Shown: piece after piece, positions 1 through 30,618 of the stretch
Layout: each line of letters starts with the position of its first letter
Numbering within the stretch: the first letter of the stretch is position 1
Source of the DNA: Candidatus Tectimicrobiota bacterium
GTDB lineage: Bacteria > UBA8248 > JACPRG01
Length of the DNA stretch: 30,618 bases
NCBI GenBank assembly: GCA_016190025.1
Contig: JACPRG010000006.1
Location: forward strand, 1 to 30,618
Direction of reading: 5' to 3'
Translations under genes and position numbers: made by a program
The notes under the pieces: model-generated
The model's input: the letters and a program-made list of their open reading frames with translations, nothing else
The model's database searches: none
What the model was told of the DNA's origin: nothing

Positions 1-80
1 TCCGAAAGCTCGGGCAGACCAAGTGCGACACCGTGCGGAAGGCCTACCCCTACGCCCTGCCCGCGTTCAAGATCGAGTAG
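1..80 (+). CDS. C-terminal fragment of an unidentified protein (cut by the window edge)
   Basis: An open frame read from base 3 ends at TAG 78-80 and gives about 25 residues ending in AFKIE. Nearly every codon ends in G or C, as in the confident genes of this window, so I take it as the real 3' end of a gene that starts outside. The stop lies 30 bases before the deacetylase start, on the same strand, so the two may be co-transcribed. The fragment is too short to identify, and no function is proposed. Confidence 0.45.
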   Translation, partial: RKLGQTKCDTVRKAYPYALPAFKIE

Positions 81-110
81 CCCCGGCTCGCCCCTCCTCC
101 GGAGCCCCCC

Positions 111-1010
111 TTGGCCGGCCGAAAGTCAGTCTTCGTGTTCCACCCGGGGTATTACTCCGACGTCGGCGAACACGTCCTTCAGACCCGCAAGTACCAGAGG
201 ACGTACGAGCGCTTCCGGGCGGAGACCGAGGTTCCCGAGGAATTTTTTTTCGAGCCCCGGCCCGCCGCCCTGGAGGAGGCCCTGCTCGTCCACACCCGGG
301 AGTACGTCGAGGACCTCCTCGGCTGCGTCCACACCCCTCGGACCTTCGCCTCCGAGCTGCCCCTCTCGAAAGAGATCGTCGACTCTTATTTCCTGGCCGC
401 CGGGGGGACGATCCTGGCCTGCCGGCTGGCCCTCGAGCGCGGCCGGACACTCAACCTGACCGGCGGCTTCCATCACTGCTTTCCCGACAGGGCGGAGGGT
501 TTCTGCTACCTCCACGACTTCGCCATCGGGATCCGCTGCCTGGAGCGCAACGGCAAGATCCACCGGACGGCTGTCATCGACTGCGACCTGCACCAGGGCA
601 ACGGGACGGCCGTCATCTTCGCCCGCGACCCGGACGTCTTCACCTTCTCCATCCACCAGGAAAACCTCTACCCCCTGAAGCAGCGGAGCGACCTGGACAT
701 CGGTCTCGGGGATTTCGACGGGGACGACGTCTACCTGGATCACGTCACCCGGGCTGTCCCGAAGATCCTCGAAGACCACCTGCCGGACTTCGTGGTGTAT
801 GAGGCGGGCGCGGACCCGTACGAGGGCGATCAACTCGGAACCCTCCAGGTCTCCAAGGCGTGTCTTTTTGAGCGGGACCGCTTCGTCCTGGGCGAGTGCG
901 CCAAACGGGGGATCCCCGTGGCGGGCGTCCTCGGCGGGGGATACGCCGCCGACCCCGAGGACACCGTGGAGATCCACGTCAACACCTGCAAGGCCTTCTG
1001 GTCGGCCTGA
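111..1010 (+). CDS. Histone deacetylase superfamily protein, HDAC11-like (class IV type)
   Basis: A 299-residue zinc-dependent deacetylase of the arginase/deacetylase fold, expected to remove acetyl groups from lysine or a polyamine or other small acetylated amine. The full active site is visible: the His pair H121-H122 in GGFHHC, zinc ligands D159 and H161 in IDCDLHQGNGT, the third ligand D235 in YEAGADP, and the catalytic Tyr Y278 in VLGGGY. The GGFHHC...DRAEGFC spacing resembles HDAC11-type enzymes more than AcuC or acetylpolyamine amidohydrolase (family knowledge). The start is TTG 111, with GGAG at 101-104 at good spacing. There is no signal peptide, so it is cytoplasmic. It may share a transcript with the fragment ending at 80. 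The substrate cannot be told from sequence. Confidence 0.9.
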   Translation: MAGRKSVFVFHPGYYSDVGEHVLQTRKYQRTYERFRAETEVPEEFFFEPRPAALEEALLVHTREYVEDLLGCVHTPRTFASELPLSKEIVDSYFLAAGGTILACRLALERGRTLNLTGGFHHCFPDRAEGFCYLHDFAIGIRCLERNGKIHRTAVIDCDLHQGNGTAVIFARDPDVFTFSIHQENLYPLKQRSDLDIGLGDFDGDDVYLDHVTRAVPKILEDHLPDFVVYEAGADPYEGDQLGTLQVSKACLFERDRFVLGECAKRGIPVAGVLGGGYAADPEDTVEIHVNTCKAFWSA

Positions 1011-1081
1011 GGCGCCCTGAGGGAATCCGCGAAACGACCGCCCGGCGGAGGGAAGGAATCTGCGGGGAGAAGGGCCGGCGG

Positions 1082-1101
1082 TCCCGGAGGCCGGTCCGGG
1101 A
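1082..1101. terminator. GC-rich inverted repeat between convergent genes
   Basis: TCCCGGA at 1082-1088 and TCCGGGA at 1095-1101 form a perfect 7-bp stem with a 6-base loop, midway between the stops of the deacetylase (plus) and the DtxR-family gene (minus). No T-run follows on either strand, so a role as a bidirectional terminator is only a guess. Confidence 0.3.
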
Positions 1102-1117
1102 GCGCGGCGAGAGCGGC

Positions 1118-1780
1118 CTACGCGGGCTCGACGAGCAGCTTGGCCGCGGCCGTGCTCCCGAGCGTGACGGCGGACCCGCCCTCCGTCCGGAGGGAGACGG
1201 CGTCGGCGATGGCGTCGCGGCTCTCCACCTCAACCTTCGCGCCGGGCCTCAGATCGTGGCGGTCCGCGAACCGCAGGAACTCCGGGTCCTGATCCACGAC
1301 CCGCGCGATCCGGAAGGGTTTTCCGGGCGGGCACTCGGCGAGGTTCTTGAGACGGGTTTCATCCATGCGGCCCTTGGCGCTGGGGATGGGGTCCCCGTGC
1401 GGGTCCACGTCAGGATGGCCGAGAAAGGCGTCGAGCCTCTCCAGGAGGGTGTCGGAAAGGGCGTGCTCCAGCCTCTCGGCCTCTATGTGCACCTCCGACC
1501 AGTCGAGCCCGAGGGCGTTGACCAGGAACAGCTCCACCAGCCGGTGCTTTCGCAACATCTGGAGCGCCACTTGCTCCCCCCCCGGGGTGAGTCGGACCCC
1601 GTTGTGGGGCGAATAGTCCACCATTCCCGTATCCGCCAGCGCCTTCACCATGGAGGTGGCCGTTCCCGACGTCACCACCATAGAGGCGGCGAGCTCCCCC
1701 ATCGGCACCAGCCGGTCCGGAAACTCCCGCTGCTTGAGATAAATCTGCTTCAAGTAATCCTGCCGCGCGGGGCTGGGCAT
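1118..1780 (-). CDS. DtxR/MntR-family metal-dependent transcriptional repressor
   Basis: A 220-residue cytoplasmic repressor of the DtxR/MntR family. It has an N-terminal winged helix (about 1-65, ending VRLTPGGE), a helical metal-binding and dimerisation domain (about 70-140, with H79, E102, E105 and H106 at the positions of MntR H77, E99, E102 and H103), the family signature [12 protein letters not shown] at 122-133, and a C-terminal SH3/FeoA-like domain (about 148-218). D8 matches MntR D8, but position 11 is Lys rather than Glu, so iron versus manganese preference is open. The start at 1780 is chosen over an upstream in-frame Met because GGGAG lies 6 bases before it. It is divergent from the DtxR-FeoA/FeoB operon across about 300 bp, which suggests it represses that operon and perhaps itself. 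Confidence 0.92.
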   Translation of the reverse strand: MPSPARQDYLKQIYLKQREFPDRLVPMGELAASMVVTSGTATSMVKALADTGMVDYSPHNGVRLTPGGEQVALQMLRKHRLVELFLVNALGLDWSEVHIEAERLEHALSDTLLERLDAFLGHPDVDPHGDPIPSAKGRMDETRLKNLAECPPGKPFRIARVVDQDPEFLRFADRHDLRPGAKVEVESRDAIADAVSLRTEGGSAVTLGSTAAAKLLVEPA

Positions 1781-1869
1781 CTCACACTCCCATGAACCGA
1801 GGGCCGCTCCTTCTCTTCCTTTTACTTCAGGCCGGAAAAAAATTCCACTCCGGGTCTTGACTCTCCACA

Positions 1870-1897
1870 TATATAATGCAAAATATTGGAACAGCAA
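1870..1897 (-). promoter_or_regulatory. Candidate sigma-70 promoter for the DtxR-family gene, in the 303-bp divergent intergenic region
   Basis: On the minus strand TTGCTG (1897-1892) and TATATA (1875-1870) are separated by 16 bases. They sit in an AT-rich island in otherwise GC-rich sequence between the divergent DtxR-family genes (1781-2083). I found no convincing -35/-10 pair for the plus strand and no clear DtxR-type palindrome. The rest of the spacer shows nothing recognisable. Confidence 0.35.
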
Positions 1898-2083
1898 AAC
1901 TTGATTTTTGATGACTCAAAACCGCTGGTGTGCGTCGGCTGAAAGGACTCGAGAGAGCAAGCGGATATTCCGCCGGATTTCGAACGAAGGGGGCGGCTTG
2001 AGGCCGTGGCTCTCCCTTCCGTCCTCGAGAAAACGGACGGCCCTCCCGGGCCTCGCTGGGGCGACTTCGGGGGTGTTTGTGCG

Positions 2084-3118
2084 ATGATCGAACCGATCCG
2101 GGCCCTGTGGATCGTAGGGACCCTTGCGTTGGCCGCCGCGTTTCTGTTCTGGCCGGTGCGGGGGCTTTTCTGGCGGTGGTCGCGAGCCTTTCGGGCGACC
2201 GACCGGGTCCTGATCGAAGACGCCCTGAAGCACCTTTATGACTGCGAATACCGCCAGATCCCCTGCACGCTGTACAGCCTCTCCGGCGCACTGCGGATCT
2301 CCGCCAACCGGGCCGCCCGGCTCCTGGCGCGCTTGGCGGAACTGGAGCTGGTGACCTTGGCGGAGCGGGGATACGGGTTGACGCCGGATGGGCGGAGCTA
2401 CGCCCTCCGGGTCATTCGCATCCACCGCCTGTGGGAACGCTACCTCTCGGACGAGACCAGCCTCGACGCCGCCCGGTGGCACCGCGAGGCGGAGCGTCGG
2501 GAGCACCGGATCTCGCCCGAGGAGGCCGACATGCTCGCGGCCCAGATGGGCCACCCGCGCTTCGACCCCCACGGCGATCCCATTCCCACGGCCCCCGGCG
2601 ACCTCCCTCCTCGCAAGGGACGGCCGCTGACCGCCCTGGCCGTCGGTGAGCTGGGGGCGATCGTTCACGTGGAGGACGAGCCCCAGGTGGTTCACGAACA
2701 GCTCATTGCCGAGAACCTGCACCCGGGCATGCGCGTGCGGGTGGTGGAGAGCGGCCCGAACCGGATCCGTTTCGAGGCCGACGCCGAGGAGCACGTCCTG
2801 GCCCCGGTTGTGGCCACGAACGTGTCGGTGATCCCCCTGCCCCGCGAGCGGGAGATGCCTGGGCCGTTCGAGCGGCTGTCGGGCCTCGCGCTGGGAGACA
2901 AGGCCGAGGTCATCGGCATCTCTCCGACCTGCCGCGGCACCGAGCGGCGCCGGCTGCTGGACCTGGGGGTTATTCCCGGTACGGTTGTCGAGGCCGAGCT
3001 GGAGAACCCCCACCGCGACCCGGTCGCCTACCGCATCCGCGGCGCCCTCATCGCCCTGCGCCGGGAGCAGGCCGACCTGATCCACGTCCGCCGCCTCAAC
3101 AACGGAGCGTCTCCATGA
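2084..3118 (+). CDS. Membrane-anchored DtxR-FeoA fusion regulator, coupled to FeoB
   Basis: A 344-residue protein with a single transmembrane helix (about 5-25), a DtxR-type winged helix (about 42-105), a DtxR dimerisation and metal domain (about 108-165) and two FeoA/SH3-like domains (about 180-255 and 262-337). The metal-site pattern of the neighbouring repressor is kept: H114, E137, E140 and H141, plus [12 protein letters not shown]. The last domain reads like a free-standing FeoA (LDLGVIPGT). The start is taken as ATG 2084; an in-frame GTG at 2006 would add 26 unlikely residues, and the Shine-Dalgarno is weak. The stop overlaps the feoB start by 4 bases (ATGA), so the two are translationally coupled. 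I infer that it supplies FeoA function to FeoB and senses metal at the membrane. Whether it still binds DNA is unknown. Confidence 0.85.
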
Positions 3119-5373
3119 GCCCAGCCGCCTGCACGTCCTGCGCCGCCTGCCCGGCCCACAACCTGGCGCACCTCGTCAACCTCGGCGTCGAAATGGAGAA
3201 CTGGGACTACGTGGTGGCCCTGGCCGGCAACCCCAACACGGGCAAGAGCACGGTGTTTAACGCCCTGACCGGCCTCCGGCAGCACACCGGGAACTGGCCC
3301 GGCAAGACGGTGACCCGCGCGGAGGGCGGCTTCTCCTACGCCGGAAAGGCCTACAAGCTGGTGGACCTGCCCGGCACGTACTCGCTGCTGTCGGCCAGCT
3401 ACGACGAGGAGATCGCCCGCGACTTCCTCCTGTTCGGCCAGCCGGACGTGACCGTCATCGTCGTCGACGCCAACCGACTCGAGCGCAACCTCAACCTGGC
3501 CCTCCAGGTGCTGGAGATCACCGACCGGGTGGTCATCTGCCTGAACCTGATGGACGAGGCCCGGCGGCACGGCCTGACGGTGGACGACCGCCGCTTGGCG
3601 CGGGACCTGGGCGTGCCCGTCGTGCCCGCGGCCGCCCGCTACGGCGAGGGGCTCGACCGGCTCCGCCAGGCCATCGCCGAGGTGGCGACGGGGCAGGTGG
3701 TCTGCAAGCCGCGCCGGGTGGGAGGCCAATCGCCGGCCCTGAAGGACGCCGTCGGCCACCTCGCGCGCCGGGTGGAACGGGCCTTCCCGGGCCTCCCCAA
3801 CGCCCAGTGGCTTGCCCTCCGCCTCCTGGACGGCGACGAGCGGATCGGACAGGCGGTCCGGGCGGGCGAGCTGGGAGCCCTCCAGCGGCGGGACCCTCCG
3901 CCGGCGGGCGGAGGCGCCGGAGAGGGGGCGCCGAGGGAGCCGCCCTCCGCCGCGGGCGCCGACCTCCTCGCCGAGGCCTCGGCCCTGCGCTGGCAGGTCG
4001 GCCCCGACTTCCACCAGGCGCTCATGGAGACCGTGTACACCGAGGCCGCGCGCCTCGCCGACCGGGCGGTGCGCCGCAGCGGGGAGCGGCCGCGGTTCGA
4101 CCTGGACCGGACGCTCGACCGGATCGTCACCAGCCGCAGGTTCGGGTTCCCGCTCATGTTCCTCCTCCTGGCGGTGGTGTTCTGGATCACCATCGTCGGG
4201 TCCAACCATCCCTCGCAGATGCTCGCCTGGCTGCTGCTGGACACCCTCCACCCGGTGCTCAAGAGCGGGGCGGTGGCCCTGGGCGTCCCCTGGTGGCTCG
4301 GCGGGGTGCTGATCGACGGCATGTACCTGAGCACGGCCTGGGTGGTGAGCGTCATGTTGCCGCCTATGGCCATCTTCTTCCCCCTGTTCACGCTTCTGGA
4401 GGACTTCGGCTACCTGCCCCGCGTGGCTTTCAACCTGGACCACCTCTTCAAGCGGGTGGGCGCCCACGGCAAGCAGGCCCTGACCATGTCCATGGGCTTC
4501 GGGTGCAACGCCGCCGGGGTCATCGCCACGCGCATCATCGAAAGCCCCCGGGAGCGGCTGATCGCCATCCTCACGAACAACTTCGCCCTGTGCAACGGGC
4601 GCTGGCCGACGCAGATCCTCATCGCCTCCATCTTCATCGGGGCGCTGGCGCCGGCCCATCTGGCCGGGCTGATCTCCGCCGCGGCCGTGGTGGGGGTGGC
4701 CGTGCTGGGCGTCCTGCTCACGTTCGTCAGCTCCTGGCTGCTCTCCCGCACGCTCCTGCGCGGAGAGGTCTCTACCTTTAGCCTGGAGCTCCCCCCCTAC
4801 CGGCCGCCGCGCCTGCTCCAGACGCTGTGCACCTCCCTCATCGACCGCACGATCCTCGTCCTGTGGAGGGCCGTGGTCTTCGCCCTTCCGGCCGGGGCGG
4901 TCATCTGGCTCATCTCGAATATCCAGGTCGGCGGCGCCTCCCTGGCGCAGTACGTCATCGCCTGGCTCCAGCCCTTCGGCGCCGCGATCGGCCTCAGCGG
5001 GGTCATCCTCCTGGCGTACGTCGTGGCCATCCCGGCCAATGAGATCGTCATCCCGACGGTGCTGATGCTGACCGTCCTGACGGCCGGCGTGACCGGCGTG
5101 GGCCAGGGGGCCGGCGTGATGTTCGAGCTGAAGAGCCAAGCGGCGACGGCCCAGGTCCTGCAAGCCGGCGGCTGGACGCTGCTCACGGCCGTCAGCCTGA
5201 TGCTTTTCAGCCTCGTGCACAATCCGTGCTCGACCACCCTGTACACCATCTGGAAGGAGACGCAGAGCCGGAAGTGGACGGCCGTCTCCGCCCTGATGCC
5301 TCTGGCGATGGGGTTCCTGCTCACCTTCCTGGTGGCCCAGGCGTGGCGGGTGCTCGCCGGGGCCGCCCTGTGA
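3115..5373 (+). CDS. feoB: Ferrous iron transporter FeoB
   Basis: A 752-residue inner-membrane ferrous iron transporter. The N-terminal G domain shows G1 GNPNTGKST (38-46), switch motif GNWPGKTV (59-66), G3 DLPGTYS (84-90), G4 NLMDE (144-148) and a helical NFeoB tail. About eight transmembrane segments follow from residue 340, with two Gate-type regions and the conserved GFGCNAAGV and NPCSTTLYT stretches. Length is normal for the family. Before the G domain there is a short Cys cluster, C6-x2-C9-x2-C12-P, not part of the usual core. A Pro/Gly/Glu-rich low-complexity linker (about 258-285) joins the soluble and membrane parts. It overlaps the DtxR-FeoA gene by 4 bases. No separate feoA or feoC is present here. 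Confidence 0.97.
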
Positions 5374-5491
5374 GCGACAGTCGTCCCTACTTTATCGGAA
5401 ACCTCCAAAGGCCCCAGCGGAACGTATAGTCGAGTCTCTCCCCATCGATCACCGCGTTAACACCCATCTCCGGGGAATCGCGTCAGATTCT

Positions 5492-5506
5492 GATAACGAA
5501 GTTATC
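5492..5506. promoter_or_regulatory. Palindrome at enhancer distance from a sigma-54 promoter
   Basis: GATAAC-GAA-GTTATC is a perfect 6+6 inverted repeat. Its centre is about 108 bases upstream of the start site predicted from the -24/-12 promoter at 5581, the usual place for an NtrC-family activator site. A role as upstream activating sequence is inferred. It does not match the E. coli GlrR site TGTC-N10-GACA. Confidence 0.4.
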
Positions 5507-5525
5507 TGCCTGCGCGGGATTTCCC

Positions 5526-5540
5526 TCCCAGAAACTGGGA
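5526..5540. repeat. Short perfect inverted repeat upstream of a sigma-54 promoter
   Basis: TCCCAG-AAA-CTGGGA is a perfect 6+6 repeat centred about 74 bases upstream of the predicted sigma-54 start site. It could be a second activator half-site pair or a terminator-like hairpin for feoB; no T-run follows it. Confidence 0.3.
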
Positions 5541-5580
5541 ATCCTCAGCTTTTCAATCAATTAACGAATCGGTGACGGTC

Positions 5581-5596
5581 TGGCATCCCTCTTGCT
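5581..5596 (+). promoter_or_regulatory. Sigma-54 (RpoN) -24/-12 promoter
   Basis: TGGCATCCCTCTTGCT matches the consensus TGGCAC-N5-TTGCW, with GG (5582-5583) and GC (5594-5595) exactly 10 bases apart. The predicted start is near 5607, 100 bases before the lipoprotein start at 5707. It lies in the 333-bp feoB-lipoprotein spacer (5374-5706), which otherwise holds two palindromes and an AT-rich block near 5545-5565. An NtrC-family activator is encoded at 15226. Confidence 0.75.
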
Positions 5597-5706
5597 CGGT
5601 GGGATCGCAGCGGGGGTGAAGACCCCTCAGGCAAAGAAACCGAGCCGGAAACCCCGCCGCGAGAGCCGGGAAGGGCCGGGGCTTCGGACCGATGGGAGGC
5701 AGGGAA

Positions 5707-6279
5707 ATGAAACGATTTGCATCCGTTCTGCTGACGCTGGCCGTCTTCGGCACACTGGCCGGGTGTGCTGGAAACCCCTATGGCCCGAAAGGGAACTTCA
5801 AGCCCATTCAGCCCTTCAAGCCCCTGCCGGCGGGCGTGACGGCCTACGAGGGCGTCGGGGCCGCCCGCGACAAAGACCTCCACGTCGGCCTCCGGAAGGC
5901 TGAGAACGCGGCCCTGGCGGACCTGGCCCGGAACATCTTCCGGGTGGTCACGGCCGAGACCAGCACCTACGTCAAAGACCCGGAAAAGCAGAAGGTCCTC
6001 CTGGACGACATCAGCACGGTGGTCACGGTGCTGCCGCTGCCGGGGACCCTGTTCAAGGACTGCGTCCGGAACCCGGACGACAACGAAGTCTGGTGCCGGG
6101 TGTACATGGCCAAGTCGGAGGTGGACGAACAGGTCCTCAGCCAGATCGTGGCCATGAGCAGGGACCTGCTCAAGGATTCCGCGGAAAAGCTCCGCGAGCA
6201 CATCCGCAAGAGCGGCTCCCGCTCGGAGCGCGACGTCCGGATCCTCCGGGAGTTCCGGGCGCACTCCCTGGAGTCCTGA
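5707..6279 (+). CDS. LPP20-like outer-envelope lipoprotein
   Basis: A 190-residue lipoprotein. A signal peptide with lipobox LAGC gives a lipidated Cys at about residue 20. The mature part has a YEGVGAARDKD stretch followed by an Ala/Arg-rich helix, the pattern of the LPP20 domain, in which a conserved G-x-G-x-A strand precedes a helix of the type ARxxAxxxAxxxLA. The C-terminus is helical and charged. The start at 5707 is chosen over 5692 because GGGAGG and GGGA precede it and the signal peptide then begins MKRF. It is first in a likely two-gene unit with the paralogous-looking lipoprotein at 6343 and is preceded by a sigma-54 promoter. No catalytic residues are visible. A structural or envelope-maintenance role is likely but unproven. 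Confidence 0.75.
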   Translation: MKRFASVLLTLAVFGTLAGCAGNPYGPKGNFKPIQPFKPLPAGVTAYEGVGAARDKDLHVGLRKAENAALADLARNIFRVVTAETSTYVKDPEKQKVLLDDISTVVTVLPLPGTLFKDCVRNPDDNEVWCRVYMAKSEVDEQVLSQIVAMSRDLLKDSAEKLREHIRKSGSRSERDVRILREFRAHSLES

Positions 6280-6342
6280 CCCGAGGGGGAATCCGGCCGG
6301 AGAAAGCGTCCACCCCGGCCCGCCCTCTGGGAGACACAGGGC

Positions 6343-7443
6343 ATGGACATCCGGTATGCTTGGAGAAGACCCGGGCGGGCGGGGCGCGCGCTGGCCCTTT
6401 TCCTGAGCGCGTGGATGGCCGCCGGATGCGCGTCCAGGCCGCCCTCTCCCCTGCCGGCCCTCGCGCGCCGCGGCGTCGTGGACGGCGTGGGATACGCGCG
6501 GATCGAGGATGGGGACGTGGCCCGGGCCCGCAAGCAGGCCCTGGACGCCGCCCTCCGGGACATGGCCCTCTCCGCCCGCGCCGTCGTGCGGGCCCGCTCC
6601 ACCTACCGGCTCTTTGCCGAGGATGGAAAACCCAAGGCCGAGTCTCTCGACGACCTGGTCGAGGTCAGCGCCTTTCAGGTTCTGGCGTCCCGGCACGCCC
6701 GGGAGGACGTGGACCTGCGGTCCAAGGTCTACCGGGTGTATCTCTGGCTGACGGAGGAGGAGCTCCGCGAGAGCATCGAGCAGACCCGTTTGGCCCGCCG
6801 GGCGCTCCTCGCCCGCGCCCGGCGCGCGTACGAGGGCGCGCAGGCCGAGGCCGAGAAGGACCCGGCCTCCGCGCAAAGGCGGCTCCGCCAAGTCCTGGGA
6901 TGGGTGGAGGACGCGGGGCTTCAGGCCGAGGCGGAGGGCGCGGCGTTTCACGCCCGCGTGGAATCCCTCCTACGGCGGGTGGAGGCCCGCATCCGGGAAG
7001 GGGAGGGTCTCTACGTCCTGGCCGAGAAGGCGTTTCAGGAAGGCCGGCTCAAGACCGCCGCCCTCCGTCTGGAGGCCGCGCGCAAGAGACTTCCCGACGC
7101 CTCCCGGGCGCAGGGGCTCGGCGAGAGGGTCGAGGAGAAGCGTCGCCGGGCGGCGGAGCTGAAGCGCGAGGCCATGAACCTGCGGTCGGAGGACAAGCTG
7201 GAGGAGGCCCTGGAGGCTTACCAGGGGGCCGGCGCCATCGACCGGGAAGACACGGGGGTTCAGGAGGCGGTCACCGAGTTGAGGGCGGCGATCGCGTGGC
7301 AAAAAAGACAGCGAGACAGGAAGATCGCCTCGGCCGTCGCGAACTTCTTCTTGGTCCTCGGCGCGGCCGCTCTGGTTGGGGTGGTGGTCGCCACCGGGGG
7401 AGCCGTCAGACCCTACGCCCAGACCGGCGCGTGGCGGCGCTGA
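6343..7443 (+). CDS. LPP20-like lipoprotein with coiled-coil/TPR-like helices and C-terminal membrane segment
   Basis: A 366-residue lipoprotein. The signal peptide ends AAGC (lipidated Cys about residue 29). Residues 40-150 repeat the plan of the upstream gene: DGVGYARIEDGD, an Ala/Arg-rich helix, then a VYRVYLWLTEEEL strand region. Residues 150-310 are highly charged helices, likely coiled coil with TPR-like units (EALEAYQGAGAIDRED). A hydrophobic helix at about 325-350 is probably a second membrane contact, which is odd in a lipoprotein. GGGAG at 6329-6333 supports ATG 6343. It lies 63 bases after the first lipoprotein and probably shares its sigma-54-dependent transcript. It may be a scaffold paired with its neighbour; no enzymatic motif is seen. 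Confidence 0.7.
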   Translation: MDIRYAWRRPGRAGRALALFLSAWMAAGCASRPPSPLPALARRGVVDGVGYARIEDGDVARARKQALDAALRDMALSARAVVRARSTYRLFAEDGKPKAESLDDLVEVSAFQVLASRHAREDVDLRSKVYRVYLWLTEEELRESIEQTRLARRALLARARRAYEGAQAEAEKDPASAQRRLRQVLGWVEDAGLQAEAEGAAFHARVESLLRRVEARIREGEGLYVLAEKAFQEGRLKTAALRLEAARKRLPDASRAQGLGERVEEKRRRAAELKREAMNLRSEDKLEEALEAYQGAGAIDREDTGVQEAVTELRAAIAWQKRQRDRKIASAVANFFLVLGAAALVGVVVATGGAVRPYAQTGAWRR

Positions 7444-7470
7444 AGCCGCCCCTCTCCGTTGGGCCTTTGG

Positions 7471-7494
7471 CCTCGGCCGGGCGCCCGGCTGAGG
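7471..7494 (+). terminator. GC-rich hairpin after the lipoprotein pair
   Basis: A near-perfect palindrome with 12-base arms (CCTCGGCCGGGC and GCCCGGCTGAGG, one mismatch) starts 28 bases after the lipoprotein stop. There is no T-run, so it is at best a weak intrinsic or factor-assisted terminator. The remaining spacer to 7648 shows nothing else. Confidence 0.35.
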
Positions 7495-7648
7495 AGGCGG
7501 GCGCATCCGAGGAGGGATTCCCCGGAAGAGGCAGCCCTCACCGCGGGAGAAAGGTCTTCCGGGGGTGGGAGCCCGCCTTCCAAGAGAAGCTCTCCAGGTC
7601 ACTTTCTTCTTGTTTGAAAATGGTATGTCACCCGGCTTGCATTGTCCC

Positions 7649-7677
7649 TTGAAGGGGTCCGCAATGGGTGATATAGT
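7649..7677 (+). promoter_or_regulatory. Sigma-70 promoter of the bactofilin gene
   Basis: TTGAAG (7649-7654) and TATAGT (7672-7677) are separated by an optimal 17 bases. The predicted start is near 7684, giving a leader of about 90 bases to the bactofilin ATG at 7774. Confidence 0.6.
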
Positions 7678-7773
7678 GATGATCGCTTGGGATCAGGTTG
7701 CCTGCCAAGTCAGGAAATTCAAGGGGTTGGCGGGGGCCGCCGATGAAATCGAGAAATGGGAGGAGACGTCATC

Positions 7774-8307
7774 ATGTGGTCCAAAACTTCCGGCCGGGAG
7801 AAAGCGCCTGAGCCGACGGCCGAGCCTTCTGTGACCCCCGGTGCGATCTCATCCTCCCCCGAAGTGGAGAGCGCCCGAAGGCGCCAGCCGGACCCTCAGG
7901 TGAAGATCGGCAAGACCATCGTGATTCGGGGAGAGCTGACCGGAGAGGAGGACCTGGTCATCGAAGGCCGCGTTGAGGGAAAGATCTCCCTGGAAGGCCA
8001 CCACCTCACCGTGGGCGAGACGGGAAACATCGCGGCAGAAGTCCTGGCGAAGACGGTGTCCATCATCGGCCGGATGGAGGGCAATCTGCACGCCAAGGAG
8101 AAGGCGGAGATCTCGGCCTCGGGGTCGCTCTCCGGCGACATCCGCGCCCCGCGGGTGATCATCGCCGACGGCGCCAAGTTCAAGGGGTCGGTCGACATGT
8201 CGCCGGGGGACACGCCCCACGCGCCGCCCCACGCGGCCGTGAGACGAAGTGAGCCGTCCGGCGTGACGGGCCGGCCGGGCCAGGGAGCGCCGGGAAAGGT
8301 GGAGTAG
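7774..8307 (+). CDS. Bactofilin family cytoskeletal protein
   Basis: A 177-residue bactofilin, a cytoplasmic polymer-forming beta-helix protein. The core (about 45-145) shows the family's repeating short strands: IGKTIVIRGELTGEEDLVIEG, then VEGKISLEG, HHLTVGETGNI, VLAKTVSIIGRMEG, AEISASGSLSGDI and APRVIIADGAKFKGS. Flexible Pro/Ser/Ala-rich tails flank it, as usual. The start at 7774 is preferred to the in-frame ATG at 7756 because GGAGGAG (7759-7765) lies 8 bases before it. Bactofilins organise cell-wall synthesis, stalks or chromosome attachment; no peptidase partner is nearby. The next gene, on the same strand, is a degenerate methyltransferase-like protein. Confidence 0.9.
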   Translation: MWSKTSGREKAPEPTAEPSVTPGAISSSPEVESARRRQPDPQVKIGKTIVIRGELTGEEDLVIEGRVEGKISLEGHHLTVGETGNIAAEVLAKTVSIIGRMEGNLHAKEKAEISASGSLSGDIRAPRVIIADGAKFKGSVDMSPGDTPHAPPHAAVRRSEPSGVTGRPGQGAPGKVE

Positions 8308-8399
8308 TTGAGGGGGCCCAGGTGGGGAGACCCCGCAGGGGACCGCCGGAAGGCGTGGACTCGGAAGCCGTGGGGGACGCGCCGGGGGGAGGATGCGGC

Positions 8400-8520
8400 A
8401 TGAAGGAGGGATGCGGTTCTGAGCCGGAGAAAAAGTCCCCACAGCTGGAACGATAAGGTCACCAATGAGATTTTTCTGTGGAAAAAGCTCGTCTCGCCCG
8501 AGCGCTCGTCCGAGACCGAT
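8400..8520 (+). other. Probable true N-terminus of the downstream gene, separated by an apparent frameshift
   Basis: ATG 8400 has the best ribosome-binding site here (GGGGGGAGGA at 8384-8393, 6-base spacer) but its frame closes after 18 codons at TAA 8454-8456. The downstream gene's frame is open back to 8404 and reads protein-like (W-N-D-K-V-T-N-E-I-F-L-W-K-K-L). Removing one base from the A5 run 8430-8434 or the C4 run 8437-8440 would join them into a protein of about 260 residues. This is either a sequencing or assembly error, a programmed +1 shift, or a real inactivating mutation. Confidence 0.5.
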
Positions 8521-9183
8521 GTGCTCGCCAAAGACGGGAAGCCGGAAAAGTCGGTGCACTGGGTCTCGAAGGTCTTCGCCACTTTTCTCCGAACCCTCGG
8601 ACGCTTCCAGCATCCCTCCGTTCTCGACCTCGGGCCCGTGACGGGCGGCAACATCTCCTTTTACGGGGAAATGGGCTGGAAGATCTACGCCAACGACATC
8701 CTCCAGGAGTACCGGGAGGCGGTCGAGGCGGCCCGGGCCTCGCCGCCGCAGGCGGCGGAGGAACAGGAATCCCCGCCGGACCCCATCGAAACCGTCTTGA
8801 GCCGGTTCCACTATGCGCCGGGTTCCCTCCAGGGAATCCTGTGCTGGGATGTCCTGGACAGGCTCCCTCCCATTTGGACCCGCGAGCTGGTGCACCGCCT
8901 TTCAACGGCCTTGGACGAGGGGGGCGTGATTCTCTCGTTTTTCGGGGTGAAAGAGGAGCTGGGCGACGGTGAGTCTCCCCGGGGGTTCCGGATCCGGAGC
9001 GAGACCGACCTGGAGCCCATTCCGGAAGAAGGGACGGCGCTGGAGCGGTACACCTATCAGAACGGCGAGATCATGAGTCTTTTCTCTGGATTCAAGGTGC
9101 TGAATTTCTACTTTATGAAGAACAATTTCCGTGAACTTCTCGTCCAGAAGCAGACCCGGGCCGCCTTGAGCGCTCCCGCCTGA
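8521..9183 (+). CDS. Divergent class I methyltransferase-like protein
   Basis: 220 residues from the first canonical start in frame (GTG 8521); the real protein probably begins near 8400 after a frame correction. The fold signs are those of a class I SAM methyltransferase: a motif-I-like strand and loop VLDLGPVTGGN (about 35-45), an acidic residue after the next strand (YANDIL, about 57-62), a motif-IV-like region ILCWDVLDRLPP, and a post-motif strand GGVILSFF. Motif I is not canonical, and the C-terminal half (RFRIRSETDLEPIPEEG onward) is not recognisable. It may bind SAM weakly or not at all. It follows the bactofilin by 213 bases and converges on the octaheme cytochrome gene; the 83-base gap holds only a small GGGCG/CGCCC hairpin. 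Confidence 0.65.
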   Translation: MLAKDGKPEKSVHWVSKVFATFLRTLGRFQHPSVLDLGPVTGGNISFYGEMGWKIYANDILQEYREAVEAARASPPQAAEEQESPPDPIETVLSRFHYAPGSLQGILCWDVLDRLPPIWTRELVHRLSTALDEGGVILSFFGVKEELGDGESPRGFRIRSETDLEPIPEEGTALERYTYQNGEIMSLFSGFKVLNFYFMKNNFRELLVQKQTRAALSAPA

Positions 9184-9266
9184 CCTCCTCGGGGCGTCGC
9201 CCACTCTCCCCTTGCGTCGCGTGACCTCGCCCCCTCTTCTCCTCCGACCCGAGCCGCGGGGACCGG

Positions 9267-11897
9267 CTATTCTTTCTTTTTCTTCTCCTCCTTTTTTTCT
9301 TCCTCTTCGGTGATCACGCCCTCGGGGATTCCCTTGGCTTCCCCTTTGCCGCCGTCAAACCGGAGCAGGTAGTCCCGAAGGGCCCGGATCTGTTTTTCCG
9401 CGTTCCCCTTCCACACGGTGGTCAGCGGACTCTCGTCTCCGGAGAAGAAGGTGGGCATCCGGGTCCCTTCCTGGATCTTCTGCGGGTCCTTCAGCCAGCT
9501 CACGATCCAGCCGGGGCGCAGCCGCTCCCGGGCGAGGAAGAGGTCCGGCGCGAGGTCGGCCGCCTCCTTGCCGGTCGCCTGCTGGTGGCATTCCAGGCAT
9601 TGGAAGGTTTGGAAGAGGAATTTGCCGACGGCCACGTTTCCCCGATCGATGGCGCCGTCGTCCACGAAGAGGTACGGGCTTCCCATCTCCTTCTCGACCT
9701 GGGCGCTGAAATAGCTCACCAGGGCGGCCGCCTCCTCGTCCGTGAGCCCGAAGGTCGGCATGCGGACCGCCAGCCAGGGACGCAGCGGGACGGGTCGCTT
9801 CAGGAAGCCGAAGAGCCACCCGGGCTGAACCTTGGCCCCCTCTCCGGCGAGGACCGGCGGGGCGAGGGAGGGGTCCTTGTAGAATGGACGGATGTCCCCG
9901 CCCTTTCCTTCGATGACGTGGCATCCCGCGCAGTTGTACTTTTCGACCAGGCGGCGGCCGCGCTCGAGGGCGGCCTCCCGGGGCGAGAGCTTCCGCACGA
10001 ATTCCCCGGCCATCTCATGGCCGTCCGCCCTTTGCAGGAAGGTCATCAGGGCCTTCACCTCTTCGTCGGTGAGATAGAAATTCGGCATCCGCAGGCTGAT
10101 CCGGTCGGTGCTGAAGATCCGCGGGTTTTTCAGCTTGGCGAAAAGCCATGCGTCCCACGTCTCGGGGATCTGGGTGACGTCGCCGAAGTCGAGCTCGGCG
10201 GGTTTCTTGTTGGCGAAGGTTGTGAGCTCGACGCTCAGCCGGCCGATCTTCTCCGTCCCCTGGATGTTGTGGCACCCGTAGCAGCCGTAGTTTTCCACCA
10301 GGCGGCGGCCCTCCTGGATCGCCGCGGGGTCCTTCAACTGGGCGATGATCTCGGGGCGGGCCGGCGCGGGCTTCCCCCGGGAGAGGAGGTAAGCGGCCAG
10401 GTCCTGGGCCTCGGCGTCTGAAAGCCGGAGATCGGGCATGGCGGTCCCGGGGTCGTAGCGCTTGGGGTCCTTCACCCAGTTGACCACCCAGTCGGCGTTC
10501 ACCTTGGCGCCGACGCGGCCCAAGTCGGGGCCGAAGGCGCCCCCCTTGCCGTCGATGGCGTGGCACGCCAGGCAGCCGCGGGACTCGAAAAGCGTCTTGC
10601 CGCGCCTGGCCGCCGCTTCCGCGTCGGGGCCGGGGTTGTATTTGAGGGGCCCCGAGGGCGGGACGCCTTCCGAGGCCTTCAGCAGATAAGCCGTCAGGGC
10701 CGTGGCCTGCTCCCGGGTGAAGCTGAAGAAGGGCATCCGCGTGGCGGGCAGGTGTTCCCGCGGATTCAAGACCCAAGAGACCATCCACCCCGGGTTGAAC
10801 TTCTGGGACGCCTTCAGGAGCGAGGGTCCGACCTTGGGCAGGTCTTCGTAGCCCTGCATCAGGTGGCAGCCGGAGCACCCCAGCTCTGTGAACAGGCGTC
10901 TTCCCTTGGACACCACCGAGGCCATGGGAACGTCGAGGGTCGCGGCGTGGCACCGCAGGCAGTTCGTCTGCGCGGATTCGCCCCGGAGCAGCGGCTTTTC
11001 CCAGAATTCAAGGTGCTCTCCTGTCTTGAGGTCCAGGCCGTGGGCCTTGGTGAGGCTGTTCAGCGCCTGGCCCTGCCCTCCGTGACAAAGGCTGCAGCCG
11101 AACTTCTCCACCGGGTGCTTGCGCAGCAGGACGTCGCGCTTCGGATGGGTCCGGAAGGGGGGCGGGAAATCTTCAAACCCGGGGCGATCGGCCGCCAGAT
11201 GGCAGGTCTGGCACCGATCCACGGTGAGGACGGCTTGACCGAAGTTGTTGAACTCGACGCCTTCGATCACCACCTGCTGGATGGCCGGAACCCGGCGCTC
11301 GATGGAGGCCAGCCGTCTTTCCAGGCCGCCCAGGTCGCGGCCCGTCTGGGTCTTCTTCTCCTCCAGCTGCTTGAGGGACCTCCCCAGTCTCTCGATCTCC
11401 TGGCGGGCGGCCTTCTCTTGCTCCGTCAGGTCGGCCTCGGCTTTTCCAAGCCTGACGGTCGATGCCTCCAGCCGCTCGTAGCGGGCCTTTTCGGCGGTGG
11501 CCGGGCGGCCGTTCTGGAGGGCGTGCTTGTACTCGTAATAGGCCTCGTCCATCTCGCTGCGGGCGAACTTGTTCTCCAGGGAGGCCTTGTCCAGCCTGTC
11601 TTGAATGTCGGCCAGGCGTCTTTGGGCGGCGGCGTAGGGTTCGCTTGCGGCGGTCTCCCGGCGGGCCTTCTCGATGGCGGCGTTCAGCCTCGCCAGCTCG
11701 TCCGAGACCTTCTTGCGCTCGGCCGCAATCTCCTTGCGCACCCTTTGCGCTTCCAGGCGGTCAAACTCCCGCTGGTAGTCTTTCCAAGGCCGCCGGCCCT
11801 CGATCTCGTCCCAGACGACCCAGGCGATGCTGGCCAGCAGGAGCATGCTCACGACAAAGAAAAAGCGCGCCTTGGAGGATTGCTCTACGGGAGGCAT
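9267..11897 (-). CDS. Octaheme c-type cytochrome with N-terminal coiled coil, partner of a b6f-type complex
   Basis: An 876-residue membrane-anchored, periplasm-facing cytochrome. It has one N-terminal transmembrane helix (about 11-29), a long charged coiled coil (about 38-205) and eight CxxCH heme sites at C229, C268, C313, C341, C442, C539, C656 and C767. The first three lie in a compact multiheme segment. Each of the last five starts a repeated mono-heme module ending in a W-x3-W-x2-NP/DP and MP-x-F/L pattern, whose Met is the probable distal ligand. The C-terminus is a Lys/Glu-rich tail (EEEEKKEEKKKKE). It is last in a minus-strand operon after Rieske, cytochrome b6 and subunit IV genes, 36 bases behind subunit IV. 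It is most likely the electron acceptor replacing cytochrome f or c1, and I found no other cytochrome c here. Confidence 0.92.
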   Translation of the reverse strand: MPPVEQSSKARFFFVVSMLLLASIAWVVWDEIEGRRPWKDYQREFDRLEAQRVRKEIAAERKKVSDELARLNAAIEKARRETAASEPYAAAQRRLADIQDRLDKASLENKFARSEMDEAYYEYKHALQNGRPATAEKARYERLEASTVRLGKAEADLTEQEKAARQEIERLGRSLKQLEEKKTQTGRDLGGLERRLASIERRVPAIQQVVIEGVEFNNFGQAVLTVDRCQTCHLAADRPGFEDFPPPFRTHPKRDVLLRKHPVEKFGCSLCHGGQGQALNSLTKAHGLDLKTGEHLEFWEKPLLRGESAQTNCLRCHAATLDVPMASVVSKGRRLFTELGCSGCHLMQGYEDLPKVGPSLLKASQKFNPGWMVSWVLNPREHLPATRMPFFSFTREQATALTAYLLKASEGVPPSGPLKYNPGPDAEAAARRGKTLFESRGCLACHAIDGKGGAFGPDLGRVGAKVNADWVVNWVKDPKRYDPGTAMPDLRLSDAEAQDLAAYLLSRGKPAPARPEIIAQLKDPAAIQEGRRLVENYGCYGCHNIQGTEKIGRLSVELTTFANKKPAELDFGDVTQIPETWDAWLFAKLKNPRIFSTDRISLRMPNFYLTDEEVKALMTFLQRADGHEMAGEFVRKLSPREAALERGRRLVEKYNCAGCHVIEGKGGDIRPFYKDPSLAPPVLAGEGAKVQPGWLFGFLKRPVPLRPWLAVRMPTFGLTDEEAAALVSYFSAQVEKEMGSPYLFVDDGAIDRGNVAVGKFLFQTFQCLECHQQATGKEAADLAPDLFLARERLRPGWIVSWLKDPQKIQEGTRMPTFFSGDESPLTTVWKGNAEKQIRALRDYLLRFDGGKGEAKGIPEGVITEEEEKKEEKKKKE

Positions 11898-11933
11898 GGA
11901 CTCTCCAGATCCTGGCTCTGGCTCTCTTGGGCG

Positions 11934-12824
11934 TCAGATGTTAAACCAAGGGGTGATCCACACGTACTTGATGTTGAAAGCGATCCGGAGAACCATCTTG
12001 ATGGGCAAGGCCATCATCGTCAGAAACAGGGAGGCCTTGATGGCGTAGCGGACCGCGCCCACCTTTTCGTAGCCGCCGGTCTTCCGCCGATAAAAGTACC
12101 AGAGAACGCCCAGGAGATAATAGGCGGTCACGAGAACCGCCCCCGTGTGGAAGGCCGGGGACGTCAGGAAGGCGCTGGGATCCGCGGCCGGCTCGCTCTT
12201 GAAGCCGAACAGCTTGAAGGGCAGATCCACGTTGGTCAGGGCGACCACCTTGTGGGGGTCCCACTTCTGCCCCGGCAGGAAGAAGTTCCAACCCGGACCC
12301 CGGAGGAAGACCCCGTTGATGATGAGGGCGATCCACAGAACGCCGAACCCGAACAGGAAGAGAGTGACGGCCACCCGCCGCTCCCGGAAGGTGTAGTACC
12401 CGTTCCCCTTGGGATTGATGTCGATGTAGGGGATGAGCATCAGCCCCACGATGATCAGGGTGGGCAGGACCACCCCGGCGATCCAGGGGTCGAAGTACAC
12501 CAACATCTCCTGGAGCCCCAGGAAGTACCAGGGCGCCTTGGAGGGGTTGGGCGTCAGGGACGGGTTGGCCGGCTCCTCCAGGGGCGCGTCCACCAGCACC
12601 GACCAGACGGTGAGCAGCACCATGACGCACAGGGCGCACAGGAACTCGCTCCGCACCAGGTACGGCCACACGTGGACCTTGTCCGCCTCTTTCGCGCGCT
12701 TGGCCAGCTTGACGTCGCCCACGGTCCGGGCGGCCGGCGTCCCTTCCGGGGCGGCCTTCGGGGCCGGAGGGGCGAGATGCGCCTTCTCCTCAGGACTTGG
12801 GGTTGCCTTCTTCGCCTTCGCCAT
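11934..12824 (-). CDS. Cytochrome b C-terminal subunit (PetD/subunit IV-like) with two extra membrane helices
   Basis: A 296-residue membrane protein of the Qo half of a bc/b6f complex. An Ala/Pro/Lys-rich cytoplasmic N-tail (1-50) precedes helices at about 55-78, 112-133 and 149-173, which correspond to subunit IV. Two further helices at about 226-245 and 259-282 follow and are not in plant or cyanobacterial PetD. At the quinol-oxidation site the PEWY motif is replaced by APWY (97-100), so the catalytic Glu is missing at the usual position; YFLGLQE follows. GAGGTGAGG upstream supports ATG 12824. It lies 83 bases after cytochrome b6 and 36 before the octaheme cytochrome. It would form the membrane core with cytochrome b6. 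Confidence 0.88.
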   Translation of the reverse strand: MAKAKKATPSPEEKAHLAPPAPKAAPEGTPAARTVGDVKLAKRAKEADKVHVWPYLVRSEFLCALCVMVLLTVWSVLVDAPLEEPANPSLTPNPSKAPWYFLGLQEMLVYFDPWIAGVVLPTLIIVGLMLIPYIDINPKGNGYYTFRERRVAVTLFLFGFGVLWIALIINGVFLRGPGWNFFLPGQKWDPHKVVALTNVDLPFKLFGFKSEPAADPSAFLTSPAFHTGAVLVTAYYLLGVLWYFYRRKTGGYEKVGAVRYAIKASLFLTMMALPIKMVLRIAFNIKYVWITPWFNI

Positions 12825-12907
12825 GGTGCCTCACCTCACGGGAACCTCCCGCGCCGTCCCCGCGGTGACGGATGGAAAAGAAGAGGACCTGGACGTGTCC
12901 CCCGCGC

Positions 12908-13687
12908 TCACAGCGGACCGGAGACCCCCCCGTCTTTCCGGATGCGCCAGAAATGCACGATCATCAAAAGGCTCGCCGCGATGGGAAGCACGATGCAGTG
13001 CAGGACGTAAAACCGCAGCAGGGCGGGGGGGCCTACCAGCGTCCCGCCGAGCAAGATCGAGCGGGCGTCGTAGCGCGGCGTGACCCCCACGACCTCGCCG
13101 AGCGGCCCTTCGTGCCCGAGCAGCGGCGTCGCGCGGGCCATGTTCGTCCCGACGGTCACGGCCCAGATGGAAAGCTGGTCCCACGGGAGCAGGTAGCCCG
13201 TAAAGCTCAGCAGCAGCGTGAAGACGAGCAGCAGCACCCCGACCACCCAGTTGAACTCCCGCGGGGGCTTGTAGGAGCCCGTCATGAAGACCCGGAACAT
13301 GTGCAGCCACACGGCGATGACCATCCCGTGGGCCGCCCACCGGTGCATGTTCCGCATGAGCATCCCGAAGGGCGCGTCGAACTCCAGGTATTTGATGTCC
13401 GCGTACGCGTACTCGGCCACGGGCCGGTAATAGAACATCAGAACCACGCCGGTCACCACCGTCACCAGAAACATCAGGAAGGTGATCCCCCCCATGCACC
13501 ACGTGAAGCGCACCCGGAGGGCGTGGCGCCGGATCTTGGCGGGATGCAGGTGGAGCCAGACGTTGTTGGCGACCTGCAGGACGCGGTTTCGCGGGGTGTC
13601 CGCGTACCCGTGCCGGAACATGGATTTCCAGACGTACGATTCGAAGAGCCTCTGGCCGAGTTCGTTGAGGCGTGGCAGTTTGGGCAC
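12908..13687 (-). CDS. Cytochrome b6-type subunit with heme-ci cysteine
   Basis: 259 residues with four transmembrane helices, the length and plan of split cytochrome b6. The two b-heme pairs are H115/H230 and H129/H245; spacing within each helix (14 and 15) is as in b6. C64 in [10 protein letters not shown] aligns with b6 Cys35 (YCLGGIT), the covalent attachment residue of the third heme (ci or x). LPWDQ (167-171) and the C-terminal [10 protein letters not shown] also match b6. The start is GTG 13687 with GAGGA about 10 bases upstream. It sits between the Rieske gene (32-base gap) and the PetD-like gene. It oxidises a quinol, probably menaquinol by lineage, and passes one electron across the membrane. 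The presence of ci is an inference from the Cys. Confidence 0.93.
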
Positions 13688-13719
13688 GAGTTCTTTTTCC
13701 TCAATCCGTCAGGGACGTA

Positions 13720-14265
13720 TCAGGAATACTTGAAAAACGCGTCGGGCTGGGTCCACTCCCCCTTTTCCTGCCGGAAGTTTTTCCCCTTGTCCACCACGAG
13801 GGTCCCCTCGTCGTTGAGGACGATCTTGACCCGCTCCAGCGGCCGCGGCGCCGGACCCTCGAAGTTGACCCCGGACCTGCGGAACCCGCTCCCGTGGCAC
13901 GGGCACTTGAACTTGTCCTCCGAGGCCAACCACCGGGGCGTGCAGCCCAGATGCGTGCACACGGCCAACAGGGCGTAAAAGCCCTCTTTCTCCCGCACAA
14001 TCCAGACGCGCTTGGTCTGTTTGAACTTTTCGCTGACCTCTCCGACCACGTAATCCTCGGGCCGGCCGGCCTCAAAGCTCGTGGACGGCTCGAACAGGAC
14101 GCGCGGGAACATGAACCGCAGAGAGCCCAGCGCCCCGATCCCCAGGGAAAGAAAAAACCCTCCCCAGGCGGCCACCGACAGAAAGTGCCTGCGCGCGAAG
14201 GTGTCCCGCTCTCTGCGAAGGCGCGGCTGGCGAGCTTCTTGGATGACTTCCGTCACAACGGCCAA
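13720..14265 (-). CDS. Rieske [2Fe-2S] protein of the b6f-type complex
   Basis: A 181-residue quinol-oxidising Rieske subunit. The N-terminal segment 22-55 has an RR-x-F-L-S twin-arginine-like start (RRHFLSVAAWGG) and one transmembrane anchor. The soluble cluster domain carries CTHLGC (C103, H105, C108) and CPCHGSGF (C121, C123, H124); C103, H105, C121 and H124 are the cluster ligands and C108-C123 the disulfide. GPAPRPL follows, as in the family. The start is given as TTG 14265; a GTG three codons later is equally possible, and neither has a strong ribosome-binding site. It is first in the minus-strand operon. A perfect CRP-type palindrome lies 38 bases upstream of the start, and a consensus sigma-70 promoter about 210 bases upstream. 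Confidence 0.94.
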   Translation of the reverse strand: MAVVTEVIQEARQPRLRRERDTFARRHFLSVAAWGGFFLSLGIGALGSLRFMFPRVLFEPSTSFEAGRPEDYVVGEVSEKFKQTKRVWIVREKEGFYALLAVCTHLGCTPRWLASEDKFKCPCHGSGFRRSGVNFEGPAPRPLERVKIVLNDEGTLVVDKGKNFRQEKGEWTQPDAFFKYS

Positions 14266-14302
14266 TCCCGACCCGGCCGGAACGATTCGCGCCGGCGGAT
14301 CA

Positions 14303-14318
14303 TGTGATAATTTTCACA
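14303..14318. promoter_or_regulatory. Perfect CRP/FNR-family palindrome (CRP-type)
   Basis: TGTGATAATTTTCACA has both consensus half-sites TGTGA and TCACA with the exact 6-base spacer. It is 38 bases upstream of the Rieske start and about 160 bases downstream of the -35/-10 promoter at 14477-14505, so it could act as a roadblock repressor site or serve a second promoter. No CRP-family gene is in the window. Confidence 0.6.
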
Positions 14319-14476
14319 AAACTCCCCGCGGCCACCCCCGGGTGGGGTGGCCCCGATCCTCTTTCCCGCCGCACAGTGTCCAACGGGTTTTTGCGGGGCA
14401 GGAGGCGGGCCGCCGAAACCCGCCGCATGGAAGCGACAACGCAACATCCCCCCGTGTCTTGTCATTCCTGAATCCT

Positions 14477-14505
14477 ATATAATCGGAGCCGAAAGGGGTT
14501 GTCAA
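14477..14505 (-). promoter_or_regulatory. Sigma-70 promoter for the Rieske-cytochrome b operon
   Basis: On the minus strand a consensus TTGACA (14505-14500) and TTATAT (14482-14477) are 17 bases apart. The start would be near 14470, leaving a leader of about 205 bases that contains the CRP-type palindrome. The spacer 14266-14617 also holds the divergent promoter at 14562-14591. Confidence 0.6.
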
Positions 14506-14561
14506 CCGATTTTGAAAGCGCGCCGGGGGCGCGGGGCGGGTCATTGTGGATCGCCGATCCT

Positions 14562-14591
14562 TTGACTTGGTTCGCGGCTCTCGCGTAAAAT
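14562..14591 (+). promoter_or_regulatory. Sigma-70 promoter for the lipoprotein/response-regulator pair
   Basis: TTGACT (14562-14567) and TAAAAT (14586-14591) are 18 bases apart. The predicted start is near 14598, 20 bases before the ATG at 14618. It is back-to-back with the minus-strand promoter of the Rieske operon. Confidence 0.55.
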
Positions 14592-14617
14592 GAAAAGTCC
14601 TGCATGAGTCCCAGGAC

Positions 14618-15229
14618 ATGATATCAGCTCGGCACCGCATAGAAACACCCCTCCCGCCCGAAGGGAAGGCGTCCGCCCGGACGGCGTCCCTTCTCCTCGG
14701 CGTCCTGCTGCTGCTCCCGGCCGGATGCGGCGGCGGCGTCAGGGACGGGCTTCCGCCCCCGCCGGGCGCGCCCCGGCCTTCGGTCTCCTCGCCCGGCGAC
14801 GCGGCGAGGGAAGGTCTCGCCCGAAACGGCCCGGAGACCTCCGCCGGGAAAGACGGGGGCCGGTCCTCCGAAGGGTCCGGCGTTTCCGTCGCCGCGCTGC
14901 GACGGGACCGGGACCGGCTGAGAGAGGAAGTCGAGCGCCTGCGGAGCGAGCGCGCCCGCTGGGACGCCGGGCGTCGGCTGGTGGAGGACCTGCTGGCCAT
15001 CCTGTTCCGGGCCCTGGAGAAGGGCGACTACGACGGGGCGCTGGTCTCCATCGACCAGTTCTTACGGGTCCATCCCGAGCACCCCATGCGCCAGCAGGTC
15101 TCAGAGCTGCGCCCGGCCGTGGAGAAGCTCCGGACCGTGGCTGCCGAGCGGCAAACGCTGCGCGAAGAGATCCAGAAGCTCAAGGACATTCAGCTCCGGT
15201 TTGACGCCCTTCGGAAAGAGCCCCGGTGA
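14618..15229 (+). CDS. GlrY/QseG-like coiled-coil lipoprotein
   Basis: A 203-residue lipoprotein. The hydrophobic signal ends LLPAGC, so the lipidated Cys is C37 (the lipobox is atypical, with Pro at -3). A disordered Gly/Pro/Ser stretch (38-88) leads to two charged coiled-coil helices (about 91-120 and 168-200) around a short helix pair (ALEKGDYDGALVSIDQFL) like one TPR. Its stop overlaps the next gene's GTG by 4 bases, so it is translationally coupled to a sigma-54 response regulator. Lipoprotein plus GlrR-type regulator is the layout of E. coli glrY-glrR (qseG-qseF), where the lipoprotein tunes the kinase; the resemblance in sequence is limited to size, lipid anchor and C-terminal coil. 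ATG 14618 has no good ribosome-binding site, so the start could be later. Confidence 0.7.
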   Translation: MISARHRIETPLPPEGKASARTASLLLGVLLLLPAGCGGGVRDGLPPPPGAPRPSVSSPGDAAREGLARNGPETSAGKDGGRSSEGSGVSVAALRRDRDRLREEVERLRSERARWDAGRRLVEDLLAILFRALEKGDYDGALVSIDQFLRVHPEHPMRQQVSELRPAVEKLRTVAAERQTLREEIQKLKDIQLRFDALRKEPR

Positions 15230-16707
15230 ACCCCAGCGACCCGCGCGAGAACCTGGCGGCGCCTTTCGCCCGCACGTCCCCCCAGGGGGCCAAGCCTTTG
15301 GGCTCTCTCAAGGTGCTCCTGGTGGACGACGACGCCAACATCCTCCACACCCTGGGCATGCGGCTGCGGGCGCAAGGGGCGGAGGTGGAAACCGCGAAAG
15401 ACGGAGTGGAGGGTGTGGAGAAGACCCCCGTCTTCCGGCCCGACGTCGTCCTGCTGGACCTCAAGATGCCCCGGATGGATGGCATCACTGCCCTGCGGGA
15501 GATCCGCAAGCTGGACCTGCCCTGCCAGGTGGTGGTCCTGACGGCCCACGGGACCACGGCCAACGCCGTGGAGGCCATGAAGGAAGGGGCGGTCGACTTT
15601 CTCGAAAAGCCCCTGGACCCGGACCAGCTCTCCCTGTTGTTTCAGAAGGTCGCAGCGCGGCGTCCCGCCCGCGGCGGCGCAGAGCGCGGCGCGGACGGGA
15701 CACGGGCGGACGCCCTGCTGCCCGGGGACTCCCGGCTCGAGGCCGAGGTCCAGTTCATCGGCGAGGCCCCGGGCGTCCGCCGCGTCCGGGAGCTTTTGCT
15801 GCGGGCCGCGCCCACCGAGGCCCCCATCCTCCTGGCGGGAGAGAGCGGCGTCGGCAAGGAGGTGGTGGCGCGGACCATTCACGCCCTGAGCCTCCGCCGG
15901 GACGGCCCCTTCGTCGCCATCAACTGCTCGGCCATCCCGGAGAACCTGTTCGAGAGCGAGGTCTTCGGCCACGAGCGGGGGGCCTTCACGGGCGCCGCCG
16001 CCCGCAGGGCGGGGGCGTTCGAGCTGGCCCACGGGGGGACGCTTTTCCTGGACGAGGTGGCCGAGATGCCGCCCGACCTGCAGGTGAAGTTCCTGCGGGT
16101 TCTGGAGACGCAGCGGTTCCGCCTCGTCGGCGGCCGGGAGGAGATGGAGGTGGACGTCCGCATCGTGGCGGCCACCAACCGGGACCTGCAGCAGTCCATC
16201 GAAGAGGGCAGGCTGCGCAAGGACCTCTTCTACCGGCTGAACGTCTTCACCCTGTTTCTTCCGCCCCTGCGGGAGCAAATGGAGGACCTGCACCGGCTCG
16301 CCGAGCACTTCCTGAGCCTCTTCAACGCCCGCTACGGAAAGGGGATCCGCGGATTTTCCGGGGAGAGCTGGGAGCGCGTGCGGCGGTACAACTGGCCCGG
16401 AAACGTGCGCGAGCTCCGCAACGCCGTGGAGCGGGCCGTCATCCTGTGCCCGGGGGAGGAGATCCAGGTCGAGCACCTGCCCGAAAGCCTGCTGGAACCC
16501 GGCGGGGAGTCCGAGGCGCGCGGGCAGATGGTCTCCGTCCCCCTGGGGCCGCTCTCGGAGGTGGAGGAGCGCCTCATCGCCAAGGCCCTGGCCGAAACGC
16601 AGGGCAAAAAGCCCGAGGCCGCCCGGCTGCTCGGGATCAGCTTGAAAACGTTCTATAATAAGCTTAAAAAAATGAAGGCGACGCCGGAGGAGCCGGAGGG
16701 CCCGTGA
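15226..16707 (+). CDS. NtrC-family sigma-54 response regulator, GlrR/QseF-like
   Basis: A 493-residue cytoplasmic activator. The receiver domain (28-142) has acidic pocket D34-D36, phospho-acceptor D78 in LLDLKMPRMDG, T106 and K128. An Ala/Gly-rich linker leads to the AAA+ domain (173-405) with Walker A GESGVGK (205-211), the sigma-54 contact loop GAFTGA (252-257), Walker B GGTLFLDE (270-277) and NWPGNVREL (389-397). A Fis-type helix-turn-helix ends the protein (463-483). All parts needed for sigma-54 activation are intact. GTG 15226 overlaps the lipoprotein stop. Two sigma-54 promoters elsewhere in the window (5581, 24834) are candidate targets. The likely partner kinase, at 26084, is not adjacent. 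Confidence 0.93.
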   Translation: MNPSDPRENLAAPFARTSPQGAKPLGSLKVLLVDDDANILHTLGMRLRAQGAEVETAKDGVEGVEKTPVFRPDVVLLDLKMPRMDGITALREIRKLDLPCQVVVLTAHGTTANAVEAMKEGAVDFLEKPLDPDQLSLLFQKVAARRPARGGAERGADGTRADALLPGDSRLEAEVQFIGEAPGVRRVRELLLRAAPTEAPILLAGESGVGKEVVARTIHALSLRRDGPFVAINCSAIPENLFESEVFGHERGAFTGAAARRAGAFELAHGGTLFLDEVAEMPPDLQVKFLRVLETQRFRLVGGREEMEVDVRIVAATNRDLQQSIEEGRLRKDLFYRLNVFTLFLPPLREQMEDLHRLAEHFLSLFNARYGKGIRGFSGESWERVRRYNWPGNVRELRNAVERAVILCPGEEIQVEHLPESLLEPGGESEARGQMVSVPLGPLSEVEERLIAKALAETQGKKPEAARLLGISLKTFYNKLKKMKATPEEPEGP

Positions 16708-16776
16708 GGAGTTCGCCTCTGCGGACCCCGGGCCGCTTCCTTCCCTGGGCGGGGCCGGCGCCCGAAGGCGAAAACA

Positions 16777-16808
16777 CCTTCCCGAAACCCTCCGCGCGAG
16801 CGGGAAGG
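16777..16808 (+). promoter_or_regulatory. Inverted repeat next to and overlapping a ribosome-binding site
   Basis: CCTTCCCG (16777-16784) pairs perfectly with CGGGAAGG (16801-16808); the right arm runs into the GGAGGAG ribosome-binding site of the gene at 16823. It lies in the 115-base spacer after the response regulator and could modulate translation or act as a partial terminator. Confidence 0.3.
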
Positions 16809-16822
16809 GAGGAGAGCGCTTC

Positions 16823-17317
16823 ATGCCTTTGACGGACACCGACCGAGGTCTGGTCTCGGACTTTCTGGCGAGCGTGGCCGCCTCCTTTGCGGACGACGAG
16901 CGGTTCTCCGACGTGTCTCCCAGGGACCCCGGCGGCGCCGCCGAGCCTGAGGACCCGCAGGTCTGGCTGACCATCTGGGACAAGACGTGGATCCGCCTCA
17001 AGCCCCATCCGGACAAGGAGACCCTCCTCGTCGCCCTGGCCACGCGCAACCGGAACGTGAGCGAGGCCATCGAGGGCAACGCCCTCCACCTGGGGGACAC
17101 GTTCGGGGATCTCCTCGAGGACGGCCTGGAGGACGCGGGCGAGGAAGACATCTACGACGTGGACCACTACCACGACCGCGGCGTCTTCTACTTCGAGTCG
17201 GAGCTTCCGCTGGAGGGAGGCTGGGCCAGCCTGGAATCGGAGGAGGTCAAGGACAAGGCCCGCAAGCTGGCGCTGGGCTACCTCCTCGGCTTCGGCCGGT
17301 TCTACATGAAGGGGTAG
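16823..17317 (+). CDS. Acidic hypothetical protein, 164 residues
   Basis: I do not recognise this family. The protein is soluble and strongly acidic, with no signal peptide or transmembrane helix. Notable stretches are VWLTIWDKTWIRLKPHP, an LEDGLEDAGEEDIYDVDHYHD region that could bind metal, and a C-terminal LALGYLLGFGRFYMKG. The mixed strand and helix pattern suggests a compact alpha/beta fold. ATG 16823 is supported by GGAGGAG about 9 bases before it. It lies 115 bases downstream of the sigma-54 regulator on the same strand, perhaps in its operon, and converges on the cupin gene. Codon use matches its neighbours, so it is very likely a real gene. Confidence 0.65.
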   Translation: MPLTDTDRGLVSDFLASVAASFADDERFSDVSPRDPGGAAEPEDPQVWLTIWDKTWIRLKPHPDKETLLVALATRNRNVSEAIEGNALHLGDTFGDLLEDGLEDAGEEDIYDVDHYHDRGVFYFESELPLEGGWASLESEEVKDKARKLALGYLLGFGRFYMKG

Positions 17318-17395
17318 GCGGGGCGCGACGGGTGCGCCGAACCCGGGTCCGTTCCAGCCGAAAGCCGATTGAATTCCGGAAGCCCGCCCCGGGGG

Positions 17396-17407
17396 GTCCC
17401 GCGGGAC
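17396..17407. terminator. Perfect GC palindrome between convergent genes
   Basis: GTCCCGCGGGAC is a 12-bp perfect palindrome in the 110-base gap between the acidic protein (plus) and the cupin gene (minus). Without a loop or T-run it is a weak terminator candidate. Confidence 0.2.
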
Positions 17408-17427
17408 AGGGAAAAGGGCCGCCCTTG

Positions 17428-17943
17428 TCACGGGGTCAGGCGGGCGATGCGGTCCGCGAACGCCGGATAGACCCGGATCAAATCGTCCCGCTTTCCCGCC
17501 TCGTAGTCCGCGTACTCGAACCCCGGCGAGACGGTCGCGCCCATCAGGCAGAACCTGCCTCCCGGACGCAGCCGGGAGCCCTGCCACACCCCCTTCGGGA
17601 CAATGATCTGCGGCCGCATCCCGCCCGGGATGTCGTCCCCCAGCGTCAGGACCCGGCCCGAGCCGTCCGGCCACAACTGGAGCATCTCGACCGGATCGCC
17701 CAGGTAGAAGTGGAAGACCTCGTCCGACTCCAGGCGGTGCAGGGCCGAGAAGGCGTCCGGCGTCAGCAGGTAGTAGATGCACGTCCCGAAGGACCGCCCG
17801 CCCCGGTAGCGGTCCGGAAGCGCCTCCGCCGGGACCCATTCTTCCGAGCGGTGCGTCTCGGCGAAAAACCCGCCTTCTTCGGGGTGGAGCTTCAGGTTCA
17901 ACGCGGCAATGATCTCCTCTGCGATGATTTTCCGGTTGGCCAT
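17428..17943 (-). CDS. Cupin_5 (DUF985) family protein
   Basis: A 171-residue single-domain cupin of the DUF985/cupin_5 family, a small beta-barrel usually of unknown substrate. Recognisable parts are LHPEEGGFFAET (19-30), GTCIYYLLTPDAFSALHRL (53-71), DEVFHFYLGDPVEML (74-88) with the His that would line the pocket, and VPKGVWQGSRL (115-125). The start at 17943 fits the usual family N-terminus; the ribosome-binding site is weak. It is last in a minus-strand series after the propeller gene, 122 bases away. That gap contains an AAGCCG/CGGCTT repeat (18032-18057) without a proper T-run. A role in the efflux operon is not evident. Confidence 0.85.
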   Translation of the reverse strand: MANRKIIAEEIIAALNLKLHPEEGGFFAETHRSEEWVPAEALPDRYRGGRSFGTCIYYLLTPDAFSALHRLESDEVFHFYLGDPVEMLQLWPDGSGRVLTLGDDIPGGMRPQIIVPKGVWQGSRLRPGGRFCLMGATVSPGFEYADYEAGKRDDLIRVYPAFADRIARLTP

Positions 17944-18065
17944 CAGACGCCTTTTGAGGGTCCGCCGTTTCGGGCAGAGCGGTTCTGAAGAAGGGGATGC
18001 CGTGCGGGGAGAGAGAGCGCCCGATTTTTTCAAGCCGTGAAGGGGAGGGTGCGGCTTCCCGGCGC

Positions 18066-19061
18066 TCAGCGCGTCTTGAACAGGACCAGGTGGTCCGTCC
18101 CGGACTCCGGCGCCCAGACCTCCCCCGGCCGCCCCAGGATCTGCCGGACGTTGGCCCCCGTCCGGGGGCTGGGGAAGGCGCGGAAGGTCTCCGTCTCGGG
18201 ATCGAAGCGGACGACGGCGTTCGCGGCGAAGTCGCTCAGCCAGACCTTGTCCTGGTCGTCCACGTAGACGGCGTACGTCCGGGGACGCTCGCCCGGCAGC
18301 CGCCACGTCCGCCACGTTCGGTCCGCCGGGTCGAATCGGCTGACGTTGCCCGAGTTCCACTCGCTCACCCAGATGCGGCCCTTGGAATCCGACCAGACGC
18401 GGCGCGCCCCCTGTTTGGGCGTCGGCGGCTCGATGACCTCCGCCGCCCCGGTCGCCGCGTGGACCCGCGCGATGAAGCTCCCGGCAAGGGAGGCGAAATA
18501 GACGCCGCCCTGCGGCGTTCCCGTGATGCCGTAGGGTCCCCGCCCGCGCGGCGCGTCGTACACCTGAACCGCGCCGGACTTGGGATCGAGACTCCCGTAA
18601 ATCCCGCTCTGGCCCGTGAACCAGAGGACGCCCCGGCCGTCGAAGGCGGCCGTGTTGAGGTTCGCGTAGCCGCGCGGCTCCGGCAGCGGAAAGCGCGTCA
18701 CGGCGAAGGTCTTGGGATCGACCCGGACGATGGCGTTGAGCCCCCCGTCCGTGATCCAAGGCGCCCCGTCCGGGCCGACGATGACGCCGTGGGGCGAGGA
18801 GCCCGCGCCGAGCGGGATGTGTTTCGCCCCGCCCGTCTTCGGGTCAAGCCGGCCGAGGGCGCCCTGATACTGCGCCGTGTACCACACGGGGCCGTCCGGC
18901 GCGGGCGCCACGTCGTGAGGGCGGGCGCCCGGGGGCAGGGGGAACGCCCGGATCGCGACGTCAGCGCGGGCCTCGGCGAAGGCCCACAAGGCCAGCGCCG
19001 CGAGCGCGCAAAGCCCCGCCGCCCCGGCGGGCTTGAAACGGACAAGCTGCTTCCTCCGCAC
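18066..19061 (-). CDS. Secreted Vgb-like seven-repeat beta-propeller protein
   Basis: 331 residues: a signal peptide (about 1-34) followed by seven repeats with a W-x-[ST] strand core and an [IVL]-x-R/S-[LVF]-D-P turn, such as VWYTAQYQGALGRLDP and VWLSDFAANAVVRFDP. This is the virginiamycin B lyase / streptogramin lyase-like propeller, periplasmic or surface-exposed. The start is GTG 19061, chosen because GGAGAGG lies 6 bases upstream; an in-frame start farther up would overlap the pump gene. Most members of this fold are not antibiotic lyases, and I cannot assign the lyase active site with confidence, so a ligand-binding or unknown enzymatic role is more honest. It follows the RND pump gene by 70 bases on the same strand. 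Confidence 0.8.
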   Translation of the reverse strand: MRRKQLVRFKPAGAAGLCALAALALWAFAEARADVAIRAFPLPPGARPHDVAPAPDGPVWYTAQYQGALGRLDPKTGGAKHIPLGAGSSPHGVIVGPDGAPWITDGGLNAIVRVDPKTFAVTRFPLPEPRGYANLNTAAFDGRGVLWFTGQSGIYGSLDPKSGAVQVYDAPRGRGPYGITGTPQGGVYFASLAGSFIARVHAATGAAEVIEPPTPKQGARRVWSDSKGRIWVSEWNSGNVSRFDPADRTWRTWRLPGERPRTYAVYVDDQDKVWLSDFAANAVVRFDPETETFRAFPSPRTGANVRQILGRPGEVWAPESGTDHLVLFKTR

Positions 19062-19131
19062 GCGGAACCTCTCCACAGGAAGTGGGTCTCCCGGCGTCCC
19101 CAAGTCCGAGCAAGGGGGGCCGGTGTCCGGC

Positions 19132-22100
19132 TCAGGTCTTCTCTTGGTCGCGCTCTTCCGCCGCGAGCGGGGCGGGGGCCGGCTGGCCGTTCTCATCCGC
19201 GCCCGCCGCAGGCGAGACGTGCGCCCGGGCCATCGTCCGGCGCTCGGACTCCGGGGCCTTCGCCCCGAACACCAGGCGGCGGAGGGACGTGACGGCGTCG
19301 TCCACCACGGTGTACAGGGTGGGGGTGAGGATCAGCGTGATGAAGGTCGCGAACCCCAGGCCGACGGCCACGACGATCCCGAGCGGCCGCATCATCTCCG
19401 AGCCCTCTCCCATCCCGACGGCGAGGGGCGCGAGGCCGATGATGGTCGTGAAGGAGGTCATGAAGATGGGCCGAAGGCGCAGCGTGCAGGCCTGGACGAC
19501 CGCCTCCGCCCTGGGGACGCCGTGGTCCCGCCGCCGCTGGACGATGTATTCCACGATGAGAATGGCGTTGTTGACCACGATTCCCACCAGCAGGATGACC
19601 CCCAGCAGGACGGTCGCTCCGACGGGGGTGCCCGTGAAGTAAAGCCCGAGGATGCCCCCCATCAGGGCCAGCGGAACGGTCATGATGATCACCAGCGGGT
19701 TGGACAGGGACTCGTACTGGACCGCCATCACCACGAAGACCAGGAAGATGGCCAGGGCGGTCAGGAGGACCAGCGACCGGTTGGTTTCCTTGAGGCTCTC
19801 CTCCTCGCCCCCCGGAACGAAGGCGTATCCCGGGGGGAAGCTGATCCCCTGGGCGGCTTGCTGGATGTCTCTGGCCACTTCGCCGAGGGGCCGCCCCTGG
19901 ACGTCAGCCACGATCTCCAGCATGCGCGCCTGGTCCTCCCGGGTGATGGCCGACGGACCCATCCCGGACCGGACCCTCGCCACGTGACGCAGCGGGATGA
20001 TCTCCCCGCCCCTGGGGAACAGGCTCACGTTTTCCAGGTCGGCCTGGGAACGGACGGAGGCGTCGGCGAAACGGACCCGCACGTCCACCTGCCGGTCCCC
20101 GCGGGTGAGGCGGGTGGCGATCACGCCGTCCACGGCGGAGCGCAGGGTGTTGCCCACCTCCGTCACGGTGAGCCCGAACTGGGCGGCCCGCTCGCGGTCC
20201 ACGTGGACGCGGAACTCGGGGTCTCTGTCGTCCAGGTTGCGGTCGATGTTCACGAGGCCGGGGATGCGGCGCAAGCGCCGGAGCAATTCCTGGCCGACCT
20301 CCTCCAGGACCGTGAGGTCTTCTCCGCGGACCTGGACGCTGATGTCCCGCCTGTGAGTCGTGTTGGAAAAGTGGAGGCCGCGGACCGAGGACTTCTGGAC
20401 GAACATCCGGATGTCCGGGGCGCGCGCCGTGTTCAGCCGCTGGTTCAACTGCTGGACGAACGCCAGCGTCTTGATCCTCGGGTCCACGTCGATATCGACG
20501 CTTCCCATGGTCGGGTCTTCGCGCACCCCCCTGCCGAAAAGACGGCCCCCGGCCACGAGGAAGGTGGATTCAGTCCCCGGCGCCTCCAGGATGAGGCGGT
20601 TCAACCGCCGGACGTATTCGATGTTTTCGGTGAGGGCCCGCCCGGGTGGAAACCGCGCTGTCACGCTGGCCCGGTGGTCGTCCACGGCGGGCAGGAGTTC
20701 GGACCCGAGCCGCATGTAAAGAGGCAGGACCGCCAAGAGAGAAGCCAGAATCACGCCCAGAACGAGGTACCTCGCCCGCAGAACCCTCCCGAGGAACCGG
20801 CCGTAAAAGCGGGTGAAGCCTTCCACCAGCCGCTGGAAGGCCCGGATGAAGAAGAGCCGGCCGACCCCGCTGGTCCGGGGAATGGTGAGAAGCTTCGCCG
20901 AGAAGGTCGCCACGAGGGTCAAGCCCACCAGGAGGGAGATGACCATGGCGAAGGAGATCGTCAGGATCATCTCCTTGAACAGCAGTCCGGAAATCCCGCT
21001 GATGAAGAGAAACGGCACGATGGCCGCCAGGTTGGTGCCCATCGAGGCCCACAGGGCCGATTCCACCTCCCGGCTCGCATCCAGGGCGGCCTCCGTCGCA
21101 TCCTTTTTCTGTTCGGCCCTCCTGCTGATGTGACGGGAGATGTTCTCCAGCATGACGGTGCTGTTGTCCACCAGCATCCCCACGCCGATGGCCAGGGCGC
21201 CCAGGCTGAAGATGTTCAGCGTGAGGCCGAAGAGTTTCATCAGAAAGAACGTCACGACGAGGGCGATCGGGATGGAGAGGCCGATGATGAAGGTCTGGCG
21301 CAGGCTTCCCAGGAAGAGAAGGACGACGAGGGCGGCGAGCCCGCCGCCGATGGCGATGGCGGAGGAGACGGACTGGATGGAGTTCTTGATGAACCAGGAC
21401 TGGTCCTGCATCACCTTGAGGTCGGTGTCGGGCGGGAAAAGGCCCGCCTGGCGGATGGCGTCGACGCGCTTGTGGACGTTGTCCGAGACCTCCACGGTGT
21501 TGGCGTCCGGCTGTTTGAGGACCACGACCTTGATGGCCTCGTCCTGATTCACCCAGGCGAAGATCCGCTGGCGCTCCCCGCCGTCCACCACCCGGGCGAA
21601 GTCCTTCAGGTAGATCTTCCGGCCCTGGGTGTTTTGGAAGATGACCTTTTCCAGGTCGGCCGGCTGGACGAACCGGCCGACCGTCCGGGTCATGAATTCC
21701 TCCCCCCGTCCGATGATCCGGCCGCCGCCGACCTCCTTGTTCTCCTGGTCGAGGCGGCGGATCACGTCGTTGACGGTGAGGCCCAGCTGCTGAAGGCGCG
21801 GAAAGTCCACCACCACCTGCACTTCTTCCTTCTGGCCGCCCAGCACCTCCGCCGAGGCGACCCCCGGGACCATCATCAAGCTGCGCACCAGCGTCTCGTC
21901 GGCCCACGTCCGAAGGGCCGTGCCCGTCAGTGTCTTCGAAGACAGGGAGAATTCCAGAATGGGGAGCTGGGACGGGTCCGCCTTCCAGACGCGCGGCGGG
22001 TCCAGGTCAACCGGGAGGTTCCGCCGGGCCAGGTTCACCTTGGTGATGGTGTCCTGGAGGACCAGGTCGATGTCCCGGCCGTACTCGAAGAAAAGCCAGA

Positions 22101-22371
22101 CGAAGCTCTGGCCCTCGGTCGTGGAGGAGTAAATCTTGCGGATGCCGTCCGTGGTGGCCAGCTCCCGTTCCAGGACCTTGGTCACTTCTTCCTCGATGAC
22201 GTTCGGGTTCACGCCCGGATAGTTGGCGATGACGGCGACGCGCGGATAGATGATGCGCGGCAGAAAATCCACAGGCAGGTTGAATATGGACACCACCCCC
22301 AGGACGACGAGACACAGGGTGATCATCATCGTCCCGATGGGTCTTCGGATGCTGAGGCGGCCGAGCGACAA
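19132..22371 (-). CDS. RND efflux transporter, inner-membrane pump (AcrB/HAE type)
   Basis: A 1079-residue inner-membrane proton-driven exporter. It shows the duplicated RND plan: TM1 (about 10-30), a large periplasmic porter loop starting LPVDFLPRIIYPRV, a TM2-6 block, a second porter loop, and TM8-12. In TM4 the proton-relay pair reads LVDNS, with one Asp followed by Asn, and TM10 reads VVNNAIL, lacking the AcrB Lys; this is a known variant in many non-enterobacterial pumps. The start is TTG 22371 with a purine-rich GAAGGGGG upstream. The adaptor gene ends 24 bases before it. No outer-membrane TolC-like gene is in the window, so the channel must come from elsewhere. Confidence 0.95.
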   Translation of the reverse strand: MSLGRLSIRRPIGTMMITLCLVVLGVVSIFNLPVDFLPRIIYPRVAVIANYPGVNPNVIEEEVTKVLERELATTDGIRKIYSSTTEGQSFVWLFFEYGRDIDLVLQDTITKVNLARRNLPVDLDPPRVWKADPSQLPILEFSLSSKTLTGTALRTWADETLVRSLMMVPGVASAEVLGGQKEEVQVVVDFPRLQQLGLTVNDVIRRLDQENKEVGGGRIIGRGEEFMTRTVGRFVQPADLEKVIFQNTQGRKIYLKDFARVVDGGERQRIFAWVNQDEAIKVVVLKQPDANTVEVSDNVHKRVDAIRQAGLFPPDTDLKVMQDQSWFIKNSIQSVSSAIAIGGGLAALVVLLFLGSLRQTFIIGLSIPIALVVTFFLMKLFGLTLNIFSLGALAIGVGMLVDNSTVMLENISRHISRRAEQKKDATEAALDASREVESALWASMGTNLAAIVPFLFISGISGLLFKEMILTISFAMVISLLVGLTLVATFSAKLLTIPRTSGVGRLFFIRAFQRLVEGFTRFYGRFLGRVLRARYLVLGVILASLLAVLPLYMRLGSELLPAVDDHRASVTARFPPGRALTENIEYVRRLNRLILEAPGTESTFLVAGGRLFGRGVREDPTMGSVDIDVDPRIKTLAFVQQLNQRLNTARAPDIRMFVQKSSVRGLHFSNTTHRRDISVQVRGEDLTVLEEVGQELLRRLRRIPGLVNIDRNLDDRDPEFRVHVDRERAAQFGLTVTEVGNTLRSAVDGVIATRLTRGDRQVDVRVRFADASVRSQADLENVSLFPRGGEIIPLRHVARVRSGMGPSAITREDQARMLEIVADVQGRPLGEVARDIQQAAQGISFPPGYAFVPGGEEESLKETNRSLVLLTALAIFLVFVVMAVQYESLSNPLVIIMTVPLALMGGILGLYFTGTPVGATVLLGVILLVGIVVNNAILIVEYIVQRRRDHGVPRAEAVVQACTLRLRPIFMTSFTTIIGLAPLAVGMGEGSEMMRPLGIVVAVGLGFATFITLILTPTLYTVVDDAVTSLRRLVFGAKAPESERRTMARAHVSPAAGADENGQPAPAPLAAEERDQEKT

Positions 22372-22395
22372 AGTCCCCCCCCTTCTTCAGGTCTC

Positions 22396-24006
22396 TCAGG
22401 GAGCGATCCGCACCGGGCTCCCGGGCCGCAAGAAGCTCTGGCCCTTGACGACGACGCGCTCTCCGGGCGACAGCCCGGAAAGAACCTCCACCCAATCCCC
22501 CTGGCTTTCCCCGATCACGACCTTGCGGGACTCCGCAACGAGTCCTGCGCCGTCGGCCGGTCCGGCCCCCGGCCCTCGGCCCGGCTGCCGATCCGACCGG
22601 TTGTCCGCGGAGGCCTCGATGGAGGCGCCCGAAGGGGTCGGCTTTTTCGGCCGGGCCTTCCCCTGGGTCGTCGCCCCCGCGGTCGGCTTGAAATCCGCTC
22701 TGCCCCCTCCGGCCGGGGCCGTTCCGTCGCGGGAGGCGGCCCGCCCCGGGCCCTTTGAATCCGCTGAATCCGCGCGCGGAGGCGCCTGAGGGGAACCCGG
22801 CTTGGCGACGAAGACCTCGTAGCTCCCGCCCTGGACCTGCCGGACGAGGGCCGCCTTGGGAATCAGGAGGGCCTGGCGGTCCGACTGGGAAGTGAAGGTG
22901 AGGCGCGCCAGCAGGCCCGAGGGGATCTTCCCCCCGGGGTTCTCCAGCTCCACCTCGACGGTGGCCTGCCGGGAAGCAGGGTCGACGGTGGGAAAGACGC
23001 GGTCCACCCGGCCCTCAAAGGTCCGCTGCGGAAGGGCGTCGAAACGGACTTGCAGGGATTGTCCCGCCTTGATCCTCATCAGATCGAGCTCGGAGATCTG
23101 GGTCCGGATGCGCAGGCGCTCGATGCTGACCAAGGTGAGCAGGTGGGTGCCGACGCGGGCCAGGTCCCCCGGCTCGACCCTCCGCTCCGAAACGATCCCC
23201 GAGATGGGGGCCACCACCCTCGTCTCGGCAAGCCTCACCCCCAGCAGGTTGGCGTTCTCTTGGGCCCGGAGAAACTCGCTCCGGGCGGCGGCCACGTCTT
23301 CCCGGCGGGCGCCCGCCTTCATCAGGTCGAGCCTCGCCTGGGCGGCTTGCACCTTGGCCTCGTTTTCGCGGAACTTGGCCTCCATTTCCGCGACGGCCGC
23401 CGTCGCGGACTCGGCCTGAGTCTTGGCGGAGAGGTTCTGCTGGGGGCTGATGATCCCCTGCCGGTGCATCCGGGCGTAGGCGATGGCGTTGCTCTCGGTC
23501 TCGGTCTTCTTGGCCTTGGCGGACTCGAGCTCCGCCTGGGCGCGGGCGAGTGTGGACCGGGCCTCGGCCACCTGCGCGACCGTAGTCGCAATCTCCTCGG
23601 GCCGGTTGCCGGCCAGGAGCTTGTCCAGCCGGGCCTGAGCGCCCTGGGTCTCGGCCTTGGCCAGCTCGTATTGGTGCCGGTTGACGGCGTTGTCCAGCAA
23701 GACGAGAAGCTGGCCCTTTTCAATCCGGTCGCCTTCGCGCACGTTCACCTGAAGGACCTGGGCTTCGGTGCGGGCCGAGAGCTTGACTTCTGTCCGGGGG
23801 CCCGCCGTGCCGGTGGCGACAATGGTGTAAACGAGATGACCCGGCTTGGCGGGAGACACCTTCACGGCGACCGGGCCGCTTTGGGGGCGCCTTCCCCTTT
23901 GCCCGCTCTGCTGGGGGGTTTCGTTTTTGCACGAGGCGATCCCCAAGACCAAGACCAGGGCGAGGAATGACCCGAATTTCGTCAGCAGCGGTTCGCGCAA
24001 ATCCAT
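22396..24006 (-). CDS. RND efflux periplasmic adaptor (membrane fusion protein), lipoprotein with large insert
   Basis: A 536-residue periplasmic adaptor, lipid-anchored (lipobox IASC, Cys at 26). Domains in order are the first lipoyl half (VSARTEAQVLQVNVREGD region), a long alpha-helical hairpin of Ala/Glu/Lys-rich heptads (about 105-260), the second lipoyl half (RVVAPISGIVSERRVEPGD), the beta-barrel (about 295-375) and the membrane-proximal domain. That last domain is interrupted by about 87 residues rich in Pro, Gly, Ala and Ser (about 403-489), and the protein is longer than the usual 350-420. ATG 24006 is preferred to the upstream GTG because the promoter start near 24037 fits it and the signal peptide then begins MDLREPLL. 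It is first in the minus-strand efflux operon. Confidence 0.92.
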   Translation of the reverse strand: MDLREPLLTKFGSFLALVLVLGIASCKNETPQQSGQRGRRPQSGPVAVKVSPAKPGHLVYTIVATGTAGPRTEVKLSARTEAQVLQVNVREGDRIEKGQLLVLLDNAVNRHQYELAKAETQGAQARLDKLLAGNRPEEIATTVAQVAEARSTLARAQAELESAKAKKTETESNAIAYARMHRQGIISPQQNLSAKTQAESATAAVAEMEAKFRENEAKVQAAQARLDLMKAGARREDVAAARSEFLRAQENANLLGVRLAETRVVAPISGIVSERRVEPGDLARVGTHLLTLVSIERLRIRTQISELDLMRIKAGQSLQVRFDALPQRTFEGRVDRVFPTVDPASRQATVEVELENPGGKIPSGLLARLTFTSQSDRQALLIPKAALVRQVQGGSYEVFVAKPGSPQAPPRADSADSKGPGRAASRDGTAPAGGGRADFKPTAGATTQGKARPKKPTPSGASIEASADNRSDRQPGRGPGAGPADGAGLVAESRKVVIGESQGDWVEVLSGLSPGERVVVKGQSFLRPGSPVRIAP

Positions 24007-24043
24007 TCTCGTGGCTTGCCGGCAAAACACGCGGCAATGTGAG

Positions 24044-24072
24044 ATTATATCATGTCGGATATCTGCACTGAA
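24044..24072 (-). promoter_or_regulatory. Promoter of the RND efflux operon with overlapping repeat
   Basis: On the minus strand a perfect TATAAT (24049-24044) stands 17 bases from a weak -35 TTCAGT (24072-24067). The start near 24037 gives a leader of about 30 bases to ATG 24006. ATATC-N6-GATAT (24047-24062) overlaps the -10 and could be a repressor operator, though the arms are only 5 bp. Confidence 0.45.
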
Positions 24073-24206
24073 TGATCCCTGCGAGAAGGAAATCGCCGCC
24101 GGATCGACGGGACAAAAAGGGTCTCTCGGATTAGACGTTCACCGGTTCCGCCTTATTTTGCGGGACGGGGCCGCGCGGCAGGCCGCAAGGGGAGTGAAGA
24201 CCCCGT

Positions 24207-24602
24207 ATGATAAGCCCTCCTTGCGCCACGGAAGATTCGGACGACGTGTCCGCCGGGCCTTTTCATATCGCCACAGACTCCGAGAACGCGGAAATTTGCG
24301 CCTCCGGGGGCATTTGCCGCGGCTCGGCGGCGGATTTCTCGCGCCACCTGGTCCGGGCCGCTCTCCAAGTCGGGAGGCCAGGAGGGAAGGTCCGCCTGGA
24401 ATTCGAGGAGCTGGACCTCCTGGATGGGACGGCGGTGGCGGAGACGGTCAACGCCCTCCGGGAGATCCTGAAGTCCGGGCGCCGGCTGAGGATCGATCAC
24501 GCCCCCCAGATGCTCGCCCACACCCTCTACAAAGCGGGCATGCTGGAGGACGGGCGAATCCTCTTGATCGATCCTGTAGAAGAAGAATCCACCGCCAACT
24601 GA
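24207..24602 (+). CDS. STAS-domain-like protein
   Basis: A 131-residue soluble protein. From about residue 60 it follows the STAS (anti-sigma-factor antagonist) pattern: a strand (VRLEFEELDLLDGTAV), a helix (AETVNALREILKSG), a strand (RLRIDHAP) and a helix ending HTLYKAGMLEDG before the last strand. The usual phospho-Ser position falls near DLLDGTAVAE, where no Ser is present, so switch-type phosphorylation is doubtful; MlaB-like or structural STAS roles are alternatives. The N-terminal 40 residues are not recognisable. The start is ATG 24207 with GGGGAG about 12 bases upstream. It is divergent from the efflux operon; a TTGCGG...CCGCAA repeat lies in its leader. Confidence 0.6.
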   Translation: MISPPCATEDSDDVSAGPFHIATDSENAEICASGGICRGSAADFSRHLVRAALQVGRPGGKVRLEFEELDLLDGTAVAETVNALREILKSGRRLRIDHAPQMLAHTLYKAGMLEDGRILLIDPVEEESTAN

Positions 24603-24653
24603 GGTCCATCTCCGCCCAGGCCCCGTTTCCGTCCCTTCCGGGCTGTTATCTTT

Positions 24654-24682
24654 TTTACAACTACTTAAGGGCTGTTTGTAAA
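24654..24682. repeat. Inverted repeat in an AT-rich spacer
   Basis: TTTACAA (24654-24660) and TTGTAAA (24676-24682) form a perfect 7-bp repeat with a 15-base loop, about 50 bases after the STAS-like gene. The preceding TTATCTTTTTT run could end the upstream transcript. Its centre is about 190 bases upstream of the sigma-54 start, so it might also be a distant activator site. Confidence 0.35.
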
Positions 24683-24764
24683 GTTTTCAACGATTTTCCC
24701 CCTCGTTAACGCTGGAAACACCGCCGAACCAAAGGACGCAACGCCGGACGCGCTCCCCAAATTT

Positions 24765-24774
24765 TAGATATCTA
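24765..24774. promoter_or_regulatory. Palindrome at enhancer distance from the second sigma-54 promoter
   Basis: TAGATATCTA is a perfect 10-bp palindrome centred about 90 bases upstream of the predicted sigma-54 start near 24860. It is AT-rich and short, so chance is possible; its position suits an NtrC-family activator. It shares GATA/TATC with the 5492 palindrome. Confidence 0.3.
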
Positions 24775-24833
24775 TTTGTTTTTGTTGATCTTTTTGGATT
24801 GCTCACGCTCTCCGCACTGCGCCGCCGGGGTTT

Positions 24834-24849
24834 TGGCAAGCGAGTTGCT
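24834..24849 (+). promoter_or_regulatory. Sigma-54 (RpoN) -24/-12 promoter
   Basis: TGGCAAGCGAGTTGCT, preceded by T, matches TTGGCACG-N4-TTGCT apart from one position. GG (24835-24836) and GC (24847-24848) are exactly 10 bases apart. The start near 24860 gives a leader of about 46 bases to ATG 24906. The surrounding 303-base spacer (24603-24905) also holds an inverted repeat and a palindrome. Confidence 0.8.
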
Positions 24850-24905
24850 ATGATGATGAGGACCGACGGTCGTTGAAACTTTGAATCTCACAAGGGGTCA
24901 CGGTC

Positions 24906-25829
24906 ATGGAAAGCCTTGCCGCCCAGTCGCTGCTGAACGCCCCGGAGCCTGCCTTGTTGCACCGAGGCCCTCTGTTCTACGGACTCCTCGCGGCTTTCGG
25001 CTTTTACGCCCTGGGCTATCTGGTCGACCGGCTCCGGTGGGAGGTCGCGCACCTGAAGAACCTGAAGAAATCGAGAACCTTCGGGAATCTGGAAACAGCA
25101 CGGCGGGCCGGTCGTCTCCTGGGGCGGCGGAGCGGGAGGGGCCGGACCCTGACCCTGGTCGGCGTGGGAATGGCGGTCCTGGGGCCCATGCTGCTGCCTG
25201 CCCCTGCCAACGCCAACGAATTCAACCTGGCGGATCGTCTCTGGAAAAACCTGGTAACCCTAAGCCGCATGCAGGCTCGCGGGGCCGCCATCCTCACGCC
25301 GACTGAATTTCGAACCGCCTGGGAGGCGCACGAGCAGGCCATGCGCCACGCGGGGGCCATCGTCCGGCTCCGGGCCTTGCAGGTGGACCTCCGGGAACGG
25401 AGACAGACGGCCGAGCGCGCCGGCCTGAGCCATCAGGTGAAGTCCCTGGACGCCCTGAACCGCTGGATTTTCCTGGAGGTCATCGAGCACGACAGCGAAG
25501 GCATCGCGGTTTGCGAGACCGTGGACGCGGTGGCCCACCGCTTCGCCCTCCTCCGCTGGGTCCGGTGGATGCTGCGGGAAAATGGATATGACGCGCCCGA
25601 GATCTCCGGGCCGGACCTGCCCCGGGCGTTCCGCGAGCGGGTGAAGACCTATGTGGCGGCCATCGACGAATTGCGAGAGGCGCAGCGCTTCCTCAAAGCA
25701 GGCGTCGAAGACCCCGTGGCGCAAGCCATCGCCCGGGCCTCGGCCCAGGAGGAAGTGGAGAAGGCGGCCCTTTCCGTGCACCGGGCCGAGCGTCCGGAAC
25801 TGTATCCAGTGACGGCGTGGAGGCGCTGA
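24906..25829 (+). CDS. Unknown two-TM-segment protein under a sigma-54 promoter
   Basis: 307 residues of no family I recognise. Two hydrophobic segments are visible, at about 22-43 (LFYGLLAAFGFYALGYLVDRL) and 82-104, the second ending in a signal-peptidase-like PAPANANEF. Between them is a basic, Arg/Lys-rich loop. The remaining 200 residues are helical and charged, with many Arg and Glu, a single Cys, and AHEQAMRH and LRWVRWMLRE stretches. Topology is probably in-out with a large periplasmic or membrane-associated helical domain. ATG 24906 has AAGGGG 9 bases upstream. The gene is a single transcription unit: a sigma-54 promoter before it and stacked GC hairpins after it. Confidence 0.7.
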   Translation: MESLAAQSLLNAPEPALLHRGPLFYGLLAAFGFYALGYLVDRLRWEVAHLKNLKKSRTFGNLETARRAGRLLGRRSGRGRTLTLVGVGMAVLGPMLLPAPANANEFNLADRLWKNLVTLSRMQARGAAILTPTEFRTAWEAHEQAMRHAGAIVRLRALQVDLRERRQTAERAGLSHQVKSLDALNRWIFLEVIEHDSEGIAVCETVDAVAHRFALLRWVRWMLRENGYDAPEISGPDLPRAFRERVKTYVAAIDELREAQRFLKAGVEDPVAQAIARASAQEEVEKAALSVHRAERPELYPVTAWRR

Positions 25830-25832
25830 GAA

Positions 25833-25852
25833 GCCGCATTTCCCCTTGCGGC
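25833..25852 (+). terminator. Hairpin just after the unknown membrane protein
   Basis: GCCGCA (25833-25838) and TGCGGC (25847-25852) form a perfect 6-bp stem starting 4 bases after the stop. The loop is pyrimidine-rich. No T-run follows, so termination would need a factor or the larger structure downstream. Confidence 0.35.
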
Positions 25853-25906
25853 CTCTCGGCGCAGGGCGAGGGCGGCGCTTTTCCCCTGCCGGCGCCGCTC
25901 TCTATT

Positions 25907-25959
25907 CCGGGGGGCTTCTGCCGGGGGCGCCCTTTGAAGGGCGCCCCCATGCCCCCCGG
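25907..25959. terminator. Nested two-tier GC hairpin
   Basis: An inner perfect stem GGGGGCGCCC (25923-25932) / GGGCGCCCCC (25939-25948) sits inside an outer perfect stem CCGGGGGGC (25907-25915) / GCCCCCCGG (25951-25959). Another repeat, GCGGCGC/GCGCCGC, lies just upstream. The spacer 25830-26083 contains no convincing promoter. A strong transcript-end structure or an RNA-stability element is likely. Confidence 0.45.
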
Positions 25960-26083
25960 CTAGAATCCCCTTGCATGAGAAGGGCCGCGCTTCGGGGGTC
26001 TTCGGTCCAATCAACGGGTCCTGGGCGGGGCATTCGGCCGGAGGGCGCGGCGAGGCCGAGGGAAGCGCTCCCGCGATAAATCA

Positions 26084-27769
26084 ATGAATCAAGGTTATAA
26101 TGGGCGTCTATCGGCCCCGCTGCGGGAAAAGGGCCCGCTCGCCCGGTCCCGGCCAGAGGACGCAAGCACCTTGTTCCGCTGGACCATCGCCCAAAAGATC
26201 TTCTGGGGGTACGTCGCCGTCATCCTCCTGGCGGTGGGCTTGAGCCTTTATGCGATTTTGAGCTTTCAGGCCCTCAACGACCTCAGCGCGTCCATCCTGA
26301 GAACGGACCTCGAGTTCATCACGCAGGTCAAGCATTTGCGCGACGACTTCCTCGCGCAGGTCCGGAACGAGAAGCAATACCTCGTCACCAAAGACCCGGA
26401 CTTTCTGGCGCAGGCGCGCGGGAAAGGCGCCGAGGTGCGGGTCCGGACCCGCATGCTCCTTGATCGCGTGCTTCCGAAGAGATTGAAGGAGCCGCTCTCC
26501 TTTTTCGCGGACCAGCACAAGGGATATGAGGCGGCGCTGGAGCAGCTGGCCGCGGCGGGGAAAGGGCCGGCCGGGGGCGGCGGGAAGGTCATCCCGCCCG
26601 ACATCGAAACCCGCCTGGACGGCTATTTCACCGCCATGCGGGGTCACCTGGACGAGCTGCTGGCGGCCGCCCAGGCCCAGGCCTGGCAGCGGACGGCCGA
26701 GTCCGACGCCCTGGCCCGCCGGGCGAGCAAGGTCTTGTTGGGACTCTGCGTGGCCGCCGGCGTCGCCGCCCTGCTGATCGCCGCGGGAATGACCCGCCAC
26801 ATCGGCCGCCCGCTGAAAGAGCTCCGGGAGGGGACGTTCCGGGTCGCCCGGGGGGACTTTGACCATCCCGTCTCCGTATCGGGGGAAGATGAACTGGCGC
26901 ACTTCGCCCGCTGTTTCAATCAGATGGCCGAGCGCCTGCATTCCCTGGACCAGACCAAGGCCGAGTTCTTCTCCGCCATCTCTCACGAGCTGCGCACACC
27001 CCTCACCTCGGTCCGCGAGGCCCTGCAGCTGCTGCTCGACGGCATTCCGGGGCCGCTGGCGGAGGGGCAAAAACAACTCCTCTCCATCGCCCGGGAGGGC
27101 AATGACAAGATCCTCAGGCTCATCAACGACCTTCTGAAGCTGGCCAAGCTTGAGGCCGACATGATGAGGCTGAATCTGAGTCTTTGGCGGATGGAGGCCC
27201 TCGTCGAGGCCGCCGCCGAGGAGATCCGCCCCATCGCCCTTCAGGCTTCCATCCGCCTGCACACGGAAGTGGAGGAGGGTCTCCCCTCGATGAGGATGGA
27301 CGGTGTCAAGATTCAGGCCGTTCTGGCCAACCTGCTCAGCAACGCCGTCAAGTTCACCCCGCCCGAAGGCTCGGTCCGGATTCGCGCGTCCCTACGGGAC
27401 GCCGGAAACGGGGGGCCGGGGGGACGCGCTGTGCGCGTCTCGGTTTCGGACACCGGGATCGGGATCGACGAAAAAGACCTGGAGCGGATCTTCGACAAGT
27501 TCTACCGGGCGCGGGGGGCCGAGAGCCGGCAGGGGGTGGGCCTGGGCCTGCCCATCGCCAAGCGGATCGTGGAGGCGCACGGTGGCCGCATCTGGGCCGA
27601 GTCGGGCAAGGACCTCGGGGACGGGGGACCGGGGAGCACGGTGACCTTCGAGATTCCGGTGAGAGGGGCGGCGGGCCCGGAGAACGGGCACGCCCTTCGG
27701 GGCGGGCCCGCCAAGGCCGCGGAGGAAAACCCGGAGGCGGAAGTGGGCGGCCGGTCTTCCCCGGTGTGA
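26084..27769 (+). CDS. Sensor histidine kinase, GlrK/QseE-like
   Basis: 561 residues from ATG 26084, though TTG 26171 (preceded by GAGGA) may be the true start, since the first 29 residues are Arg/Pro-rich and there is no ribosome-binding site at 26084. It has TM1 (about 38-60), a periplasmic helical sensor domain (about 61-215) with a Gly-rich loop at 160-168, TM2 (about 216-236) and HAMP (237-290). HisKA carries H301 in SAISHELRTPLTSVREAL. The HATPase domain has N box NLLSNAVKF (416-424), G1 DTGIGI (456-461) and G2 GVGLGLPI (484-491). The phosphoacceptor stretch and following LLLDGIPGPL resemble GlrK/QseE. It is unlinked to a regulator gene; the sigma-54 regulator at 15226 is the best candidate partner. 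Its stop is 4 bases from that of the convergent gene. Confidence 0.9.
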   Translation: MNQGYNGRLSAPLREKGPLARSRPEDASTLFRWTIAQKIFWGYVAVILLAVGLSLYAILSFQALNDLSASILRTDLEFITQVKHLRDDFLAQVRNEKQYLVTKDPDFLAQARGKGAEVRVRTRMLLDRVLPKRLKEPLSFFADQHKGYEAALEQLAAAGKGPAGGGGKVIPPDIETRLDGYFTAMRGHLDELLAAAQAQAWQRTAESDALARRASKVLLGLCVAAGVAALLIAAGMTRHIGRPLKELREGTFRVARGDFDHPVSVSGEDELAHFARCFNQMAERLHSLDQTKAEFFSAISHELRTPLTSVREALQLLLDGIPGPLAEGQKQLLSIAREGNDKILRLINDLLKLAKLEADMMRLNLSLWRMEALVEAAAEEIRPIALQASIRLHTEVEEGLPSMRMDGVKIQAVLANLLSNAVKFTPPEGSVRIRASLRDAGNGGPGGRAVRVSVSDTGIGIDEKDLERIFDKFYRARGAESRQGVGLGLPIAKRIVEAHGGRIWAESGKDLGDGGPGSTVTFEIPVRGAAGPENGHALRGGPAKAAEENPEAEVGGRSSPV

Positions 27770-27773
27770 CCGC

Positions 27774-29126
27774 CTACTTTCCGACGAAGACGATGATGTC
27801 GAACTGGGATTTCCAGGCCAACTGGCGAAGCTCGGGACGCGGCGTGATGAGGTCGCGGATCTTCCGGGCCGCCCCGGCCGCCCCCGGCTTGTAGTAGACC
27901 CGAATCCCGTCGAGCGGCTTGGGCTCGCTCAGGCGGAAGGCGACGGGAAAGCCGTTGGCTTGCAGCAGGCGCTGAACCAGGCGGGTGGCCTCCGCCCCTC
28001 CGGTCCGGGTGACGACCTTGATGGAGGGGACGGGGGGCGGCGGAGAGAGGCGGGCCGTCGGCGCCGCCTCAGGGTCCGCGGGCCGGGCCGGCGGCTTGCC
28101 GCGAGGGGTGGAGTCCGCTTTTTTCCCGTCGGGCGCCGCAGCAGCGGGGGGGGCGTCGGTGGCGGTCTTTTTCAGCGTCGCGGGCTTCGCCGGGTTTGTG
28201 AGCCGCTCGAAAATCCGCTTGTGCTCGGCGTTCGAGGGGTCGAGCTCTACGGCCCTGGCCATTGCCTTGCGGGCCTCCTCCCGCTTGCCCATCCTGTGAT
28301 AGATGTCTCCCAGCATGGCGTGGTAGTTGGGCGCATCGGGTTTCAGGGCGATCGCTTTCTGAATGTAGGTCAGCGCTTTGGACAGGTCGCCCAGGCGGGA
28401 GGAGTGGAGCCAGGCCAGGTTGTGCAGGATCACGTCCTGGCTGGGGTCCAGCGCGACGGCCCGCTCAAACATCCGGGCGGCCTCGGCATGCTTCCCCTCC
28501 AGGTCCAGGAGAGTGCCGAGGTTGTTGTACGCGAGGATGCTCTTGGGATCCCGCTCGATGATCTTCTGGTAGGTCTCTTTCGCCTCTTTGGACCGGTTGA
28601 GGCGCTGGAGGGCGTACGCCTTGAGGGTCCAACTGTGGACCCGGTCCGGGTTGAGGGAGAGGTCCTTGTCCAGGGGGGCAAGGGCCTCTTGATATTTCTC
28701 GAGCCGCATCAGCTGGAGCGCTTCGGTGTAATGCTCGACGGTGGTGTGTTGAAAGAACGCGATTCCATCCTGCACCTGGATGGGGCCGATGACTCCGCCC
28801 GTCTTTAGACTCCCCACCATCCCCCGGATCTGTTCGTTCAAGTCCTTCAGGGCCACCTTGCCCAAAAAGCCCGCCCGCTCTTTCGTGGGATCGGTGGAGT
28901 ATTCGGAGGCGACGTCCGGGAAAGGTCTGCCCCGAGCCAGGAGGTCGGCCACCTTCTTGGCGGCGGCCTTGTCCTTCACTAGGATCATGCGCAGGTAAAC
29001 CGAGGAAGGCTGGGCCGGAGCCCAGGACCATGCGAACAGCAAGAACGCGAGGGCGGCCCCCAGGAGGGCATTCCAGCGGCAGGGACGGGCGCTTCGTGCT
29101 CGAACGGGAGACTTCATCCACTCCAT
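27774..29126 (-). CDS. Parvulin-TPR-LytR_C fusion, envelope chaperone-like
   Basis: 450 residues: an N-terminal signal or anchor helix (about 20-38), a parvulin-type peptidyl-prolyl isomerase domain (41-128: RMILVKDKAAAKKVADLL, FPDVASEYSTDP, GFLGKV, GPIQVQDGIAFF), about five TPR repeats (133-310), a Pro/Ala/Lys-rich linker (312-367) and a C-terminal LytR_C-like domain (368-449: RLVQRLLQANGFPV...GIRVYY). The protein is exported. Family knowledge suggests protein folding or assembly in the periplasm and contact with cell-wall polymer machinery. ATG 29126 and ATG 29117 are both possible; neither has a well-spaced ribosome-binding site, and the predicted transcript start is only about 3 bases upstream of 29126, so translation may be nearly leaderless. 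Confidence 0.82.
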   Translation of the reverse strand: MEWMKSPVRARSARPCRWNALLGAALAFLLFAWSWAPAQPSSVYLRMILVKDKAAAKKVADLLARGRPFPDVASEYSTDPTKERAGFLGKVALKDLNEQIRGMVGSLKTGGVIGPIQVQDGIAFFQHTTVEHYTEALQLMRLEKYQEALAPLDKDLSLNPDRVHSWTLKAYALQRLNRSKEAKETYQKIIERDPKSILAYNNLGTLLDLEGKHAEAARMFERAVALDPSQDVILHNLAWLHSSRLGDLSKALTYIQKAIALKPDAPNYHAMLGDIYHRMGKREEARKAMARAVELDPSNAEHKRIFERLTNPAKPATLKKTATDAPPAAAAPDGKKADSTPRGKPPARPADPEAAPTARLSPPPPVPSIKVVTRTGGAEATRLVQRLLQANGFPVAFRLSEPKPLDGIRVYYKPGAAGAARKIRDLITPRPELRQLAWKSQFDIIVFVGK

Positions 29127-29140
29127 TCTACATGTAGAAT
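29125..29140. promoter_or_regulatory. 16-bp perfect palindrome overlapping promoter and start codon
   Basis: ATTCTACATGTAGAAT is perfectly self-complementary. It overlaps the minus-strand -10 (29136-29141), the predicted start site and the first codon of the parvulin-TPR gene, the classic position of a repressor operator. The core TACATGTA is reminiscent of TACA/TGTA operators but lacks the spacer of BlaI/CopY sites. Confidence 0.5.
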
Positions 29141-29165
29141 ACCAGAAAACACCTTTTCAAGTCAA
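29136..29165 (-). promoter_or_regulatory. Sigma-70 promoter of the parvulin-TPR gene
   Basis: On the minus strand TTGACT (29165-29160) and TATTCT (29141-29136) are 18 bases apart, in AT-rich sequence. The predicted start is near 29129, just before the first possible start codon. Confidence 0.5.
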
Positions 29166-29220
29166 AAAGTGCGGGGGGCGCTGGGTCAGTTTCACGCGGG
29201 GGATCGGGAAAAGGCCCGGC

Positions 29221-29298
29221 GCCGCGATTTCCGTTTCACTCAAATCGCGGCTACACCCCCGGCGATTCTCTTCCAGGCGGGCGCAGCCCCGATTTGAG
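29221..29298. repeat. Alternative-stem inverted repeats in a 444-base intergenic region
   Basis: GCCGCGATTT (29221-29230) pairs perfectly with AAATCGCGGC (29242-29251), 10 bp with an 11-base loop. The right arm region CTCAAATCG (29240-29248) can pair instead with CGATTTGAG (29290-29298), which itself sits inside a GCCCC/GGGGC hairpin. The rest of the spacer (29127-29570) has an AAAAAAATGTTATCTTTTTT stretch near 29496-29515 and no convincing gene. Confidence 0.4.
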
Positions 29299-29570
29299 CG
29301 GGGGCAAAAGGCCGGGCGGAGATTGGGGCTCCCGCCACGTGCAGTGCTGCGTCGGGCTGATCTCGCGCCCGTTGCAGGGTTCTGCCGGCGGCCGCCCCCC
29401 GTGACCCTCCAGAACGACCTTCGCCTTCGCCCTTCCGTCCCACCGCCTCCGCTTCGTCATGGACCAGGGACTTCGAGGCGGTAGAAAAGGCGAGAAAAAA
29501 ATGTTATCTTTTTTCTGTTGTGAGAAGATTGAAAGGGGGGGCATCCTTTCGCGCCCAAGCCGTACAACCC

Positions 29571-30618
29571 ATGAGCCAGGACAAGGAGCCGAGCGTGGCT
29601 CACGCCATGGACTTGCGGGGTTTCATCGAGTTCCTCGAAGAGTGCCACCCCCATGAGGTGGTCCGAATCCGCAAGGAGGTCGATCCCAGATTTGGCGTTT
29701 CGAGGATCCTCGCTCGGTTGGAAAGAGACGACAAGTTTCCCCTTGTCATCTTCGAAAACTTGAAAGGGTCGAGGATGCCCTTGGTGTCCAATATGCACGG
29801 CAGCATGGGCCGCCTTTGTTTGGCCTTGGGGCTCGGGAACGCAGATGTGCAGGAATTTCTGAGGGAGTACGCCAATCGTGAGGCCCATCCCATCGCGCCC
29901 CAGAGGGTCGGAACGGGGCCAGTCAAGGAAGTGATTCTCAAGGGGGACGATGTGGATGTCACCCTTCTACCCATTTGCACTTACCACGAAAAGGACGCCG
30001 CCCCGTACGTCACGGCCGCCTTGGACGTGATGCGAGACCCCGACACCGGAGTCAACAACGTCGGCATCTACCGCCTGATGCTCAAGGACAGGAATACCTT
30101 TGGCATCCAGCTTTCGGAGAACTCCCACGGCAACATCATCTGGAAAAAGTACGAAAAGCGCGGCCAACCTACCCCCATGGCCGCCGTCATCGGACACCAC
30201 CCGGCCTTTTTCCTGGGCGCCCTGAGCTACACGCCGATGGATGCCGATGAATTCGACATCGCCGGCGGGATTCTGCGGCAGCCAGTCAAGCTGGTGAGGT
30301 GCGAGACCATCCCTCTGGAGGTTCCCGCGGACGCCGAAATCGTTCTGGAGTGCGAGATCCCGCCCTACATCCGGGAGCCGGAGGCCCCCTTCGGGGAGTA
30401 TCCCGGGACGTACGGTCCCCAGCGCATGAACCCCATCGTGAAGGTCAAGGCCATCACCATGCGCAAAGATCCCCTGTATCAGGACTCTTTTTGCTCCCAC
30501 GCCGATGATTTTCTTTTGGGGGGGTTCACCCAAACGGCTGCCATCGAAAGGACCGTCAAGATCGCCTGTCCCACTGTCAGGGCCGTTTACCTGCCCCCCT
30601 CCGGGCTGTGCCGATTCA
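29571..30618 (+). CDS. UbiD-family decarboxylase, 5' part (runs off the window)
   Basis: 349 codons open to the window edge. The protein belongs to the UbiD family of prenylated-FMN-dependent (de)carboxylases. The prFMN-binding region reads NNVGIYRLMLKDRNTFGIQL (about 161-180). The catalytic Glu region reads REPEAPFGEYPGTYGP (about 267-282), matching the E-x-PFGE-x-x-G signature; the HADDFLLGG stretch near 308 is less clear. ATG 29571 is taken as start; ATG 29607 would give the more typical N-terminus MDLRGFIEF, and neither has a clear ribosome-binding site. The substrate could be ubiquinone or menaquinone precursor, phenylphosphate or another aromatic acid; the flavin prenyltransferase UbiX is not in view. 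Confidence 0.9.
   Translation, partial: MSQDKEPSVAHAMDLRGFIEFLEECHPHEVVRIRKEVDPRFGVSRILARLERDDKFPLVIFENLKGSRMPLVSNMHGSMGRLCLALGLGNADVQEFLREYANREAHPIAPQRVGTGPVKEVILKGDDVDVTLLPICTYHEKDAAPYVTAALDVMRDPDTGVNNVGIYRLMLKDRNTFGIQLSENSHGNIIWKKYEKRGQPTPMAAVIGHHPAFFLGALSYTPMDADEFDIAGGILRQPVKLVRCETIPLEVPADAEIVLECEIPPYIREPEAPFGEYPGTYGPQRMNPIVKVKAITMRKDPLYQDSFCSHADDFLLGGFTQTAAIERTVKIACPTVRAVYLPPSGLCRF

Follow-up and report, generated by a model that had tools for sequence, protein, structure and literature searches.

A four-gene operon in a genome of Candidatus Tectimicrobiota bacterium ends in the gene for an octaheme cytochrome c, and this operon is an ordinary, well-conserved member of a published, little-studied b6f-like type. 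It lies in the window, the term used here for the whole stretch of DNA that was analyzed (30,618 nucleotides of contig JACPRG010000006.1). Very probably, the octaheme cytochrome serves this complex as its c-type subunit, in place of cytochrome f or c1. The best explanation as a whole, which we hold with considerable confidence, is a Rieske/cytochrome b complex made by these four genes, with the octaheme subunit as the electron acceptor of the Rieske protein. For this explanation, the gene order, motifs, and homology were read from the sequence and the helical hairpin was predicted; the heme ligation, electron path, quinone, dimer, and partner are what we infer. The genes of the operon are:

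13720..14265, reverse strand: Rieske protein, 181 residues, with a TTG start as listed (PF00355, 1.6e-09; 9rk3, 7.8e-46)
12908..13687, reverse strand: cytochrome b6, 259 residues (PF00033, 2.5e-43; 1q90_B, 1.3e-47)
11934..12824, reverse strand: subunit-IV-like protein, 296 residues (PF00032, 2.1e-06; b6f subunit IV, 4e-09)
9267..11897, reverse strand: octaheme cytochrome c, 876 residues, last gene of the operon (eight CXXCH motifs and class-I cytochrome c Pfam domains)

On the reverse strand, the order is Rieske, cytochrome b6, subunit-IV-like protein, and octaheme cytochrome c, with gaps of 32, 83, and 36 bases. In agreement with a previous sequence-only reading, which had assigned the octaheme protein to a b6f-type complex, the Pfam and PDB matches place Rieske, b6, and subunit-IV-type genes directly upstream of it. 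Based on these matches, cytochrome b is split into separate b6 and subunit-IV-like genes. Of the likely genes on either side (8521-9183 and 14618-15229), one is methyltransferase-like and the other has no Pfam match over the cut-off; both are on the forward strand, and the operon was therefore taken as four genes. Elsewhere in the window, an iron-dependent repressor C-terminal domain is fused to a FeoA domain (2006-3118, forward strand) and overlaps the start of feoB (3115-5373). An RND-type efflux pump (19132-22371, reverse strand, PF00873) and an HlyD-like adaptor (22396-24030, reverse strand) are also found, as is a gene at 18066-19196 (reverse strand) that adjoins a Cupin_5 gene and matches the Pfam virginiamycin B lyase family PF24684, taken here as a name only.

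The partner proteins were aligned with their relatives, short frames being dropped (71 of 74 b6, 74 of 75 subunit-IV, and 61 of 63 Rieske frames were kept). In b6, the four heme-b His residues (115, 129, 230, and 245) are kept in all 71 relatives. Cys64 aligns with a Cys of 1q90_B that binds heme c_N in b6f. This residue is kept in 62 of the 71 relatives and is Gly in the other nine, so some members of the family may lack the c_N heme. Ahead of the first membrane helix lie two further conserved residues, His46 and His48, which are present in 70 of the 71 relatives, the remaining row being gapped. The spacing of His46 to Arg250/Lys251 equals that of His62 to Arg266/Lys267 at the extra interface heme b modeled in Kuenenia (PMC12954380). 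In the subunit-IV-like protein, KAPWY is observed in place of the PEWY of b6f, each position being kept in 74 of 74 relatives. Hydropathy gives this protein five segments, a rough count, as the same cut-off gives three in b6, where four are expected. The Rieske protein has the motifs CTHLGC and CPCHGSGF, and the final Phe of the latter is kept in 49 of 61 relatives (Tyr in 11, Ile in one). Its closest solved relative is 9rk3 (7.8e-46, versus 1.2e-25 for 9rk4 and 1.1e-15 for the best b6f chain), which is Kustd1480 of Kuenenia (PMC12954380); the Ser and Phe of the Rieske motifs are common to both proteins.

The combination of an octaheme cytochrome with a b6f-type complex, put forward in the sequence-only reading, has a precedent. 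A known family of the same order, which that reading named as its refutation, exists in the form of an operon description and an AlphaFold3 model, both published. As described in the 2013 genome paper of Nitrospina gracilis, a Rieske and split b6/subunit IV operon of that organism has an "atypical octaheme cytochrome c" as its sole adjacent putative c subunit, and exactly the same operon structure is present in Kuenenia and Methylomirabilis oxyfera (PMC3578206). A 2025 paper characterizes two Rieske proteins of Kuenenia by crystal structure and potential, with +335 mV for Kustd1480, and describes complexes with a b6-like cytochrome b, a five-helix subunit IV, and a hexa- or octaheme cytochrome c that replaces cytochrome f (PMC12954380). 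In its AlphaFold3 model, the transmembrane helix of the multiheme subunit sits within the complex, and long helices of Kustd1485 wrap the complex and the Rieske protein (PMC12954380). A limited literature search found no report of a purified octaheme-type complex.

From the N-terminus, the octaheme protein comprises the following parts:

11796..11870, reverse strand: N-terminal transmembrane helix, residues 10-34 (hydropathy peak of 2.18 at 10-28; AlphaFold2 helix 10-34)
11514..11786, reverse strand: predicted hairpin helix A, residues 38-128, with a break at 85 (AlphaFold2; pLDDT of 74-89 in ten-residue blocks)
11499..11513, reverse strand: predicted hairpin turn, residues 129-133 (AlphaFold2 loop; the Methylomirabilis homolog has its loop at 142-146)
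11298..11498, reverse strand: predicted hairpin helix B, residues 134-200 (AlphaFold2; periodicity of 3.5)
10947..11213, reverse strand: three-heme His-rich segment, residues 229-317 (motif positions and 43-row alignment)
9363..10922, reverse strand: five class-I mono-heme modules, each CXXCH ... MP, residues 326-845 (Pfam, motifs, and alignment)

The CXXCH motifs start at residues 229, 268, 313, 341, 442, 539, 656, and 767, and each of the last five is followed by an MP pair (388, 487, 604, 713, and 814). In an alignment of 43 proteins (the window protein and 42 homologs), all eight motifs and all five distal Met residues are invariant, which argues that the octaheme pattern is not due to chance. 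The positions and their invariance bear out the proposed arrangement of three clustered hemes followed by five mono-heme modules. In the three-heme segment, His251 and His261 are invariant and His286 is present in 42 of the 43 proteins, making these residues candidate distal heme ligands. SoxX (1h32_B) superposes on residues 412-508 with an rmsd of 2.6 over 95 residues. The membrane anchor proposed to lie ahead of the hemes is also found, as residues 10-28 form the single hydrophobic segment of the protein by hydropathy and fall within the AlphaFold2 helix of residues 10-34.

Between the anchor and the hemes, AlphaFold2 places helices at residues 38-84, 86-128, and 134-200. The AlphaFold2 models are of single chains without hemes or partners, and secondary structure and confidence were read from them. 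The model of the Methylomirabilis homolog likewise shows a helix-turn-helix, with the loop at residues 142-146. In the window protein, the ~160 helical residues are predicted to form an antiparallel helical hairpin, and such a hairpin is predicted for the homolog as well. Periodicity at 3.5 residues was scored against 2000 shuffles for two residue sets, LIVMFYW and LIVMFAYW. For residues 38-84, none is observed (power of 0.00 and 0.06, reached by 98.7% and 69.5% of shuffles), and for residues 86-128, the P value is 0.0185 or 0.0795, depending on the residue set. For residues 134-200, none of the 2000 shuffles attains the observed power with LIVMFYW, and 2.75% do so with LIVMFAYW (P 0.0275, best period 3.60). 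A continuous 170-residue heptad coiled coil was rejected on the lack of 3.5-residue periodicity in residues 38-84, even though residues 134-200 have it. Of the 170-residue coiled coil claimed from the sequence, the long helical region thus stands, whereas its continuity does not: two helices with a turn at residues 129-133 are predicted, and the periodicity depends on the region. A straight spacer stalk was also rejected, as the models of the window protein and of the Methylomirabilis homolog both run helix, turn, helix. A heme wire held away from the membrane on such a stalk is a tempting reading, which the present analysis corrects, since both models fold back and, in the Kuenenia model, the long helices are wrapped around the complex and its Rieske protein (PMC12954380). 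For the suggested role in extracellular electron transfer, no evidence was found.

By analogy with the Kuenenia model, on which this assignment leans, the hairpin probably braces the complex around the Rieske domain. It is instead conceivable, though we judge it unlikely, that the hairpin juts out as a spacer and offers the distal hemes to a partner in the outer membrane or outside the cell; only what the best explanation says of the hairpin would then change, the rest being compatible with this reading. In its favor, helix A (~91 residues) would extend over 130 Å if straight (1.5 Å per residue), and helix B is ~24 residues shorter, so that the heme part could begin some 36 Å from the start of helix A. 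The length of the region is also kept, with 185-218 residues between Arg35 and Cys229 in the 43 rows. However, the chain turns at residues 129-133 and helix B returns for ~67 residues, the Methylomirabilis homolog has the same plan, and in the Kuenenia model the helices wrap the complex (PMC12954380).

Of 7994 candidate proteins scored, 367 relatives of the octaheme protein have E ≤ 0.001. Among the 120 proteins listed, the window protein included, 119 have exactly eight CXXCH motifs and one, named partial, has five. At least 555 GTDB stretches encode a relative, and the best 80 were examined. The octaheme frame has eight CXXCH motifs in 78 of these 80 loci; the other two, with seven and five, are shorter frames. 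Gene order was counted in 66 loci, the other 14 having fewer than 2900 bases upstream. The complete four-gene order is present in 57 of the 66 eligible loci and within 4.5 kb in 56 of them; the compact order is incomplete or absent in the other ten. In L050, the order is complete and stretched, and in L079, the Rieske gene is downstream. Four loci (L013, L032, L045, and L070) have b6 and subunit IV with no Rieske match beside them, whereas L014 and L020 have b6 and subunit IV on the other strand, ~6.5 kb off, and no Rieske gene in the examined stretch. The octaheme genes of L059 and L080 have no b6, subunit IV, or Rieske gene in the examined stretch. The locus titles name Binatota/Binatia, Methylomirabilota/NC10, Nitrospinota, Deltaproteobacteria, Ignavibacteria, Bacteroidota, KSB1, Omnitrophota, Acidobacteria, Poribacteria, and Myxococcales. 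In the phylum of the L014 genome (G005, titled Nitrospinota), all 18 genomes examined match P0001, 11 in one long stretch, G025 in two adjoining stretches, and six in fragments only. This type of complex is common in uncultured groups. One locus with the operon, L010 (b6 identity of 78%), is titled as a Klebsiella pneumoniae metagenome-assembled genome, a title that looks like that of a mislabeled metagenome bin.

The Pfam scan found no cytochrome f among the 26 open reading frames of the window that it covered, and the operon has no gene for cytochrome f or c1. Among 21 octaheme-bearing genomes of unstated completeness, none has a match over the Pfam cut-off for cytochrome f (PF01333) or for cytochrome c1 (PF02167). 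Sub-threshold matches are seen for cytochrome f in five of the 21 (open frames of 1376-1440 residues) and for cytochrome c1 in one (a frame of 342 residues). As controls, PF01333 matched Synechococcus and, unexpectedly and over the cut-off, Thermotoga, and PF02167 matched Caulobacter. The claim that neither protein is present thus holds for the operon, and it may hold for the related genomes, where the matches seen are sub-threshold. Together with the gene order in 56 of 66 loci and the same reading of the N. gracilis operon (PMC3578206), this result supports the octaheme protein as the c-type subunit of a b6f-like complex, as had been proposed.

In another explanation, the octaheme protein stands alone as an electron conduit, periplasmic or outer, that has only the operon in common with the b6-type genes, and some other c-type cytochrome accepts from the Rieske protein. 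The octaheme genes of L059 and L080, with none of the partner genes in the examined stretch, and those of L014 and L020, with b6 and subunit IV distant and on the other strand, would fit such a conduit. We nevertheless find this explanation decidedly improbable given the tight clustering of the four genes in 56 of 66 eligible loci, the N-terminal membrane anchor, and the placement of the multiheme-subunit transmembrane helix within the complex in the Kuenenia model (PMC12954380). The result of 0 of 21 genomes for cytochrome f and c1 points the same way, although other class-I cytochromes could still serve as acceptors.

In the preferred explanation of a Rieske/cytochrome b complex with an octaheme subunit, a quinol, probably menaquinol, would be oxidized at the Qp site of b6 and the subunit-IV-like protein. 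One electron would reach the Qn side by way of the b hemes and the candidate c_N heme, and the second would pass from the Rieske cluster to the octaheme protein, which would do the job of cytochrome f or c1. The N-terminal helix would anchor this protein and the hairpin would brace the complex, probably around the Rieske domain. The three His-rich hemes and the five His/Met modules would accept and buffer electrons and hand them on to partners in the periplasm or to a terminal enzyme. Menaquinone is suggested as the quinone by the KAPWY and Ser/Phe motifs; the Ser/Phe Rieske protein of Kuenenia has a potential of +335 mV (PMC12954380), and thus the potential cannot be read from the motif by itself. 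For Kuenenia Kustd1480-1485, a bifurcating complex has been proposed in which NAD(P)+ is reduced; it shares with the window the closest solved Rieske protein (Kustd1480), the split b6, and, by the rough hydropathy count, a five-segment subunit IV. A complex of this kind is most improbable here, as no NAD(P) oxidoreductase gene adjoins the operon and the neighbors are on the other strand and of no oxidoreductase family.

The window operon ties one more genome to a type of bc complex whose first descriptions came from bacteria of the nitrogen cycle. What makes this type interesting is its as yet unsolved structure, with eight hemes in place of one and a conserved hairpin, rather than the copy in the window. 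A bolder proposal, which we consider rather doubtful, is that in ~10 phylum-level groups a conserved hairpin belt of the octaheme subunit cages the Rieske domain, and its eight-heme store takes over from cytochrome f/c1 and from the mobile cytochrome c alike. If true, this would add a third class of bc complex by architecture, one with a direct connection to its terminal enzyme.

Among known systems, the window operon resembles that of N. gracilis, which has the Rieske protein, the split b6/subunit IV, and an adjacent octaheme cytochrome as the only putative c subunit (PMC3578206). A locus titled Nitrospina sp. (L035) has the same gene order and 37% identity over residues 5-848; no architectural difference was found, and the two differ by sequence divergence. 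The M. oxyfera homolog (P0047) is 38% identical over 96%, with eight CXXCH motifs and the same predicted helix-turn-helix, and differs in a longer stretch between hemes 5 and 6 (442 to 592 versus 442 to 539). Kuenenia Kustd1480-1485 shares the b6-like cytochrome b, a multiheme cytochrome c replacing cytochrome f, long helices, and the closest solved Rieske protein, whereas its complex is described with a putative NAD(P) oxidoreductase (PMC12954380) and none adjoins the window operon. The five helices described for the Kuenenia subunit IV equal the number of segments that the rough hydropathy count gives here. Kustd1485 is likened to the window protein by description, and its larger size and heme groups suggest that it is the octaheme one of Kuenenia. 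The cyanobacterial and chloroplast b6f complexes are alike in the homology of b6 and subunit IV and in the Cys at the c_N position. Unlike these complexes, the window has no cytochrome f in the operon, KAPWY rather than PEWY, and, by the rough hydropathy count, five hydrophobic segments in subunit IV rather than three helices (PMC12954380). The Geobacter-type selenite/tellurite Ext families (NCBIfam) were rejected, as all fall below their cut-offs (ExtP, 274.9 of 290 bits, which is near; ExtQ, 61.2 of 150; ExtS, 80.6 of 100). Finally, QcrC of the actinobacterial bc1 complex is alike in its class-I modules, with PDB matches to 6hwh_M and 8ovc_O and a score of 68.9 bits for NF050122, below the cut-off of 200. 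Weak fold matches are also seen to 7e1v_O and 7q21_C (TMt of 0.43 and 0.40), which we take to be QcrC chains. In the actinobacterial complex, cytochrome b is unsplit, and QcrC has two hemes, in contrast to the eight of the window protein.
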